This document shows positions 1-64,000 of a DNA stretch of 64,000 nt, piece by piece. A program made the position numbers and the translations under genes. Within the stretch, counting starts at the first letter, position 1; every line of letters starts with the position of its first letter. This DNA comes from Methylobacterium sp. J-067 (GTDB lineage Bacteria > Pseudomonadota > Alphaproteobacteria > Rhizobiales > Beijerinckiaceae), in the NCBI RefSeq assembly GCF_022829465.1, contig NZ_JAKSXZ010000058.1, positions 1-64,000 on the forward strand. Reading direction: 5' to 3'. The notes under the pieces were generated by a model. It ran no database searches. It was not told the origin of the DNA and saw nothing but the letters and a program-made list of their open reading frames with translations.

Positions 1-1
1 C

Positions 2-475
2 AACACCCGCATGGCGATCCGCAAGGTTCGCGGCGGGCGCTGTGGCTACGAGATACCCTACTCTCTGGACGTCGTGACCGTTGGCGAGACCTACGACCGC
101 GAGCCGATCACGACCTGCATTGTCAATTGGCAGACAGATCGGACGTCCGGTGCCGTCGTTGCGGCAGGCAAGGAGCGCTGGCCAACTTCGCTGAAGGTAT
201 TTCGGCAGGCGCTTACCGCCGCCATGGACGAGAACGGCATCAGATCCTGGCCGTTCGGATCAACGGGGGCTGAGCATCGTGCCGTCCCCGTCGAGCGCGT
301 GCGCGATGCCTTCTATCTCACGTACCCAGCAGATGGAGAGGACGGGGTGAAGCGTGCCGACGCCAAGCGGCAAGCATTTGGCCGAGCGCTCAAGGCAGCC
401 CTTGGACGCTCTCTCGTCGCCTCAATCGAGCTCCAAGGTGTCGATCACCTCTGGCTGGTGCTGAATGCGGACTAG
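2..475 (+). CDS. C-terminal part of RepA-like AAA replication ATPase (5' end outside window)
   Basis: The frame is open through the left edge, so this is the last ~158 residues of a longer protein; an ATG at 11 is probably internal. The visible start NTRMAIRKVRGGRCGYEIPY, followed by a beta-rich stretch ending in TCIVNW, resembles the end of the RepA/AAA_25 helicase-type ATPase core carried by many alphaproteobacterial phages, where a 'threonine-K-x-R-x-G' strand is followed by an accessory helical domain. The helical tail (residues 60-154) would be that accessory domain. A repeat array starts right after the stop, which fits a replication module. No Walker motifs are in view, so the family call is by resemblance only. 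Confidence 0.5.
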   Translation, partial: NTRMAIRKVRGGRCGYEIPYSLDVVTVGETYDREPITTCIVNWQTDRTSGAVVAAGKERWPTSLKVFRQALTAAMDENGIRSWPFGSTGAEHRAVPVERVRDAFYLTYPADGEDGVKRADAKRQAFGRALKAALGRSLVASIELQGVDHLWLVLNAD

Positions 476-476
476 C

Positions 477-585
477 GTGACACCCGGCCGGACGGACGTG
501 ACACTCCTTAGTGTCACTGTCACGTCCGTCACGCTCCGGGCCCCGGACGTCCGTGACAGATGTCACGGTTGTCACGGTTGTCACG
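477..585. repeat. Array of GTGACA/TGTCAC repeats, iteron-like
   Basis: Eight copies of GTGACA or its complement TGTCAC lie within 109 bases: 477, 498, 512, 518, 553, 561, 570 and 579. They form a perfect inverted repeat with 13-bp arms (491-503 and 518-530), an inner 7-bp palindrome (498-504 and 511-517), a second 8-bp palindrome (551-558 and 561-568) and three direct repeats of TGTCACGGT at 9-bp spacing (561-585). The array sits just after the replication ATPase gene, so it may be a replication origin or a repressor-binding array. The role is inferred. Confidence 0.65.
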
Positions 586-962
586 CTCGGTAAGGGGCAA
601 ACGAGATCGTACCGGGGTAGCCGCCGCATAGAGGTCGGGTAGGTCGAGTATAGCTATTGCTATGAAGTGAGGGCGCTAGGCTCAGTCGGTTGACCCGATA
701 GGCGGTAATCCGCTGTGCGGCACGGTCACGAGATAGGGTTTGTAGAGCGCGGCGTGTCCGAACCGCCCCAGCCGAAAAATCTAGCTCAGGCAGCACGACC
801 CACCGGAAACCCTAGCGGCGGATATGTTCTCCGCCACGCAGGCGGAAAAGCTGACTAGTGACAGTGCGTTGGTTTATGCGCTCGGGTGCTACCCACGTTC
901 TCGCCCACGATTGACGCTGTTCTTAGCGTTGCGCCGCTCGCGTTTCGTGCGAGCCGAGCGTG
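586..962. other. Phage intergenic stretch with no convincing gene
   Basis: Between the repeat array and the small repressor-like gene I find no frame with a plausible start, ribosome binding site and protein-like composition on either strand. Short open frames here have shadow-type composition. No tRNA or clear hairpin terminator was seen. Confidence 0.4.
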
Positions 963-1226
963 TCAGTTGTCGCCTCGTCTGAACGGCACGACGTCTGGAC
1001 GGGGCGTTGCCGCGCTCGCAGTAGACCTCTCCGCCTCATGCTGCGCGAGGCTCAGCACCCGGCGTTGGCCTTGAGCATTTCCGATGGCAACCCATGCCTT
1101 AAGCAGGTTGAGCACGTTCTCACTCTCAGACCCCGTGGAATTGGCGAAGAAGTCCTCCACGGGCACACCGAGTGCGGCAGCGATGGCGTCGAGCAGCGGA
1201 TTGTAGGCGTTCGGAAGCTTGGTCAT
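963..1226 (-). CDS. Small XRE-repressor-like protein (C-terminal half only)
   Basis: An 87-residue protein. Its segment LLDAIAAALGVPVEDFF matches the last helix of XRE/Cro-type helix-turn-helix domains, which typically ends in 'IAxALGV..ddLf', followed by a helical tail (ENVLNLLKAWVAI...RRVLSLAQH) of the kind found after such domains. The DNA-recognition helices that should precede it are missing: the protein begins directly before the final helix, and I find no matching HTH segment in the other two frames upstream. It is therefore either a truncated repressor or a small regulator that acts by dimerisation. It faces away from the terminase genes, the usual place for a phage repressor. No strong Shine-Dalgarno sequence was seen. 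Confidence 0.55.
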   Translation of the reverse strand: MTKLPNAYNPLLDAIAAALGVPVEDFFANSTGSESENVLNLLKAWVAIGNAQGQRRVLSLAQHEAERSTASAATPRPDVVPFRRGDN

Positions 1227-1508
1227 GGCACAAGCTACGAATTGGAGATGCCTCGGGTTTCATGACCGTATTCAAAATTACGTGCGCCACCGGGCCTAGG
1301 CAAATACGATCCAAAGACATGGTTGCCTCTGGCTTACTCTCGATACAGACACCCAACAAAAGCCGGACTTTGTGACCTCGGCCCTTCGCGAAAGTGCATC
1401 AAATAGAACTGCTACGAACGTCTACGAACTAGCACGAACAATATCGCGGTTTATTGGACAAATATTCGATTGCGACCTATATTCGTGAGATCGGATTTAG
1501 GTGATCGG
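1227..1508. promoter_or_regulatory. Divergent control region between repressor-like gene and terminase genes
   Basis: This AT-richer 282-base gap separates two divergent transcription units and carries three phased direct repeats (listed separately). It is the natural place for the promoters of both units. No promoter hexamers can be assigned with confidence. Confidence 0.4.
1411..1440. repeat. Three 10-bp phased direct repeats (consensus nCTACGAACn)
   Basis: Three consecutive 10-base units, GCTACGAACG, TCTACGAACT and AGCACGAACA, repeat once per helical turn, placing a CGAAC core on the same face of the DNA each time. They lie about 70 bases upstream of the small-terminase-like gene. This layout suits cooperative binding by a repressor or a replication initiator; a single related ctacga word occurs at about 1232. 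Confidence 0.55.
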
Positions 1509-1892
1509 ATGTCGATCCAGCCACTAAATGTCAGTCCTCGTTCGGCCAAGCAACGCTCAGCGCTTGCCAACGGCAGTCGGCCCTTCCTTGTGACTGTGCC
1601 CGGCAGCACAGAGGCAGCGCGCCACTACAAGTCTGTGCTTGACGAGGTCGAGGCCGAGCGCGGTGGCCGGGCCGCCATGTCGGTCACTCAGCGCGAGGCG
1701 GCCCGCGCCTATGCTGGACTCGCGGTGGAACTCGCTAAGCTGCATGCGGCCATGGCGGGTGGTCAGAACGTGGACTTGGAAGCCCTCGGCCAGATCGGCG
1801 ACCGCATGGACCGTCAGGCCCGCCGCATGGGGTCTCCGAAGGCCCCTGAGCGGGAGGGTGTCCGTGAGCGCTATGCGAGGCGCCGCCCGTGA
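1509..1892 (+). CDS. Putative small terminase subunit
   Basis: A 127-residue protein starting at the ATG at 1509; an ATG 13 codons upstream is in frame but would add an unlikely leader. The N-terminal third is a basic, proline-containing segment and the rest is helical (SVTQREAARAYAGLAVELAKLHAAM), consistent with the DNA-binding and oligomerising parts of phage small terminase subunits. It ends inside the start of the large terminase gene (4-base GTGA overlap), so the two are probably translationally coupled. The assignment depends mainly on this position; the sequence itself is not diagnostic. Confidence 0.5.
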   Translation: MSIQPLNVSPRSAKQRSALANGSRPFLVTVPGSTEAARHYKSVLDEVEAERGGRAAMSVTQREAARAYAGLAVELAKLHAAMAGGQNVDLEALGQIGDRMDRQARRMGSPKAPEREGVRERYARRRP

Positions 1893-3397
1893 ACCCTGCT
1901 TGCCGCCCCCTCTGCACCATGCGCGAGGCCTTGGCCGATCCCGCCATCTTCGCGGAGATCCTGCCCGGTGAGACCTGGGCGCCGTGGCGGGCCATCCTGA
2001 TCGCGTCGCGGGGCGAGCCGCTGACCGATGACGAGCGGGTGATCTACGCCGCCCTGACCAGTCGTGATCGCGAGCCTGAGCGCCCGGTGGACGAGCTTTG
2101 GGGCATCGTCGGCCGTCGCGGCGGCAAGTCCCGCGCGTTCAGTGTGCTGGGCGCCTACCTCGCTGGGCTGGTGGACTACAGCGGCGTGCAGGCCCCCGGC
2201 GAGCGGATCAAGCTGCCGATCATGGCCTCGACCACGGTCCAGGCCGCCAAGATCTTCTCATACATGCTGGGGGTGTTCGAGCACTCGACCGAGATGCGGG
2301 ACATGGTGGACGGTGATCCGACCGCCGACACGATCCGGTTGAATGCTGGCGTGGACATCGAGGTCCGCCCGGCGAACTTCAAAACGATCCGGGGCGAGAC
2401 GCTGGCAGGCTGCCTCGCGGACGAGGTGGCGTTCTGGCACTTGGAGAACAGCGCCAACCCGGACACGCTGATCCTCGACGCGGTTCGCCCTGGCTTGGCG
2501 ACGACGGGCGGCCCGCTCTGCGTCCTGTCGAGCCCCTACGCGCGCAAGGGCGAGTTGTACCGGACCCATCAGCGGGACTTCGGGCCGAACGGCGACCCGG
2601 CGGTGCTGGTGCTGCGGGCGCCCTCGCAGACCATGAACCCGAGCCTCGACCCGGCGGTGGTGAAGCGGGCCTACACCCGCGATCCGGCGGCAGCCTCGGC
2701 TGAGTACGGCGCCGAGTTCCGCGCCGACGTGGAAGCCTTCATCACGTTGGAGGCGGTGCAGGCCTGCATGGACGTGGGGGTCCGCGAGCGGCCTCCGGTC
2801 CAAGGCACTCGCTACGTCGCCTTCGTGGATCCGGCCGGCGGCGGTGCGGACAGCATGACGCTCGGCATCGCGCACCGGCAGGGTGATCTGACGATCCTCG
2901 ACGTGATCCGCGAGGAGACGGTCGGCACATCCCCCGCGCTGGTGGTGGAGCGGTTCGCAGAGACGCTGAAGGCCTACGGCGTTCGGAAGGTCACGGGCGA
3001 CAAGTACGCGGGCGAGTGGCCGCGCGAGCAGTTCGCCAAGCACGGCGTGACCTACGAGATCTCGGACAAGAGCAAGACCGAGATCTATGCTGCCTTCCTG
3101 CCGATCCTGAACTCACAGAGTGCCCGCCTGATCGAGGCGCCGAAGCTTGAGACGCAGATCGTCTCGCTTGAGCGCCGCACCACGCGCGGCACCGGCCGGG
3201 ACATCATCGACCACCCGCAGGTGAAGGGCGCCCACGACGACGTGGCCAACGCAGCGGCGGGCGCGGTGGTGCTGGTTGGTACTGGCCGCAAACCCATCGT
3301 CGTCACAGCCGAGCAAGCCGCTGCCTTTGGCCCGGTTCATCACCACACGCGCTTCGGGGTTTCTCGAAGCCGCCACCGCTACGGGAGCACGCTTTGA
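1889..3397 (+). CDS. terL: Phage terminase large subunit
   Basis: A 502-residue DNA-packaging motor with ATPase and nuclease domains. Visible motifs are a Walker A-type loop IVGRRGGKS (about 73-81), a Walker B-like LADEVAFW (about 176-183), an SSP coupling motif (about 214-216), and the RNase H-fold nuclease with its first aspartate in YVAFVDPAGGG (about 309-319) and a late DDVANA (about 444-449). Length and motif order are complete. It starts at GTG 1889, overlapping the upstream gene. Normally a portal gene follows; here the next genes are small and unrelated to portals, so the packaging motor has no visible docking partner in this window. Confidence 0.93.
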   Translation: MNPACRPLCTMREALADPAIFAEILPGETWAPWRAILIASRGEPLTDDERVIYAALTSRDREPERPVDELWGIVGRRGGKSRAFSVLGAYLAGLVDYSGVQAPGERIKLPIMASTTVQAAKIFSYMLGVFEHSTEMRDMVDGDPTADTIRLNAGVDIEVRPANFKTIRGETLAGCLADEVAFWHLENSANPDTLILDAVRPGLATTGGPLCVLSSPYARKGELYRTHQRDFGPNGDPAVLVLRAPSQTMNPSLDPAVVKRAYTRDPAAASAEYGAEFRADVEAFITLEAVQACMDVGVRERPPVQGTRYVAFVDPAGGGADSMTLGIAHRQGDLTILDVIREETVGTSPALVVERFAETLKAYGVRKVTGDKYAGEWPREQFAKHGVTYEISDKSKTEIYAAFLPILNSQSARLIEAPKLETQIVSLERRTTRGTGRDIIDHPQVKGAHDDVANAAAGAVVLVGTGRKPIVVTAEQAAAFGPVHHHTRFGVSRSRHRYGSTL

Positions 3398-3472
3398 TGG
3401 CTTCCGCCCCTCGCTGCGCACGCCCGCGCACCAGCCCCCGCAAATCCTGACCTGCCCGCGCGGAGACACCCC

Positions 3473-3994
3473 ATGCCCGTCATCAGCACCATCGGCACCG
3501 TCGCCGGCTACACCGTCACCGTAAACCGCCGTGCCGCCATCGGAGGCGACGGCGTGAATGGCCCATCCGCCATCACCACCACCCTGTCGAACGGTATCAA
3601 CAGCTTCGACGTGATGGTGCTGGATGATCTGAGCGACAGTCCTCGACAGGCCCGCGCTGCCGCCCTTGCTCTCATCAGCGGCTTCGCGGCCATCGGCGCA
3701 GGAACGACGCTGGGCGCACCGGGTCAGAGCCCGACCTCTGCTAGCCAGACGGCGCCGACCGTACCGAACTACGTCCGCGCGGTGACGCTCACGCCGGGAA
3801 CGCCAGTTGCGCCCGGTCGCGGCGCGTTCGTGAGATCGGGTGGCCAAGGCCCCATTCTGCTCAAGCTGGCGCAGGGCGGGACGGTGCCTGTCTTCGATCC
3901 CAGCGCTGGCACTGGTCAGTTGTTCAACAACTTCTCCGTCGTTGATGCCGACATCAGTGCCGCTCCCGGTGCGACCGTTACGGTTCTGTACTGA
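3473..3994 (+). CDS. Phage virion-associated protein of unknown function
   Basis: A 173-residue protein with a good ribosome binding site (GGAGA, 7 bases before the ATG). The N-terminal half is rich in Thr, Val and Ala; the C-terminal part (YVRAVTLTPGTPVAPGRGAF and on to TVTVLY) is a glycine- and threonine-rich beta-structure resembling head-decoration or fibre-like domains in prophages of this order. It sits where portal and capsid genes would be expected but is too short to be either. No catalytic motif is visible. I regard it as a structural protein, function unknown. Confidence 0.55.
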   Translation: MPVISTIGTVAGYTVTVNRRAAIGGDGVNGPSAITTTLSNGINSFDVMVLDDLSDSPRQARAAALALISGFAAIGAGTTLGAPGQSPTSASQTAPTVPNYVRAVTLTPGTPVAPGRGAFVRSGGQGPILLKLAQGGTVPVFDPSAGTGQLFNNFSVVDADISAAPGATVTVLY

Positions 3995-4029
3995 GGAAAT
4001 TCAATTCACTGATTGCAGGAGTAGAACCG

Positions 4030-4422
4030 ATGACCCCACAGACCATGGAACGCATCCTCGAATTTTGCCTGGGCAAGATCCCCGATGACGATCTGCTGAC
4101 CTTGGAAGACATGCTGGCGAAGGGCGTGCCCGCTAAGGACATGGCCGCCGACGCTGCCATCAAGCGCCGCGAACTGCTGGCGATGGATTGTCAGGCGCGG
4201 GGCTACGCCGTCACGCGCAAGCGGGTCATGCATGACATCGTGCAGGATCGCGCGGCCATCGAGGCGCTGCACCCGGACATGTTCCGACTCGGTGACGGCA
4301 ATCGCATCGGCGCCGTGCCGCCCGGCAAGGTGATCCTCAATCGGGCTCCCTCCCGCCCGATGACGAAGGCCGAGCAGGCTGAGAGCGCCAAGATGTTCCC
4401 CCACATGTTTAAGGGGGACTGA
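4030..4422 (+). CDS. Conserved-looking phage protein of unknown function
   Basis: A 130-residue, charged, mostly helical protein with a clear ribosome binding site (AGGAG, 8 bases upstream). The N-terminus (MERILEFCLGKIPDDDLLTLEDMLA) looks like a short helical-bundle domain. It lies 35 bases after the preceding structural gene and 4 bases before the next, so it belongs to the same transcript. I do not recognise a family; a scaffolding or head-completion role is possible from position only. Confidence 0.5.
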   Translation: MTPQTMERILEFCLGKIPDDDLLTLEDMLAKGVPAKDMAADAAIKRRELLAMDCQARGYAVTRKRVMHDIVQDRAAIEALHPDMFRLGDGNRIGAVPPGKVILNRAPSRPMTKAEQAESAKMFPHMFKGD

Positions 4423-4426
4423 CGTC

Positions 4427-5122
4427 GTGGCGAAGGCTTCCCTGTCCCTTATCTCGCCAGCCCGCACGCCTGAACGGCAGCGGCTCGCCGACGCCATCCT
4501 TGAGCGCGACCGTCGTGCCGCACTGGTCCAGGCCAGGAGCGCCGAGAAGGCCGCCCTGATGGAGCAGTATCAGCCGCTTTGGTCGCGCCGGTACGCATTG
4601 GAGGACGATCTCAAGCTCTCCCACCACCGCCGGACGAATGATGTCGAGCGGTTGCACGCGCTGCTCAATGGCGAGGAGCCGCCCACGGCTGATCCCGTCG
4701 AGGCGATGCAGGCCGAGCTTGCCAAGGTGAACGCGGAGGTCGAGCGCCTGCGCGAGCAGGAAGCCATAATCGATACCGACCTCCGGCTGTTGGAGAGCGC
4801 GCACAGCATGGCGGCGGATACGGTGCGGGAGGCGGCCGGAGCTGTCATCGTCGCCGAGCCGGCCGCTTCGGCAGCGGTCGCCGAGTACGCCAAGCTGACG
4901 ACCCGTGTGCGGATGCTGGACCGCGCCATTGAAGGTGCCCTGAACGTCCGGTTTCCCGGCGGGGGCACTTCGATGGCCGAGCATCATGTTGTTCGAGGCC
5001 TTCCGACCTTGCCGCCGTGCCCTTGGCAGGCCGCGCGGGACCGCTTGGGTTCCGACCCGGATGCCCTGCTCCCCATGCCGGAGGATGTGTTCGCCGAAGC
5101 GCCGTCGCGCTCGGCTGCCTAA
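4427..5122 (+). CDS. Coiled-coil phage protein of unknown function
   Basis: A 231-residue protein starting at GTG 4427, with a purine-rich GGGGGA stretch 11 bases upstream. Residues 20-155 are strongly helical and heptad-like (for example AELAKVNAEVERLREQEAII), predicting a long coiled coil, followed by a glycine hinge and an acidic Pro-rich tail. Scaffold proteins and some minor virion proteins look like this, but no family signature is visible. It is in the same strand and transcript as the terminase and tail genes. Confidence 0.5.
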   Translation: MAKASLSLISPARTPERQRLADAILERDRRAALVQARSAEKAALMEQYQPLWSRRYALEDDLKLSHHRRTNDVERLHALLNGEEPPTADPVEAMQAELAKVNAEVERLREQEAIIDTDLRLLESAHSMAADTVREAAGAVIVAEPAASAAVAEYAKLTTRVRMLDRAIEGALNVRFPGGGTSMAEHHVVRGLPTLPPCPWQAARDRLGSDPDALLPMPEDVFAEAPSRSAA

Positions 5123-5294
5123 TGCCGCGCGATCACCGCCCCGTTCTCAGCGGTAAGCGGGTCGGCCGTGCAGCGAGTGCGGGGGCTTCAGGGCTTCACC
5201 CCGCGCGGCGCCCAGCTACCGGGTGGCGCTCTCCAAGTAACCGGCAGCACAGGACGCGGCCCGCCTCCTATCGGGTCGGCGTCCTGATCATAGC

Positions 5295-5319
5295 CCCCCG
5301 GCGCAGTTCGTGCCGGGGG
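5295..5319 (+). other. Strong intergenic hairpin
   Basis: CCCCCGGCGC and GTGCCGGGGG pair around a 5-base loop (AGTTC), a 10-bp stem with one G-U pair, inside the 216-base gap 5123-5338 between the coiled-coil and neck-type genes. No U-tract follows, so it is more likely an mRNA stability or processing element than an intrinsic terminator. The rest of the gap holds no convincing gene. Confidence 0.5.
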
Positions 5320-5338
5320 CACTGAAGAGATCCCTCCG

Positions 5339-5860
5339 ATGCCGATGACGACCCGCATTCATAGGAAGCCCACGACTCGGCTTGATCCCTTTTCGCGGAC
5401 CCTGATCCGCGAGTTGGAGAAGCGCGTCCTGATCGGCATCCCCGCCGAGAGCATGCATCCTGGCGAGAAGGGCGAGCCGCCAATCAGCAATGCTGTGCTC
5501 GGCTACCTGTTTGAGGGAGGCGAGCCTTCCATCAACATGCCGGCGCGCCCGCATCTCGTCCCTGGTGTGGAAAGCATTCGGGAGCAGGCGGTTCAGTTGC
5601 TCGCGGCCGGAGCGACGGCGGCATTCCAGGGGGACTTGTCCGCACCCGAGAGGGCTCTGCACGAGGTCGGCCTGATCGGCACGAGCGCGGTGCAGGCGAA
5701 GATCACGGACGGCGCATTCGCCCCGCTGGCCGAGCGCACCATCAAGGGCCGTCTTCGGCGCGGCCGCACCGGCACCAAGCCTCTGATCGACACGGGCGCG
5801 TACCGGCGGTCGTTCACCTACACGATCCAGCCGCGCCCATTGGCCGGCAGCGGTTACTGA
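5339..5860 (+). CDS. Phage neck / virion-morphogenesis-type protein
   Basis: A 173-residue protein. The core VLIGIPAES ... ISNAVLGYLFEGGEPSINMP followed by ARPHLVPGV is the pattern of the phage virion-morphogenesis and HK97 gp10-like tail-completion family: a strand, then 'SNA..(A/G)Y.(H/F)E.G....IPARP.L'. The C-terminal segment (PLIDTGAYRRSFTYTI) also fits: these proteins end in 'L.dTG.l..siTy.V'. It joins head to tail or caps the tail tube. The next gene is a chaperone-like gene and then the tape measure, the expected order. Confidence 0.7.
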   Translation: MPMTTRIHRKPTTRLDPFSRTLIRELEKRVLIGIPAESMHPGEKGEPPISNAVLGYLFEGGEPSINMPARPHLVPGVESIREQAVQLLAAGATAAFQGDLSAPERALHEVGLIGTSAVQAKITDGAFAPLAERTIKGRLRRGRTGTKPLIDTGAYRRSFTYTIQPRPLAGSGY

Positions 5861-5873
5861 GACGAGGCCAACG

Positions 5874-6323
5874 ATGGCGAATGAATTCGAGATCCAGGGC
5901 AACCGCTATCGCTTTGAGGGTATGCCCGCCCAGGTTGAGACTCGGATCACGCGCCGCCTTGCCCCACTTCTTTCTGAGGCCATCCCTTTGGTGTTGGCGC
6001 CCGGATCTCGGATCGCGATCCGCTCAGACCTCGACGTGGTGAAAATCGCTAAGACCGCCCTGTCGGGGTGGGGCACGCTCTCCGACGACAATCTCGACTA
6101 CATCGAGCGCGCAACCCTCGGAGCCTTGTCGCGAGCGGTCGGCAGCGAGTGGCACGCGGTGTGGCCTGCGGGCGGTGCTGAGCCCGCCTTCACGGACATC
6201 GACGGTGCCAGCATGCAGATCCTGATGGGTCGCGTGCTGGGCTTCGTCGTCAAGCAATGGGTGGATGGCGGTGGCGATACGGTGCCGCCGGAGGTCCGCA
6301 CCGTCATCCAACGACTGCACTGA
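5874..6323 (+). CDS. Putative phage tail assembly chaperone-like protein
   Basis: A 149-residue protein directly before the tape measure gene, the normal place for tail assembly chaperones. Its opening (FEIQGNRYRFEGMPAQVETR followed by ITRRLAPLLSEA) resembles chaperones that start with a short beta-hairpin and a helical 'RRLAPl' segment. Many phages make a longer chaperone form by frameshifting near the 3' end; I see no clear slippery heptamer here. The call is by position and resemblance. Confidence 0.55.
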   Translation: MANEFEIQGNRYRFEGMPAQVETRITRRLAPLLSEAIPLVLAPGSRIAIRSDLDVVKIAKTALSGWGTLSDDNLDYIERATLGALSRAVGSEWHAVWPAGGAEPAFTDIDGASMQILMGRVLGFVVKQWVDGGGDTVPPEVRTVIQRLH

Positions 6324-6333
6324 GAGGATCGCC

Positions 6334-8310
6334 GTGGCCAACGAATGGATCGCATCCTTCGCCGTCGCCTTGGGCTTTGAGGTCAACAAGGCGTCTGAGA
6401 CGGCCGCGAAGAAGTCCGTCGCCGATTATGAGCGCGCCGTCCGCGAGGCGGAAAAGCGGATCGAAGATGCCCGTTGGGAAGGCGCTAAGACAGAGGAGGA
6501 GATCGCGAAGCTGACGCGCGAGACGCGCCTCAAGGAGGCTCGCGCCTCCCTCGCCGAAGCGCAGGAGCGCGAGAAGTCTGAGAAAGAGACAGCCCGCAAG
6601 CGCGAGGAGCGGCACAAGGAGTTCATCGCTGGATGGAACAAGGCGGCTCTCGCCGCGACTGCGGCAGCTACAGCGATTAGTTATGCAGTCGGCCGTGTCG
6701 CAAGCGCCTTCGACAACCTTGGCTTCGTGTCGCAGCGGACGGGGGCTTCGGTTCAGAGCCTCAATTCCCTTGGCTATGCCTTCAAGCAGACGGGCGGCTC
6801 GGCCCAGCAGGCCATCGGCGCTGTTGAAAAGTTCGCGCAGGCTATGCGGACCAATCCCGGCCTGAAAGGCTTCGTGCAGCAGCTTGGGGTCAATACGTCC
6901 AAGGATATGGGCGACCAGTACCTCGACACCGTGGCCGCGTTGGCCCGCGAGCCCTATGTCGTGGGGCACCAGCATGCCGGAATGCTCGGCATTAGCGAGG
7001 AAGATTTTAAGCTCGTCTCGGATCACCTTCAGCAAATCCGCGAGTATCGCACCGAGTACAATCGTACCACTCAATCGCTCGGCGTGGACTCCCAGAAGGC
7101 AACGGAAGCGTCGCAATCATTCTGGCGTTCATTGACGAAGTTGCAGGCCACCGCGTCGGCACTCAGCGACAAGCTGATGGTGAGCCTTGCGCCCGCCCTG
7201 GAAGCTATCGTGAGGCGGTTCAACGATTGGGTGGCCGCACACCCGGAGCAGGTCCAGAAGATCCTAGACGACATCACGAAGGGCCTCGTCCTGATCGCAA
7301 CTAAATTCGCCGAGTTCACCGACTGGATGGTGGGTGAAGGTGGCAACGAGCTTATCAAGCGATGGGACGACTTCGCGAAACGCGTCGAGCGTGTCGCGAA
7401 AGGTATTGAGACAATTTCGAAGGTTGCGGGGTTTCTGCTCGGCAACAGTGGTGTGCGAGAATATGGGGGCGTCCACGGCGATGCCAGCAGGACAGCCGTG
7501 ATCCTGAACGACATGACCGCACAACGCTATGCCGGTGAAGCCGAAAGTCCCGGCTTGTTTCGCCGTGGCGTCAATGCGGTGAGACGAGCGTTTGGAGGAG
7601 GCTCAGCGGCGGCCGCGCAAGGCGGGAACGACACCGCGCCTCAAACCTTTTCGGGCGTACCTCCGACCAGCGATGCAAACAGTCTGACCGCTCTGTACGA
7701 GCGAGAGGCCCGTCGAGCCGGAATTGATGTCCGCATCATGCATGGCATCCGCCGGGGCGAGAGCGGACACCGCAACAATTACGACGTGGTAGACAATGCC
7801 CGCGAGTCGTCGTGGGGGCCATTCCAGCTTAACCGAAGGCGCGGCCTCGGCGTTCAGTTCGAGAAGGAAACTGGCCTCGATGTCCGTGATCCGCGCACGA
7901 TCCCCGCGCAGGTTCGTTGGGTGGCGGAAGGGTTGAAGAAGAACGGGCGCCGCTGGCTTAGTAACTGGATGGGCTATCGCGGCGATGCCGATGCAGATCC
8001 GCGCTGGGGCAACTCAGGATACAGGCCGGTCCATACCCCCCCGCCGGTACCCGCTCCGACCTCGCTCCGCACGCCCGGCAACTTCGACCCGAACCACATC
8101 GACCCTGCGAACCTGATGCAGCCGGCTCCCTCGGCCGCTAGCCCAACCACGAACAACAATACGAACAGCCGGTCGGTGTCCCAGAACATCACCAACAACG
8201 TGAATGTGCAGACGGCGGGCGATCCCCGAACTGCTTCACGCTTGATGGAAGGGACGCTCGGCCGAGTCCATAGCCTTGCTCTGGCGAACGCTCAGAGTGC
8301 GGTGGTCTAA
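6334..8310 (+). CDS. Phage tape measure protein with lysozyme-like domain
   Basis: A 658-residue protein. I choose GTG 6334 because GAGAGG lies 6 bases before it and an upstream in-frame ATG would overlap the previous gene. Order: N-terminal charged coiled coil (about 20-110), a hydrophobic Ala-rich segment (about 108-125), a tape-measure-type core (FVSQRTGASVQSLNSLGYAF), another hydrophobic helix (about 385), and a lysozyme or transglycosylase-like domain at about 450-560 with a likely catalytic Glu in RRGESGHRNN and the substrate-groove motif SSWGPFQLN. The C-terminus is Asn/Thr-rich. It sets tail length and probably opens peptidoglycan during DNA entry. It is short for a tape measure, and no tail genes follow it. 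Confidence 0.85.
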   Translation: MANEWIASFAVALGFEVNKASETAAKKSVADYERAVREAEKRIEDARWEGAKTEEEIAKLTRETRLKEARASLAEAQEREKSEKETARKREERHKEFIAGWNKAALAATAAATAISYAVGRVASAFDNLGFVSQRTGASVQSLNSLGYAFKQTGGSAQQAIGAVEKFAQAMRTNPGLKGFVQQLGVNTSKDMGDQYLDTVAALAREPYVVGHQHAGMLGISEEDFKLVSDHLQQIREYRTEYNRTTQSLGVDSQKATEASQSFWRSLTKLQATASALSDKLMVSLAPALEAIVRRFNDWVAAHPEQVQKILDDITKGLVLIATKFAEFTDWMVGEGGNELIKRWDDFAKRVERVAKGIETISKVAGFLLGNSGVREYGGVHGDASRTAVILNDMTAQRYAGEAESPGLFRRGVNAVRRAFGGGSAAAAQGGNDTAPQTFSGVPPTSDANSLTALYEREARRAGIDVRIMHGIRRGESGHRNNYDVVDNARESSWGPFQLNRRRGLGVQFEKETGLDVRDPRTIPAQVRWVAEGLKKNGRRWLSNWMGYRGDADADPRWGNSGYRPVHTPPPVPAPTSLRTPGNFDPNHIDPANLMQPAPSAASPTTNNNTNSRSVSQNITNNVNVQTAGDPRTASRLMEGTLGRVHSLALANAQSAVV

Positions 8311-8434
8311 TAAAAAGGGCCGCCGATCTGTAGGCTCCGTCTCGGCCGTGACGCGCGGCATCGGTTAGGCGCACGACATGAGCTTGTGAAACGTCCAGAC
8401 CACGATCCGATAGCAGGCCTTAGGCCATACTGGT

Positions 8435-8845
8435 TCATCGTAGCAGATCGAGAGTCGCTTGATTTACTTTGTCTATCGATGAGGATGCATTCAAATTCAA
8501 TTCGTACGACCGGATCATTTCCTGAAGCTTTGAGGACTCAACGGTCATATCTATGTTCGGAAGCTTCACAATGCCTTTAGAGTCTGCAACGGCATTGCTT
8601 GGATCGTAAACGCTGCGAAACTCAGCGGTATCTCTAGCTACGCGGCCGACCGGATTTTCATCACTGTCAGGCAAGATGGGGTTGAAGATAGCTATCTTTC
8701 GGCCATAGGGATCACCGCCCGGCGTCTTCGCAGTAGAGTTGGCATTGGCGATATTCTCGGAAAGAACACGCATATGCCCGGTCTGCATTCGTCGTCCTGC
8801 TGCTAGCAGTCCCGATGCTGACTTCAGGGGGTCCATTGCTGACAT
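8435..8845 (-). CDS. flgC: Orphan flagellar basal-body rod protein FlgC
   Basis: A 136-residue protein of normal FlgC length (about 134-138). It has the N-terminal rod motif LSENIANANST, the FlgC-specific central signature YDPSNAVADSKGIVKLPNID and the C-terminal helix MIRSYELNLNASSSIDKVN that packs against it in the rod. FlgC is a proximal rod subunit of the flagellar drive shaft, exported by the flagellar type III system. No other flagellar gene is near: it lies between a phage tape measure gene and small unknown genes, and its base composition is visibly lower in GC than the chromosome. The gene appears intact. The start could also be the Met 3 codons later. Confidence 0.9.
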   Translation of the reverse strand: MSAMDPLKSASGLLAAGRRMQTGHMRVLSENIANANSTAKTPGGDPYGRKIAIFNPILPDSDENPVGRVARDTAEFRSVYDPSNAVADSKGIVKLPNIDMTVESSKLQEMIRSYELNLNASSSIDKVNQATLDLLR

Positions 8846-8887
8846 TGTTCGGGCCGGGTGGAGGACGTTGTGATGTGTGAACGCACG

Positions 8888-8916
8888 CTTAATTTTTACG
8901 GTTAACAGAACGTCAA
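8888..8916 (-). promoter_or_regulatory. Candidate sigma-70 promoter for orphan flgC
   Basis: On the minus strand TTGACG (8916-8911) and ATTAAG (8893-8888) are separated by 17 bases, about 45 bases before the flgC start. The -35 is a good match, the -10 is moderate. The rest of the 288-base gap 8846-9133 holds no convincing gene. Confidence 0.4.
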
Positions 8917-9133
8917 CGAACTGCTCGCTGACAGGGGTAAAGGGAGCTTGGTAGCGTTATCGTGACCGAGCGTTGGTTTGCCGGGCGGATGGCGATGTCA
9001 ACGCGATGTCGCTGCGGAATGTCTCGGCGGCGGTGCGGTGACGGACTCGAATGCCCTACCCATCTAAGACCTGAGCGGGGGGCGAACCCTCGTTCAGCAG
9101 CCCTACATTTCTGCCAACGACGGGGAGCGTGTC

Positions 9134-9325
9134 GTGTTCACGGTGAAGGGGATCGATCCGAAAGGCCGGGCTATGACCTTTGCCTGCGGGACGGACGAGC
9201 AGGCGATGGAGAAGACATGGGAGCTGCAACGACGCGGCTTCCGAGAGGTCGTAGTCTTGGACCCCAAGGGTAAGGAGTTGTCGGCTCCGGCCTTTGAGCG
9301 ATCCCTGGATATCGACTGGGACTAG
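9134..9325 (+). CDS. Small hypothetical protein
   Basis: A 63-residue protein from GTG 9134 with a purine-rich GGGGAG about 9 bases upstream. The sequence (FTVKGIDPKGRAMTFACGTD ... ELQRRGFREVVVLDPKG) reads as one small alpha/beta domain: two strands, a helix, a strand. No family recognised. A longer overlapping frame starting at 8962 has shadow-type composition and is rejected. Confidence 0.5.
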   Translation: MFTVKGIDPKGRAMTFACGTDEQAMEKTWELQRRGFREVVVLDPKGKELSAPAFERSLDIDWD

Positions 9326-9425
9326 CTATGAGTTACCCGTGAGCGGCTTCGGACGTTTTGTTGATGTTGCACCGGATTGGGCAGATAGGGATCCGATATA
9401 GAGAGGCTACTCGTGTGGCCGATGA

Positions 9426-10028
9426 CTAATTCGACGACCAGCACACATCCTGCTCGCCAAGATCCCGAACAGTGCCCCTTTGGAAGGCGCTTCCGGTCCA
9501 TACGATTTCTTCTGACTTGCAGCGTTCGTTTGAGATGTAGCGCGTGGAGATGAGACGGCTATCTACCTGATACTTGAGATCAAGCGACATCTGATCCTCT
9601 CCCCCAAGTGGGGAGTCGAATACCCGTCCCGTTCGCACGTCAACCACTGGCACGAAGACGCATCCGCCTCCGCAACCAATCGGCACAAGCGCCAAGTAGC
9701 CCGCGAAATTCGGACCTGCTTTCGTACCGGCCAATATGCGGGTTCTATAGTTCGCGTGCTGACGGTCGCGCCCTCGGAAGTCAGGTAGGCCAATGGTGCC
9801 ACGGTACGGCTCAACGGCGTAGGCTTTGAAGTCAGGAGCCTTCACCTTCGCCGTGACAGGCGGAGCCACGGGGGGCTTCTTCGCCGCAGGTTTAGACACG
9901 TCATCGAAGCATCGCAGGCGGAGCAACGAGTCCGTCACGTCCCGGCAGGCAGCGATGTCCGCTGGACTCTGAGCCTTCGCCGCCACGGCAGCGACGATGA
10001 GACCGAGGGCGGCGATGGCGTAGCGCAT
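9426..10028 (-). CDS. Secreted hypothetical protein
   Basis: A 200-residue protein starting at the ATG at 10028, where a clean signal peptide begins (MRYAIAALGLIVAAVAAKAQ, cleavage expected after AKA). The mature part opens with DIAACRDVTDSLLRLRCFDD, a short two-cysteine helical motif common in exported proteins of this order, followed by a Pro/Ala linker and a beta-rich domain (LVPIGCGGGCVFVPVVDVRT) that looks conserved in hypothetical proteins of Hyphomicrobiales. Probably periplasmic; function unknown. It may be island cargo or a chromosomal gene carried in. Confidence 0.65.
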   Translation of the reverse strand: MRYAIAALGLIVAAVAAKAQSPADIAACRDVTDSLLRLRCFDDVSKPAAKKPPVAPPVTAKVKAPDFKAYAVEPYRGTIGLPDFRGRDRQHANYRTRILAGTKAGPNFAGYLALVPIGCGGGCVFVPVVDVRTGRVFDSPLGGEDQMSLDLKYQVDSRLISTRYISNERCKSEEIVWTGSAFQRGTVRDLGEQDVCWSSN

Positions 10029-10126
10029 CGCGACAGGATAAGTGCCGAGTGTGTGATGTCGAGATGGTACACGCATGAAAGCCGCACTGCCTTGCCGGGC
10101 GCGGGGTGTTCCTACAATCTGCCGTT

Positions 10127-10495
10127 ATGCGACCACAGTCCTTCAACGATTGGTGCTCAGCCATTGCGGCGGCAACGGCTCCAGCAGCTCTGATTATTTC
10201 ATCGCTGGCATGGATTTATCCCAAGCAACCGGCCGCTTTTAAAATGAAGACTGATAAGATTTATGATGATGAAAAGATAATAGGAAGAGTAAGTGCATTT
10301 AGAATTGATCCGGTACTGTCAGGTCAATACGCCATGAGAGTAATAAGCAAGAGAAAGATTTTACTCGGGGATGTGATCGGATTTCACGATACGCATTGCA
10401 TCATTATAGATTTGCAAAACGAAACCGAGATGCCCGCACCTCAAATAGGCTCTTATCTTTACGATGCGGCTCACTGCCGCATCCTGAGTGGCTAG
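10127..10495 (+). CDS. AT-rich hypothetical protein with one hydrophobic segment
   Basis: A 122-residue open frame from ATG 10127 (an ATG 7 codons earlier is possible). Residues 10-30 (AIAAATAPAALIISSLAWIY) form a likely membrane anchor; the rest is a beta-rich domain (ISKRKILLGDVIGFHDTHCI). Base composition from about 10230 is far lower in GC than anything else in the window, pointing to recent transfer. No family recognised. Confidence 0.45.
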   Translation: MRPQSFNDWCSAIAAATAPAALIISSLAWIYPKQPAAFKMKTDKIYDDEKIIGRVSAFRIDPVLSGQYAMRVISKRKILLGDVIGFHDTHCIIIDLQNETEMPAPQIGSYLYDAAHCRILSG

Positions 10496-10569
10496 TGGCA
10501 ACGCGCATCGCATGAGCTGACCTTGCATGTCTCTCCGGGACAGTTCGGGCTTGCCCCAACGTCCTCAAT

Positions 10570-11376
10570 TCAGCCTTCCAGCTGCGCGATAGGGTCTAAA
10601 TATGGGAAAGGACGCCGAAGATCGCGCCGAAAGCGGATCGACGACGGAGGTAGTACGCTGAGCATTGCTGGCCGCACTTGGCAACAAACAGCAAAGCTTT
10701 CTCGAAACCCACCGTAATGTATACTCTCCCCGGTATCGGCAACGTAGATGCTTTGATAGGCGAACTGACCTGCGCTAGTCATAATACCTTGACGCATAAC
10801 TTCTTTCGCTTGGAAAGTAGCTAACATTCTGCGCACATGCCGGTTCGTCATCTGATGATAGTTTGTTGTGCCCATGACCCATATGGGAACATCTGCTGGG
10901 ACAATCTCACCGCTGACGTGCCAATGCATTGCGAGCGCAAATTTTAACGCGAACTGTTCAAGTACTGCCCTAGTAATTGGTCCAACGTTTACCGTAACCA
11001 TGTCGGTCGGAACTATTAGTCCCTGTGCATTGCGAATATATCGCAGCCGTTCTTTGAATTTGAATTCCCTGGTTAGCTCGGGATAGCGCGCCATCGCTCG
11101 CGACAAGCGTTCGAATTCGGGCGACACGCTCTCTTGAAAGCCGCCGTAGTAGAGCCGTGAGAACCATGAGATTATGGCATCGTTATCCCGCGTAAGCTCG
11201 TTGCATTCCTTGCAAGCAGGAAAAACGAGCCCATCGGGTCTTTGCTTGTTCTCAAAGACCATGCGCGGCGGCATGTGATCCACCGTGAGGGCGGGCGCCA
11301 CGCCGCAATAGATGCACGTCATTTCCCCCGACCTGAGGGCAGAATGCATTTGCCGGTTGAATTTTGCCTGACCCAT
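10570..11376 (-). CDS. HNH-like zinc-ribbon protein
   Basis: A 268-residue protein; I take the Met at 11376 because the frame before it is a shadow of the neighbouring gene. The N-terminal 70 residues have the HNH/His-Me finger layout: CIYCG (Cys21, Cys24), a DH pair (TVDHMPPR, 33-34) and ACKECN (Cys55, Cys58). The remaining ~200 residues are a helical and beta domain without known motifs. HNH proteins of this type are nucleases or nuclease-like proteins often found in defence or mobile-element loci. The third HNH histidine/asparagine is not clear (N59 or N65 are candidates), so activity is uncertain. Confidence 0.6.
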   Translation of the reverse strand: MGQAKFNRQMHSALRSGEMTCIYCGVAPALTVDHMPPRMVFENKQRPDGLVFPACKECNELTRDNDAIISWFSRLYYGGFQESVSPEFERLSRAMARYPELTREFKFKERLRYIRNAQGLIVPTDMVTVNVGPITRAVLEQFALKFALAMHWHVSGEIVPADVPIWVMGTTNYHQMTNRHVRRMLATFQAKEVMRQGIMTSAGQFAYQSIYVADTGESIHYGGFRESFAVCCQVRPAMLSVLPPSSIRFRRDLRRPFPYLDPIAQLEG

Positions 11377-11390
11377 ATTCGACGCGAAGG

Positions 11391-11624
11391 TTAGTTCGCT
11401 CTCTCCGGATCCTCGCTGCGCCGAACATAACCTTGGCCTGTCAGCCAATCCGTGAGGGCGTAGCGGATTGCTTCCGGACGCGAAGGCTTCGGATCGGGCT
11501 GAGCAGCGATCCACGCGTCGAGCGGCACAACCTGCGCCGGTTGCAATCTAACCTGCACAGGTATGCCGACACCGGTAGCCGGTCGGCCGCGAGATTTTTT
11601 GGATGCAGGAATTGACGGCCGCAT
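11391..11624 (-). CDS. Ribbon-helix-helix-like small protein
   Basis: A 77-residue protein from ATG 11624. A basic tail (SKKSRGRPATG) precedes a strand PVQVRLQP and two helices (VVPLDAWIAAQP, SRPEAIRYALTDWLTGQG), the classic ribbon-helix-helix fold of small DNA-binding repressors such as antitoxins; the SRPEAIR segment is the typical start of its second helix. It lies 14 bases upstream of the HNH-like gene on the same strand and may be co-transcribed with and control it. Confidence 0.6.
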   Translation of the reverse strand: MRPSIPASKKSRGRPATGVGIPVQVRLQPAQVVPLDAWIAAQPDPKPSRPEAIRYALTDWLTGQGYVRRSEDPERAN

Positions 11625-11711
11625 AATTTGATGCAACCATAAAATACGAGCTGAGGCAAGGCTGCAACCTAACCTCAGCTCTGACCACCAACCGCACTCG
11701 GAGTGCTGTTC

Positions 11712-11951
11712 ATGGCTATCCACCACCTTACACCGCCCGTTCGCGGCGGTGAACGCCCGCGCTTGCCTTCCGCACAGCGTGGCCCCGTCACCATCGCCCT
11801 CGCGGCCATGCAAGCCGCCGATCCCGACCGCCAGCGCATTGGCGAGTTGCGCCGCCGGATCGCCGAGCGGATCGAGGCCGACATCGCCTTGCTCGACGTG
11901 CTGGATGGCGACAACGCGTTCTACAACGTGCAGCCGCGGGGGAGGCGCTAA
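11712..11951 (+). CDS. Small hypothetical protein, first of an overlapping chain
   Basis: A 79-residue protein from ATG 11712 (an ATG 3 codons earlier is possible). A Pro/Arg-rich N-terminus is followed by a helical segment (RIGELRRRIAERIEADIALL). Its stop overlaps the next start by one base, so the two are probably co-translated. It resembles small proteins that I associate with Methylobacterium genomes and their phages; function unknown. Confidence 0.55.
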   Translation: MAIHHLTPPVRGGERPRLPSAQRGPVTIALAAMQAADPDRQRIGELRRRIAERIEADIALLDVLDGDNAFYNVQPRGRR

Positions 11952-12382
11952 TGGGTGCCTCGACCCGTCGCACCGCCCTCGGCGCACTCGCTGCGGCACC
12001 GCTTGCCGGACTTCCGTTGAAGGGTGTTGGCATCCGCTTGCCGCCCGACGTCTCGCCCGAGCTTACTGCTCTCATCGCTGAGCATGACCGGACGAACGCC
12101 TTGCTCAACGCCTACTTGGACGACGAAAACTGTGAGTACCTCGTCCACGCTGAGTATGTAGGTACTGCTGGCGCGATGAGGGTGAAGGTGCTCGCGTTTC
12201 CATCGCGTAACCTATCGGACATTCTGGCGAAAGCGGCGTGCGTGCTCCGCTTGCGGCCTGTAGAGGACTTGCAAGCAGAAGTAGACCTTAAGTCGAAATC
12301 GGAGCACGTTTATTTGAACGATATGTCCAACGGGCTGCTGCTCGAATTGCATCACTTGATGGAGGGCACGCTATGCGCCTGA
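11951..12382 (+). CDS. Hypothetical protein with Tat-like N-terminus
   Basis: A 143-residue protein. The N-terminus MGASTRRTALGALAAAPLAG has paired arginines and a short hydrophobic stretch like a twin-arginine signal, though the usual 'F-L-K' after RR is lacking. The rest is an alpha/beta domain with LTALIAEHDRTNALLNAYLD, reminiscent of small proteins often linked to phage-derived islands. It overlaps the previous gene by 1 base and the next by 10. Confidence 0.55.
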   Translation: MGASTRRTALGALAAAPLAGLPLKGVGIRLPPDVSPELTALIAEHDRTNALLNAYLDDENCEYLVHAEYVGTAGAMRVKVLAFPSRNLSDILAKAACVLRLRPVEDLQAEVDLKSKSEHVYLNDMSNGLLLELHHLMEGTLCA

Positions 12383-12543
12383 TCCTCTCCGTCCTTGCTG
12401 TCGCGCAGATCCGGCTCGCCCGGCACGACCTTATGCGATCCGACCTGCTGTTGCGGGACGCAGATGAAGCCTTCGCCCGATCCAGGCGTCGGGTGGATCT
12501 CGCCAACGATCTCGTCCGGCGAGCAGGGTTCGGGCAGCGGTAG
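12373..12543 (+). CDS. Very small helical protein, third of the chain
   Basis: A 56-residue frame starting at ATG 12373, 10 bases before the end of the previous gene. It is a single amphipathic helical design (RLILSVLAVAQIRLARHD, then LLLRDADEAFARSRRRVDLA) with the regular spacing of Leu and Ala expected of a real peptide. The overlap with the previous gene supports coupling. It is antisense to a longer open frame that has poor composition. Function unknown. Confidence 0.45.
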   Translation: MRLILSVLAVAQIRLARHDLMRSDLLLRDADEAFARSRRRVDLANDLVRRAGFGQR

Positions 12544-12814
12544 CGCCATAATCGAGAAGGGCATCCACGCCCGCCCAGCAATCGACCAAGAAGGATAGGT
12601 AGGCGTGGAGGCCGACCGAAGTCGACTGTTCGAACCTACGCTCCGGTGCATTGGCGATCTCTAACCTATGCAACTGCACCGCACGAACGTCGCTAGCGCA
12701 TCCGGTGGCGAAAAGCGGCTAGCATTTCTGGGACCACAGGTTGCTCGGGCTTGCGACTTAGGGGAAGGGCGCGCGTTGGCCGTCGATAGCCTCACCTACG
12801 CAGCGGAGCGAGCA

Positions 12815-13063
12815 ATGAACGCGAACGATCCCGAACCCGTGGACGACTTCACCCGCCTGCACGCGAAAATGTCGGCATTGGAGATCGTGCTGGGCGTCCT
12901 GATCGGCCGCTTGTCTGAGGAGAACCCTGAAATTCGGGAGGACGTGAAGCGCGACGTCGCCGTGATCCTCGGCGATCTTCCAATCGATGGGCCGAGCGAA
13001 GAGCTGATTGCCGCCGAGGTGAAGCGGGCAGTGGACGTGCTGACTAGCGTCTCGATTGGGTGA
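12815..13063 (+). CDS. Small hypothetical protein at the island's right end
   Basis: An 82-residue acidic, helical protein from ATG 12815, preceded by GGAGCG at 6 bases. The sequence (FTRLHAKMSALEIVLGVLIG followed by a second acidic helical half) suggests a small helical-bundle protein. The in-frame region upstream is unlikely to be coding. It is the last gene before the tRNA-Thr attachment region. The 271-base gap before it (12544-12814) holds nothing I can support. Confidence 0.5.
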   Translation: MNANDPEPVDDFTRLHAKMSALEIVLGVLIGRLSEENPEIREDVKRDVAVILGDLPIDGPSEELIAAEVKRAVDVLTSVSIG

Positions 13064-13120
13064 GGCAGTTGCGGTCACCGGGCGCCTTGCGGATCCCACA
13101 GCACACGACCGCGAGCGCCC

Positions 13121-13143
13121 GGCGTTACCCAAGGCGTTACCCA
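13121..13143. repeat. Two direct copies of GGCGTTACCCA near the island end
   Basis: GGCGTTACCCA occurs at 13121-13131 and 13133-13143, a 12-base period, 39 bases from the tRNA-Thr 3' end. Paired short direct repeats beside an attachment site can be arm-type integrase or excisionase sites; here that is only a suggestion. Confidence 0.4.
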
Positions 13144-13181
13144 GGAGACTTTTTAGAAACTCGAAATCCGAGCTAAGTAAC

Positions 13182-13256
13182 TGGTGCTGCGAGACAGGAT
13201 TGAACTGTCGACCTCTTCATTACCAATGAAGTGCTCTACCACTGAGCTACCGCAGC
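13182..13256 (-). tRNA. tRNA-Thr (anticodon GGT)
   Basis: A complete cloverleaf with encoded CCA. On the minus strand the acceptor stem GCTGCGG pairs with the 3' strand ending TCGCAGC, followed by discriminator A and CCA (13184-13182). The anticodon arm CTTCA-TTGGTAA-TGAAG gives GGT (threonine), and the T arm is GACAG-TTCAATC-CTGTC. The 3' end faces the phage-derived island, so this gene is the likely attachment site. Confidence 0.97.
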
Positions 13257-13359
13257 ATCTGGCATCCCCTCGGGGATACGGGGCGGGTCGGGGGCCGTTG
13301 GGCCGTGACGTCCGCGCGAGAGGGGCCATACCGGATCGAAACGGGCTTGGCAACGCCAG

Positions 13360-13902
13360 TTATGCGTCCGGCAGCATCTCGGGCAGAACCGGACGTTGCA
13401 GGACAGCACGGATGATCGCCGCGAGACCGGGCTCCGTCACCGCCTCCGCCGCCTCGTCCGGCGTGAACCAGCGCAGCTCCCGCTGGTGCTCCTCCGGGAA
13501 ATGCTTAAGCTGCTTGCGCACGCGCAGCGGGAACACCTTCACCTGGCAGGTGACGGCCTCCAGGTTCTTGAGGCGCTTCTCGTAGAGGTAATAGCCCAAC
13601 GGGCGCTTGCCGACCGAGCCGCGCAGGCCCGCCTCCTCGTAGGCCTCCTGCGCCGCCGCCTCGAAGGGCTTGCGGCCCTTCATCGGCCAGCCCTTCGGGA
13701 TCACCCAGCGGCGACTCTCTCGCGACGTCACCAGCAGCACCTTCATCCCGCCGTCACGCCCACGGCGGATCGGCAGGACACCCACTTGGCGCCGGGGCTC
13801 GTCCGCCTCGTCGAGCGACAGGTCCGATGGCTTCGGCCGGCGTGCGGACGACTTGGCAAGCTGTGCGGTGATCGGACTCTCTCCTCGACGGTGGCCCCGC
13901 AC
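13360..13902 (-). CDS. NUDIX hydrolase, diphosphoinositol/diadenosine-phosphate type
   Basis: A 180-residue protein. The Nudix region WVIPKGWPMKGRKPFEAAAQ then EAYEEAGL keeps the catalytic EAxEEAG core, but the first canonical Glu is Arg and the Arg before the core is Gln, a variant I know from alphaproteobacterial DIPP-like NUDIX proteins. Such enzymes cleave nucleoside polyphosphates or capped substrates. The start is GTG 13902; a GGAGAGAG sequence lies inside the frame 20 bases later, so a downstream non-standard start cannot be excluded. It follows hemY on the same strand after 21 bases. Confidence 0.8.
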   Translation of the reverse strand: MRGHRRGESPITAQLAKSSARRPKPSDLSLDEADEPRRQVGVLPIRRGRDGGMKVLLVTSRESRRWVIPKGWPMKGRKPFEAAAQEAYEEAGLRGSVGKRPLGYYLYEKRLKNLEAVTCQVKVFPLRVRKQLKHFPEEHQRELRWFTPDEAAEAVTEPGLAAIIRAVLQRPVLPEMLPDA

Positions 13903-13923
13903 GGCCCCCGAATGAGCCGTTGT

Positions 13924-15477
13924 CTAGATATTGCTACGTTCCGATTGCGAAACAAGTTCACTGCCACGCGCAGGAATGTCGCGCACGACAGGTTTGATAC
14001 CCATACCCGCGCTGGCCTGCGCCGGCAGGGCCGCCGCCGCCATGCCAGCCGAGATGGGATCCGCCGTCTGCGCCGGAGGCTTCGGCTCTGCTGGGACGGG
14101 CTTGGGCGCCGCGAGGGCGGGCTCGGAATGCGGCTTCAGCTGCGGCTGCGGCTCGTCCTCCTCCGGATCCATGGGTTCGGCCGGGGCGCCGAGGGCGTTC
14201 GGCGGGGCCTGCCATGTGAAGGCGTCGAGCTGGCCAGTGACCGGCGAGACCGGCTCCCAGGTTTGGGAGGCGATGCCGTCGGCGATCCAGAGCGGGTCGC
14301 GCGGGGCGCGGGCGGCGCGGGAGAGCCATTCCCGGGCCCGGCCGGACTGGGCGCCGTGCTCGGCCTCCTCGATGGAGGCCATCATCAGGCAGGTGCGGGC
14401 GGTCGGCCCTTCGAGGGTGAGGGGCTGAAGCGCCTCGCGGGCGCGGCCGAACTCGCGGGCGTCCAGCGCCGCCTGGGCCACGGCGAGGCGTGCCTCGGGA
14501 TCCCAGGACGAGATCTTGGCCAGCGTCTCGGCGCGGGCGAGCCGGTCGCGCACGGAATCGCCCGTGCGCAGGCCGAGATAGACCTGGGCGAGGTCGGGAT
14601 GCGGGTTGATTCTCCACGCGCCCTCGATCACGCGGGCGGCCTTCTTGAGGTCGCCACGGCGGGCGAGCAGCCGGCCCGCGATGCAGGCGGCGGGCACGAG
14701 GCCAGGGCTCAGCTTCACCGCCTGAAGCGCCCGCTCGGCGGCGGATTCGGGCTCGCCGGCCTCCCGGTCGCGGGCGATGGCGGTCAGCAGCACGGCGCGC
14801 TGGCGCTTGGCCGCCTGCTTGTCGATCAGGCCGAGGGAGGCGCGGCGCTCCACCGTCTCCAGGGCGCCGGTCCAGTCGGTGTCGGCGCAATGCGCCTCCA
14901 GCATCGCGTCGTTGGCCCAGGTGACGCTCGGCGCGAGGCGCGAGGCCTCGGCAGCGTAGGCGCGGGCAGCGATCTCGTCGTCCCGGCGGCGGGCCTCGAC
15001 GAACAGGCCGCGCAGGCCGAGCACCCGCGTCTCGGAGTCGTCGGCCATGGCCTGGAAGGCGCGCTCGGCGCCCTCCCGGTCCCCGGAGATCTGCGCGGCC
15101 TGGGCCTTCAGCAGCAGGGTCAGCGGCTCGGTGCCGAGAAGCCGCTCCGCATCACCCGCGTAGCGCTTGGCCGCCAGGGGATCGCCCGAGCCCACAGCGA
15201 TCATCCCCCGCGAGAGGGCCGAGAGCCCCTTGGTCCGCCGCCGCTCGGAGGAGCCGCGCACCAGCGCCTCGGGCAGGCCGATGAAGCCGCGGATGATTGC
15301 CCAGACGATGCCGAGGACCACCGCCGCCGCGATCACGCCGACGATGGCGAGGGCGAGGCTGGTGCCGATCTGGTAGCCGTTCCACACCACCGTGACGGTG
15401 CCGGGCCTGTCGGCGATCCAGACCGCCCCGAAGGCGGCCACGGCCAGCAGGACGAGGTAGGCGAGGGCGCGCCACAT
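13924..15477 (-). CDS. hemY: HemY-like inner membrane protein
   Basis: A 517-residue protein with the HemY N-domain: two transmembrane helices at about 3-22 and 42-65 (ALAIVGVIAAAVVLGIVWAI) with the family motif SLAL...GIVWAIIRGFIGLPEAL and GLSALSRGMIAVGSGD. The rest is tetratricopeptide-like helical repeats, followed by a Pro-rich tail. The Met at 15477 is chosen since the TM begins there. This 'HemY' is the TPR membrane protein found next to hemD, not protoporphyrinogen oxidase; its exact biochemical role is unclear. It follows the Mic60-like gene on the same strand. Confidence 0.88.
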   Translation of the reverse strand: MWRALAYLVLLAVAAFGAVWIADRPGTVTVVWNGYQIGTSLALAIVGVIAAAVVLGIVWAIIRGFIGLPEALVRGSSERRRTKGLSALSRGMIAVGSGDPLAAKRYAGDAERLLGTEPLTLLLKAQAAQISGDREGAERAFQAMADDSETRVLGLRGLFVEARRRDDEIAARAYAAEASRLAPSVTWANDAMLEAHCADTDWTGALETVERRASLGLIDKQAAKRQRAVLLTAIARDREAGEPESAAERALQAVKLSPGLVPAACIAGRLLARRGDLKKAARVIEGAWRINPHPDLAQVYLGLRTGDSVRDRLARAETLAKISSWDPEARLAVAQAALDAREFGRAREALQPLTLEGPTARTCLMMASIEEAEHGAQSGRAREWLSRAARAPRDPLWIADGIASQTWEPVSPVTGQLDAFTWQAPPNALGAPAEPMDPEEDEPQPQLKPHSEPALAAPKPVPAEPKPPAQTADPISAGMAAAALPAQASAGMGIKPVVRDIPARGSELVSQSERSNI

Positions 15478-15588
15478 GGGGTCAGTCTCTCCAGGCGCCG
15501 GCCGTGGGGCGGCCGGCACGAATGCGGGATGGCGCGGGGTGTCTGGCACCCTGCGCCGATGGCTGGCGGTGGCGGGCGGCCGCCGCCG

Positions 15589-17658
15589 TCATTTCTGCGC
15601 GGCGGGGGCGGGCAGGGCCTGGAACGCGGCGGCGGTGAGCGTCTGCGAGGCGCCGGCCGCCTTAGCCCGCGCGGCGAGCGTCTGCCCGAAATCCCCGGCC
15701 TGGGCCTTCGCCTCGGGCGGCAGGGCGTCGAACGCCTTGGCCGCGCCCGCCAGGTCGCCCCGGTCGAGGGCGGCCTGGACCGCCTCCTCGGGGGCCGCCG
15801 TCGCCCCGTTGGCCTCGGCCGCGCCGGCCTCGACCTTGCGCACCTGCACGAGGCCGTCGGCCATGCTGAGGAGCTTCGTGCGGAAATCGCCGCTCTCGGA
15901 GGCCGCCTTCACCTTGGCCGCCTGCCGCGCCTGGGCGATCTTGTCCGCGATGCCCCGGAACGTGCCGGCGAGCTGTGCCGTGGTCGGCGCGCCCTTCTCC
16001 GCGAAGGGGGCGAGGGCCTCCGCCTGATCCTGCGCGGACGGATCGAGCTTGCGCAGGGTGGCGAGCGGCTCGGCATAGGGCGTGCCGCTGGCGAGCGCCG
16101 AGGCGACGCGGTCGGCCACCACGACCCGCAGGGCCGCCTGGACGGTGGTGGTGGGGGCGCGGTCGGCGAGGCCCTTGTCGAGGGCGGCGATCTTGTCGCC
16201 CTGCTCGGCGAGCTTGCGGTCGACGGACTTGGCGGCTTCGGCCGCCTGGCTCTGCCCGGCCTCGGCCGCCTTGCGGCTCGCCTCGGTCGCCGCCTGCACC
16301 GACTCGGTGGCGGCCTGCACCTTGGCGTCGAGGCTCTGCTGCAGCGACGCGAGCTTCTGGCCGAGGGCCGTGTCGGCATCGGCGTTCTGCTTGGTGCGGG
16401 TCTCCATCTCGCTCTTGAGGGCGGCGATGGCGTCGGCCGTTTCCTTGGCCTTGGCGTCGTCCGCGCCCGCAGCCGGGGCCGCACCTTCGAGGGCCTTCAC
16501 GCGGGAATCGAGCTCGGCGAGCTGCTTGGTGCTGTCGGCCTGGGCGACGCCCATGCCGGCAGTGGCGCCCGCGTCGCGGCCCGGCTCCTCGGTCAGCGCC
16601 GAGAGGCGCTGATCGAGGTTGTCGAGGCGGGCGGCGACATCCTGCGGGACGGCGGCCTCGCCCGAGGCCGGCGGCGGGGCGGAGGCCTTGTCGAGGGCCT
16701 GCTTGGCGCTCGCCTCGGCGGTGGCGACGCGCTTGTCGAGGGGCGCGAGGGCGTCCTTCGGCACGAAGGTGCCGAGGCGCTGATCGATGCCGGCGATCTT
16801 CTGGTCGAGGGCGGCGACACGCCCGGCCTCGCCGCCGACGCCCGCCTTCTCGGCGGCGAAGAGCAGGCCCGCGCCGATGACGCCGCCGATCAGGCCGGCG
16901 GCGGCCAGGGAGCCGAACCCGCCCCGCGCCTTCGCGGCCGGGGGCACGGTGGAGGCGGATGACAGGGACGGCGCCGGCGAGACGGCCGGCTTCGGGGAGG
17001 CGGCAGGAGCTGGCGAGGCGGTGGGCGTGGGGCCGGGCTTCGCCGAGGCGGATGCCGGCGAGGGCTTCACCGGATCGGAGGGCTTGGCCGGCTCACCGGG
17101 CTTCGGGGGCACCTTCGCGGCATCCTTGGGCGCGTCCTTCGCGGCCTCGGGGACGCGGGTCGCCTTCAGATCGAGGATCGGGCCCGCCGTCACCGCCGCG
17201 CCGGCGACCGGCCCGGCCGGACCGCCGGGGCGGGCGCTCGGGCCGGCCGTGTTCACGGGATCGGGCTTCTTCGGCTCGCCGGGCTTGGTGTCGCCGGGCT
17301 TGGTATCGCCGGGCTTCGGAGGTTCGGTCCTGGTCGCCTCGGGCTTCACCGGCTCCGTGGGCTTCGCGGGCTCGGCGACCTTAGGCGGAGTGCCGGCCGG
17401 GGAGGGGGTGACGGGCTTCGTCGCGGAAAGCGGCGCCGCACCGGGCTTCACCTCCGGCTTGACGTCGGGCTTCGTCTCCGGCTTCGCGCCGGACGGCCCG
17501 GAGGCGGGCTTGTCTGCGTCGCTGGGCGCTGACGTCACGGGCAGGTCCTCCACTCTCGGCGTCACGGCCGCTGCGGTGTCGCGGCGGCCCGTTCCCCTAT
17601 CACCGCGCTGCCGGTTCCGGCGAGGGCGGCCTGTTGGCTTTGTCGGGCCGCCCGTCAC
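15589..17658 (-). CDS. Alphaproteobacterial Mic60/mitofilin homologue
   Basis: A 689-residue protein with the Mic60 layout: a long Pro/Lys/Glu-rich disordered N-terminus (1-240), one transmembrane helix (about 245-266, SLAAAGLIGGVIGAGLLF), long periplasmic coiled coils (about 280-500) and a C-terminal mitofilin-type helical domain (TTVQAALRVVVADRVASALA). In alphaproteobacteria and mitochondria Mic60 shapes inner membranes, forming intracytoplasmic membranes or crista junctions. Location beside hemD and hemY is the known context of the bacterial gene. It starts at GTG 17658 and overlaps the end of hemD by 4 bases. The N-terminal part contains short tandem repeats such as GDTKPGDTKPG. Confidence 0.85.
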   Translation of the reverse strand: MTGGPTKPTGRPRRNRQRGDRGTGRRDTAAAVTPRVEDLPVTSAPSDADKPASGPSGAKPETKPDVKPEVKPGAAPLSATKPVTPSPAGTPPKVAEPAKPTEPVKPEATRTEPPKPGDTKPGDTKPGEPKKPDPVNTAGPSARPGGPAGPVAGAAVTAGPILDLKATRVPEAAKDAPKDAAKVPPKPGEPAKPSDPVKPSPASASAKPGPTPTASPAPAASPKPAVSPAPSLSSASTVPPAAKARGGFGSLAAAGLIGGVIGAGLLFAAEKAGVGGEAGRVAALDQKIAGIDQRLGTFVPKDALAPLDKRVATAEASAKQALDKASAPPPASGEAAVPQDVAARLDNLDQRLSALTEEPGRDAGATAGMGVAQADSTKQLAELDSRVKALEGAAPAAGADDAKAKETADAIAALKSEMETRTKQNADADTALGQKLASLQQSLDAKVQAATESVQAATEASRKAAEAGQSQAAEAAKSVDRKLAEQGDKIAALDKGLADRAPTTTVQAALRVVVADRVASALASGTPYAEPLATLRKLDPSAQDQAEALAPFAEKGAPTTAQLAGTFRGIADKIAQARQAAKVKAASESGDFRTKLLSMADGLVQVRKVEAGAAEANGATAAPEEAVQAALDRGDLAGAAKAFDALPPEAKAQAGDFGQTLAARAKAAGASQTLTAAAFQALPAPAAQK

Positions 17659-18347
17659 CGGGCCAACCCGTCGAGCAGCGCCGTCTCGCGCGGCTGCGCC
17701 GCGACGAAATGGACCCGAATGCCCGCCTGTTCCAGCGTCCGCGCAACATCGGCGGACAGGCAGTAATGATTCAGAGCGCGGAAGGCTCCACCATGCCCCG
17801 CCGCCTCGCAGAGCGACACGGCGGTTTCGGCGCTTCGGCTGGAATAGTGCAACGCGGCCTCCAGCGTTCCCGCCATCAGGGCGTCCCCGACCGGCGTGGG
17901 CAGATCGGCGACGGCCTGCGCTTGGTAGGCGATGTGGATCGCAAGGCGAAAGCCCGCCTGCGCCAGCGCGGCGGCGGGCTCCGGCTTGCGGTCTTCCCCG
18001 GCGACGTGGAGCAGGCGCCCGCCGGCCGGGAGATGGCGCGCCACCAGGGCGGCGAGGCCCGCCCCGTCGCCCGGCCCCTCGGTCACGGGCCCGAACCCGG
18101 CCTCCCGCGCCCGCTCGGCGGTGCGGGCGCCGACCGCGAAGACCGGCACGTCCCGGAGGCGGGTTTCCAGGGCCGCGACGGCGTTGGCGCTGGTCAGGAT
18201 GATTCCGTCGAACGGCCCCGCCGGCAGGGGCGTCCCCACGGCGCGGACGGCGAGGACCGGCGCGACAACCGGGGCATGGCCGAGCCCGGCCAAGGCCGCG
18301 CCCGTGCGCGAGGCCCCCGGCTCCGGCCGCGCCACCCAGACGCGCAT
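17655..18347 (-). CDS. hemD: Uroporphyrinogen-III synthase
   Basis: A 230-residue enzyme that closes and flips ring D of hydroxymethylbilane to make uroporphyrinogen III in tetrapyrrole synthesis. It shows the start RVWVARPEPGASRTGAAL, DGIILTSANAVAAL in domain 1, and LHYSSRSAETAV in domain 2, as usual for this divergent family. It lies 5 bases after the aldose epimerase gene on the same strand and overlaps the Mic60-like gene. hemC is not in the window. Confidence 0.9.
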   Translation of the reverse strand: MRVWVARPEPGASRTGAALAGLGHAPVVAPVLAVRAVGTPLPAGPFDGIILTSANAVAALETRLRDVPVFAVGARTAERAREAGFGPVTEGPGDGAGLAALVARHLPAGGRLLHVAGEDRKPEPAAALAQAGFRLAIHIAYQAQAVADLPTPVGDALMAGTLEAALHYSSRSAETAVSLCEAAGHGGAFRALNHYCLSADVARTLEQAGIRVHFVAAQPRETALLDGLAR

Positions 18348-18352
18348 GATCC

Positions 18353-19231
18353 TCAGCCCTCCAGGCTCAGGCGCACCCCGTGGCGCGCCTGCGCGCCCGG
18401 AGCGAGGAGGCGCTGCGAATCGCGCTCCGCGAGATCGCCGTCGAAGCCCGCCCAGTCGGCATGGCCAGTCCAGCATTCGAGGGAGAGGAACGGCGCGGTG
18501 GGCTTGGTCCATACGGCGAGATGCGGGAAGTCCTCCGCCTCCATGCGGATCGCCGCCCCGCCCGCCCCGGTGAAGCGCATCACCCGGCTCGCCGCGTTCC
18601 GGAACACGAAGGCCTCGGTGAAGATCGCGGGATCGAGGGGCAGGAGGCGCCCGTCGAGGGGCACCGGCTGCTCGTCCCGCAGGAGGAGCCCCCCGTCGCC
18701 GACCTTGGGGGCGAAGGGCCGTTCCGCCGTCTCGAACTCCACCGCGTAGCCGCCGTCCTTCGCGCGTTCGCCCCCGGCGAAGGGCCAGGGGAAGGCAGGG
18801 TGGAAGCCCAGCGCGTAGGGCAGGGGGCCGTCGCCCGGGTTGGCGACGATCACCTCGAAATCGAGGCCGGCCGGGCGCAGGCGCGCGGTCACGTCCAGGC
18901 GGAACGCATAAGGATAATGAGCCCGCGTCGCGTCGCTGTCGGCCAGGCGCAGCCGCACAGAATCGTCGCTGCGCTCGATGACGGCGAAGGTCAGGTCGCG
19001 GGCGAAGCCGTGCTGGCCCATCGGATAGGCGTGCCCATCGACCCGCACCGCCGCGCCGGCCGAGGCGCCGACCACCGGGAAGAGCCAGGGGGCGTGCCGG
19101 TTCCAGTGGGCGGGGTCGCCGCTCCACAGATACTCGCGCCCGCCGACCCGCCACGAGACCGGCTCGGCCCCGTGGGTCGAGACGGTCGCCGTGGTGCCGT
19201 CCGGCGCGATGAGGTCGATCCGCTTGCCCAA
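18353..19231 (-). CDS. Aldose 1-epimerase (mutarotase) family protein
   Basis: A 292-residue beta-sandwich sugar mutarotase. Likely catalytic residues are His in MGQHGFAR, His in LGFHPAFPW and Glu in SLECWTGHAD, as in the LacX/YeaD-like branch. The probable role is to interconvert alpha and beta anomers of hexoses or their derivatives in the cytoplasm. It is the upstream gene of the hemD cluster; its function is not clearly linked to haem. Confidence 0.88.
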   Translation of the reverse strand: MGKRIDLIAPDGTTATVSTHGAEPVSWRVGGREYLWSGDPAHWNRHAPWLFPVVGASAGAAVRVDGHAYPMGQHGFARDLTFAVIERSDDSVRLRLADSDATRAHYPYAFRLDVTARLRPAGLDFEVIVANPGDGPLPYALGFHPAFPWPFAGGERAKDGGYAVEFETAERPFAPKVGDGGLLLRDEQPVPLDGRLLPLDPAIFTEAFVFRNAASRVMRFTGAGGAAIRMEAEDFPHLAVWTKPTAPFLSLECWTGHADWAGFDGDLAERDSQRLLAPGAQARHGVRLSLEG

Positions 19232-19291
19232 GGCCCGCTCCCTCTCCAGTCCGTTCAGGAGTTAACGGACCGGCGGGAGGGTGCAAGGGCC

Positions 19292-19600
19292 TCAGTCGAG
19301 CTTCTTCAGCGAACCGAGGTCGACCTCGCCGTTCTGGCTCGTGAAGGTGAGCGAGCGCGAGCCGCCATCGGCCTGCGAGACGCCGCCGATCCGGTGGTCG
19401 CCGCTGTCGTAGGTCGAGACCGTCCCGTCGGACTCGATGAGGAGCCGCTTCTTGTCGGGGAAGAAGGCGTACTTCATCCCGTTCTGGGCGCCGCTCGTGG
19501 CGGGCGAGCCGAGATCCTCCGGCCACCAGGGCTTGGTGCCTTCCATGGGCTTCATCGGCTCCATCGGCTTCATGGGTTCCATCGGCTTCATCGGTTCCAT
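19292..19600 (-). CDS. Hypothetical protein with tandem MEPMKP repeats
   Basis: A 102-residue protein. GGAGG lies 7 bases before the ATG at 19600. Residues 1-21 are tandem copies of the hexapeptide MEPMKP, written in near-identical 18-base DNA repeats (19540-19600). The rest is a beta-rich domain (NGMKYAFFPDKKRLLIESDG, then TVSTYDSGDHRIGGVSQADG). I have seen this architecture only in Methylobacterium-type hypothetical proteins. It has no signal peptide. Function unknown; the repeat number is likely to vary between strains. Confidence 0.7.
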   Translation of the reverse strand: MEPMKPMEPMKPMEPMKPMEGTKPWWPEDLGSPATSGAQNGMKYAFFPDKKRLLIESDGTVSTYDSGDHRIGGVSQADGGSRSLTFTSQNGEVDLGSLKKLD

Positions 19601-19674
19601 GGTGCGTCCTCCGCCTCGCAGTGAGAGTGCGGAGGACGCGCCGGACGGCGATCGGTTGCACGCCGACCGCAGGA

Positions 19675-20340
19675 TCAGGGCTGCGGCCGCTCGCGGACCT
19701 GCCCGTCGAAGCCGACATGCAGCTCGCGCTCGCGTCCGTCCGCGTCCTTGGCCGCGACCTCGAGGTGGCGCGGCCCGCGTCCGGTGACGCGCACGTCGCT
19801 GTAGCCGGCGGACTGCACCGCCGCCGTCAGGGCCGGGACATCGGGGGCGGGGGAGAGGCCGACCCGGTCCTTCGCCCAATCGAGGGTGCCGAAGGGCGGG
19901 CCGCCCGCCGGGCCGAGCACCACCTGCTTGCCATCGCCATGGGTCAGCAGCCGGGCGTGGAGGAAGCCGTTCTCGAACCGGCCCTGCACGGTGACACTCT
20001 CGCCCCTGGCGACGAGGGTCCCGCTTTCGCCCGCCGGGCCGGTCTCCACCAGCGCCCGGCCGGTCGGGTCCTGCACCACGAACTTGTTGCCGTAGATCTC
20101 GGCGACGTCGCCCTTGATCGCCGTCGCGCCGGAGGGCGCCAGGGCCTGGATCGCCACCGGCGCGACCGGCGTTTGCGCCACGGCGCGGTTCTTGGACAGC
20201 GACAGGCCCATCGCCCCGAAGGCGAGGGGCAGGGCGAGCGCCCCCACCACCCAGGTCCGCTTCGGGATGCGCTTGCCCGTCTCCGGCCGCGCCGCCGGAA
20301 TTTCGGTGGCGGTGCCGTCGATCGTCTTGTTGTCACTCAT
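19675..20340 (-). CDS. Membrane-anchored PepSY-domain protein
   Basis: A 221-residue protein with an N-terminal signal anchor (about 27-47, TWVVGALALPLAFGAMGLSL), an OB-like domain (ATAIKGDVAEIYGNKFVVQD) and a C-terminal PepSY domain (about 165-221: LTAAVQSAGYSDVRVTGRGP, then ELHVGFDGQVRE). PepSY proteins often modulate peptidases or sensor kinases in the envelope. It is divergent from an OmpR-type two-component pair, with a perfect palindrome in the shared 135-base region, so it is probably a target of, or an accessory to, that system. Confidence 0.8.
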   Translation of the reverse strand: MSDNKTIDGTATEIPAARPETGKRIPKRTWVVGALALPLAFGAMGLSLSKNRAVAQTPVAPVAIQALAPSGATAIKGDVAEIYGNKFVVQDPTGRALVETGPAGESGTLVARGESVTVQGRFENGFLHARLLTHGDGKQVVLGPAGGPPFGTLDWAKDRVGLSPAPDVPALTAAVQSAGYSDVRVTGRGPRHLEVAAKDADGRERELHVGFDGQVRERPQP

Positions 20341-20404
20341 CGTGTCTGCCTTTCCTGATCGGACCCGTTCGATCCGTGGCGGCAGGTCTAGGGGTGGGGG
20401 GGCG

Positions 20405-20436
20405 ACCGGAACTGAACCGGGCGGTTCAGTTCCGGT
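20405..20436. promoter_or_regulatory. Perfect 32-bp palindrome, probable response-regulator operator
   Basis: ACCGGAACTGAACCG (20405-20419) and its exact complement CGGTTCAGTTCCGGT (20422-20436) are separated by GG. It lies between the divergent PepSY gene (start 20340) and the response-regulator gene (start 20476). No U-tract follows, so a terminator is unlikely; two dimers of an OmpR-type regulator could bind. Function inferred. Confidence 0.65.
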
Positions 20437-20475
20437 TAAACGGCCTGACCTACCCGGAGCCGAGGAGGGACGGGC

Positions 20476-21141
20476 GTGAAGATTCTGCTGGTTGAGGACG
20501 ATGCGGCGCTGGCGGCGGAGATCGACCGCGCCTTGCGCGCGGAGAACTTCGTCCTCGACCGGGCGGCGACGGGCGAGGACGCCCGCCATCTCGGGGAGAC
20601 GGAGGGCTACGACGCCTGCATCCTCGATCTCGGTCTGCCGCGTGGCGACGGCGTCTCCGTCCTGAATGCGTGGCGGGCGGCGGGGCGGACGCTCCCCGTG
20701 CTGGTGCTCACGGCGCGCGACGGGTGGAGCGATAAGGTCGCCGCGTTCAAGGCGGGCGCCGACGATTACCTTGTGAAACCGGTGCGGGTGGAGGAACTGG
20801 TGATCCGCCTGCGCGCCCTGGTGCGCCGGAGCCAGGGGCACGGTGCGAGCCGCCTCAGTTGCGGCCCCCTGAGCTTCGATCCCGGCCTCGGCGCCTTCGA
20901 GCGGGACGGGCTGCCCCTGCGCCTCACCGGCCTCGAATGGCGGGTCCTGTCCTGCCTGATGCTCAACCGGGATTCGGTGGTGCCGCGCACCTACCTGATC
21001 GAGCGCGTGTACGACGGCGATGCCGAGGTCGATTCGAATTCGGTGGAGGTGATCGTCGCGCGGCTGCGCAAGAAGATCGCCCCGGCGCGGATCGAGGCGA
21101 TCCGCGGCCACGGCTACCGCCTCACGGCCGAGGCGGCCTGA
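20476..21141 (+). CDS. OmpR-family response regulator
   Basis: A 221-residue DNA-binding response regulator, starting at GTG 20476. The receiver has the acidic pair VEDD (7-9), the phospho-acceptor Asp51 in ILDLGLPRGDG, Thr in VLVLTARDG and the conserved Lys in DDYLVKPV. The C-terminal winged helix (about 125-220) has the OmpR pattern (LTGLEWRVLSCLMLN, then VEVIVARLRKKI). It overlaps the kinase start by 1 base and so forms a pair with it. Likely target: its own locus, including the divergent PepSY gene. Confidence 0.95.
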   Translation: MKILLVEDDAALAAEIDRALRAENFVLDRAATGEDARHLGETEGYDACILDLGLPRGDGVSVLNAWRAAGRTLPVLVLTARDGWSDKVAAFKAGADDYLVKPVRVEELVIRLRALVRRSQGHGASRLSCGPLSFDPGLGAFERDGLPLRLTGLEWRVLSCLMLNRDSVVPRTYLIERVYDGDAEVDSNSVEVIVARLRKKIAPARIEAIRGHGYRLTAEAA

Positions 21142-22397
21142 TGCACCTGCGCTTCGGCTCCCTGCGCACGCGCCTCGTCGCCGCCGCCCTCGCCGCCGTG
21201 ACCGTGGCGCTGGTCGTCGCTGGCCTCGCCATCGGCGTGATCCTCACCCGCTTCCTGCGCGCGCAGATCGACGGGCGGCTCGATGCGCAGATCACGGCAC
21301 TGCGCGCCGGCCTGGAGGCGGGGACGCTGACCGCCCGCCCGGAGCGGTTCGACGGCCCGCCCTTCGACCGGCCGGGCGGCTGGATCTGGGAGGTGCGCCG
21401 GGGCGACGAACTCGTCCGCTCGGACTCCTTCGATGAGCGCCGCCCGCCCGCGAACCTGATGCTGCGCGAACTCGACCTGCCGGGGGAGCCGCCTGCGCGG
21501 ATCTTCGTCGGCGCGCCGCAGGTGGCGCTCTACGGCCCCCTGCGCGACGTGCTGGTAAGCCTCGCCGTGGCGCTCGGCGGCCTCGGCCTCGTCCTCGCCT
21601 TCGGGGCGGTGGCCCAGGTGCGCCTCGGCCTCGCCCCCCTCCGGCGCCTGCGGGACCATCTCGCCGCTGTCCGCAACGGCCGGCAGGCGCGCATCCCCTC
21701 CCGCCAACCGGAGGAGGTCCGCCCCCTCGTCACCGAGTTGAACGCCCTGCTCGACGAGAATGAGCGCAACCTCGACCGCGCCCGGGGCCATGTCGCCAAC
21801 CTCGCCCACGCCCTCAAAACGCCGCTCGCGACCCTCGCCCTGGCCCTGCGCGACCCCGCCCGCGATCCCGAGGGGATTCTCGCTGCGCAGGTGGACGACA
21901 TGGACCGGCGGGTGCGCCACCACCTGCGCCGCGCCCGGGCCGCCGCCCTCGCGGGACCGGGCCGGGCGCGCACTCCCCTGCTGCCGCGCCTGGCGGACCT
22001 GCGGTCGGTGCTGGTGCGCATCCACGCGGACAAGGCGCCGGAGATCACGCTCGCCGTGCCGGACGGCTTCGCCCTGGCCTGCGAGGAGCAGGATTGCGAC
22101 GAGATGCTGGGCAACCTCCTCGACAACGCCTGCCGGTGGTGCGCCGGACGCGTTGCCGTCACCGCGCAGCGCGTCGGGGCGCAGATCGAGATCCGCATCG
22201 AGGATGACGGCCCCGGCCTGACGCCGGAGGCGGCGACGGCGGTGATGGCGCGCGGCCGGCGCCTGGACGAGGCCGTCCCCGGCGACGGGTTCGGCCTGCC
22301 GATCACCCTCGAACTGGCGGAATTGTACGGCGGCGCGCTGAACCTCGGGCGCGCGGCGAGCGGGGGCCTGCGCGCGACCCTCACCCTGCCGGGCTAA
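21141..22397 (+). CDS. Sensor histidine kinase, partner of the OmpR-type regulator
   Basis: A 418-residue inner-membrane kinase. Transmembrane helices at about 12-34 and 138-160 enclose a periplasmic sensor of about 100 residues rich in Arg, Asp and Pro, as in PhoQ- or FeuQ-like kinases. HAMP-like segment about 160-210; phospho-acceptor His223 in ANLAHALKTPLATL; N box LGNLLDNACRW; G1 box EDDGPGL; G2 box GDGFGLPITLELAE. The order and length are complete. Its stop is 1 base from the stop of the convergent sigma-factor gene. Confidence 0.93.
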   Translation: MHLRFGSLRTRLVAAALAAVTVALVVAGLAIGVILTRFLRAQIDGRLDAQITALRAGLEAGTLTARPERFDGPPFDRPGGWIWEVRRGDELVRSDSFDERRPPANLMLRELDLPGEPPARIFVGAPQVALYGPLRDVLVSLAVALGGLGLVLAFGAVAQVRLGLAPLRRLRDHLAAVRNGRQARIPSRQPEEVRPLVTELNALLDENERNLDRARGHVANLAHALKTPLATLALALRDPARDPEGILAAQVDDMDRRVRHHLRRARAAALAGPGRARTPLLPRLADLRSVLVRIHADKAPEITLAVPDGFALACEEQDCDEMLGNLLDNACRWCAGRVAVTAQRVGAQIEIRIEDDGPGLTPEAATAVMARGRRLDEAVPGDGFGLPITLELAELYGGALNLGRAASGGLRATLTLPG

Positions 22398-22398
22398 A

Positions 22399-23136
22399 TC
22401 AGACGGAGGCGTCGCTCGTCGTGCCGAGCGCCGAGAGGGTGACGCCGTCGCTGCCGATGTCGGCGCCGCCATAGCCGAGCATCCGGGCGAGCTGGGCCCG
22501 CGCCCGCCAGACCCGGCTCTTGGCCGTGCCGATCTGGCATTCCATCACGGCAGCCGCCTCCTCGTAGCTGAGGTTCTCGATGCCCACGAGGACGAGGGCC
22601 TCGCGCATCACCGGGGCGAGGCGGTCGAGGGCCGCGCGCACGTCCTGCAGGTCGAGATGGCCGCCCTGTTCGGGGGCGGCGGCGAGGCGGCCGGCATAAT
22701 CGCCATCGCTGTCGGGCACCTCGCGGGTCTGGCGGCGGTGCCGGCTGTAGAAGACGTTCCGCAGGATCGTGAACAGCCACGCTTCGAGGTTCGTGCCCGG
22801 CGCGAAGCCGCCACGCCCGCGCCACGCGCGCAGGAGCGCGTCCTGCACGAGGTCGTCGGCGGCGGCCGGCTCACGGGCCAGCGACAGGGCGAACCGGCGC
22901 AGCGCCGGCACGCTCGCGAGCAGTCCCGTGCGGAACGTGTCCTCATCCGCCGCGCCCAGGCGCCCGGCCTGCCCCAGCGCCTTGTCCAGGCGCGCGAGCA
23001 GGTCCGCGAACCCGTCGGGCTCGCTCGGCGCATCCGCGTAGGCGCCCTGCAGGAGCACGCCCAGATGCCGGCGCACGGAATCGGGAAGAAAGGGGGCGGC
23101 GTCGCCGTCCAGGAGAGAGACGTCGGATTCGGTCAT
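22399..23136 (-). CDS. EcfG-type ECF sigma factor with NepR-like N-terminal domain
   Basis: A 245-residue protein, longer than the usual 170-200 for EcfG. Residues about 19-54 (VRRHLGVLLQGAYAD ... DGFADLLARLDKA) follow the pattern of NepR anti-sigma factors: 'IG..LR..Y.....P..f..LL..Ld'. Sigma region 2 is about 70-135 (DDLVQDALLRAWRG, LEAWLFTILRNVFYSRHRR) and region 4 about 165-220 (LSYEEAAAVMECQIGTAKSR). The region 4 motif is typical of the EcfG general-stress group. In the alphaproteobacterial stress response PhyR sequesters NepR to free EcfG; a covalently linked NepR segment could give autoinhibition. No GGAAC-N16/17-GTT promoter was found upstream, and no phyR is in the window. Confidence 0.88.
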   Translation of the reverse strand: MTESDVSLLDGDAAPFLPDSVRRHLGVLLQGAYADAPSEPDGFADLLARLDKALGQAGRLGAADEDTFRTGLLASVPALRRFALSLAREPAAADDLVQDALLRAWRGRGGFAPGTNLEAWLFTILRNVFYSRHRRQTREVPDSDGDYAGRLAAAPEQGGHLDLQDVRAALDRLAPVMREALVLVGIENLSYEEAAAVMECQIGTAKSRVWRARAQLARMLGYGGADIGSDGVTLSALGTTSDASV

Positions 23137-23320
23137 CAGGTCCGCTGGAAGACGGCGCGAGACGGAGACTCGCGTCAGGGCCTGAAGTGTTACCTGTCAC
23201 GCGAGCGGACGCCGCAACATGCGTTAACCGGTAAGCGCATACCAGTCGCGCCGCAGGGCGGAGGACCGTGCACACAACGCCGCATGGGCGAACTGGCGAT
23301 GGGGGAGGGGAAGCTTGAAG

Positions 23321-23397
23321 TGGCGCGGGCGACGGGGCTCGAACCCGCGACCTCCGGCGTGACAGGCCGGCACTCTAACCAACTGAGCTACGCCCGC
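23321..23397 (-). tRNA. tRNA-Asp (anticodon GTC)
   Basis: Complete cloverleaf, 77 bases with encoded CCA (23323-23321). On the minus strand the acceptor GCGGGCG pairs with CGCCCGC; D arm GCTC-AGTTGGTTA-GAGT; anticodon arm CCGGC-CTGTCAC-GCCGG gives GTC (aspartate); T arm GCGGG-TTCGAGC-CCCGT. Discriminator G, as required for tRNA-Asp. Confidence 0.97.
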
Positions 23398-23761
23398 GCG
23401 GGCGGCCGCTGCTGAGCACCTCAGTGCTGCGCGACGACGGGGGGTGTATGGGTGAGAGCCCCCCCTGTCAAGCGCGAGTCGCGCCCGAATTCTCACGTCA
23501 GGCGAGAAAGCTTGGCAGGCCCGGAATCGCGGTTGTCGCGGGCGTCGCTCTGCCACGTGTGCGCATGTGCCGTCTGCGCAGAGCCGCCTCGTTCCCCATC
23601 TTGGATGAGGAGACGCGGTTTGTGCGACGCGGAACGCCCATTGTCATGCGACGGCGCCTCGACTAAGCCACCCGCGAACGCATCCTGGCATAAGAACAAT
23701 TCCACCGGGGGAGCCGGTCCGGCCTCGCGCCGCTCCGTCCCTCGTCTCGTGAGGCTCGGGC
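23398..23761. other. Intergenic region between tRNA-Asp and the nuo operon
   Basis: These 364 bases separate the divergent tRNA-Asp and nuoA and must hold both promoters. Weak sigma-70-like hexamers such as TTGTCA near 23641 are present but no convincing -10 is paired with them. Short open frames here have no ribosome binding site. nuoA is preceded by GAGGCTCGGGC, a weak Shine-Dalgarno. Confidence 0.45.
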
Positions 23762-24127
23762 ATGACCGGATTGCTGGCGGACTACCTTCCGCTCATCGTG
23801 TTCATCGGGGTGGCGCTCTTCATCGCCTCCGCCCTGTTGGTGGTGCCCTTCCTGGTGGCCTTCAAGGCGCCGGATCCCGAGAAGCTGTCGGCCTACGAGT
23901 GCGGCTTCAACGCCTTCGACGACGCGCGCATGAAGTTCGACGTGCGCTTCTATCTCGTCGCCATCCTATTCATCATCTTCGACCTCGAGGTCGCCTTCCT
24001 GTTCCCCTGGGCGATCACCTTCGGGGAGCTCGGGTGGTACGGCTTCTGGTCGATGATGATCTTCCTCGGCGTGCTGACCGTCGGGTTCGTCTACGAGTGG
24101 CGCAAGGGCGCCCTCGAGTGGGACTAA
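23762..24127 (+). CDS. nuoA: NADH-quinone oxidoreductase subunit A
   Basis: A 121-residue membrane subunit of complex I with three transmembrane helices. Conserved features are the loop [19 protein letters not shown] with its cysteine, which lines the quinone-site region, and [20 protein letters not shown] in helix 2. First gene of the 14-gene operon that couples NADH oxidation and ubiquinone reduction to proton pumping. Confidence 0.98.
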
Positions 24128-24169
24128 CCCCCGCGATCCGCCGAGACCGTTGAGATTCCGAGGCGCTGC

Positions 24170-24760
24170 ATGGCCCTGATCACCGAGACCTCACCCCGGA
24201 CCCCGGCCATCGCGCCGCAGCCGAAGGGGATCATCGATCCGAACACCGGCCGCCCGATCGGCGCCGACGACCCGACCTTCCTGTCGATCAGCGACGAGCT
24301 GGCCGACCGGGGCTTCCTGCTCACCAGCGCCGACGAGCTCATCAACTGGGCCCGCACCGGCTCGCTGATGTGGATGACCTTCGGGCTCGCCTGCTGCGCG
24401 GTCGAGATGATGCAGATGTCGATGCCGCGCTACGATTGCGAGCGCTTCGGCTTCGCCCCGCGCGCCTCGCCACGCCAGTCCGACGTGATGATCGTGGCCG
24501 GCACGCTCACCAACAAGATGGCCCCGGCCTTGCGCAAGGTCTACGACCAGATGCCGGAGCCGCGCTACGTCATCTCGATGGGCTCCTGCGCCAACGGCGG
24601 CGGCTACTACCACTACTCCTACTCGGTGGTGCGCGGCTGCGACCGGGTGGTGCCGGTGGACATCTACGTGCCCGGCTGCCCGCCTACCGCGGAGGCGCTG
24701 CTCTACGGGGTGCTGCTCCTGCAGAAGAAGATCCGCCGCATCGGGACGATCGAGCGCTGA
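24170..24760 (+). CDS. nuoB: NADH-quinone oxidoreductase subunit B (PSST)
   Basis: A 196-residue peripheral subunit that holds the last iron-sulfur cluster N2, which passes electrons to quinone. The four cysteine ligands are visible in [22 protein letters not shown] and [12 protein letters not shown], including the tandem-cysteine pair. An unstructured N-terminal ~50 residues precedes the core. The gene lies 42 bases after nuoA. Confidence 0.98.
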
Positions 24761-24761
24761 C

Positions 24762-25409
24762 ATGACGAACGGCATCTCGATCCTGAGCCACACCCCGGCC
24801 GAGGGCGGCGCCGACGCCGTCGCCACCCTGGCCGAGCGCGTCTCCGGAGCGCTGGGTCCGGCCATCGTGTCGAAGGCCATCGCCTTCGGCGAGCTGACGC
24901 TGGTCGTGCAGGCCTCCGACATCGTCTACGCGCTGACCTACCTGCGCGACGACCCGGCCTGCGGCTTCCGCTGCTTCATCGACCTGTGCGGGGCCGACTA
25001 CCCGCAGCGGGAGAAGCGGTTCGAGGTGGTCTACCACCTGCTGTCGCTGCGCCATAACAGCCGCATCCGGGTGAAGGTGCAGACCGACGAGGTGACGCCG
25101 GTCCCCTCGATCATCGAGGTCTTCCCCGCCGCCAACTGGTACGAGCGCGAGACCTACGACCTCTACGGGATCCTGTTCTCGGGTCACCCGGACCTGCGCC
25201 GGCTGCTGACCGATTACGGGTTCGAGGGTCACCCCCTGCGCAAGGACTTCCCGCTCACCGGCTTCGTTGAGGTCCGTTACGACCAGGACGAGGGCCGCGT
25301 CGTCTACGAGCCGGTCCAGCTGACGCAGGAATTCCGGAACTTCGACTTCCTCTCGCCGTGGGAGGGCACCGACTACGTGCTCCCGGGCGATGAGAAGAAG
25401 TCGGCCTGA
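24762..25409 (+). CDS. nuoC: NADH-quinone oxidoreductase subunit C (30 kDa)
   Basis: A 215-residue peripheral-arm subunit. The family signature [20 protein letters not shown] lies at about 128-147, followed by the [14 protein letters not shown] motif. Separate from nuoD here, unlike the fused NuoCD of enterobacteria. The start is one base after the nuoB stop. Confidence 0.98.
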
Positions 25410-25424
25410 CGCGCGGAGGTCTTC

Positions 25425-26615
25425 GTGACGGAACACAACATCCGCAACTTCGCCATCAACTTCGGCCCGCAACATCCTGCGGCGCACGGGGTTCTCCGGC
25501 TGGTCCTCGAACTCGACGGCGAGGTCGTGGAGCGCGTCGATCCGCATATCGGGCTGCTCCACCGGGGTACCGAGAAGCTGATCGAGCACAAGACCTACGT
25601 CCAGGCGACGCCCTATTTCGACCGGCTCGACTACGTGTCGCCGATGAACCAGGAGCACGCCTTCTGCCTCGCGATCGAGAAGCTCGCGGGCATCGAGGTG
25701 CCGCGCCGGGCGAAGCTGATCCGCACGCTCTACTGTGAGATCGGCCGTCTGCTGTCGCACCTCCTCAACGTCACGACGCAGGCGATGGATGTCGGCGCCC
25801 TCACGCCCCCGCTCTGGGGCTTCGAGGAGCGCGAGAAGCTGATGATCTTCTACGAGCGGGCCTCCGGCGCCCGGCTCCACGCCAACTACTTCCGGCCGGG
25901 CGGCGTCCACCAGGACCTGCCGCCGAAGCTGATCGAGGACATCGACGCCTTCTGCGACCCGTTCCTGCAGGTGGTGGACGACCTCGACGCCCTCGTGATG
26001 GAAAGCCGCATCTTCAAGCAGCGCAACGTCGACATCGGCATCGTGTCGGTCGACGAGTGCATGGCCTGGGGCTTCTCGGGCGTGATGGTGCGCGGCTCGG
26101 GCATCCCGTGGGACCTGCGCAAGAGCCAGCCCTACGAGTGCTACGAGGAGATGGATTTCGACATCCCCGTGGGCAAGAACGGCGACACCTACGACCGGCA
26201 GGTGATCCGCATGGAAGAGATGCGGGAATCGGCCAAGATTATGAAACAGTGCTGCGCCAAGCTGCGCGAGCCCGGCGGGCAGGGGCCGATCGCCTCCGTC
26301 GACGGCAAGTTCGCACCGCCGCCGCGCCGGGAGATGAAGCGCTCGATGGAAGCGCTCATCCACCACTTCAAGCTCTACACCGAGGGCTTCCACGTCCCCG
26401 AGGGCGAGGTCTACGCCGCGGTCGAGGCGCCCAAGGGCGAGTTCGGCGTGTATCTCGTGTCGGACGGCACCAACAAGCCGTACCGTTGCAAGATCCGCGC
26501 TCCGGGCTTCGCCCACCTTCAGGCGATGGATTGGATGTGCCGCGGGCACCTTCTGGCCGACGTGTCCTGCGTGCTCGGCACGCTGGACATCGTGTTCGGC
26601 GAAGTGGACCGCTGA
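25425..26615 (+). CDS. nuoD: NADH-quinone oxidoreductase subunit D (49 kDa)
   Basis: A 396-residue subunit related to NiFe-hydrogenase large subunits; with NuoB it forms the quinone-binding cavity. Visible: [14 protein letters not shown] with the quinone-head His (about 13-26), [11 protein letters not shown]-type loop ([14 protein letters not shown]), the [18 protein letters not shown] segment and the conserved C-terminus DIVFGEVDR. Starts at GTG 25425 with GGAGGT 7 bases upstream, a near-ideal ribosome binding site. Confidence 0.98.
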
Positions 26616-26627
26616 GACGGTAGGACG

Positions 26628-27704
26628 ATGGCAAACCGCAGACTCGCCCCGGCTTCCGAGCAGCCCGAGAGCTTCGCCTTCACGCAAGAGAACGCGGAAT
26701 GGGCGAAGCACCAGATCGCCAAGTACCCGGAGGGTCGTCAGGCCTCCGCGGTGATCCCGCTCCTGTGGAAGGCGCAGGAGCAGAATGGCGGCTGGCTGCC
26801 GCAGAAGGCGATCGAGGCGGTGGCGGCCGAACTCGGCATGCCGAAGATCCGCGTGCTCGAAGTCGCGACCTTCTACACGATGTTCGCCCTTGAGCCGGTG
26901 GGCCGGTTCTGGATCCAGCTCTGTGGCACGGTTCCGTGCGATTCCTGCGGCGCCCGCGAGCTGAAGGGCATGCTGGAGAAGCGCCTCGGCCCGCCCGGCC
27001 ACGTCTCGGCGGACGGCAACTTCTCGTGGCTGGAGGTCGAGTGCCTGGGCGCCTGCTGCAACGCGCCGATGGTCCAGATCAACCAAGACTATTACGAGGA
27101 CCTGACCCCCGAATCGCTGTCGCAGCTGATGGACGACCTCGCGGCCGGACGGCCGGTGAAGATCGGCTCGCAGACCGGGCGCACCTCCTCCGAGCCGCAG
27201 GGTGGCGCCAACACGCTCACCGACGAGACCCTGTTCGACGGGTCGCGGGTCGGCGCGTGGCGCAAGCGCTTCGAGCAGGCGAAGGAGGGCGAGGGCGCCG
27301 AAGCGACGACGCCCCCCGCCAAGACCGGCGAGGCCGAATCGGCGACGCAGCAGGCGGCCACCGCGCCTCGGCCCGCCAAGCCCGATGCCGGCCGCCCGGT
27401 GGAGCGGACCGCCTCCGACGCCCCGGCCCAGCGCGCCGCCGACGGCGAGGAGCCGGTGAAGCCCGAGGACCGGGCCGACGCCGCCGAGCGCGGCCAATCC
27501 ATCGCCAAGCATGGCAGCGCCCGTCCGGGCGATGCGGACGCCCTCGATTCGCCGGCCAAACGCGTCGCCGAGGGCGAGCCCGCCGCCGGCGAGGAGAGCC
27601 GCCAGGAATTGCCGGGTCGCGACATCCCCCCGCCGCCGCCGGAAGCCACGGGCGCCAGCGAGGCGGTGGAGGAGAAGCTCGACTCCGCGCCAGAGAAGAA
27701 GTGA
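26628..27704 (+). CDS. nuoE: NADH-quinone oxidoreductase subunit E with long disordered tail
   Basis: A 358-residue form of the 24-kDa subunit that binds cluster N1a. The thioredoxin-like core is about 1-200: KYPEGRQASAVIPLLWKAQE, and the cluster cysteines in GTVPCDSCGA and ECLGACCNAP. After residue 205 comes a tail of about 150 residues rich in Ala, Glu, Pro and Lys, without hydrophobic segments, predicted disordered. Most NuoE proteins stop near 170-240; some alphaproteobacteria have such tails. Its ends are 13 and 9 bases from neighbours. Confidence 0.97.
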   Translation: MANRRLAPASEQPESFAFTQENAEWAKHQIAKYPEGRQASAVIPLLWKAQEQNGGWLPQKAIEAVAAELGMPKIRVLEVATFYTMFALEPVGRFWIQLCGTVPCDSCGARELKGMLEKRLGPPGHVSADGNFSWLEVECLGACCNAPMVQINQDYYEDLTPESLSQLMDDLAAGRPVKIGSQTGRTSSEPQGGANTLTDETLFDGSRVGAWRKRFEQAKEGEGAEATTPPAKTGEAESATQQAATAPRPAKPDAGRPVERTASDAPAQRAADGEEPVKPEDRADAAERGQSIAKHGSARPGDADALDSPAKRVAEGEPAAGEESRQELPGRDIPPPPPEATGASEAVEEKLDSAPEKK

Positions 27705-27713
27705 GGGCCTGAC

Positions 27714-29015
27714 ATGCTCGCCGATCAGGATCGCATCTTCACCAACCTCTACGGGCTGCATTCACCGGGGCTCGACGTCGCGAAGAAGCGCGGCGCCTGG
27801 GACGGAACCAAGTTCCTCCTGGAGCAGGGCCGCGACTGGATCATCGAGGAGATGAAGGCTTCAGGGCTTCGCGGCCGTGGCGGCGCCGGCTTCCCGACCG
27901 GGCTGAAATGGTCGTTCATGCCCAAGAAGTCGGACGGGCGACCGCATTACCTCGTGGTCAACGCCGACGAGTCGGAGCCGGGCACCTGCAAGGACCGGGA
28001 GATTATGCGGCACGATCCGCATCTCCTGATCGAAGGCTGCATGCTGGCCTGCTTCGCCATGGGCGCGCATGCCTGCTACGTCTACATTCGCGGCGAGTAC
28101 GTCGCGGAGAAGCACGCCCTGCAGAAGGCCGTGGACGAGGCTTACGAGGCGCGCCTCGTCGGGCCGAACAACGTCCACGATTACCCGTTCGACATCTACG
28201 TCCACCACGGCGCGGGTGCGTATATCTGCGGCGAGGAGACGGCCCTCATCGAGAGCCTTGAGGGCAAGAAGGGGATGCCGCGGCTGAAGCCGCCGTTCCC
28301 GGCCAATATGGGCCTCTACGGCTGCCCCACGACCGTGAACAACGTCGAATCCATCGCGGTGGCGGGCACGATCCTGCGGCGCGGCGCGGCGTGGTTCGCC
28401 GGGCTCGGCGGCAAGAACAACACCGGCACGAAGCTCTTTTGCATCTCGGGGCACGTCAACACGCCGTGCAACGTCGAGGAGGAGCTGGGCATCACCTTCC
28501 GCGAGCTGATCGACAAGCATTGCGGCGGCATGCGCGGCGGCTGGGACAACCTCCTGTGTTCCATCCCCGGCGGCTCCTCGGTGCCGCTGGTGCCGGCCGA
28601 GCAGATCATCGACGCGAAGATGGACTTCGACACGCTGCGTAACCTCGGCTCGGGCCTCGGCACGGCGGCGGTGATCGTGCTCGACAAGTCCACCGACATC
28701 GTCGGCGCCATTGCCCGCATCTCGTACTTTTACAAGCACGAATCCTGCGGCCAGTGCACGCCCTGCCGCGAGGGCACGGGCTGGATGTGGCGGGTGCTGA
28801 CGCGCATGGCCGAAGGCCGGGCGCAGAAGCGCGAGATCGACATGCTGTTCGAGGTGACGAAGCAGATCGAGGGCCACACGATCTGCGCGCTCGGCGACGC
28901 GGCGGCCTGGCCGATCCAGGGCCTCATCCGCCACTTCCGCCCCGAGATCGAGAAGCGGATCGACCGCTACTCGGCCAACCCCCATTCCGATCCGGTGCCG
29001 ATGGCAGCGGAGTGA
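27714..29015 (+). CDS. nuoF: NADH-quinone oxidoreductase subunit F (NADH-binding, 51 kDa)
   Basis: A 433-residue subunit that binds NADH, FMN and cluster N3, the entry point for electrons. The glycine-rich NADH loop [16 protein letters not shown] (about 53-68), the FMN site [14 protein letters not shown] (about 80-93), a further [14 protein letters not shown] and the N3 cysteines [11 protein letters not shown] with a late cysteine in TICALGDA are all present. Complete. Confidence 0.98.
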
Positions 29016-29106
29016 TCGCCATGGGGCCGTCCCGCCTGCATCCTTGCCCCGCGCGGGCTGCAAGAACGGCCCCTTCCGCGTTCGTGCCAGATTTCGAGAC
29101 GTTCCG

Positions 29107-31188
29107 ATGACCAAAATCCTCGTCGACGGCACCGAGGTCGATGTCCCGGCCGACTACACGCTGCTTCAGGCGTGCGAGATCGCGGGGGCCGAGATCCCGC
29201 GCTTCTGCTTCCATGAGCGGCTGTCCATCGCCGGCAATTGCCGGATGTGCCTCGTGGAGCTGAAGGGCGCCCCGAAGCCGGTGGCCTCCTGCGCCTACGC
29301 GGTGAAGGATTGCCGGCCCGGCCCGAACGGCGAGCCGCCGGAGGTGCTGACGCGCTCTGGCCTCACCAAGAAGGCCCGCGAGGGGGTGATGGAGTTCCTC
29401 CTCATCAACCACCCGCTCGATTGCCCGATCTGCGACCAGGGCGGCCATTGCGACCTGCAGGATCAGGCGATGGCCTACGGTGTCGACTCGACCCGCTATC
29501 AGGAGAACAAGCGGGCGGTCGAAGAGAAGCATATCGGCCCGCTGGTGCGGACGGCGATGAACCGCTGCATCCATTGCACCCGCTGCGTGCGCTTCCTCGC
29601 GGAGGTGGCCGGCGTGCCGGACCTCGGCGCCATCGGGCGCGGCGAGGACATGGAGATCACGAGCTACCTCGAACAGTCGATGGCCTCGGAGCTTCAGGGC
29701 AACGTCGCCGACCTGTGCCCGGTGGGCGCGCTGGTCCACAAGCCGCAGAGCTACAACGTCCGCCCGTGGGAGCTGTCCAAGACCGAATCGGTCGACGTGA
29801 TGGATGCCGTGGGCTCGGCGATCCGCGTCGACACCCGTGGCCGCGAGGTCATGCAGATCGAGCCGCGGATCAACGAGGACATCAACGAGGAGTGGATCTC
29901 CGACAAGACCCGCCACGTCGTGGACGGGCTGCGGATGCAGCGCCTCGACCGGCCGTATCTGCGCGAGAACGGCCGCCTGCGCCCGGCCTCCTGGGGCGAG
30001 GCGTTCCAGGCCATCGCCGCCAAGGTGAAGGGCGCGGACCCGAAGCGCATCGGCGCCATCGTCGGCGACCTCGCGGCGGTGGAGGAGACCTTCGCGTTGC
30101 GTGAACTGATCCGCAGCCTCGGTTCGGCCAACCTCGATTGCCGCCAGACCGGCGCGGGGCTCGATCCGTCGCTCGGGCGGGCGAGCTACCTGTTCAACCC
30201 GACGATTCCGGGCATCGAGGCGGCGGACGCGATCCTGATCGTCGGCGCCAACCCGCGCACCGAAGCGTCGATGCTGAACGTCCGCATCCGCAAGCGCTGG
30301 CGCATGGCCCCGCTGGCGGTGGGCGTGATCGGCGAACAGATCGACTTGACCTACCCGAGCCACTATCTCGGCGCCGGCTCCGAGTCGCTGGCCGCCCTGG
30401 CGCGGGGCGAGCACAGCTTCCTCGACGTGCTCAAGGAAGCCAAGGCTCCGCTCATCGTCGTCGGTGCGAACGTCGCCCCCGGCGTGATGGCCGCCGCCGC
30501 CACGCTCGCCCAGGAGATCGGCGCGACCGCCGAGGGCAAGCCCGGCTTCGGCGTGCTGCACCATGCGGCGGCGCGGGTCGGCGCGCTCGATCTCGGCTTC
30601 GTGCCGGGGGAGGGCGGCCTGACCTTCGCGCAGATGATTGCCGCCGGCGGGGTGGACGTGCTGTTCAACCTCGGCGCCGACGAGTGCGAGGTCGCCCCCG
30701 GCGCCTTCGTGATCTACCAGGGCACCCACGGCGACCGGGGCGCCTCCCGCGCCGACGTGATCCTGCCGGGCGCCGCCTACACCGAGAAGAACGCGACCTT
30801 CGTGAATCTCGAAGGCCGGGTGCAGGTCGCCAACCGCGCCGGCTTCCCGCCGGGCGATGCCCGCGAAGATTGGGCGATCCTTCGCGCCCTGTCGGACGTG
30901 CTGGGCCATCGCCTGCCATTCGATTCGCTGATCGCGCTCCGCAAGGCGCTCTACGCGGCGCACCCGCATTTCGCCGGCGTCGATACGGTGGAGGCCGGTG
31001 ACGTGGCTGGCGCCGTGGCGGCCCTGGCGCAGCGCGGCGGCGAGACCGGAACCGGGGCCTTCGTGTCGCCGGTCGGTGATTTCTACCTGACGAACCCGAT
31101 CGCCCGCGCGTCGCGCGTGCTGGCCGAATGCTCGCGGCTGGCCCGCGAGCGCGCGGCGGAGCCGGCCCCCCTCGCGGCGGCCGAGTAG
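29107..31188 (+). CDS. nuoG: NADH-quinone oxidoreductase subunit G (75 kDa)
   Basis: A 693-residue subunit that carries clusters N1b, N4 and N5. The Met at 29107 is chosen because the ferredoxin-like domain starts there (TKILVDGTEVDVPADYTLLQ). Ligands: PRFCFHERLSIAGNCRMCLV, then HPLDCPICDQGGHCDLQ, and RCIHCTRCVRF with VADLCPVGAL. The C-terminal half is a molybdopterin-oxidoreductase-like fold without the metal. A 91-base gap precedes it, longer than others nearby. Confidence 0.97.
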   Translation: MTKILVDGTEVDVPADYTLLQACEIAGAEIPRFCFHERLSIAGNCRMCLVELKGAPKPVASCAYAVKDCRPGPNGEPPEVLTRSGLTKKAREGVMEFLLINHPLDCPICDQGGHCDLQDQAMAYGVDSTRYQENKRAVEEKHIGPLVRTAMNRCIHCTRCVRFLAEVAGVPDLGAIGRGEDMEITSYLEQSMASELQGNVADLCPVGALVHKPQSYNVRPWELSKTESVDVMDAVGSAIRVDTRGREVMQIEPRINEDINEEWISDKTRHVVDGLRMQRLDRPYLRENGRLRPASWGEAFQAIAAKVKGADPKRIGAIVGDLAAVEETFALRELIRSLGSANLDCRQTGAGLDPSLGRASYLFNPTIPGIEAADAILIVGANPRTEASMLNVRIRKRWRMAPLAVGVIGEQIDLTYPSHYLGAGSESLAALARGEHSFLDVLKEAKAPLIVVGANVAPGVMAAAATLAQEIGATAEGKPGFGVLHHAAARVGALDLGFVPGEGGLTFAQMIAAGGVDVLFNLGADECEVAPGAFVIYQGTHGDRGASRADVILPGAAYTEKNATFVNLEGRVQVANRAGFPPGDAREDWAILRALSDVLGHRLPFDSLIALRKALYAAHPHFAGVDTVEAGDVAGAVAALAQRGGETGTGAFVSPVGDFYLTNPIARASRVLAECSRLARERAAEPAPLAAAE

Positions 31189-31197
31189 GAGAGCCCG

Positions 31198-32220
31198 ATG
31201 ACGCCCCTGGAACTGATCGGGACCGTGCTCCTGATCGCGCTGAAGAGCTTCGTGCTCCTCGCCGCGCTCCTCGTCTTCATCGCCTACGCACTCCTCGCCG
31301 ACCGGAAGATCTGGGCGGCGGTGCAGCTGCGCCGGGGGCCGAACGTGGTCGGCCCCTACGGGCTGTTCCAGTCCTTCGCCGACCTGCTGAAGTTCGTACT
31401 GAAGGAGCCCGTCATCCCGGCGGGCGCCAACAAGGCGATCTACCTGCTGGCGCCGCTGGTCTTCGCCATGCTCGCCCTGTCGAGCTGGGCGGTGATGCCG
31501 ATCGCCGACGGCTGGGCCATCGCCGACATCAATGTCGGCGTCACCTACATCTTCGCGATCTCGTCGCTCGGCGTGTACGGCGTCATCATGGGCGGCTGGG
31601 CGTCGAACTCGAAATACGCCTTCCTCGGCGCGCTGCGCTCGGCGGCGCAGATGATCTCCTACGAGGTGTCCCTCGGTTTCGTGATCATCTGCGTGCTGAT
31701 GTGCGCGGGCTCGCTGAACCTCACGCGGATCGTGACGGCGCAGGACACCAGCCTCGGCCTGTTCGGCTGGTACTGGCTGTGGCTGTTCCCGATGTTCGTG
31801 GTGTTTTTCATCTCGGCGCTGGCCGAGACGAACCGCCCGCCCTTCGATCTGCCGGAGGCCGAATCGGAGCTCGTGGCCGGCTACATGGTCGAGTATTCCT
31901 CGACCCCCTACCTGCTGTTCATGCTGGGCGAGTACGTCGCGATCATGAGCATGTGCGCGCTGGGCACCGTGCTGTTCCTCGGCGGCTGGCTCTCGCCGAT
32001 CCCGTTCGCGCCCTTCACCTGGGTGCCCGGCGTGATCTGGTTCGTGCTGAAGGCGAGCTTCCTGTTCTTCGGCTTCGCGATGGTGAAGTCCATCGTGCCG
32101 CGCTACCGCTACGACCAGCTGATGCGGCTCGGCTGGAAGGTCTTCCTCCCCCTTTCGCTCGTCTCCGTCGTGGTCGTGGCCTTCGTCCTGAAGATCACAG
32201 GCCTGGCGCCCGGCGCGTGA
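31198..32220 (+). CDS. nuoH: NADH-quinone oxidoreductase subunit H
   Basis: A 340-residue membrane subunit with about 8-9 transmembrane helices linking the quinone site to the proton pumps. Conserved stretches: [20 protein letters not shown], the acidic loop [20 protein letters not shown] (key Glu residues for quinone-coupled pumping) and the C-terminal [20 protein letters not shown]. Confidence 0.98.
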
Positions 32221-32245
32221 CCCCCAGACACCCGGAGATCACGGC

Positions 32246-32734
32246 ATGAAGCTGGATCAGGTTGCCAAGAGCCTCCTCTTGAAGGAGTTCGTGTCGGGGA
32301 TGGTCCTCGGCATGCGCTACTTCTTCAAGCCGAAGGCGACGATCAACTACCCGTTCGAGATGGGCCATCGCGGGCCGCGCTTCCGGGGCGAGCATGCCCT
32401 GCGCCGCTATCCCAACGGCGAGGAGCGCTGCATCGCCTGCAAGCTCTGCGAGGCGATCTGTCCGGCGCAGGCCATCACCATCGAGGCGGGCCCCCGCCGG
32501 AACGACGGCACGCGCCGCACGACCCGCTACGACATCGACATGGTGAAGTGCATCTATTGCGGCATGTGCCAGGAGGCCTGCCCGGTGGACGCCATCGTCG
32601 AGGGGCCGAACTTCGAGTTCTCGACGGAGACCCGCGAGGAGCTGCTCTACGACAAGCAGAAGCTGCTCCTGAACGGCGACCGTTGGGAGCGCGAGATCGC
32701 GCGCAACATCGCGATGGACGCGCCCTACCGCTGA
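32246..32734 (+). CDS. nuoI: NADH-quinone oxidoreductase subunit I (TYKY, 2x[4Fe-4S])
   Basis: A 162-residue ferredoxin-like subunit that holds clusters N6a and N6b. The two CxxCxxCxxxCP motifs are visible: [16 protein letters not shown] and [16 protein letters not shown]. The N-terminus [20 protein letters not shown] is an amphipathic helix lying on the membrane. It is followed by a 140-base gap with hairpins and a candidate promoter. Confidence 0.98.
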
Positions 32735-32822
32735 CAGGCATGCGCCTGTCGGCTGCCGCATTGCGGCAAGACCGTTGTGCCGGCCCTGGCCGGGTTCTAT
32801 AGACGGGCCGCCTGCGGCGGCC
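32733..32822 (+). promoter_or_regulatory. Hairpins and candidate internal promoter between nuoI and nuoJ
   Basis: The only large gap in the middle of the operon (32735-32874). A hairpin GACAGGC-ATGC-GCCTGTC (32733-32750) overlaps the nuoI stop; a second GGCCGCC-TGC-GGCGGCC is at 32806-32822. Between them TTGTGC (32775-32780) and TATAGA (32798-32803) are spaced by 17 bases, a plausible sigma-70 promoter for nuoJ-N, about 72 bases before the nuoJ start. Confidence 0.45.
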
Positions 32823-32874
32823 TGACGCCACCGAGGCAGAAGGGGCCGCGCGAGCGGCCGGACGCACGAAGCGC

Positions 32875-33495
32875 ATGACCGCAGCAGCCGCCTTCTTCTA
32901 CCTGTTCGCGAGCCTCGCCGTCGCGTCGGGCTTCATGGTGATCGCCTCCCGCAATCCCGTCGCGTCGGTGTTGTTCCTGATTCTCGCCTTCGTGAACGCG
33001 GCGGGTCTGTTCGTGCTGATGGGCGCGGAATTCCTCGCGATGATCCTCGTGGTCGTCTACGTGGGCGCGGTCGCCGTGCTGTTCCTGTTCGTGGTGATGA
33101 TGCTCGACGTGGATTTCGCCGAGCTGCGCCAGGGCTTCCAGCAATACCTTCCGGTCGGCGCGCTGATCGGCGCGATCTTCCTGATTGAGATCCTGCTGGT
33201 GGTCGGCTCCTGGAGCATCGATCCGGGCCTCGTGCAGGCGCCGCTGGGCAACGTCGCGAACGCGGAGAACATGACCAACGCCCAGGCGCTGGGCCGCGTG
33301 ATCTACACGGACTACGCGTATTTCTTCCAGATCGCCGGCCTCATCCTCCTCGTGGCGATGATTGGCGCGATCGTGCTGACGCTGCGGGACCGGCCGGGCG
33401 TGAAGCGCCAGAATATCGCGGTGCAGAACGCCCGCACCCAGGCCACCGCCGTGGAGACCCGCAAGGTGCCTTCGCGCCAGGGCGTGGAAGTCTGA
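32875..33495 (+). CDS. nuoJ: NADH-quinone oxidoreductase subunit J
   Basis: A 206-residue membrane subunit with five transmembrane helices. The conserved segment [20 protein letters not shown] contains the pi-bulge of helix 3, important for coupling. The C-terminal tail after helix 5 is polar and basic. Confidence 0.97.
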
Positions 33496-33517
33496 TGCCC
33501 GCTGGAGGGATTGCACG

Positions 33518-33823
33518 ATGATCGGCCTCAGCCACTACCTCACCGTCGCGGCGATCCTGTTCACGCTCGGCGTGCTCGGCATCTTCATCAACCGCAAGAA
33601 CATCATCGTCATCCTGATGTCGGTCGAGTTGATCCTGCTCGCGGTCAACATCAACCTCGTCGCCTTCTCGACCCAGCTGAACGACATCACCGGACAGGTC
33701 TTCGCCCTGTTCGTGCTGACGGTCGCGGCGGCCGAGTCGGCCATCGGCCTCGCCATCCTGGTGGTGTTCTTCCGCAACCGCGGATCGATCGCGGTCGAGG
33801 ACGTGAGCATGATGAAGGGCTGA
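33518..33823 (+). CDS. nuoK: NADH-quinone oxidoreductase subunit K
   Basis: A 101-residue subunit with three transmembrane helices. The essential glutamates are in [17 protein letters not shown] (helix 2) and [14 protein letters not shown] (helix 3), which form part of the central proton path. A purine-rich GGAGGGA lies upstream of the ATG. Confidence 0.98.
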
Positions 33824-33884
33824 GTCAGCCCTTCGTCGCTCCCAACCCGCCCCGCCCGACGCGAAGACGGACAGCCTTCCCCCG

Positions 33885-35993
33885 ATGTACCACGCGATCG
33901 TCTTCTTCCCGCTCATCGGCGCCCTCACCGCCGGCCTGTTCGGGCGCTACCTCGGCGCGCGGGCCTGCGAGCTGATCACCACGTCCTGCCTGGCCTTCGC
34001 CGCGCTGATCGCCTGGGGCGTCTTCATCGACGGCGGGCCGGAGGTGCGGGTGCAGGTGGCCTCGTGGTTCACCGCCGGGGACCTGACGGTCGACTGGGCC
34101 TTCCGCATCGACACGCTGACGCGGGTGATGCTGGTGGTCGTGACCTCGGTCTCGACTCTCGTGCACCTCTACTCCATCGGCTACATGGAGGAGGATCCGC
34201 ACCGGCCGCGCTTCTTCGCGTACCTGTCGCTGTTCACCTTCGCCATGCTGATGCTGGTGACGGCGGACAACCTCGTGCAGATGTTCTTCGGCTGGGAGGG
34301 CGTCGGCCTCGCCTCCTACCTGCTGATCGGCTTCTGGTACGAGAAGCCCTCGGCCAACGCCGCCGCGATGAAGGCCTTCATCGTCAACCGCGTCGGCGAT
34401 TTTGGCTTCTCGCTCGGCATCTTCCTCGTCTTCGTGCTGTTCGGCTCGGTGGCCTTCGACGGGATCTTCCCGAAGATCGACGCCGTGAAGGAGATGAGCT
34501 TCCACTTCCTCGGCCACGACTGGAACGCCCTGACGCTCGCCTGCCTGCTCCTGTTCATGGGCGCCATGGGCAAGTCGGCGCAGTTCCTGCTCCACACGTG
34601 GCTGCCGGACGCGATGGAGGGCCCGACCCCGGTCTCGGCGCTGATCCATGCCGCGACGATGGTGACGGCGGGCGTGTTCATGGTGGCCCGGCTGTCGCCG
34701 CTCTTCGAGGTCGCCCCCGACGCGCTGATCGTCGTGACGGTGATCGGCGGCATCACCTCGTTCTTCGCGGCCACGATCGGCCTCGTGCAGAACGACATCA
34801 AGCGCGTGATCGCGTACTCGACCTGCTCGCAGCTCGGCTACATGTTCGTGGCGCTCGGCGTCGGCGCCTACTCGGCCGGCGTGTTCCACCTCTTCACCCA
34901 CGCCTTCTTCAAGGCGCTGCTGTTCCTCGGGGCCGGCTCGGTCATCCACGCGATGCACCACGAGCAGGATATGCGGAACATGGGCGACCTGCGCCGCTAC
35001 ATCCCCTTCACCTGCGCGATGATGGCGATCGGCACCCTCGCGCTGATCGGCTTCCCGTTCACCTCCGGCTACTACTCGAAGGACGCGATCATCGAGGCGG
35101 CCTATGCCTCGACCCGGCCGGGCCATACGCTGGCCTTCCTCTGCACGGTGATCGCCGCCTTCTTCACCTCGTTCTATTCCTGGCGCCTGTTCTTCATGAC
35201 CTTCGAGGGTCCGGCGCGCTGGGGCGCCCATGCGGCGCACGATCACCACGCCGCGCCGGCCGTCGCCCATTCCGCCATGGCCCACGAGGCCGACGGCGCG
35301 CCGGGCCACACCGAGGGCGCCGCCCACGACGACAAGGGCCACGACATCGAGCCGGCCCACCACAGCGACGTCGTGGCGGACGACCACCACGGCCATGGGC
35401 ACCACGGCGATCACACGCCGCACGAGAGCCCGCTGGTGATGACGATCCCGCTGGCGGTGCTGGCCTTCGGCGCGCTGTTCGCCGGCCTGATCTTCAAGAA
35501 CAAGTTCATCGGCGAGGGCATGGACGCCTTCTGGGGCCACGCCCTGGCGCACGGCCCGGACAACCACATCATGCACGAGATCCACGAGGTCCCGGCGCTG
35601 GTCTCCTACTCGCCGTTCATCATGCTGGTGGGGGGCTTCGTCCTGGCCTTCTGGATGTACATCCGCCAGCCGAAGCTGCCGGGCGAGCTCGCCGCGCAGC
35701 AGCCGACCCTGTACCGCTTCCTGCTCAACAAGTGGTACTTCGACGAGATCTATGACGCGATCTTCGTGCGCCCGGCGAAGAAGTTCGGCCTGTTCCTCTG
35801 GAAGGAGGGTGACGGCCGGATCATCGACGGGCTCGGCCCGAACGGCATCGCCGCCCGGGTGGTGGACGTCACCCGCGGGGTGGTCCGCCTCCAGACCGGC
35901 TACCTCTACCACTACGCGTTCGTCATGCTCATCGGCGTCGCCGGCTTGATCAGCTGGTACCTGATGTCCGGCCTGCCCAAGGGCACTCACTGA
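33885..35993 (+). CDS. nuoL: NADH-quinone oxidoreductase subunit L with His-rich loop
   Basis: A 702-residue antiporter-like proton-pumping subunit with about 16 transmembrane helices and the long lateral helix. Pump residues: Glu in [16 protein letters not shown], Lys in [20 protein letters not shown], His in [13 protein letters not shown]. Between helices at about 445-515 it carries an unusual soluble insertion of about 65 residues with about 20 histidines plus many acidic residues (for example [18 protein letters not shown]). The final helical part ([18 protein letters not shown]) is normal. Confidence 0.97.
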
Positions 35994-36037
35994 TGCGACG
36001 GTCATCGTTGCGGCAGGCAGAGGGGAATACGAAGTAA

Positions 36038-37558
36038 ATGCTCGGCCTCGGCATCCTCTCCGGTCTGCTGATCGTGCCCCTGTGCGGGGCGGCCTTCATC
36101 CTCACGCTGAACGGCGATGAGGCGGCGGTCGCGCGCAACAGCCGCTGGGCCGCCCTGGCGACCACGATCGTCACCTTCGCCCTCTCCCTGGTGGCGTGGT
36201 CGCGCTACGATGCCACCTCGTCGAGCTTCCAGCTTGTGGAGAGCCATGCGTGGCTCGCCCAGGGCATCCGCTTCAAGCTCGGCGTCGACGGCTTCTCCAT
36301 GCCGCTCGTGCTGCTGACGACGTTCCTGATGCCGTTCTGCATCGGCGCCTCGTGGCACTCGATCCATTTCCGCGTGAAGGAATACTTCGTCGCCTTCCTG
36401 GTCCTCGAGACCACGATGATCGGCGTGTTCCAGGCCCTCGACCTCGTGCTGTTCTACCTGTTCTTCGAGGCCGGCCTGATCCCGATGTTCCTCATCATCG
36501 GCATCTGGGGGGGGCAGCGGCGGGTCTACGCGAGCTTCAAGTTCTTCCTCTACACCCTGCTCGGCTCGGTGCTGATGCTGCTCGCCGTGATGGCGATGTA
36601 CTGGGAGGCCGGCACCACCGACATCCCGACCCTGCTGCAGCACCGCTTCCCGGCGGAGATGCAATGGTGGCTGTGGCTGGCCTTCTTCGCCTCGTTCGCG
36701 GTGAAGATGCCGATGTGGCCGGTCCATACCTGGCTCCCCGACGCGCACGTCGAGGCGCCGACGGCGGGCTCGGTGATCCTGGCCGGAATCCTGCTCAAGA
36801 TGGGCGGCTACGGCTTCATCCGGATCTCGCTGCCGATGCTGCCGGTGGCGAGCCAGGAATTCGCGCCGCTGGTCTTCGCCCTCTCGGTGGTCGCGATCAT
36901 CTTCACGTCGCTCACCGCGATGATGCAGACCGACATCAAGAAGCTCATCGCCTACTCGTCGGTGGCGCATATGGGCTTCGTGACGCTCGGCCTGTTCACC
37001 CTCAACGAGCAGGGCATCCAGGGCGCCCTGTTCCTGATGATCTCCCACGGCATCGTGTCCGGCGCGCTCTTCCTCTGCGTCGGCGTGGTCTACGACCGGA
37101 TGCACACCCGCGAGATCGCGGCCTATGGCGGCCTCGTGAAGCGGATGCCGCTCTACGCGGCGGCGATGATGGTGTTCACCATGGCTAATGTCGGCCTGCC
37201 GGGTACCTCGGGCTTCGTGGGCGAGTTCCTGTCGATGATGGGCGCCTTCAAGGCGAACCCGATGGTCGCCTTCTTCTCGACCTTCGGCATCATCCTCTCG
37301 GCGGGCTACGCCCTGTGGCTCTACGCGAGGGTGATCTACGGGAAGCTGGAGAAGCCCAACCTGCAGGGCATCCTCGACCTAGACCTGCGCGAGAAGTTGA
37401 TCATCGCCCCCCTCGTCGTCCTGACCATCTATTACGGCGTGCATCCCGCGCCCGTGCTCGACGTGTTCGCGCCCTCCACCGAGGCGTTGATGACGGGCAT
37501 GAAGGCCGCGCTCGCCAACACCCAGACCGCGGCGGCTGCGCTGCCGGTCCCGCGCTGA
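36038..37558 (+). CDS. nuoM: NADH-quinone oxidoreductase subunit M
   Basis: A 506-residue antiporter-like subunit with about 14 transmembrane helices. Pump motifs: Glu in [20 protein letters not shown], Lys/His in [20 protein letters not shown], and Lys in [20 protein letters not shown]. Complete length. Confidence 0.98.
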
Positions 37559-37568
37559 GGCCGTCCCG

Positions 37569-39014
37569 ATGCCGCCCGTCCACGCCGCCCTCCCGTCCCT
37601 CGCACCGCTCCTGCCCGAGTTGATCCTCGGTATCGGGGTCCTGGTGCTGATCCTCTACGGCGCGTGGCGGGGTGAGCGCTCCGCCGAGACCGTGAGCGTC
37701 GGCGCCCTGGTGCTGCTGCTCTTCGCCCTCTTCGTCGTGATCTCGCAGCCGGCCCACGGCCGGGTGACGACCCTCTCCGGCGCCTTCGTGTCGGACGCCT
37801 TCTCGAAGGTGATGAAGTCGCTGGTGCTGCTCGGCTCGGCGGCGGCGATCGTCCTGTCGCACGACTTCTTCCGGCGCGAGAAGATCGACCGGTTCGAGTT
37901 TCCGGTGCTGATCGTGCTCTGCACCATCGGCATGATGGTGATGGTCTCGGCCAACGACCTGATCGCCCTCTATCTCGGCCTGGAGTTGCAGTCGCTGGCT
38001 GCCTACGTCATCGCCGCCTTCCATCGGGACGACGTGCGCTCCACGGAGGCCGGGCTGAAGTACTTCGTGCTCGGCGCGCTCTCGTCGGGCATGCTGCTCT
38101 ACGGCGCCTCGCTGATCTACGGCTTCACCGGCACGGTCTCGTTCCCCGGCATCGTCACGGCCCTGAACGATCAGGCGGGCGCGGGCATCGTGCTCGGCAT
38201 CGTGTTCGTGGCGGCGGGCGTCTGCTTCAAGATGTCGGCGGTGCCGTTCCACATGTGGACGCCCGACGTGTACGAGGGCTCCCCAACACCGGTGACGGCC
38301 TTCTTCGCCGCCGCGCCGAAGATGGCGGCGGTGTCGATGACGGTGCGGGTGTTCATCGGCGCCCTGCCGGACGTCACGGCGGTCTGGCAGCAGATCTTCG
38401 TGTTCGTCTCCATCGTCTCGATGGCGCTCGGCTCCTTCGCCGCCATCGGTCAGCGCTCGATCAAGCGCCTGATGGCCTACTCGTCCATCGCCAATATCGG
38501 CTACGCGCTGATCGGCCTCGCCTCGGGCTCGCAGGAGGGGATCGAGGGCCTCGTCCTCTACATGATCATCTACCTCGCGATGACGCTGGGCACCTTCGCG
38601 ATCGTCCTCAGCCTGCGCCGTCGCGACGTGATGTTCGAGTCCATCGAGGACCTGTCGGGCCTGTCGCGGACCCACCCGTGGCTCGCCTTCTGCCTTGCGG
38701 CGATGATGTTCTCGCTGGCCGGCATCCCGCCGCTCGCCGGGTTCTTCGCGAAGTTCTACGTCTTCGCGGCGGCCATCAAGGCGGGCCTCGTGACGCTGGC
38801 GGTGATCGGCGTCGTGACCAGCGTGGTCGGCGCCTACTACTACCTGCGCATCGTGAAGATCATGTACTTCGACGAGCCGAAGGAGCGCTACGAGCCCATG
38901 GCGCCGGGCCTGCGGGTGGTGCTCGCCCTGTCGAGCGTGGTGGTGATCCTGTTCGTCGTGATGCCGGATCCGCTGCGGGCCGCTGCGGCGAACGCGGCCA
39001 AGTCCCTCTTCTAG
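37569..39014 (+). CDS. nuoN: NADH-quinone oxidoreductase subunit N
   Basis: A 481-residue antiporter-like subunit, third of the proton pumps and last gene for complex I. Motifs: LIALYLGLELQSLAAYVIAA (Glu), FKMSAVPFHMWTPDVYEGSP (Lys and His), SIKRLMAYSSIANIGYALIG. It lies 10 bases after nuoM, and biotin ligase begins 2 bases after its stop. Confidence 0.98.
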   Translation: MPPVHAALPSLAPLLPELILGIGVLVLILYGAWRGERSAETVSVGALVLLLFALFVVISQPAHGRVTTLSGAFVSDAFSKVMKSLVLLGSAAAIVLSHDFFRREKIDRFEFPVLIVLCTIGMMVMVSANDLIALYLGLELQSLAAYVIAAFHRDDVRSTEAGLKYFVLGALSSGMLLYGASLIYGFTGTVSFPGIVTALNDQAGAGIVLGIVFVAAGVCFKMSAVPFHMWTPDVYEGSPTPVTAFFAAAPKMAAVSMTVRVFIGALPDVTAVWQQIFVFVSIVSMALGSFAAIGQRSIKRLMAYSSIANIGYALIGLASGSQEGIEGLVLYMIIYLAMTLGTFAIVLSLRRRDVMFESIEDLSGLSRTHPWLAFCLAAMMFSLAGIPPLAGFFAKFYVFAAAIKAGLVTLAVIGVVTSVVGAYYYLRIVKIMYFDEPKERYEPMAPGLRVVLALSSVVVILFVVMPDPLRAAAANAAKSLF

Positions 39015-39016
39015 GA

Positions 39017-39820
39017 TTGGCCTACCGACTCGGTCAGGCGGCGCGGAACGCGGGGCACAGGCTCCATGTCCACGACCGCCTCGGTTCCACCAACACGGAG
39101 GCCCTGGAACGGGCCCGGGCCGGGGAGCTCGGGCCTCTCTGGGTGGTCGCGCACCGGCAGGAGGCGGGGCGCGGCCGGCGGGGCAATGCGTGGTCCTCGC
39201 TGCCGGGCAACCTCACGGCGAGCGTGCTCTGGCCGGTCTCCGGCGTCGCGCCGGACCATCTCGCCGAACTCGGCTTCGTGGCCGGTGTGGCGCTGGCCGA
39301 TGCGGTCGAGGCCACCTGCGGCACCCTGCCGGGCTGGGATCGGCGCGATCCGACACGATCTGTTCGCCTGAAATGGCCGAACGACCTGCTGCTCGGGTCC
39401 GGCAAGCTGGCGGGGCTCCTTCTGGAAGCGGAGGTTCTGCCGGGCGGCCGGCGGGCGGTGGTGATCGGTTTCGGCGTCAACGTCGCCGCCGCGCCGGCGG
39501 ACCTGCCCGCGACAAGCCTCGCGGCGGCGGGTTACGTCGGCGGGCCGGAAGCGTTACTGGAACATCTCTCCGACGAGATGGCCGCGCACGCGCGCGCCTG
39601 GGCCGGAGGCAAGGCATTCACCCGCATCCGCGAGCGCTGGCTCGCGCGGGCCGCCGGTCTCGGAAGCGAGATCGCGGTGGCCAGCGGGGAACGGGTCCTG
39701 CGGGGCCGGTTCGACACGATCGACGAGGGGGGGCGGCTCGTGATCCTCGGCCCCGACGAGGCCCGGCATGTCGTGACTGCCGGGGAGGTGCATTTTGGAA
39801 CGGCCGCGACGGCGGCCTGA
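39017..39820 (+). CDS. birA: Biotin-[acetyl-CoA-carboxylase] ligase
   Basis: A 267-residue enzyme that makes biotinyl-AMP and attaches biotin to carboxylase carrier proteins. Motifs: STNTEALERA, RQEAGRGRRGNAWSS (biotinyl-AMP loop), VRLKWPNDLLL and GFGVNVAA. It lacks the N-terminal helix-turn-helix of E. coli BirA, so it should not act as a repressor. There is no ATG at the right place; TTG 39017, 2 bases after nuoN, gives the expected N-terminus. Overlaps the next frame by position but not start. Confidence 0.93.
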   Translation: MAYRLGQAARNAGHRLHVHDRLGSTNTEALERARAGELGPLWVVAHRQEAGRGRRGNAWSSLPGNLTASVLWPVSGVAPDHLAELGFVAGVALADAVEATCGTLPGWDRRDPTRSVRLKWPNDLLLGSGKLAGLLLEAEVLPGGRRAVVIGFGVNVAAAPADLPATSLAAAGYVGGPEALLEHLSDEMAAHARAWAGGKAFTRIRERWLARAAGLGSEIAVASGERVLRGRFDTIDEGGRLVILGPDEARHVVTAGEVHFGTAATAA

Positions 39821-39836
39821 GTTTGGACGACGACAG

Positions 39837-41510
39837 ATGGCAATGGGACAGGAGGAGCTCGTCTTCCTGCCGCTCGGCGGCGTGGGCGAGATCGGGATGA
39901 ATGCGGCTCTCTACGGCTACGGGCCGCCGAAGAGCCGCAAATGGATCATGGTCGATTGCGGAATGGGTTTCGCGGGCGAGGAGGCGATGCCCGGCATCGA
40001 CCTCATGTTCCCGGACCTCACCTATATCGAGGAACGCCGGAAGGACCTGCTCGGCATCTTCATCACGCACGCGCACGAGGACCATATCGGCGCGATCTCG
40101 GAATTGTGGACGAAGCTGCGCGTGCCGGTCTACGCGACGCGCTTCGCCAAGAACCTGCTGGAGACGCGCCGCCTCTCGGAGCCGGGCGCGCCGAAGGTCG
40201 AGCTGCGTGAGGTGAAGCCGGGCAAGCGGCTGAACGTCGGCCCGTTCGAGCTCGAATTCGTGCCGGTGGCCCACTCGATCCCCGAATCGAACGCGGTGGC
40301 CATCCGCACGGCGGCGGGCCTCGTGGTCCATACCGGCGACTGGAAGCTCGATCCGACCCCGGTGGCCGGCAACGTCACCTCGCCGGAGCAGTTCACGGCG
40401 CTCGGCGACGAGGGCATCATCGCCCTGATCTGCGATTCGACCAACGTGGTCCGCGAGGGCTTCTCGCCGAGCGAGACCGAGGTCGCCGCGACCCTGAAGA
40501 CCATCATCGCCGACGCTCCCCACCGGGTGGCGGTGACGACCTTCGCCTCGAACGTCGCCCGCATCCGCGCGGTGGCCGAGGCGGCCCAGGCCTGCGGGCG
40601 CGAGGTGATCGCGGTCGGCCGGGCCATGGACCGGGTGATCGATGTCGCCCGCGAATGCGGCTACCTCGACGGCCTGCCGGACTTCCGCCGGGCGGATTCG
40701 TGGAAGAGCATCCCCCGCGACAAGGTCGTGGCGCTGCTCACCGGCTCGCAGGGCGAGCCCCGCGCGGCCATGTCCCGCGTCTCCCGCCGCGACCACCCGG
40801 ACATCAGCCTGGCTGAGGGTGATCGGGTGATCTTCTCCTCGCGCGCCATCCCCGGCAACGAGCGGGATGTCGGCGCCATCATCAACGACCTGATCGAGCA
40901 GGGCGTGGAGGTCATCACCGACCGCACCGCCCTGGTCCACGTCTCCGGCCACCCGCGCCGGGACGAGATGGTCGAGATGTACAAGTGGACCCGGCCGCAG
41001 ACGGCGATTCCCGTCCACGGCGAGGCGCTGCACCTCGACGAGCATGCCCGTTTCGCCCGCGCCCAGGGTGTCGGCCACGTGGTGAAGGCCCGCAACGGCG
41101 CGATGGTCCGCCTCGCCCCCGGCAAGCCGGAGGTGGTGGAGCACGTCAAGGCCGGGCGCCTCTACAAGGACGGCCACGTCCTGATCGACGACAAGGACCG
41201 GGCGATCCCCGAGCGGCGCAAGCTGATGCAGGCGGGCCTCGTCTCGGTGGCCATCGCCATCGACGACGACGGCGTGGTGCTGGGCGAGCCGGCGGTGGAC
41301 ATCATCGGCCTGCCGAACCGGGGCCGGGGCGGCGAGGCGCTGATCGACACGGTGGTCGATGCCGTCTCGCAGACGCTCGGCAGCCTGTCGCGGGGCAAGC
41401 TCAAGGATTCCGAGGGCGTCGAGAAGAGCGTCGACCGCGCCGTGCGGCAGGCGGTCAACGAGGTGTGGGGCAAGAAGCCGGCCTGCCACGTGCAGGTGGT
41501 GGAGGTGTAA
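39837..41510 (+). CDS. rnj: Ribonuclease J
   Basis: A 557-residue metallo-beta-lactamase/beta-CASP RNase with endo- and 5'-3' exonuclease activity on mRNA and rRNA precursors. The metal-binding motif THAHEDHIGAI (about 76-86), VHTGDWKLDP (Asp ligand), CDSTNV, beta-CASP segments GSQGEP and HVSGHPRRDEM, and the C-terminal oligomerisation domain are present. The ATG at 39837 is preferred to ATG 39843 and to a TTG at 39795 that would add a non-conserved leader. The nuoN-birA-rnj order is common in this order of bacteria. Confidence 0.94.
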   Translation: MAMGQEELVFLPLGGVGEIGMNAALYGYGPPKSRKWIMVDCGMGFAGEEAMPGIDLMFPDLTYIEERRKDLLGIFITHAHEDHIGAISELWTKLRVPVYATRFAKNLLETRRLSEPGAPKVELREVKPGKRLNVGPFELEFVPVAHSIPESNAVAIRTAAGLVVHTGDWKLDPTPVAGNVTSPEQFTALGDEGIIALICDSTNVVREGFSPSETEVAATLKTIIADAPHRVAVTTFASNVARIRAVAEAAQACGREVIAVGRAMDRVIDVARECGYLDGLPDFRRADSWKSIPRDKVVALLTGSQGEPRAAMSRVSRRDHPDISLAEGDRVIFSSRAIPGNERDVGAIINDLIEQGVEVITDRTALVHVSGHPRRDEMVEMYKWTRPQTAIPVHGEALHLDEHARFARAQGVGHVVKARNGAMVRLAPGKPEVVEHVKAGRLYKDGHVLIDDKDRAIPERRKLMQAGLVSVAIAIDDDGVVLGEPAVDIIGLPNRGRGGEALIDTVVDAVSQTLGSLSRGKLKDSEGVEKSVDRAVRQAVNEVWGKKPACHVQVVEV

Positions 41511-41553
41511 GCTACTGTTCGCGAAAGGCGGCCACGGCTTTTCCCATCCGCCT

Positions 41554-41663
41554 CCCTCATCCTGAGGTGCCCGCTCCGGCGGGCCTCGAAGGAGGGCTCC
41601 AGGGGCCGCGCGGCCGGCTGGAGGTCTCCTTCGAGGCTGCTCCGCAGCACCTCAGGATGAGGG
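41554..41663. repeat. 110-bp nested palindromic repeat (REP/MITE-like)
   Basis: The ends CCCTCATCCTGAGGTGC (41554-41570) and GCACCTCAGGATGAGGG (41647-41663) are exact complements, and a second pair CCTCGAAGGAG (41584-41594) / CTCCTTCGAGG (41626-41636) lies inside. Such 'CCTCATCCTGAGG' elements are widespread intergenic repeats in Methylobacterium and Bradyrhizobium genomes. No transposase is inside. Confidence 0.85.
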
Positions 41664-41716
41664 CAAGAGGTGGGAGACAGGGCCCGCTGAAGGTCCGAGA
41701 GAGGGAGAGAAGAGAA

Positions 41717-42121
41717 ATGATCGGCCGGCTCAATCACGTGGCCATCGCGGTGCGCGACCTCGACGCCGCCACCGCGACCTACCGCGACACGCTGGGCGCC
41801 ACGGTGTCCGAGGCGCTGCCGCAGCCGGATCACGGCGTCACCGTCGTCTTCGTGGAGCTGCCGAACAGCAAGGTCGAGCTCATGGCGCCGCTCGGCGAGG
41901 GCTCGCCGATCGAGGCCTTCGTGGAGCGCAACCCGAACGGGGGCGTCCACCACGTCTGCTACGAGGTCGATGACATTATCGCCGCCCGCGACAAGCTGAG
42001 GGCGCAGGGCGCGCGGGTGCTCGGCACCGGCGAGCCGAAGATCGGCGCCCACGGCAAGCCGGTCCTGTTCCTGCACCCCAAGGACTTCCTCGGCACCCTT
42101 GTGGAGCTGGAGCAGGTATGA
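41717..42121 (+). CDS. mce: Methylmalonyl-CoA/ethylmalonyl-CoA epimerase
   Basis: A 134-residue VOC-fold metalloenzyme that interconverts R and S forms of methylmalonyl-CoA (and ethylmalonyl-CoA), a step in propionyl-CoA use and in the ethylmalonyl-CoA pathway of methylotrophs. Metal ligands are visible in LNHVAIAV (His), VELMAPLG (Glu), VHHVCYEVDD (His) and the C-terminal LVELEQV (Glu). A purine-rich GAGGGAGAGAAGAG precedes the ATG. The next gene overlaps by 4 bases. Confidence 0.93.
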   Translation: MIGRLNHVAIAVRDLDAATATYRDTLGATVSEALPQPDHGVTVVFVELPNSKVELMAPLGEGSPIEAFVERNPNGGVHHVCYEVDDIIAARDKLRAQGARVLGTGEPKIGAHGKPVLFLHPKDFLGTLVELEQV

Positions 42122-42453
42122 GCGGGCTGATGCGGGTGTTCGGGCGGTCCACGCCCGCGACCCTCGCGGCGGTCGCCCTCCTCGTCGCCTGCTTCGTCGC
42201 GGCGGGGGTGGGGCTGTTCAAGCTGACGGTGGGGGGCGGGATCGCCCTCTACTTCGTCATCTGGTGGACCCTGCTCTTCGCCATCCTGCCGATCCGCAAC
42301 CATGCGGAGATGCGGCCGGAGCACATCGTGCCGGGCCAGGATCTCGGCGCGCCCGCCGCGCCGCGCCTGCGGGAGAAGGCGATCTGGACGACGCTGCTTT
42401 CCGGCTTCGTCTTCCTCGGCGCCCTGGCGATCTTCCCCCTCGCCGGGCTGTAA
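42118..42453 (+). CDS. DUF1467 small membrane protein
   Basis: A 111-residue protein with two or three hydrophobic segments (about 14-33, 40-57, 92-110) and the DUF1467 core GGGIALYFVIWWTLLFAILP followed by RNHAE and PGxDxGAPAAPRLREKA. This family commonly follows the epimerase gene in alphaproteobacteria, and the ATGA overlap indicates coupling. Function unknown. Confidence 0.88.
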   Translation: MSGLMRVFGRSTPATLAAVALLVACFVAAGVGLFKLTVGGGIALYFVIWWTLLFAILPIRNHAEMRPEHIVPGQDLGAPAAPRLREKAIWTTLLSGFVFLGALAIFPLAGL

Positions 42454-42454
42454 G

Positions 42455-43774
42455 ATGGTCGCGCTCGGGGGCAATCCGGCCGACGGCGCCGCGCGGGCCG
42501 GGGGCGGGCCGGCGGGGGCGAAGGCCGGGTGGCTGTTCCCCTTCATGCTGGCCCTGTTCTTCACCTGGGGGCTGGTGACGGTCTTCGTCGACATCATCAC
42601 CCCCAAGCTCAAGGCGCTGTTCGCCCTCAGCTACGCCGAGGCGACGCTCACCCAGTTCTGCTTCTTCCTGGCCTACGCAGTCATCTCCCTGCCCGCCGGG
42701 GCTGTGGTGGCGCGGATCGGCTACATCCGTGGCCTCGTGCTGGGGTTGCTGGTGATGGCGGCGGGGGGCTTGCTGTTCACGCCGGCCGCGAAGATCGGCG
42801 TCTATCCCCTTTTCCTGGCGGCGCTCTTCGTGATGGCCTCCGGCATCGCCGTGCTTCAGGTCGCCGCCAACCCGCTGGTGACGGGCCTCGGGGCGCCGGA
42901 GAGTGCGCCGAGCCGCCTGACCCTGGCCCAGACCTTCAATTCCCTCGGCACCACGGTCGGCCCGGCCATCGGCGCCTGGGCGATCCTGTCGCGCGGGCCG
43001 GCGCCGGCCGATCCCGCCACCCTCTCGCCCACCGCGATGGCGGCCGCGCGGCAGGCCGAGGCCGCCGTGCTGCAGACGCCGTTCCTGGTCATCGCGGGCG
43101 GGCTCGCCCTGCTGGCCGCCCTGTTCTGGACCCTGCGGCGCTGGCTGCCGGAGGAGGGCGGGGCGGCCGGGGGCAAGGGGGTCGGGCTCGATCTCCTGGC
43201 CCGGCCGCGCCTCGCCTTCGGGGCGCTGGCGATCTTCCTCTATGTCGGCGCGGAGGTCGCCATCGGCACGCTGATGGTGAGCTACCTCGAACAGAAGCAG
43301 GTCCTGGCGGCGAGCCCCGAGACCGCCGGCCATCTCCTCAGTTTCTACTGGGGCGGCGCGCTGGCGGGCCGCGTCGTCGGCAGCTTCGTGCTGCGGCGGG
43401 TGAAAGGCGGGGCGGCGCTGGCCGTCTGCGCCCTGGCGGCGGGGGGCCTCGCGACCCTTTCCGCGCTGACCGGCGGGACGGTCTCCGGCTGGAGCCTGCT
43501 GGCGGTGGGCCTCGCCAACTCGATCATGTTCCCGACGATCTTCGCCATGGCGATCGAGGGGCTGGGCCCGCGCACGGCGCAGGGGGCGGGCATCGTCTGC
43601 GTCGCCATCGTCGGCGGAGCGGTGGTGCCGGTCGTCACGGGAGCGCTCGCCGACCGATTCGGCCTGCAGGTGGCCCTCGCGGCGCCGATCCTCTGCTACG
43701 CCTGCGTCGCCGCCTACGGGCTCGCCGCCCTGCGGTCGCTGGCGGACCCGCAGCCGGCCGAGGCGGCGGCGTAA
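42455..43774 (+). CDS. FucP-type sugar:H+ symporter (MFS)
   Basis: A 439-residue transporter with 12 transmembrane helices, one base after the DUF1467 stop. The start of helix 1 (FMLALFFTWGLVTVFVDIIT), the ASGIAVLQVAANPLVTGLG segment and TFNSLGTTVGPAIGA are hallmarks of the FucP/GluP glucose/galactose/fucose branch. In related genomes proS often follows at this place, so this gene may be a later insertion into the cluster. The stop is 6 bases from that of the convergent nudC. Confidence 0.88.
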   Translation: MVALGGNPADGAARAGGGPAGAKAGWLFPFMLALFFTWGLVTVFVDIITPKLKALFALSYAEATLTQFCFFLAYAVISLPAGAVVARIGYIRGLVLGLLVMAAGGLLFTPAAKIGVYPLFLAALFVMASGIAVLQVAANPLVTGLGAPESAPSRLTLAQTFNSLGTTVGPAIGAWAILSRGPAPADPATLSPTAMAAARQAEAAVLQTPFLVIAGGLALLAALFWTLRRWLPEEGGAAGGKGVGLDLLARPRLAFGALAIFLYVGAEVAIGTLMVSYLEQKQVLAASPETAGHLLSFYWGGALAGRVVGSFVLRRVKGGAALAVCALAAGGLATLSALTGGTVSGWSLLAVGLANSIMFPTIFAMAIEGLGPRTAQGAGIVCVAIVGGAVVPVVTGALADRFGLQVALAAPILCYACVAAYGLAALRSLADPQPAEAAA

Positions 43775-43780
43775 GGGGGC

Positions 43781-44683
43781 TCAGCCCTCCACGAACTGCC
43801 GCATCAGGAAGTGCGCGATGGCCATGGGCGGCGGCGAGAGGATGCCGTCGGGATGGGTGCCCGCGAGCATGGCGGACACCGCCTCCCGGTCGAACCAGCG
43901 GGCATCCTCGATCTCGGCCGGATCGGTGACGATCTCCCCGTCGAGCGCCTCGGCGACGCAGCCGAGCATCAGCGAGGAGGGGAAGGGCCAGGGCTGCGAG
44001 GTCCGGTAGGAGACCGCCCCGACGCGGATCTTCGTCTCCTCGTAGACCTCCCGGCGCACGGCGTCCTCGATGGTCTCGCCGGGTTCGAGGAAGCCCGCGA
44101 GGCAGGAGAACATGTGCGGCCGGAAATGCGGGCCCCGGCCGAGGAGGCAGGTCTCGCCCCGGCGCACCAGCATGATCACCACCGGATCGACCCGGGGGAA
44201 ATGGTGCGCGTTGCAGGCCCGGCATTCCCGCCGGAAGCCCCCCGCCGCCGTGAAGCTCGGCGCGCCGCAATTGGCGCAGAAGCGGTTCCGCCCGTGCCAG
44301 TCGAGCATCGACTTCGCCACCGCGAGGAGGCCCAGTTCCTCCGGCGCGACGACGCCGTCCGTAGCGATGCTGCGCAGGTCGAGGCTGCGGTTCTCGGTGC
44401 CCTCCAGGGTCGGCAACTCGTCGGTCGGGATCGAGGCGGCGAAGACCGGGCGTCCGTCCCAGCGGCCGAGGAACACCGTCTCGGTGCGCTCCACCGCGTG
44501 CAGCAGGGCGGTGGTGGCGACATGGATCGCCGTGCCCTCCCGCAGGAGGAAGCGGTCGCCGCCGAGGATGAGCAGGCGCGTGTCCGGCGCGTCGAGGGGC
44601 GGCACCGCCTCCTCCGGCTGCTCGGCGGAGTGCCGGTCCAGGCGGCTGCGGACGAAGCCCAGGGTCGAGATCGGATCGTGCAT
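43781..44683 (-). CDS. nudC: NAD(+)/NADH diphosphatase NudC
   Basis: A 300-residue enzyme that cleaves NADH (and NAD caps on RNA) to NMN and AMP. Zinc ribbon: FCANCG and CRAC (about 163-183). Nudix box GFLEPGETIEDAVRREVYEETKI matches the consensus except that the last Gly is Lys. Downstream the NudC signature SQPWPFPSSLMLG (SQPWPFPxS) is exact. Start at ATG 44683, 4 bases after the HIT gene's stop. Confidence 0.95.
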   Translation of the reverse strand: MHDPISTLGFVRSRLDRHSAEQPEEAVPPLDAPDTRLLILGGDRFLLREGTAIHVATTALLHAVERTETVFLGRWDGRPVFAASIPTDELPTLEGTENRSLDLRSIATDGVVAPEELGLLAVAKSMLDWHGRNRFCANCGAPSFTAAGGFRRECRACNAHHFPRVDPVVIMLVRRGETCLLGRGPHFRPHMFSCLAGFLEPGETIEDAVRREVYEETKIRVGAVSYRTSQPWPFPSSLMLGCVAEALDGEIVTDPAEIEDARWFDREAVSAMLAGTHPDGILSPPPMAIAHFLMRQFVEG

Positions 44684-44687
44684 CGGG

Positions 44688-45107
44688 TCAGGCCGCCGCG
44701 AACAGGGCGCCGGCCCGCTCGGCGAGCTGGGCGCGGGCATGGAGCGGGTAGGGGGAGCGGGTACCGAAGCCCCAGACGGGGCCGGGCCAGGCCGGATCGG
44801 AGCGGAACCGCCCGACCACGTGGACATGGAGCTGCGCGACGACGTTGCCGAGCGCCGCGACGTTGATCTTGTCCGGCTTGGCGAGGTCCCGCATCACCCC
44901 GGTGGCGAGGCGGATCTCCTGCCAGAGCGCCTGCGCGTCGGCCTCGTCGAGGTCGGTGATCTCGCTCACCCCCTCCCGCCTCGGCACGAGGATCAGCCAG
45001 GGGAAGCGGGCATCGTCCATCAGCAGGACCCGCGACAGGGCGAGGTCGCCGAGATGCACGGTGTCGGCCGAAAGGCGCGGATCGGGGACGAAATCGGGCG
45101 CGGTCAT
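44688..45107 (-). CDS. HIT-family nucleotide-binding protein
   Basis: A 139-residue histidine-triad protein, probably a nucleotide hydrolase or transferase. The motif QLHVHVVGRF retains the first two His of HxHxH but has Val instead of the third, as in the alphaproteobacterial branch with VPRREGVSEITDLDEADAQA. It lies just upstream of nudC, a sensible partner in nucleotide clean-up. Confidence 0.88.
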   Translation of the reverse strand: MTAPDFVPDPRLSADTVHLGDLALSRVLLMDDARFPWLILVPRREGVSEITDLDEADAQALWQEIRLATGVMRDLAKPDKINVAALGNVVAQLHVHVVGRFRSDPAWPGPVWGFGTRSPYPLHARAQLAERAGALFAAA

Positions 45108-45170
45108 CCCGTCTCTATAGCGCGGCCGTCGGGGCCGAACAGGCGCGTGCGTCTCCGCGCCGTCGGCGGT

Positions 45171-45770
45171 TCACAGGGTGGGCACGGCCCCGGCGCGGCC
45201 GACGATGACCGTGCCGGCATCGTGCGCCCCGTCCGGTCCCGCCTGGGTGAGCACCGTGACGGCGGCGCCGGGCACGAGCAGGGCCTTCTCCCCCGGCGCG
45301 ACCTGCGTCACCCGCGTGTCGGGGGGAATCGTGAAGTCGCTGCGCCCATCGCCGTGGGTGAGGGTGACCTGCCGCGTGTCCGTCCCGCTCACGTCGGCGA
45401 TCCACCCTCCCGTGAGGGTCGCGCCGGGCTGCGTGTCCCAGGGGCGGCTGCCGGCGGCGAAGCCGCGCTCGGAGGGGGAATAGATCGTCACCGCCGTGGC
45501 CTTCGACGAATCGGGGGCGGCGGTGACGGTGATGTAGCTCTCCGGCTTGATGTCGCGCAGGCGAGCACCGATCGCGGTGTAGACCTGGGTCTTCGCGTCC
45601 ATCCGCACCGTCACGGTGCTGCCGCCCGACCGCACGATCGTCAGGTCGTCGCCGTGGCGGGCCTCGACCGTGCCGCGGAAGCTGTGGGTCGAGGGGTCGG
45701 GCTTGCCCGGCTGCGCGAGGGCGGGCGCGGCGGCGAGCAGCACCGCGAGGGCGGTCAGGGTGCGGACCAA
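45171..45770 (-). CDS. Exported hypothetical protein, OB-like (DUF5666-type) domains
   Basis: A 199-residue protein with a signal peptide (MVRTLTALAVLLAAAPALAQ). Two similar beta-rich units follow (FRGTVEARHGDDLTIVRSGG and GWIADVSGTDTRQVTLTHGD), each resembling an OB-like DUF5666 repeat. Periplasmic; function unknown. Confidence 0.75.
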   Translation of the reverse strand: MVRTLTALAVLLAAAPALAQPGKPDPSTHSFRGTVEARHGDDLTIVRSGGSTVTVRMDAKTQVYTAIGARLRDIKPESYITVTAAPDSSKATAVTIYSPSERGFAAGSRPWDTQPGATLTGGWIADVSGTDTRQVTLTHGDGRSDFTIPPDTRVTQVAPGEKALLVPGAAVTVLTQAGPDGAHDAGTVIVGRAGAVPTL

Positions 45771-45834
45771 GGCATACCTCCGGCCGAAACAGACAAGGCC
45801 CAGGCCGAACGTGGCCGTGGGGCGGGGGTTCCCA

Positions 45835-46698
45835 TCAATGGGCCATCAACACTGGCATGTCGGCCTGGGCGAGGACGTGACTCGTGACACCTCCGAAGAT
45901 CATCTGGCGCAGGCGGCTCTGGGTGTAGGCGCCCTTGATGAGCAGGTCGCAGCCGAACTCCTTGGCCTCGGCCAGGAAAGTCTCGCCGGGGGTGCGCCGG
46001 CCGGTGGGCAGGGCGCGGTGGGTGGCCTCGACGCCTTCGCAGGCCAGCGCCTGGGCGAGATCCTGCGCGCTCGGCCCCGGCACCATGCCGCCCTCGACGC
46101 TCAGCACCAGAACCCGCGCCGCCCGGCGCAGGAAGGGCATGGCGAAGGCCACCGCGCGGGCGGTCTCGGTGGAGCCGTTCCAGGCGATCAGCACCGCCTC
46201 GCCGATGCTCGCGGGCGGGGCGGGCGGCGCCAGCAGGATCGGGCGGCCGCTCTCGAACAGGGCGGTCTCGAAGGTGGTCATGCGCGGGGCGTTGTCGCCG
46301 GTCCCCGGCCGTCCGACCACGGTGGCCGAGAACAGGCGGGCATATTGGCCGAGGAAGGCGTCGCCGGTCGGCACGTCCTGTCGCCATCGGTAGCGCGGCC
46401 CGGCCTCCATCACCTTGGCGGGGTTGCACTGGCCGTCGCGCGGGTGGCGGGGGATGCCGGCGGCGTCCATCGCGGCGACGAAGCGCGAGCCCGCCTCCTC
46501 CGCCTCCGCGATGTCGGCCTCCTCGTCGCGCAGCCACGTCATGCCGCCGACCATGTCGACGGGGACGTATTCGGCCAGCGCCGGGCGCAGGGAGACGCCC
46601 TCGATCAGGCTGCCGAAGCGCGAGGCGGCCAGCCGCGTCGTCTCGAACACGGAGGGCAGGGCGTCGTGCATCGCCACAGGTACGAGCAGGGTCTTCAT
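45835..46698 (-). CDS. Universal stress protein (UspA family)
   Basis: A 287-residue protein with a Usp fold starting MKTLLVPVAMHDALPSVFET, and a C-terminal Usp domain ending FGGVTSHVLAQADMPVLMAH, with the family's CDLLIKGAYTQSRLRQM before it. The length fits two Usp domains, of which the C-terminal is better conserved. ATP-binding glycines (GxxG..S) are incomplete. Confidence 0.88.
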   Translation of the reverse strand: MKTLLVPVAMHDALPSVFETTRLAASRFGSLIEGVSLRPALAEYVPVDMVGGMTWLRDEEADIAEAEEAGSRFVAAMDAAGIPRHPRDGQCNPAKVMEAGPRYRWRQDVPTGDAFLGQYARLFSATVVGRPGTGDNAPRMTTFETALFESGRPILLAPPAPPASIGEAVLIAWNGSTETARAVAFAMPFLRRAARVLVLSVEGGMVPGPSAQDLAQALACEGVEATHRALPTGRRTPGETFLAEAKEFGCDLLIKGAYTQSRLRQMIFGGVTSHVLAQADMPVLMAH

Positions 46699-46738
46699 CG
46701 TGCCGTCCTCGGGGCTGACGTCTCGGATCGGGCGGAGG

Positions 46739-47869
46739 CTAGCGATCCTCTCGGCCTATGAAAACCGGGCGGCGCGACGGCCCCACACGGTTTTCGAGGA
46801 ACCCGCGCACGCTCCGGGTGAGGGGACGCTCCACGAGGCGATGCACGGCCACCGCCGCGAGGAGGGCGAGGCCGGTCATCGCGGCCATGGCGCCCCAGGG
46901 CGAGAGGGCCGACGCGAGGCCGAGACGCAGCAGCGCCTCCCGCCCGGCGCGCAGCGCGAAGGGATGGGTGAGATAGAGCGCGTAGGACGCATCCCCGAGG
47001 ACGGCGAGGGCGCGCAGAGGGGTCGGCAGGGCGGCGATCCCGCCCCGGCCGAGGCCGGGGCCGAGGGCGGCCGCCGCCACGAGGAGCCCCGCCGGCAGCC
47101 CGACGAGGAGGGGCCGCGCGAAGCCCGGCACCTCGCCCTCGCCGCCGAGATGCCACGCCGCGCCGAGCATCCCGGCGAGCCCGAGGAGCGCGAGGGCGAT
47201 CCGCGCGCCGGAGGGCAGGCGCAGGCCCGCGAGGCGGGCGAGGCCGAGCCCAGCGCCGAGGGCGAATTCGAGGACGATCGGGTCCGCCCAGAAGGCCAGC
47301 GGCGGGGGCGGCGCGAGGAGGGCACCGAGGGCCACCAGGGCGACGAGCACGCCGCCGAGCCACGCCACCGCCCCCCGCAGGCCGAAGCCGAGCCCGAGGG
47401 CGAAGAGGGCGTAGAAGGCCATTTCGTAATTGAGCGTCCAGCCGAGCCCGTAGAGGGGCTGGAGGCTCCCGTCCGGCCGGGCCATCGGCCAGAACAGGAA
47501 GGAGGCGGCGACAAAGGCCGGATCGCGCCCGAGCGACCCCGCCTCGCCGAGCAGCCCCGGCGCCGCCAGTGCCAGGGCGAGGTAGAGCGCGGTGGTGAGC
47601 CAGTAGAGCGGAACCACCCGCGCGATCCGGTGCGCGAGGAAGCGCCCCCGCCCGCCCGGAGCGCCAGCGAGCGAGCGGCTCGCCAGCACGATGACGAGGC
47701 CCGAGATCACGAAGAACAGGTCGACGCCGGCCCACCACGGCAGCAGCGTCCCCGGCGCCAGGGCCGCCCCGCCGCCGCGCGCGGCCAGCAGTCCGGCCTC
47801 GTGCCGGGCATGATGCCAGACCACCATCGTCGCTGCGACAGCCCGCAGGACTTGGATGAAGACCAGCAT
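46739..47869 (-). CDS. OafA/YrhL-type membrane acyltransferase
   Basis: A 376-residue integral membrane acyltransferase (acyltransferase 3) with about 10 transmembrane helices. Motifs: QVLRAVAATMVVWHHARHEA (catalytic His), GVDLFFVISGLVIV and ALYLTHPFAL. It probably O-acylates an envelope or exopolysaccharide sugar. Start ATG 47869 has GGGAAAG 11 bases upstream; an alternative Met is 34 codons earlier. C-terminal SGNH domain absent. Confidence 0.88.
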   Translation of the reverse strand: MLVFIQVLRAVAATMVVWHHARHEAGLLAARGGGAALAPGTLLPWWAGVDLFFVISGLVIVLASRSLAGAPGGRGRFLAHRIARVVPLYWLTTALYLALALAAPGLLGEAGSLGRDPAFVAASFLFWPMARPDGSLQPLYGLGWTLNYEMAFYALFALGLGFGLRGAVAWLGGVLVALVALGALLAPPPPLAFWADPIVLEFALGAGLGLARLAGLRLPSGARIALALLGLAGMLGAAWHLGGEGEVPGFARPLLVGLPAGLLVAAAALGPGLGRGGIAALPTPLRALAVLGDASYALYLTHPFALRAGREALLRLGLASALSPWGAMAAMTGLALLAAVAVHRLVERPLTRSVRGFLENRVGPSRRPVFIGREDR

Positions 47870-48073
47870 CAGAGCAGTCTTTCCCACGGAAAGCCCGCGC
47901 GGCGCCTGTTCACTGCCCTGATTCCAGGCAAAGACATCTGGAACAATCTCCGAAAGTCTCGGTTGACCCACTGAATCGGCGCACGATGGGCCGCCAAGTG
48001 CCGTGGGGTCCGTGAGGATCCGGCGCGGGTAGCCTCGTCATGCGTCAGTGTTCTCTTGCTACGAGGTTCCTAG

Positions 48074-48784
48074 ATGCTGAAGAATACCGTTGTCGCCTCC
48101 GCGATGGTCCTGGCCCTGGCCACCCCCGCCTTCGCCCAGATGAACGACTTCCGCATGGAGTCGATGCAGTCGAACGCCTTCGAGGTGCAGTCGGCGCAGA
48201 TCGCCCTGCAGAAGTCCCGCAACGCGCGGATCCGTACCTACGCCAAGGATGCGCTCCGTGACCACCGCGCCGCCAACGTGGCCCTTTCGGGCGGTGCGAC
48301 CGGCTCCATGGGTGCGATGACCAATGGTGGCCCGATCGGCGGCCTGATCGGCGCTCCGCTCGCCGTCGCCGGCGGTGCGGTCGGCGCGGGCCTCGGTGCC
48401 GCGACGGGCGCCGTGGGCGGCACCCTGTCGGGTGGCCCAGTCGGCGGCCTCCAGGGCGTGGGCAACGGCGCGGCACAGGGCGCGGCGACCGGCAGCCGCC
48501 TCGGCGGCGGCGCGATGATGGAGAACACCGGCGCCTCGACGATGGTCCCCCCGAACCAGCAGCAGCAGGCGATGCTCGCGGAGCTCTCGGCCACCCCGGC
48601 CGGCCCGCGCTTCGACCGCCTCTACGTCAGCCAGCAGGTCCAGTCACACCAGATGGCGATCGGCATGACCCAGGCCTACGCGCAGAGCGGCCCGAACCCG
48701 GCGCTGCGCACCTACGCCCAGCAGGTCCTGCCGTCGCTCCAGGAGCATTACGGCATGCTGCAGCGGATGCCGGGCGCCATGTAA
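48074..48784 (+). CDS. Exported DUF4142-like protein with glycine-rich insertion
   Basis: A 236-residue protein with a signal peptide (MLKNTVVASAMVLALATPAFA). The DUF4142 helical-bundle segments are at 22-70 (SNAFEVQSAQIALQKSRNAR, TYAKDALRDH) and 165-236 (RLYVSQQVQSHQMAIGMTQA, LRTYAQQVLPSLQEHYGML). Between them is a Gly/Ala-rich insertion of about 90 residues with glycine-zipper-like repeats (GGAVGAGLGAATGAVGGTLS). Probably periplasmic or outer-membrane-associated. Followed by a strong terminator. Confidence 0.82.
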   Translation: MLKNTVVASAMVLALATPAFAQMNDFRMESMQSNAFEVQSAQIALQKSRNARIRTYAKDALRDHRAANVALSGGATGSMGAMTNGGPIGGLIGAPLAVAGGAVGAGLGAATGAVGGTLSGGPVGGLQGVGNGAAQGAATGSRLGGGAMMENTGASTMVPPNQQQQAMLAELSATPAGPRFDRLYVSQQVQSHQMAIGMTQAYAQSGPNPALRTYAQQVLPSLQEHYGMLQRMPGAM

Positions 48785-48809
48785 TCCAGCCCCAGGGCTG
48801 ACCAGAAGA

Positions 48810-48844
48810 GGGCGGTGGGTCGAAGGACCCGCCGCCCTTTTTTT
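48810..48844 (+). terminator. Intrinsic terminator of the DUF4142-like gene
   Basis: A 12-bp stem GGGCGGTGGGTC / GACCCGCCGCCC with a GAAG loop (48810-48837; one G-U pair) is followed by seven T (48838-48844), 25 bases after the stop. Confidence 0.9.
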
Positions 48845-48856
48845 GCGTCGTGACAC

Positions 48857-48885
48857 AAAAAACGGGAGCGGCCGAAGCCGCCCCC
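48857..48885 (-). terminator. Intrinsic terminator of the carbonic anhydrase gene
   Basis: On the minus strand GGGGGCGGC-TTCG-GCCGCTCCC (48885-48864; one mismatch) is followed by G and six T (48862-48857). The UUCG tetraloop and U-tract are typical. Back to back with the opposite terminator. Confidence 0.85.
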
Positions 48886-48897
48886 CTCTCATGACTC

Positions 48898-49563
48898 TTA
48901 GTTGCAGGCGATGGTGTCGGAGGGCCGCAGCGCCCGGCCCGTCCCGTCGGTCGCCGGGCCGAAATCGCCGGTCTCCGGATCGCGCACCAGCAGCACGCCG
49001 TTGGCGATGCCGAAATGCGCCCCGTGGAGGGTCAGCTCGCCGGTCTCCACCGCCTCCTTCACGAAGGGGAAGGTCAGCAGGTTCTCGATGCTCTGGCTCA
49101 CCATCGCGTGCTCCAGGCGGGTGAGGTAGTCGGGCGCGCTCGAATCGCCGGCCTTGGCCTCGGCCGGGGCGACGAGGGAGGTCCACTTGCCGATGAAGTT
49201 GCCCTTAGACAGGGGCTCCGCCTTCGTGGCGTAGGCCTTGATGCCACCACAGGTGGCGTGGCCCAGCACCACGATGTGCTTCACCTTCAGCCCCACCACC
49301 GCGAACTCGATGGCCGCCGAGGTGCCGTGGTAATCGCCGCCGGTCTCGTAGACGGGTACGATGTTGGCCACGTTGCGGATGACGAACAACTCGCCAGGCC
49401 CCGCGTCGAACACCGCCTCCGGGGCGACGCGGCTGTCACAGCAGCTGATCACCAGAACCTCCGGGGCCTGACTCGTGGCCAGCTCCTTGAAGCGGCGGCG
49501 CTCCTCCGGGAAACGGCCCGACAGGAAGGAGCGGTAACCTTCGGTGAGGCTGTGGGGGAACAT
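48898..49563 (-). CDS. Beta-carbonic anhydrase
   Basis: A 221-residue zinc enzyme for CO2/bicarbonate interconversion. Zinc ligands: Cys41 and catalytic Asp43-Arg45 in CCDSRV; His102 and Cys105 in LGHATCGGIKA. Start at ATG 49563 with GAGGAGAG 3 bases before, rather than a Met 6 codons earlier. In methylotrophs it can supply bicarbonate for carboxylases such as in the ethylmalonyl-CoA and serine pathways. Confidence 0.95.
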   Translation of the reverse strand: MFPHSLTEGYRSFLSGRFPEERRRFKELATSQAPEVLVISCCDSRVAPEAVFDAGPGELFVIRNVANIVPVYETGGDYHGTSAAIEFAVVGLKVKHIVVLGHATCGGIKAYATKAEPLSKGNFIGKWTSLVAPAEAKAGDSSAPDYLTRLEHAMVSQSIENLLTFPFVKEAVETGELTLHGAHFGIANGVLLVRDPETGDFGPATDGTGRALRPSDTIACN

Positions 49564-49606
49564 GGGCTCTCCTCTTCTCATGAGTTAATTTGCTGCGACT
49601 GCGAAA

Positions 49607-50110
49607 TCAGCGGTTGTGCCAGTTCAGAACGCGCGGCACCGGCGGTGTCATCCCGGACACCAGGTGTGCGACGACACCCGCAAGGCCCGCCGGCTCGATC
49701 CGCTGGTCGGTAGCCTCGAGTTCGGCGAGCGTCCACCAGCGGGTGCCGATCAGAGGATTGTCCTCGGTCTCGGCGAGCCGGCTCGTGTCGACCCGGTCAT
49801 CGGGCAGGCGCACGACGAAGTAGCGCTCCCGGGCGTCGCGGGATTGCTTGAACAGGTGGAACGGCCCGTCGCAGGAGGCGACCTGCGGCCCGATCGTGAC
49901 GTCCTCCCGGCCGATCTCCTCGCCGAGTTCACGGGCGCAGGCGGTGACGTGGTCCTCCCCCGGCTCCAGCCCGCCGCCGGGCATGAACCAGAAATGGAGC
50001 GGGCCCCCGTCCGGCCCCTTGGCGTGGACGGAGACGTACTCGATCAGCAGCACCCGGTCGGCGGGATCGAGGACGATGGCGCGGGCGATGTGGCGGATGG
50101 GCAAGCTCAT
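49607..50110 (-). CDS. NUDIX hydrolase
   Basis: A 167-residue enzyme with a perfect Nudix box (GGGLEPGEDHVTACARELGE, then EIG; Gx5Ex7REUxEExGU). The substrate is not clear. Start ATG 50110 overlaps the stop of the upstream DUF429 gene by 4 bases, so the two are co-translated. Confidence 0.88.
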   Translation of the reverse strand: MSLPIRHIARAIVLDPADRVLLIEYVSVHAKGPDGGPLHFWFMPGGGLEPGEDHVTACARELGEEIGREDVTIGPQVASCDGPFHLFKQSRDARERYFVVRLPDDRVDTSRLAETEDNPLIGTRWWTLAELEATDQRIEPAGLAGVVAHLVSGMTPPVPRVLNWHNR

Positions 50111-50874
50111 GCGGGACGATCTAGGGCGACGCTTGCCCCCGTCACCGGAGCCGGCGCCCAGATGACCACCGGCAGGCCGAACGCATCGCGCTCCGGCGGA
50201 TCGGGGAGGGGCTGCGCCCGGCCGAGGAGGATGTCGCGGGCGGTGACGAGGCCGGCGAGGGCATCGAGATGGTCGTCGGCGGGCACGCCCGGCGGACGCG
50301 CCGCGATCAGCGCCTCCGGCAGGCCGGCTTCCGTGAGGAGCCTGCGGCGGAGCGCGAGGCCCTCGTGCCGGCGCGGCCCCTTCTTCGGCAGGCCGAGGGG
50401 GCGCAAGCCGTTGAGCGCGTGGAAGGCCACCTCCGGGTGGACCTCGTGCAGCCGCTCCCGCAGGTCCGGCCGGTCGCGCAGGAGCGTATCCACCTCGCGG
50501 ACATAGCGGAAAATGTTCCAGCCCTGGATCGAGGGGGCGAAGGGCGGCTCGCTGCCCGCCCGCGACAGGGCCTTGGCGGTCTCGTAATCCGGCGCATAGA
50601 CCGCCGCCCGCGGCAGCATCGGGAACACCGAGGCGCGGGCGGGCCCGAGGCGGGCGCGGGCCGCGCGGTCGGCGCCCCGCCCGCCGCCGAGGATGCGCTC
50701 CGGCAGGCCGATGGGCACGTCGATCCCGGCGATGCAGGGCGCCTCCGGCCCGTCGAGGAGCGCCGCGACCGAGTCGAACAGCCCGCAGCGGAAGCGCTCC
50801 GGGTCGTCGCAATCGATCAGCGCCCCCGCCCAGGCCCCCCGGCAGCCGTCGAGACCCGCGATCCACCGCGCCAT
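50107..50874 (-). CDS. DUF429 family protein (predicted RNase H-fold nuclease)
   Basis: A 255-residue protein with the DUF429 pattern: AGLDGCRGAWAGALI, APCIAGIDVPIGLPE (acidic residue in the core strand), GWNIFRYVREVDTL, EVHPEVAFHALNG and DDHLDALAGLVTA. The fold is RNase H-like and nuclease activity is predicted, not proven. It is paired with the NUDIX gene. Start ATG 50874. Confidence 0.88.
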   Translation of the reverse strand: MARWIAGLDGCRGAWAGALIDCDDPERFRCGLFDSVAALLDGPEAPCIAGIDVPIGLPERILGGGRGADRAARARLGPARASVFPMLPRAAVYAPDYETAKALSRAGSEPPFAPSIQGWNIFRYVREVDTLLRDRPDLRERLHEVHPEVAFHALNGLRPLGLPKKGPRRHEGLALRRRLLTEAGLPEALIAARPPGVPADDHLDALAGLVTARDILLGRAQPLPDPPERDAFGLPVVIWAPAPVTGASVALDRPA

Positions 50875-50956
50875 TACGGTACCCCCTCCTTGCCCGAAGC
50901 GAACGCGCCCGCTATGCGCCCGATTGGACGGGGCCGTCCGTCGGGGGAGATCCATC

Positions 50957-51838
50957 ATGAGCGAGATCCGTCCGCGCCGCAGCGTCCTCGCCATGCCCGG
51001 CGCCAACGCACGGGCCCTGGAGAAGGCCCGCTCCCTCCCCGCCGACGTCATCCTGATCGACCTGGAGGACGGCACCGCCCCCGCCGCGAAGGCGGCCGCG
51101 CGCGAATCGGCGGCGGCGGCGGTCGCCGCCCGGGGCTTCGGCGCCCGCGAGGTGGTGGTGCGGATCAACCCGCCCGAGACGGAGGACGGCGAGGCCGACC
51201 TCGCCGCGCTCGCCGCCGCCGCGCCCGACGCGGTGCTGGTGCCCAAGGTGAAGACCTCCGATGCGCTGATCGCGGTGGGCTCGCGCCTGCGCCGTCTCGG
51301 GGCGCCGGCCTCGACCCGCGTCTGGGCGATGATCGAGACGCCGATGGCGGTGGTGAACGCCGCCGAGATCGCCAGCGCCGCCCGCGACGTGGATGCGCGG
51401 CTCTCGGCGCTGGTGGTGGGCCCGAACGACCTCCTGAAGGCCGGGCGCATTCCGCCGCCGGGCCGCGCCGCCCTGGTGCCGTGGCTGATGCAGGTGCTCG
51501 CCGCCGCCCGCGCCTACGAGATCGAGGCGATCGACGGCGTCTACACGAACTTCAAGGACGAGGCCGGCTTCGAAGCCGAGTGCCGCCAGGGCCGGGAGCT
51601 GGGCTTCGACGGCAAGATGCTGATCCACCCGAGCCAGATCGGCCCGGCCAACGCCGCCTTCGCCCCCGATCTGGAGGAGTTGGCCCTGGCCCGCCGCATC
51701 GCCACCGTGTTCGACGCGCCGGAGAACCACGGGCTCGGCGTCGTCGCCATCGAGGGGCGGATGGTCGAGCGGCTGCATGTCGAGGCGGCACGGCGGCTCC
51801 TCGCCATGGCCGAGGCCATCGACCGGCTCGGCGCCTGA
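50957..51838 (+). CDS. HpcH/HpaI (CitE-like) CoA-ester lyase or thioesterase
   Basis: A 293-residue TIM-barrel enzyme. Motifs: DVILIDLEDGTAPAAKAAAR (Mg-site acid), VVVRINPPETEDGEADLAAL, WAMIETPMAVVNA (Glu), VVGPNDLLK and the C-terminal DGKMLIHPSQI. In methylotrophs relatives include malyl-CoA lyase and the malyl-CoA thioesterase Mcl2; the exact substrate cannot be fixed here. GGGGGAGA precedes the ATG. It lies 4 bases before the dUTPase gene. Confidence 0.85.
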   Translation: MSEIRPRRSVLAMPGANARALEKARSLPADVILIDLEDGTAPAAKAAARESAAAAVAARGFGAREVVVRINPPETEDGEADLAALAAAAPDAVLVPKVKTSDALIAVGSRLRRLGAPASTRVWAMIETPMAVVNAAEIASAARDVDARLSALVVGPNDLLKAGRIPPPGRAALVPWLMQVLAAARAYEIEAIDGVYTNFKDEAGFEAECRQGRELGFDGKMLIHPSQIGPANAAFAPDLEELALARRIATVFDAPENHGLGVVAIEGRMVERLHVEAARRLLAMAEAIDRLGA

Positions 51839-51842
51839 GCCG

Positions 51843-52310
51843 ATGGGGGATCTGCCCTCCGTCGGGATCCGCCTCCTCGACGACAGGCTCTCCGGCTGGG
51901 GCTTTCCGCGATGGGGCTCGGCGAGCGCCGCCGGCCTCGATCTGCACGCCTGCCTCGACGCGCCGCTCACCCTCGACCCCGGCGCCCCCGCCACGCTGAT
52001 CCCGGCGGGCTTCGCCGTGCTGATCCGCGACCCCGATTGGTGCGGCCTCGTGCTCCCCCGCTCCGGCCGGGGCCACCGCGACGGGCTGATCCTCGGCAAC
52101 GGCACGGGGGTGATCGACGCCGATTACGAGGGGCCGCTGATGATCTCGGCCTGGAACCGCGCGGGCGCGCCGGTGCGGATCGAACCGAGCGAGCGCATCG
52201 CCCAGCTCGTCTTCACCCGCATCGCCCGCCCCGCCCTCACGATGCTCGACGGCGACGAGACGTCGGGCTCCGGGCGCGGCGCCGGCGGTTTCGGCTCGAG
52301 CGGCCGATAG
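51843..52310 (+). CDS. dut: Deoxyuridine triphosphatase (dUTPase)
   Basis: A 155-residue trimeric enzyme that removes dUTP and makes dUMP. The five motifs are present: ASAAGLDLHA, PRSGRG, TGVIDADYEGPL (catalytic Asp), ERIAQLVF and the C-terminal SGRGAGGFGSSG arm. Start at ATG 51843, 4 bases after the previous stop. Confidence 0.94.
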   Translation: MGDLPSVGIRLLDDRLSGWGFPRWGSASAAGLDLHACLDAPLTLDPGAPATLIPAGFAVLIRDPDWCGLVLPRSGRGHRDGLILGNGTGVIDADYEGPLMISAWNRAGAPVRIEPSERIAQLVFTRIARPALTMLDGDETSGSGRGAGGFGSSGR

Positions 52311-52317
52311 GAGGATC

Positions 52318-52411
52318 CCAAAGGACCACGTCCTTTGGTGGGGTCCAGGGGCAAAGCCCCTGGAAGACGCAGGGCTTGAGCCCCGCACCCGCCGGAGGGC
52401 TCGCCCTCCGG
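52318..52411. repeat. Three-hairpin intergenic repeat, copy 1
   Basis: Three consecutive perfect hairpins: CCAAAGGAC-cac-GTCCTTTGG (52318-52338), TCCAGGGGC-aaa-GCCCCTGGA (52344-52364) and CCGGAGGGC-tc-GCCCTCCGG (52392-52411). It lies between the convergent dut and DUF815 genes and a related element occurs at 56816. It may also act as a bidirectional transcript end. Confidence 0.8.
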
Positions 52412-52418
52412 CCCCGTC

Positions 52419-53294
52419 TCAGTCCAGCGTCCGGCCGAGGCGCCCCGCCAGATCCTGGATGTACTGGAACGCCGTCCGGCCGGAACGGTGGCCCCGGGTG
52501 GTGGCCCATTCCAGCGCCTCGGCGCGCAGGCGCTCGGGGGCGACCTCCAAACCGTAGCGGGCGACGTAGGCGTCGATCATCGCGAGGTACTCGTCCTGGC
52601 TGCACTTGTGGAAGCCGAGCCAGAGGCCGAACCGGTCGGAGAGGGAGACCTTCTCCTCCACCGCCTCGCCGGGGTTGATCGCCGTCGAGCGCTCGTTCTC
52701 CATCATGTCCCGCGCCAGCAGGTGGCGGCGGTTCGAGGTGGCGTAGAACAGCACGTTGGCGGGGCGGCCCTCGATGCCGCCGTCAAGCGCCGTCTTCAGG
52801 GACTTGTACGAGGTGTCGTCGGCATCGAACGACAGGTCGTCGCAATAGACCAGCCAGCGGTGCGGATCGGGCCGGAGCAGGGCCATCAGGTCCGGCAGGG
52901 CCTCGATGTCCTCCCGGTGGATCTCCACGAGCTTCATCGGCCGCGCGCCTGCCGGGCGGCGGGCGTTGATGTCGGCGTGCGCCGCCTTCACCAGCGAGGA
53001 CTTGCCCATGCCGCGCGCCCCCCAGAGGAGGGCGTTGTTGGCCGGCAGGCCCCGGGCGAAGCGCTCGGTGTTCTCGACCAGGATCTCCCGCGCCCGGTCG
53101 ATGCCGGTCAGCAACGCCATCTCGACATGCGCCACCTGCGGCACCGGCACCAGCCGCCGCTCCGGCCCCCAGAGGAAGGCGTCCGCCGCGTCGGGATCGA
53201 AGACCGGCGGGGCAGGGGGCGCCGCGCGCTCCAGGGCGGTGGCGATGCGCTCCAGCAGGGGCATCAGGGCGTCGAGCGAGGTGGGGCTTGTCAT
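52419..53294 (-). CDS. DUF815 AAA-type ATPase
   Basis: A 291-residue P-loop ATPase. Walker A WGARGMGKSSLVKA (about 89-102), sensor-like YCDDLSFD, arginine-rich ANVLFYATSNRRHLLARDMM, and the C-terminal family segment DRFGLWLGFHKCSQDEYLAM. Members of DUF815 are widespread in proteobacteria; function unclear. Start at ATG 53294; an earlier in-frame Met gives an unlikely extension. Confidence 0.9.
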   Translation of the reverse strand: MTSPTSLDALMPLLERIATALERAAPPAPPVFDPDAADAFLWGPERRLVPVPQVAHVEMALLTGIDRAREILVENTERFARGLPANNALLWGARGMGKSSLVKAAHADINARRPAGARPMKLVEIHREDIEALPDLMALLRPDPHRWLVYCDDLSFDADDTSYKSLKTALDGGIEGRPANVLFYATSNRRHLLARDMMENERSTAINPGEAVEEKVSLSDRFGLWLGFHKCSQDEYLAMIDAYVARYGLEVAPERLRAEALEWATTRGHRSGRTAFQYIQDLAGRLGRTLD

Positions 53295-53296
53295 GA

Positions 53297-54756
<1,460 letters not shown>

Positions 54757-54757
<1 letters not shown>

Positions 54758-55521
54758 TGCGCATCCTCGTCACCAACGACGACGGCATCCACGCCCCGGG
54801 GCTCGCCACCCTGGAAGAGATCGCCCGCGAGCTCTCGGACGACGTCTGGGTGGTGGCGCCGGAGAGCGACCAATCCGGCGTCTCGCACTCGCTCTCGCTG
54901 AACGACCCGCTCCGCCTGCGGCAGGCGGGGGAACAGCGCTTCGCGGTGAAGGGCACGCCCTCCGATTGCGTGATCCTCGGCATCCGCCACATCCTGGCGG
55001 AGAAGGGGCCGGACCTCGTGCTCTCGGGCGTGAACCGAGGCCAGAACGTCGCCGAGGACGTCACCTATTCCGGCACCATCGCGGCGGCGATGGAGGGCAC
55101 CATCCTCGGCGTGCGCTCCATCGCCCTGAGCCAGGCCTACGGCGCGGGCGGGCGGCAGGCCCTGAAATGGGATTGCGCCCGCACCCACGGGGCGAAGGTG
55201 GTGCGCAAGATCCTCGACACGGGGATCGAGCCGGGCATCCTCGTCAACGTCAACTTCCCCGATTGCGAGCCGGACGAGGTCAAGGGCATCGCCGTGGCCG
55301 CGCAGGGCTTCCGCAATCAGGCGCTGCTCTCCATCGACGCCCGCGTCGACGGGCGCGGCAACCCGTATTTCTGGCTCGCCTTCGCCAAGGCGCGGTTCGA
55401 GCCGGGCCACGGCTCGGATTTGAAAGCCATCGCGGAGAAGCGCATCTCGGTGACGCCGCTGCGCCTCGACCTCACCGACGAGCCGACGCTCACCCGCTTC
55501 GCCCAGGCCTTCGCGGAATGA
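54757..55521 (+). CDS. surE: 5'/3'-nucleotidase SurE
   Basis: A 254-residue stationary-phase survival nucleotidase. The metal site ILVTNDDGIHAPGL (1-16) and SGVNRGQNVAEDVTYSGTI are exact. Translationally linked to serS before it and pcm after it (4-base ATGA overlap), the classic surE-pcm pair. Confidence 0.97.
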
Positions 55522-56162
55522 CCACCGCGCGGGACGAGGCGGGCTCCATCGGCGACGCCGCCTTCGTCCTCGCGCTGCGCGAGAAGGGCCTCCGGGACAT
55601 CGCCGTGTTGCGGGCGATGGAGCGGGTGCCGCGCGGGACCTTCGCCCCGGCGGCGCACCGGGAGCAGGCGCGGTGGGACATCGCCCTGCCGCTGCCCTGC
55701 GGCGCCACCATGACGGCCCCCTCGTCGGTGGCGGCGATGCTGACGCGGCTCAAGCTCGAACCCGGCCAGCGGGTGATGGAGATCGGCGCGGGCTCCGGCT
55801 ACGTCACGGCGCTCCTCGACCGCCTGGGCGCGGGGGCGGTGCTGAGCCTGGAGCGCTACCGCACCCTCGCGGAGGACGCCGCCGCGCGCCTCGCGGATCT
55901 GCCCGGGGTCCATGTCGTCCAGGCCGACGCCCTGGCGCCCGCCCTGCCGGATGGCGGGTTCGACCGCATCCTCGTGAACGGCTGCGTGGAGGCGGTGCCG
56001 GAGCACTGGCTCGCGGCCCTGGAACCGGGCGGACGCCTCGTCACCGGGCTGACCGTGGACGGCCACTGCCGCCTCGCCGCCGTCGCGGCGGACGGTACCC
56101 CGGACATTGGCCCGCCGATCCGCCTCGCCGCCCTGGTGCCGGGGCTGGCGCGGGTGTTGTGA
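55518..56162 (+). CDS. pcm: Protein-L-isoaspartate O-methyltransferase
   Basis: A 214-residue SAM-dependent repair enzyme. Motifs: VPRGTFAP, PSSVAAMLTRL, SAM-binding VMEIGAGSGYVTALL (about 93-107), and the post-motif FDRILVNGCVEAVPEHW. The substrate-binding tail is short. Starts at ATG 55518. Confidence 0.93.
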   Translation: MTTARDEAGSIGDAAFVLALREKGLRDIAVLRAMERVPRGTFAPAAHREQARWDIALPLPCGATMTAPSSVAAMLTRLKLEPGQRVMEIGAGSGYVTALLDRLGAGAVLSLERYRTLAEDAAARLADLPGVHVVQADALAPALPDGGFDRILVNGCVEAVPEHWLAALEPGGRLVTGLTVDGHCRLAAVAADGTPDIGPPIRLAALVPGLARVL

Positions 56163-56210
56163 GCGCGAAAGCCCTTGCGCGGACAGGGGCTTGGCGGCAT
56201 CTTATTTCCC

Positions 56211-56462
56211 ATGCCGGTGGATACGCTCACCCTCGTCAGGCAGGCCGAGCCTGACCTGCCCCTGCGCGACCTCGACCGCGTCGCGCTGACGGCTGCGGCT
56301 GTCACGGATGACGGTGACCGGATCGAGGCCGGGCGGCAGGGCACCATCGTGGGGGTCTGGCGCGAAGGCGCGGCCTACGAGGTCGAATTCGCCGACCCGC
56401 CCGGCGCGTTGGCGACGGTCGAGGCCGGCCATTTGCGGCTCGTGGAGCACGGACCCGCTTGA
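56211..56462 (+). CDS. DUF4926-like small protein
   Basis: An 83-residue protein, mostly beta-strand: DLDRVALTAAAV, EAGRQGTIVGVWREGAAYEV, EFADPPGALATVEAGHLRLV. This matches the small SH3-like DUF4926 pattern. The Met at 56211 is chosen over one 12 codons earlier because the fold starts just after it. It overlaps the next gene by 4 bases. Confidence 0.75.
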   Translation: MPVDTLTLVRQAEPDLPLRDLDRVALTAAAVTDDGDRIEAGRQGTIVGVWREGAAYEVEFADPPGALATVEAGHLRLVEHGPA

Positions 56463-56800
56463 GCGACCTGCCATGGCCGTCGAGCTTCTCGCTCGATCCG
56501 CGCAAGGTCGTCCATTACCTCCTCGACGAATCACACGTCGAGGGCGGCGCCAAAGCCCGCTTCTTCCTGCGGTTCGGCTATGACCCCGCGGCACCCTTCG
56601 TCCTGGCCTCGGCCGTGGTAGCGCACCCGACCTGGGATAGGTTCGTGGCCAAGACGGTCTCCGACCGGGGCGACGTCAAGCTCATCTTCGAAGGCCCGAT
56701 TCAGGCTCCTGACGGCCGGACACCGCGCATCCGCACCGTTTGGCGCCTGGACGAGAGCGGCGCGGCCCGCTTCGTGACGGCCGTCCCCCTCCCGCGGTGA
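56459..56800 (+). CDS. DUF6883-like small protein, partner of the DUF4926-like gene
   Basis: A 113-residue protein starting at TTG 56459 in a TTGA overlap with the upstream stop. It contains KVVHYLLDESHVEGGAKARF and the late RTPRIRTVWRLDESGAARFV, a pattern I know from DUF6883 proteins. The two-gene arrangement with a DUF4926-like protein recurs and resembles a small effector/immunity or toxin/antitoxin-like unit, but no activity is known. Confidence 0.75.
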   Translation: MSDLPWPSSFSLDPRKVVHYLLDESHVEGGAKARFFLRFGYDPAAPFVLASAVVAHPTWDRFVAKTVSDRGDVKLIFEGPIQAPDGRTPRIRTVWRLDESGAARFVTAVPLPR

Positions 56801-56815
56801 GCCTTGTCGGGGCTC

Positions 56816-56857
56816 CCAAAGGGCCGCGCCCTTTGGCGGGTACAGGGCAGCGCCCTG
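56816..56857. repeat. Intergenic hairpin repeat, copy 2
   Basis: CCAAAGGGC-cgc-GCCCTTTGG (56816-56836) followed by CAGGGC-agc-GCCCTG (56843-56857), the same layout and nearly the same sequence as the first two hairpins at 52318. It lies between two convergent genes. Confidence 0.75.
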
Positions 56858-56865
56858 CGGCCCCC

Positions 56866-57753
56866 CTACCGGATCGCCCGCGAGGCCCGCCACAAACGCC
56901 ACACCCGGCGCCAGCGCGGCAGGTCCACGGCGGTGTTGAGCGGGTCGTAGGAGGTCCGGTCCATCGCCGTGAGGTAGGGCTCCACCAGCGCCATGGGCAG
57001 GAAGGCCGTGCGGGCGGCGGGGGCGATGGTCGGGCGACCGGCCTCGTAGGCCGCGAGATGACGGCGGGCGAGGTCGCGCAGGTCGGCGCAGGCGCCGCGC
57101 AGGCCGGGGCCGCCGCGTCCGGTCACGATGTCCTCGCGGGTCACGCCGTGGCGGCCGAGGACGTCGGCGGGGAGGTAGACCTGCCCCGCGCGGGAATGCC
57201 AGGGCAGGGCGCGCAGCAGGCCGGTGATGCCGTAGGCGACGCCGGCATGTCCCGCCGCCGCCGCGCCGCCGGGCTCGGCGCCGCCGCCGATGATCAGGCT
57301 CGCGATGCGGAACAGGGCGGAGGCGGTCTCGCCGCAATAGCCCTCCAGGTCGTTCACCCGGGGCATCGGATCCTCGTAGAGGTCGAAGACGCGGGCGTCG
57401 ATCAGGTCGACGAAGGGCTGGCGGCTCAGGCGGTTGGCCTTGATCGCCTCCTCCAAAGCCGCCGCGACGGGGTTGGCCTTCACGTCGCCCCGCGCCTCGC
57501 CCTGCAGGGCGTCGCGCCACCATTGCAGGCGGATCTCCCCCGCCATCGGGTTCGACGCGGCCTCGCGGACCCGCGCGACGGTGAGGCTGAAGGCGTAGAG
57601 GGCGAACAGGTGCGGCCGGGCGGCGGCCGGCGCGAAGAGGGTGGCGAGGTAGCGGTCCGGGTCGCCCTCGCGTACCAGCGCCTCGCAATGGCTCTGCGCG
57701 AAGGGCAGCCCGGTCTCGGCCGTCGTTGCCTGATCCCGCGCCGCCTCCGCCAT
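56866..57753 (-). CDS. Squalene/phytoene-synthase-like protein, NDUFAF6-type
   Basis: A 295-residue isoprenoid-synthase-fold protein. The first aspartate-rich signature is degenerate (SLTVARVREAASNPMAGEIR) and the second is DLRDLARRHL instead of DxxxD, so prenyl-transferase activity is doubtful. LQWWRDALQG and VYLPADVLGRHGVTRED are characteristic of the NDUFAF6-like branch, whose mitochondrial members assist complex I assembly. Its start overlaps the stop of the Mth938-domain gene by 1 base. The pair follows secF. Confidence 0.82.
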   Translation of the reverse strand: MAEAARDQATTAETGLPFAQSHCEALVREGDPDRYLATLFAPAAARPHLFALYAFSLTVARVREAASNPMAGEIRLQWWRDALQGEARGDVKANPVAAALEEAIKANRLSRQPFVDLIDARVFDLYEDPMPRVNDLEGYCGETASALFRIASLIIGGGAEPGGAAAAGHAGVAYGITGLLRALPWHSRAGQVYLPADVLGRHGVTREDIVTGRGGPGLRGACADLRDLARRHLAAYEAGRPTIAPAARTAFLPMALVEPYLTAMDRTSYDPLNTAVDLPRWRRVWRLWRASRAIR

Positions 57754-58151
57754 CAGGCGACCGCGATCAGCGCGGCGGCAACCTTGCGGTTCTCGGCCAC
57801 CAGGATGTTGTAGGTCCGCGCGGCGGCCCCCGTCTGCATCACGTCGAGGCCGACCCCGGCATCCTTCAGCCAGCCGCGCAGGGCGGGGTCGATCGCCGCG
57901 ATGTCGAGCCCCGTGCCGACGAGCAGCAGTTCGACGTCCCCGGCCTCGGCCTGGACCGGACGGAGCGAAGTCCGGTCGATCTCGCGGGGCGCCTCGACGG
58001 GCCACGCCCGCACGCCGGAGGGCAGGAGCAGGATCGAGCCGCGATGCGACATCCCGGCGAAGCGGAAGCCGCCATTGCCGTAGGTGTCGATGATGTGCCG
58101 CCCCGGCACGAAGCCGGAATCGAAGTTTGCCGGAGGCGCCTGCTCTGCCAT
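57753..58151 (-). CDS. Mth938-domain protein, NDUFAF3-type
   Basis: A 132-residue protein of the Mth938/DUF498 family. Pattern: HIIDTYGNGGFRFAGMSHRG, VELLLVGTGL and GVGLDVMQTGAAARTYNILV. Mitochondrial NDUFAF3 is a member and helps assemble complex I; bacterial genes of this type are often next to secDF. Lies 11 bases after secF, and the next gene overlaps it by 1. Confidence 0.88.
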   Translation of the reverse strand: MAEQAPPANFDSGFVPGRHIIDTYGNGGFRFAGMSHRGSILLLPSGVRAWPVEAPREIDRTSLRPVQAEAGDVELLLVGTGLDIAAIDPALRGWLKDAGVGLDVMQTGAAARTYNILVAENRKVAAALIAVA

Positions 58152-58162
58152 GCCCTTGAGGA

Positions 58163-59104
58163 CTACTCCGCCGGTTGCGGGAGGCCGGACCGCTCGGAAG
58201 CCGCCCGGGCGCCCGACAGCATCAACCCGAGATAGATCAACACCGGAGTCGAGATGAAGATCGCCGAGTAGGTGCAGATCAGAACGCCGCAGAGCATCAC
58301 CACCGCGAAGCCGTTGATCGCCTCGCCGCCGAACAGCACCAGCGCCAGCAGCGACAGGGCCGAGGAGATCGAGGTCATCACCGTGCGCGACATGGTCGAG
58401 TTGATCGACAGGTTGAGCAGTTCGACGGTGGGGATGGTCTTGTAGCGCCGCATGAGTTCGCGGGTCCGGTCGAACACCACCACCGTCTCGTTCAGGGAGT
58501 AGCCGACGATGGTGAGGATCGCCGCGATCGAGGTCATGTTGAACTCGATCCGGGTGATGATGAACACGCCGACGGTCAGCACGATGTCGTGCAGGGTGCC
58601 GACGATGGCGCCGAGCGCCAGCTCCCGCTCGAACCGGAACCACAGGTAGAGCAGCACCGCGATGACCGAGAGCACGACGCCGATGGTGCCCGACTGGACG
58701 AGCTCGCCCGAGACGCGGGGGCCGACCGTCTCGGTGCGGCGGAAATCGTAATCCTGGTCGAAGGCGGCGTGCGCCTTGTTCATCACCGCCGTCTGGCCCT
58801 GCTCGCCGCTCTGCAGCGGCAGGCGCACCAGCACGGTGCCCTGGTTGCCCAGTTCCTGCACCTCGGGCTCGCCGTAGCCGAAGGCCGCCGCCGTGTGGCG
58901 GATGGCGGCGACATCCGCCTTGCCCGACTTCGCCTGCAGCTCGACCAGGGTGCCGCCCTTGAAGTCGATGCCGAAGTTCAGCCCGACGGTCAGGAACAGC
59001 ACCACCGTCGCCAGCGACAGCAGCGCCGAGAGCGGGAAGGTGAAGCGCCGGAACCGCATGAAGTCGAAATGCGATTGGTCGGGCCAGAGGCGAAGCAGGC
59101 GCAT
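58163..59104 (-). CDS. secF: Protein translocase subunit SecF
   Basis: A 313-residue RND-like membrane protein with six transmembrane helices. Conserved: GLNFGIDFKGGTLVELQAKS (first periplasmic part), LSVIAVLLYLWFRFERELAL, and the helix-4 motif IVGYSLNETVVVFDRTRELM. With SecD it uses the proton gradient to complete protein export. 77 bases after secD. Confidence 0.97.
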   Translation of the reverse strand: MRLLRLWPDQSHFDFMRFRRFTFPLSALLSLATVVLFLTVGLNFGIDFKGGTLVELQAKSGKADVAAIRHTAAAFGYGEPEVQELGNQGTVLVRLPLQSGEQGQTAVMNKAHAAFDQDYDFRRTETVGPRVSGELVQSGTIGVVLSVIAVLLYLWFRFERELALGAIVGTLHDIVLTVGVFIITRIEFNMTSIAAILTIVGYSLNETVVVFDRTRELMRRYKTIPTVELLNLSINSTMSRTVMTSISSALSLLALVLFGGEAINGFAVVMLCGVLICTYSAIFISTPVLIYLGLMLSGARAASERSGLPQPAE

Positions 59105-59181
59105 GGTGTCGGACCTAACGTGCGGAGGATGTCAGCGGCGCCGGCTGGTCGAGCCGGCGCGGGGCGACCTCTTCCCGAGAA

Positions 59182-60786
59182 TCAGAACGGCAGGGCCTTG
59201 GGCCGGAAGGACTTGTACCACACGGCGATCATCATCCGCGTGAGGGTCACGGCGGTGATGACGGTGGTGAGGATGCCGAGGATGAACACCACGGCGAAGC
59301 CCTTCACCGGGCCGGAGCCCATGAAGAACAGAATCAGGGCCGCGATGGCCATGGTCGAGTTCGAGTCGATGATCGTCGCGAAGGCGCGGTCGAAGCCGGC
59401 CTGGAGGGCCGAGATCAGCGAGCGGCCGGCACGGGATTCCTCGCGCATGCGCTCGTAGATCAGCACGTTCGAATCGACCGCCGTGCCGATGGTGAGCACG
59501 ATGCCCGCGATGCCCGGCAGGGTCATCGTGGCCTCCAGCACCGACATCAGGCCGAGGATCAGCCCGACGTGGACCATCAGGGCGATGTTGGCGATGAAGC
59601 CGAACGTCCCGTAGGTCGCGAACATGAAGCAGACGACGAGGCCGGCGGCGACCAGCGTTGCGAGCTTGCCCGCTTCGATCGAGTCGCGGCCCAGCCCCGG
59701 CCCGACGACGCGGCGCTCCACCACGGTGAACTTGGCGGGCAGGGCGCCGGCCCGGAGCAGGACCGCGAGGTCGTTGGCCTGCTGCACGGTGAAGTTGCCA
59801 GTGATCTGGCCGGAACCGCCGGTGATCGCCGAGCGGATGACGGGGGCCGAAACCACCTCGTTGTCGAGGACGATGGCCATCGGGCGGCCGATGTTCTCGC
59901 TCGTCGCCTGCCCGAAGCGCTGGGCGCCGCGCAGGTTGAACTTGAAGCTCACCATCGGCTCGTGGCTCTGCTGGTCGAAGGCGGGCTGCGCGTCGGTCAG
60001 CTCGCTGCCGTCGGCCATCACCCGGCGCTCCACCGGCACCTTGGCACCCTTGCCGTCCTTGGAGGGCAGCATATCGACGTCGCCCGAGGGGCTGTCGGCG
60101 AGCATGCGGAACTCGAGCTTGGCGGTGGAGCCGAGGAGCTTCTCCAGCCGCTCGGGGTTCTGCTCGCCCGGCACCTGGATCAGGATGCGCTCGGCGCCCT
60201 GCTGCTGGATCGAGGGCTCGGTCGTGCCCGTCGAATCGAGGCGGCGGCGGATGACCTCGATGCCCTGGCTCACCGCCCGGCGGGTGCGGTCGACGATGCC
60301 GGCATCGGTGAGGGTCAGGCGCACCACGCCGCCCGGCTGCTCGGTGACGTCGAGGGTGCGGGCCCCGGTCTGGCCGATGGAGGTGGCGATGGGCGCGGCG
60401 AGGTCGCGCAGCTTCGGCAGGACCTTGGCCCGCGCCGCGTCGTCCGTGACCTTCACCTGCACGCCGCGCTGGAGCAGCTGGATGCCGCCGTCGGCGCGGA
60501 CGCTCTCCTGCTGGAGGACGCGGCGCACGTCATCGCGCAGGGACTTGGCCTGGGAGGCGATCAGATCGTTCTGATCGACCTCGAGGAGCAATTGCGAACC
60601 GCCCTGGAGGTCGAGGCCGAGCACGATGGCCCGGGTCGGCACGATCCAGTGCGGGAACCATGGCGGCAGGCTCGCGAGGAAGCCCTTCCGCTGCTCCGGC
60701 GAGAAGAAGCTCGGCACGGCGAGCGCCAGCCCCACCAGGATGATCGCGAGGGTCGCGGCGATCTTCGCACGGGAGAAGCGCAACAT
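59182..60786 (-). CDS. secD: Protein translocase subunit SecD
   Basis: A 534-residue membrane subunit with one N-terminal transmembrane helix, a large periplasmic domain (P1) and five C-terminal helices. Motifs: GLDLQGGSQLLLEVD (about 52-66), QVPGEQNPERLEKLL, IVLTIGTAVDSNVLIYERMR (proton-relay Asp). Starts at ATG 60786. Confidence 0.97.
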   Translation of the reverse strand: MLRFSRAKIAATLAIILVGLALAVPSFFSPEQRKGFLASLPPWFPHWIVPTRAIVLGLDLQGGSQLLLEVDQNDLIASQAKSLRDDVRRVLQQESVRADGGIQLLQRGVQVKVTDDAARAKVLPKLRDLAAPIATSIGQTGARTLDVTEQPGGVVRLTLTDAGIVDRTRRAVSQGIEVIRRRLDSTGTTEPSIQQQGAERILIQVPGEQNPERLEKLLGSTAKLEFRMLADSPSGDVDMLPSKDGKGAKVPVERRVMADGSELTDAQPAFDQQSHEPMVSFKFNLRGAQRFGQATSENIGRPMAIVLDNEVVSAPVIRSAITGGSGQITGNFTVQQANDLAVLLRAGALPAKFTVVERRVVGPGLGRDSIEAGKLATLVAAGLVVCFMFATYGTFGFIANIALMVHVGLILGLMSVLEATMTLPGIAGIVLTIGTAVDSNVLIYERMREESRAGRSLISALQAGFDRAFATIIDSNSTMAIAALILFFMGSGPVKGFAVVFILGILTTVITAVTLTRMMIAVWYKSFRPKALPF

Positions 60787-60889
60787 CGGCGAATCGTTTC
60801 TCTTGATTGGCCGGCGGCTTGCACCGGCCTCCTCATGTGATGCCCGAACGGAACGGCCGCCTCAGGCGGCCCGTCTCACGCAGCCATCC

Positions 60890-61228
60890 TCACGCAGCTT
60901 TGGCGGGGCCGCCCTTGGCGCGGACCTCGGAGATCATCGAGCGCACGACCCGGACGCGGACGTTCGGAGCGATCTCGACCTCGATCTCTGGCTGGTCGTC
61001 CTGGGCCTTCACCACCCGGCCGACGAGGCCGCCATTGGTGACGACGGTGTCGTCCCGGCGCACGGCCTTGATCAGCGCCTGATGGTCCTTGACCCGCTTC
61101 TGCTGCGGCCGGAGGATCAGGAAGTACATGATCACGAAGATCAGGACGAAGGGGATCACCTGGAAGGCGATCTCCGCTCCACCGGCGGCGGTCGCGCCGG
61201 CCCCTTGCGCGAAAGCGGGGGTGATCAA
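60890..61228 (-). CDS. yajC: Preprotein translocase subunit YajC
   Basis: A 112-residue protein with one transmembrane helix (IAFQVIPFVLIFVIMYFLIL, followed by RPQQKR), then a small beta domain (LIKAVRRDDTVVTNGGLVGR). It begins the yajC-secD-secF cluster, 103 bases before secD. Confidence 0.96.
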   Translation of the reverse strand: MITPAFAQGAGATAAGGAEIAFQVIPFVLIFVIMYFLILRPQQKRVKDHQALIKAVRRDDTVVTNGGLVGRVVKAQDDQPEIEVEIAPNVRVRVVRSMISEVRAKGGPAKAA

Positions 61229-61441
61229 CGTGCATCTCCTGCGTCTGGAAGGCCGGCCCGCCCCCGAACGTGGGGTCGTCTGAGCAGGGGGGAGGCCCGG
61301 CGAAAAGCGGCCGGACTATAGCCAGCGACCTCCCGAAAGCAACGGCATGAACGGCGCCGCCCACGCGGAAACGGCTCCGAATCTCCCTGCGGAGACGCGA
61401 AGCCGTTACAAATGGTCACGTCTTCGGGGAGTCCCGGTCCC

Positions 61442-61942
61442 TCAGCCAAGGACCAGGGCGCGGACCTGCCGCAGCCAGCGCATGGGCGCCTCGACCGTCG
61501 AGGGCGCGCGGTGCTTGAGGATCGCCGACTTCAGCAATTCCTGCGGCACCTCCCAGGTCTGCACCGCGCCTTGCGGGAAATGCGCCACGTCCCCCACGGT
61601 CAGGTGATGGCGGGTGCCGTCCGCGTCGGTCACGAAGACCTCGCCCTTCAGGATCGTGATGATCTCATCGGACCTGTGGGTCCAGTTGAAGGTGCCGGCG
61701 CTCACCCGCCACAGGAAGACCTGCGCGCCGTCATCCTCGGTGCGCGACACCTCCGCCGCCTCGGCGACGGGGTTGCCGGCCACGACCCACTGCGTCGGGA
61801 TCGGCGAAGGCTGGAACGTGGCGGCCTGCGGCCGGATGGCCGTGCTCGTGAGGGTGCGCCCGTCCTCGTAGATCCGCGCTTCGGCATAAGCCCCGGCGGC
61901 GGCAAGCGAGAAGAGGGCGGTGGCGAGGATGATCTTCTTCAC
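61442..61942 (-). CDS. Exported cupin-domain protein
   Basis: A 166-residue protein from GTG 61942, where the signal peptide begins (VKKIILATALFSLAAAGAYA). The cupin (DUF861-like) is at about 75-145: VSAGTFNWTHRSDEIITILK and DLTVGDVAHFPQGAVQTWEV type strands. One metal-site His is present, but a full metal set is not certain. Role unknown. The AT-rich 62003-62114 stretch upstream has no gene. Confidence 0.8.
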   Translation of the reverse strand: MKKIILATALFSLAAAGAYAEARIYEDGRTLTSTAIRPQAATFQPSPIPTQWVVAGNPVAEAAEVSRTEDDGAQVFLWRVSAGTFNWTHRSDEIITILKGEVFVTDADGTRHHLTVGDVAHFPQGAVQTWEVPQELLKSAILKHRAPSTVEAPMRWLRQVRALVLG

Positions 61943-62114
61943 GGCACGTTTCCGCGTTCGTCGGAAACATTCCTGCAACGTGACGGCAACATTGGCCACC
62001 ACTTTTTCGCTCAGATCATGCTGTGACGTGAGAAATCAACTCTATCCACAGCACGAAATGAATTTTTATTGATTGTTTCCGCAATTCATTAAGCATTCGC
62101 GCCGTTCAGACAGC

Positions 62115-63257
62115 TTAACGGCTCCGATCGGCGAGATCGATCCGGGGCGAGCGGTTGCCGGCCACGACGACGAGGCGGCGCACCTCGCCGCGCAGGTAGG
62201 CGCGCAGGAAGCGGTCGTAATCGCGGAACACGACGCAGCCGTTCGAGGCGCCGGGCTGGGCGCGCAGCATGTAGGTGTGGGCGAGGATGCCGTCGCGGCC
62301 GTGGATCGCACCGCTGCCGCCGACCGGCGTCAGGCGGATCGCCCGGACGCCGTGGAACGGCGTCTCGCGCTCCCGCATGTCGTAGGTGCCGGGCGGGGTG
62401 GCGCCGCGCATCCGCACGTGCACGTAGCGCGGGTCGTCCATCAGGTTGCCGTAGCCGGAATGGGCCTCCAGCACCTCGCCGCTGGGCAGCGTCACGGTGC
62501 TGGCGCTGATGTCGTAGACCGCCGTACCCTCCGAAGCGCCGACCGAGGGGCTCGGGATGAGGCGGCCGCGCGACGGTGCGACCGCGTCCGGGTTGGCATA
62601 GGCGAGGGCCTGCGGCGCGCCCTGGCCGGAGGAAGTCGCGTTGCCGCCGCCGAACAGGCGTTCGAGGAACGAGGGCTCCTCGGCGATGGCGGCGCGGAAC
62701 ACGTCGCGGGTGCGGGGCAGGGCGCGGCGGGCGGCGATCCGCACCGGCGCCTGGGGGGTCGCCTGCACCGGAGCCTGGGCCTGGGCCTGCACTGGAGCCT
62801 GGGCCTGCACCGGGCCCGGCAGGGCGGCGGGGCGGCGGACGGGCAGCGGCACCAGGGTCGGTTCGGCCGAGGCGACCCGGCGGACCGGCGTCACGGCGGC
62901 GGGGGTCGGGACGCGGGCGGGCGCGGCCTCCGCGACCAGCGATGGGCGCAGGTTCGCCGGGGCGCTCGTGTTCAGGGCCAGAATCGGCAGGTCGCGGACG
63001 AAGCCGGCGGCGGCCTCGGCCCCGAGGATCGGCGCCGGGGCGAAGACCCAGGCGAGGTCCGACCGGAGCCGCAAAGCCGGGGCGGGCGTCGGCGCCTGGG
63101 CCTGGGCTTCCTCCTGCGCCGGAACGGTGAGGCGGGTCTCGCCCTCCGACCGGTTCAGGACCGTCCAGCCCGCCGCCGCGACGGCGGCGAGGCAGGCGAG
63201 CGCCGGCAGCTTCGAGCGCCGATGACGCGGGCGGCGGGCATACGCGATGCTGGACAT
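62115..63257 (-). CDS. DUF2778 L,D-transpeptidase-like protein
   Basis: A 380-residue protein. Basic N-terminus, then a transmembrane anchor (about 18-33, PALACLAAVAAAGWTVL), a long Ala/Pro/Gln-rich linker with AQAP-type repeats (about 45-230) and a C-terminal DUF2778 domain (about 255-380: YDISASTVTLPSGEVLEAHS, GTYDMRERETPFHGV, AIHGRDGILAHTYML and NGCVVFRDYDRFLRAYL). The His and Cys residues correspond to L,D-transpeptidase or carboxypeptidase catalytic residues; the domain is shared with T6SS effector Tlde1. It probably modifies peptidoglycan in the periplasm. Confidence 0.83.
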   Translation of the reverse strand: MSSIAYARRPRHRRSKLPALACLAAVAAAGWTVLNRSEGETRLTVPAQEEAQAQAPTPAPALRLRSDLAWVFAPAPILGAEAAAGFVRDLPILALNTSAPANLRPSLVAEAAPARVPTPAAVTPVRRVASAEPTLVPLPVRRPAALPGPVQAQAPVQAQAQAPVQATPQAPVRIAARRALPRTRDVFRAAIAEEPSFLERLFGGGNATSSGQGAPQALAYANPDAVAPSRGRLIPSPSVGASEGTAVYDISASTVTLPSGEVLEAHSGYGNLMDDPRYVHVRMRGATPPGTYDMRERETPFHGVRAIRLTPVGGSGAIHGRDGILAHTYMLRAQPGASNGCVVFRDYDRFLRAYLRGEVRRLVVVAGNRSPRIDLADRSR

Positions 63258-63425
63258 GACGTGACTGGGCCCTGCTCGCCCCGTCGGGCAGCCGCCGTCC
63301 GTCGCCGCGGAACGCATCCGCGCACGTCGGCCGGGCAGGCCGGAACACCCGTTCGGGAAAACTCAACCGTGGCGATTAAGCGGGGATCAGGGTTAATCTC
63401 CGGCTAAGACCGGGCCGGAATCCGC

Positions 63426-64000
63426 TCAGGCCTCCATCGGGCCGTGCTTGCGCGCCACGTACACGCAAAGGGCGGCCACCGGCAGGCCGATGAGCGAGGT
63501 GCCCGCGAAGAACAGCGGGAAGCCGGTCTCCTCGATGACGAAGCCCGAGAAGCCCGCGAGCACGCTGCCGGGCAGGGCGCAGAGCGAGGTGAGCAGGGCG
63601 TATTGGCTCGCCGCGTGCTGCGAATCCGACAGGCGCGACATGTAGGTGATGAGCACGATGGAGGCGAAGGCGTAGGCGAACCCGTCGATGCCGACGCTCA
63701 TCGCGAAGGTCCAGAAGGCCGCGCCGCCATGGCCGCCGTGCCACGCGAGATAGGCCAGCGCGAGGTGCGAGGCCGAGGCCGCCACCGTCCCGATCAACAG
63801 GCTCGCCATCATGCCGACCCGCTGGATGATCGCGCTGGCGAGGAAGGTGCCGGCCAGCGCGATCCAGAAGCCGAACAGCTTCGTCACGGTGGCGATGTCG
63901 GTGTTCGAGTAGCCGAGCTGCTTGAACAGCGGGATCGCCATGGCGTTCGAGACGTAGCCGGGCATCCGGAACCCGGCCACCAGCAGCAGGACCGGCACGG
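63426..64000 (-). CDS. AmpG-like MFS permease, C-terminal part (5' end outside window)
   Basis: The last ~191 residues, reading through the right edge. Six transmembrane helices can be seen, beginning with AGFRMPGYVSNAMAIPLFKQ and including SVGIDGFAYAFASIVLITYM, the signature of AmpG-type anhydromuropeptide permeases. Role: recycling of peptidoglycan fragments, or a related uptake. A peptidoglycan-active DUF2778 gene lies next to it. Confidence 0.83.
   Translation of the reverse strand, partial: VPVLLLVAGFRMPGYVSNAMAIPLFKQLGYSNTDIATVTKLFGFWIALAGTFLASAIIQRVGMMASLLIGTVAASASHLALAYLAWHGGHGGAAFWTFAMSVGIDGFAYAFASIVLITYMSRLSDSQHAASQYALLTSLCALPGSVLAGFSGFVIEETGFPLFFAGTSLIGLPVAALCVYVARKHGPMEA

Follow-up and report, generated by a model that had tools for sequence, protein, structure and literature searches.

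An EcfG sigma factor paralogue of Methylobacterium sp. J-067 with a NepR-derived N-terminal extension

The ecfG locus and its NepR-derived extension

The window, that is, the whole stretch of 64,000 nucleotides from Methylobacterium sp. J-067 that was analysed, contains an ecfG gene at 22399-23136 on the reverse strand, with an ATG start at 23136 and a stop codon at 22399-22401; the coordinates and strand assigned to this open reading frame in the earlier note are correct. Its 245-aa product (hereafter the window protein, with its clade of relatives referred to as window-type) was annotated from the reading frame and Pfam matches as an EcfG paralogue carrying an N-terminal NepR-like extension. 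The core of the protein (residues 67-222) is an EcfG-type ECF sigma factor, including sigma region 2 at residues 76-138 (22723-22911, reverse strand; Sigma70_r2, 60.7 bits), sigma region 4 at residues 164-216 (22489-22647, reverse strand; Sigma70_r4_2, 42.6 bits) and a match to the Pfam domain PhyR_sigma2 (44.3 bits). The two sigma regions and the best match in the PDB assign the protein to the EcfG/ECF15 group. The closest protein in the PDB by sequence is EcfG/RpoE of Bartonella quintana (5uxx, E 2.4e-44 over residues 67-220), which according to the title of the entry was co-crystallized with NepR.

The ecfG gene is convergent with a two-component pair at 20476-22397 on the forward strand, whose function was read from sequence and which is considered here as context only. 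The response regulator of this pair is encoded at 20476-21141, and the histidine kinase gene ends at 22397, one base from the ecfG stop codon. A tRNA-Asp gene predicted by ARAGORN upstream of ecfG (23321-23397, reverse strand) also lies outside the system. Exact matches to the promoter pattern GGAAC-N16/17-cGTT occur three times in the window against 2.26 expected, and an EcfG-type promoter for ecfG itself was rejected because none of the three is located upstream of the gene.

No in-frame start codon was found between residues 27 and 76 of the window protein, and hence a complete unfused sigma factor cannot begin there. Codon-position GC contents are similar in the extension (0.85/0.47/0.88) and the core (0.78/0.51/0.92). 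Judging from the reading frame, both parts can be translated as a single protein.

In the general stress response of Alphaproteobacteria, free NepR acts as the anti-sigma factor. The NepR pattern that the earlier note had recognized ahead of the EcfG-type core is indeed present, as H24-L-G-V-L-L-Q-G-A-Y33-...-P40-D-G-F43-A-D-L-L-A-R-L50-D51, and the NepR-derived module covers about residues 18-57 (22966-23085, reverse strand), as supported by Pfam PF18557, by comparison of the clade profile with the NepR profile and by a NepR HMM. PF18557 matched the whole window protein at residues 24-53 with 14.8 bits (E 0.022) and residues 1-70 alone with 17.4 bits (E 0.0034). Since both scores are below the curated cut-off of 25.7 bits, the single sequence is only suggestive, and we refer to the extension as NepR-derived rather than as a NepR.

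For the NepR HMM, each of 26 genomes of the genus contributed one free NepR, in every case encoded no more than 1.5 kb from a PhyR gene. For comparison, 138 EcfG loci were picked by likeness to a fused protein from named contigs and from genomes of the genus, the own genome among them; by reading of the upstream residues, 114 of them (107 distinct sequences) were labelled as having an extension and 24 as having none. Scores of at least 10 bits were obtained for 83 of the 114 fused extensions, including that of the window protein (15.3 bits), and the other 31 scored below 10 bits. This level was reached by none of 2280 shuffled extensions (top score 8.1), a control that is independent of the fused/unfused label, by none of 16 stretches upstream of unfused EcfGs and by none of the 138 sigma cores. 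The window-clade profile aligned to the free-NepR profile with an hhalign probability of 97.6% and a score of 54.8, compared to 21.0 for the best of 100 column shuffles. The Pfam NepR model at E 0.01 or better recognized 34 of 78 aligned fused proteins, the window protein being outside those 34, and a PDB search with the window-clade extension profile returned no NepR chains (best E 1.1). We consider this negative search to be outweighed by the HMM and profile-profile results, so that on balance of the sequence comparisons the extension is NepR-derived, which upholds the assignment made in the earlier note by the kind of profile search that the note itself had asked for. The opposite view, in which the extension is not NepR and reflects chance likeness or a misplaced start codon, could draw on the sub-threshold Pfam score of the window protein alone and on the PDB search, but is highly improbable given that the HMM and profile-profile scores, far above those of their shuffled controls, speak strongly against chance likeness and that an internal start is absent between residues 27 and 76.

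Conservation within the module is uneven. Residues L25, L29, Y33, F43, L46 and L50 are invariant in all 17 window-type rows (14 distinct), and free NepRs have a large hydrophobic residue in each of the six columns (I/L, L, Y, F, L and L/M). In contrast, the α1 arginine, which is present in 26 of 26 free NepRs and in 21 of 21 extensions of the widespread C3 type (see below), was found in one of the 17 window-type rows; in the window protein, its place is taken by Q30. The QQPxPDR loop is nearly invariant in free NepRs and degraded in the fusions, with one glutamine and one proline column being gaps in the window protein; the free-NepR signature of the genus, composed of the α1 arginine and this loop, is thus not preserved in it. 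As judged by the alignment, the window-type extension has retained the hydrophobic framework of NepR and lost much of the polar part.

Selection was assessed by the Nei-Gojobori method; for each gene type, dN/dS was pooled over the pairs formed by one and the same set of six genomes, so that the pairs are not independent. In the window-type proteins dN/dS equals 0.40 in the module versus 0.12 in sigma2 and 0.08 in sigma4; in the C3 type it equals 0.19 in the module and 0.01 in the cores. The nepR gene at the phyR locus of the same genomes has a dN/dS of 0.15, at a dS of about 1. By these estimates the module is under purifying selection, with constraint relaxed in the window-type paralogue. 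The start region and the linker between the module and the sigma core (residues 58-66; 22939-22965, reverse strand) are free to vary, as seen in a pairwise codon comparison with four relatives and, for the linker, in the alignment.

AlphaFold2 models were obtained for the window protein (78 sequences) and for L165, the widespread paralogue from the own genome (77 sequences), and both contain the module helices at fair to good confidence. In the window protein, helix α1 is predicted at residues 19-34 (23035-23082, reverse strand; mean pLDDT 92 at residues 21-30) and helix α2 at residues 42-57 (22966-23013, reverse strand; mean pLDDT 84 at residues 41-50 and 80 at 51-60). As to the intramolecular complex suggested in the earlier note, the low pTM values (0.47 for the window protein and 0.45 for L165) leave the sigma2-sigma4 arrangement unfixed and give no confident closed complex. 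Over the whole chain, the window-protein model deviates from NepR-bound 5uxx by an rmsd of 16.4 Å (Foldseek) and the L165 model by 18.2 Å over 147 residues (Z 12.3, VIA-align); the closed form is therefore not predicted in either model, which we do not count against docking. Sigma2 alone superposes on 5uxx_C (residues 62-145, 84 aligned, rmsd 2.1, Z 11.9). Compared to free NepR, the window module shares the two-helix build, here predicted, and the six hydrophobic residues, and differs by its fusion to a sigma factor in addition to the lost arginine, the degraded loop and the Pfam score.

Paralogues and origin of the fusion

Described in the earlier note without a precedent, the architecture had in fact been published before: the EcfG proteins of M. 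extorquens AM1 (EcfG1-EcfG6) have a NepR-like N-terminal extension of ~55 residues (Francez-Charlot et al. 2016, PMC4814048), and the EcfGs described for AM1 in the text of that paper are all extension-bearing. Like these proteins, the window protein has the extension in frame with an EcfG core, is encoded away from the phyR locus and has no EcfG-type promoter upstream, which places it in the NepR-EcfG fusion class of Methylobacteriaceae. It represents another paralogue in another genome and adds one member to a class published for Methylobacterium since 2016. Sigma and anti-sigma parts also share one chain in IutY (ECF243) and some ECF36 proteins. As described in PMC8999054, these are membrane-bound, with IutY freed by proteolysis and the ECF36 extensions containing transmembrane helices, whereas the window extension is short and of the NepR type.

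The own genome encodes five fused EcfGs (on C145, which is the window contig, C3, C114, C82 and C138) and one unfused nepR-ecfG pair (C69). As expected of a genome with an EcfG/ECF15 sigma factor, it also has phyR and nepR, both on contig C58; the domain matches, to PhyR at C58:336698 (80.2 bits) and to NepR at C58:335931 (57.6 bits), are on opposite strands and 663 bases apart. The 21 members of the C3 type that were fetched, each from a different genome, group in a single clade (SH-aLRT 98). Each of the remaining five of the 26 genomes has a row of similar identity and coverage, though this counts for less, as that identity is also attained by other paralogues. Taken together, these matches suggest that the C3 type is present in every one of the 26 genus genomes searched. 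According to the comparison given in PMC4814048, EcfG1 alone is conserved across the full set of Methylobacterium species considered there, and the other EcfGs are shared only between very close species. The C3 type is therefore probably EcfG1, while the window protein, which belongs to a different clade, is an accessory paralogue with no proven one-to-one counterpart in AM1. Among the sequences searched, its nearest relative is L027 from a metagenome bin, with 87% identity.

All 16 unfused EcfG loci that were retrieved for the own genus have nepR next to ecfG. The pair of the own genome (G000:C69:619068-619786; L003, L012) stands beside the fused paralogues, and such pairs were read in 16 genus genomes. 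This operon has the same order as the window protein, with the NepR part first and EcfG second, and differs from it in consisting of two genes in different frames rather than one chain. Of the 39 distinct places that were looked at family-wide, 29 encode NepR in an ORF of its own at the locus, four have neither arrangement and six are fused, as called by eye (one in the own genus and five in other genera).

The fusions observed beyond the window genus are L281, L288, L289 and L291 (g32) and L261 (g36). The five other-genera fusions obtained 17.4, 14.1, 10.5, 8.4 and 2.6 bits with the NepR HMM, the last value, that of L289, being within the shuffle range. They may refine the published distribution, with the proviso that the other genera may share the same NCBI family. 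A candidate fusion in Paracoccus/Rhodobacteraceae, drawn from tblastn rows that begin at residue 1-20 (L053, L059, L083 and L084), was rejected because nepR has its own ORF at these loci.

In a quick tree built from 88 chosen rows, one clade (SH-aLRT 95.5) unites 53 of the 54 fused rows, four of which come from g32. The exception is L261, which may be an independent fusion; as a single origin was not rejected by the one-clade test (AU p 0.48), a second fusion event (L261, G098) is not claimed. A larger quick tree of 131 rows needs two fused/unfused changes owing to the long branch of L103, from a bin labelled as Acidobacteria. Node support on both trees is SH-aLRT without bootstrap. Given that the fusion repeats the operon order and that nepR2 and ecfG1 of Sphingopyxis overlap by 4 bp (PMC7083833), stop loss or a frameshift at the junction would be a plausible route to the fused gene.

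Possible roles of the fused module

The role of the EcfG extension was stated to be 'currently not known' in PMC4814048, and among open-licence PMC papers we found no later title or abstract that resolves it. The two-hybrid assays reported in that study detected NepR binding by truncated EcfG1 and, weakly, by truncated EcfG5, but by no full-length form; for EcfG1, binding by the truncated sigma factor only was seen in vitro as well. Such truncated-only binding fits an extension that sits where NepR sits. The block of NepR binding is thus published for the relative EcfG1 and may, by analogy, extend to the window paralogue.

Our preferred reading, to which we give somewhat less than an even chance, is that an ancient operon-type fusion followed by duplication left a NepR piece that acts in cis on its own sigma factor as a shield and a light brake. 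A nepR-ecfG pair of the operon type would have been fused long ago, with gene duplication later multiplying the fused copy. The two NepR helices would dock, at least some of the time, on their own sigma2/sigma4 at the free-NepR site. The docked module would first of all bar free NepR and might lightly damp the sigma factor; the RNA polymerase core could still win the site, because the module has lost polar residues that are kept in free NepRs. The NepR homology, the purifying selection, the six invariant hydrophobic residues and the two AlphaFold2 helices are consistent with this cis module, as are the frequent adjacency of nepR to unfused ecfG and the grouping of nearly all fused rows in one clade. 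On the other side, AlphaFold2 gave no confident arrangement, and loss of the α1 arginine together with degradation of the QQPxPDR loop may render docking too weak to matter. Moreover, the in vivo pull-down with NepR described in PMC4814048 recovered both full-length and 14-residue-shorter EcfG1, with the module present in each, which speaks against a tight shield.

We consider it rather unlikely that the fused NepR functions in cis both to keep free NepR off the sigma factor and to pass control directly to PhyR~P, giving a two-protein switch beside the three-protein one. If true, this would account for the PhyR dependence of an EcfG paralogue for which NepR binding was not detected. EcfG2 of M. 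extorquens would be a case in point: NepR binding was not found for it, yet it 'should be controlled by PhyR' through a mechanism that the Discussion of PMC4814048 leaves unidentified. A module acting in cis would account for this control and would make these proteins short, NepR-type auto-inhibited or shielded ECF sigma factors.

The earlier note suggested a self-silenced sigma factor that responds directly to PhyR-type proteins. In its strict form, the cis NepR would fully silence the sigma factor until phosphorylated PhyR captures the extension, giving a two-protein switch independent of free NepR. This model agrees with the NepR origin of the module, as NepR binds PhyR in this system, and with the expected PhyR control of EcfG2; furthermore, two M. 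extorquens NepR paralogues bind PhyR, EcfG binding being seen for neither in PMC4814048. However, both EcfG1 isoforms, full-length and minus 14 residues, complemented the sextuple mutant, and EcfG2 was termed 'an apparently constitutively active' EcfG in the same study. Strong self-silencing fits poorly with these observations; the altered arginine position and loop of the window type also count against it, and no closed AlphaFold2 model was obtained. We regard this switch model as unlikely. The interpretation in the earlier note is supported in part, as far as the NepR origin of the module is concerned.

At the other extreme, the extension could be a relic of the fusion that today hardly does more than serve as a translated leader and persists for lack of another start site. 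The elevated dN/dS of the window-type module relative to sigma2 and sigma4, the 31 of 114 fused extensions below 10 bits and the freely varying start and linker regions point in this direction, but a dN/dS below 1 and six hydrophobic positions unchanged in 17 of 17 rows do not. Retention of the extension in 114 of 138 EcfGs, including highly divergent paralogues, in a set drawn by likeness to the fused protein, likewise argues for more than a vestige, and we consider this explanation improbable, to about the same degree as full silencing.

Less probable still, and in our view quite unlikely, is that the extension mainly binds PhyR~P and damps the response by negative feedback, with its own sigma core not being controlled. 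M. extorquens provides a precedent, since over-expression of one of its two PhyR-binding NepR paralogues made the strain more stress-sensitive (PMC4814048). Nevertheless, the window-type module no longer has the residues that the free NepRs of the genus retain, and a fused core would be unnecessary for such a sponge. The window paralogue, in which the framework is kept and polar residues are lost, can naturally be compared with the widespread paralogue, whose module is better preserved.

Other NepR-bearing genes in the genus

Several other genes with NepR segments were noted. A NepR-receiver protein (L255:291-929, reverse strand, corresponding to G000:C39:202690-203328; also L250, L251, L252, L253 and L259) has an N-terminal NepR segment before a response-regulator receiver, scoring 18.9 bits in L255 and 25.9 bits in L250 (cut-off 25.7). 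With a query of 170 residues, begun inside the first NepR helix, it was matched over almost the full query length in all 26 genus genomes, in 22 of them at no less than 61% identity and in four at 43-45%. This protein could couple a receiver input to PhyR or EcfG.

A NepR tail was also observed in a hybrid kinase of PAS-HisKA-HATPase-REC-REC architecture (L254:625-3924, forward strand, corresponding to G000:C3:31124-34423; also L245-L249). The tail at residues 1066-1099 scored 23.0 bits, below the cut-off, and 28.5 bits in the genome search. It was read after the receiver in six loci, and a NepR match in an open frame of about 800-1270 residues is present in at least 11 of the 26 genomes. Neither the NepR-receiver protein nor the NepR-tailed kinase occurs in any title or abstract start found among open-licence papers, and NepR fusions to other signalling proteins of the genus are possibly less known than the EcfG fusion.

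Just downstream of the nearest window-type ecfG, a convergent NepR match was found in at least five of six genomes (L107-L109, L111, L112, L256 and L257); the two such NepRs that were read are of the '(M/L)YDPVIDEA' type. In the own genome, the NepR of this type (L007, C95) is on another contig, and the two-component pair occupies the place at the window locus instead. A free-standing NepR-like gene at G000:C102:41270-41368 (L005, L258) scored 28.3 bits and is 50% identical to residues 9-58 of the window protein, the match running past its stop codon.
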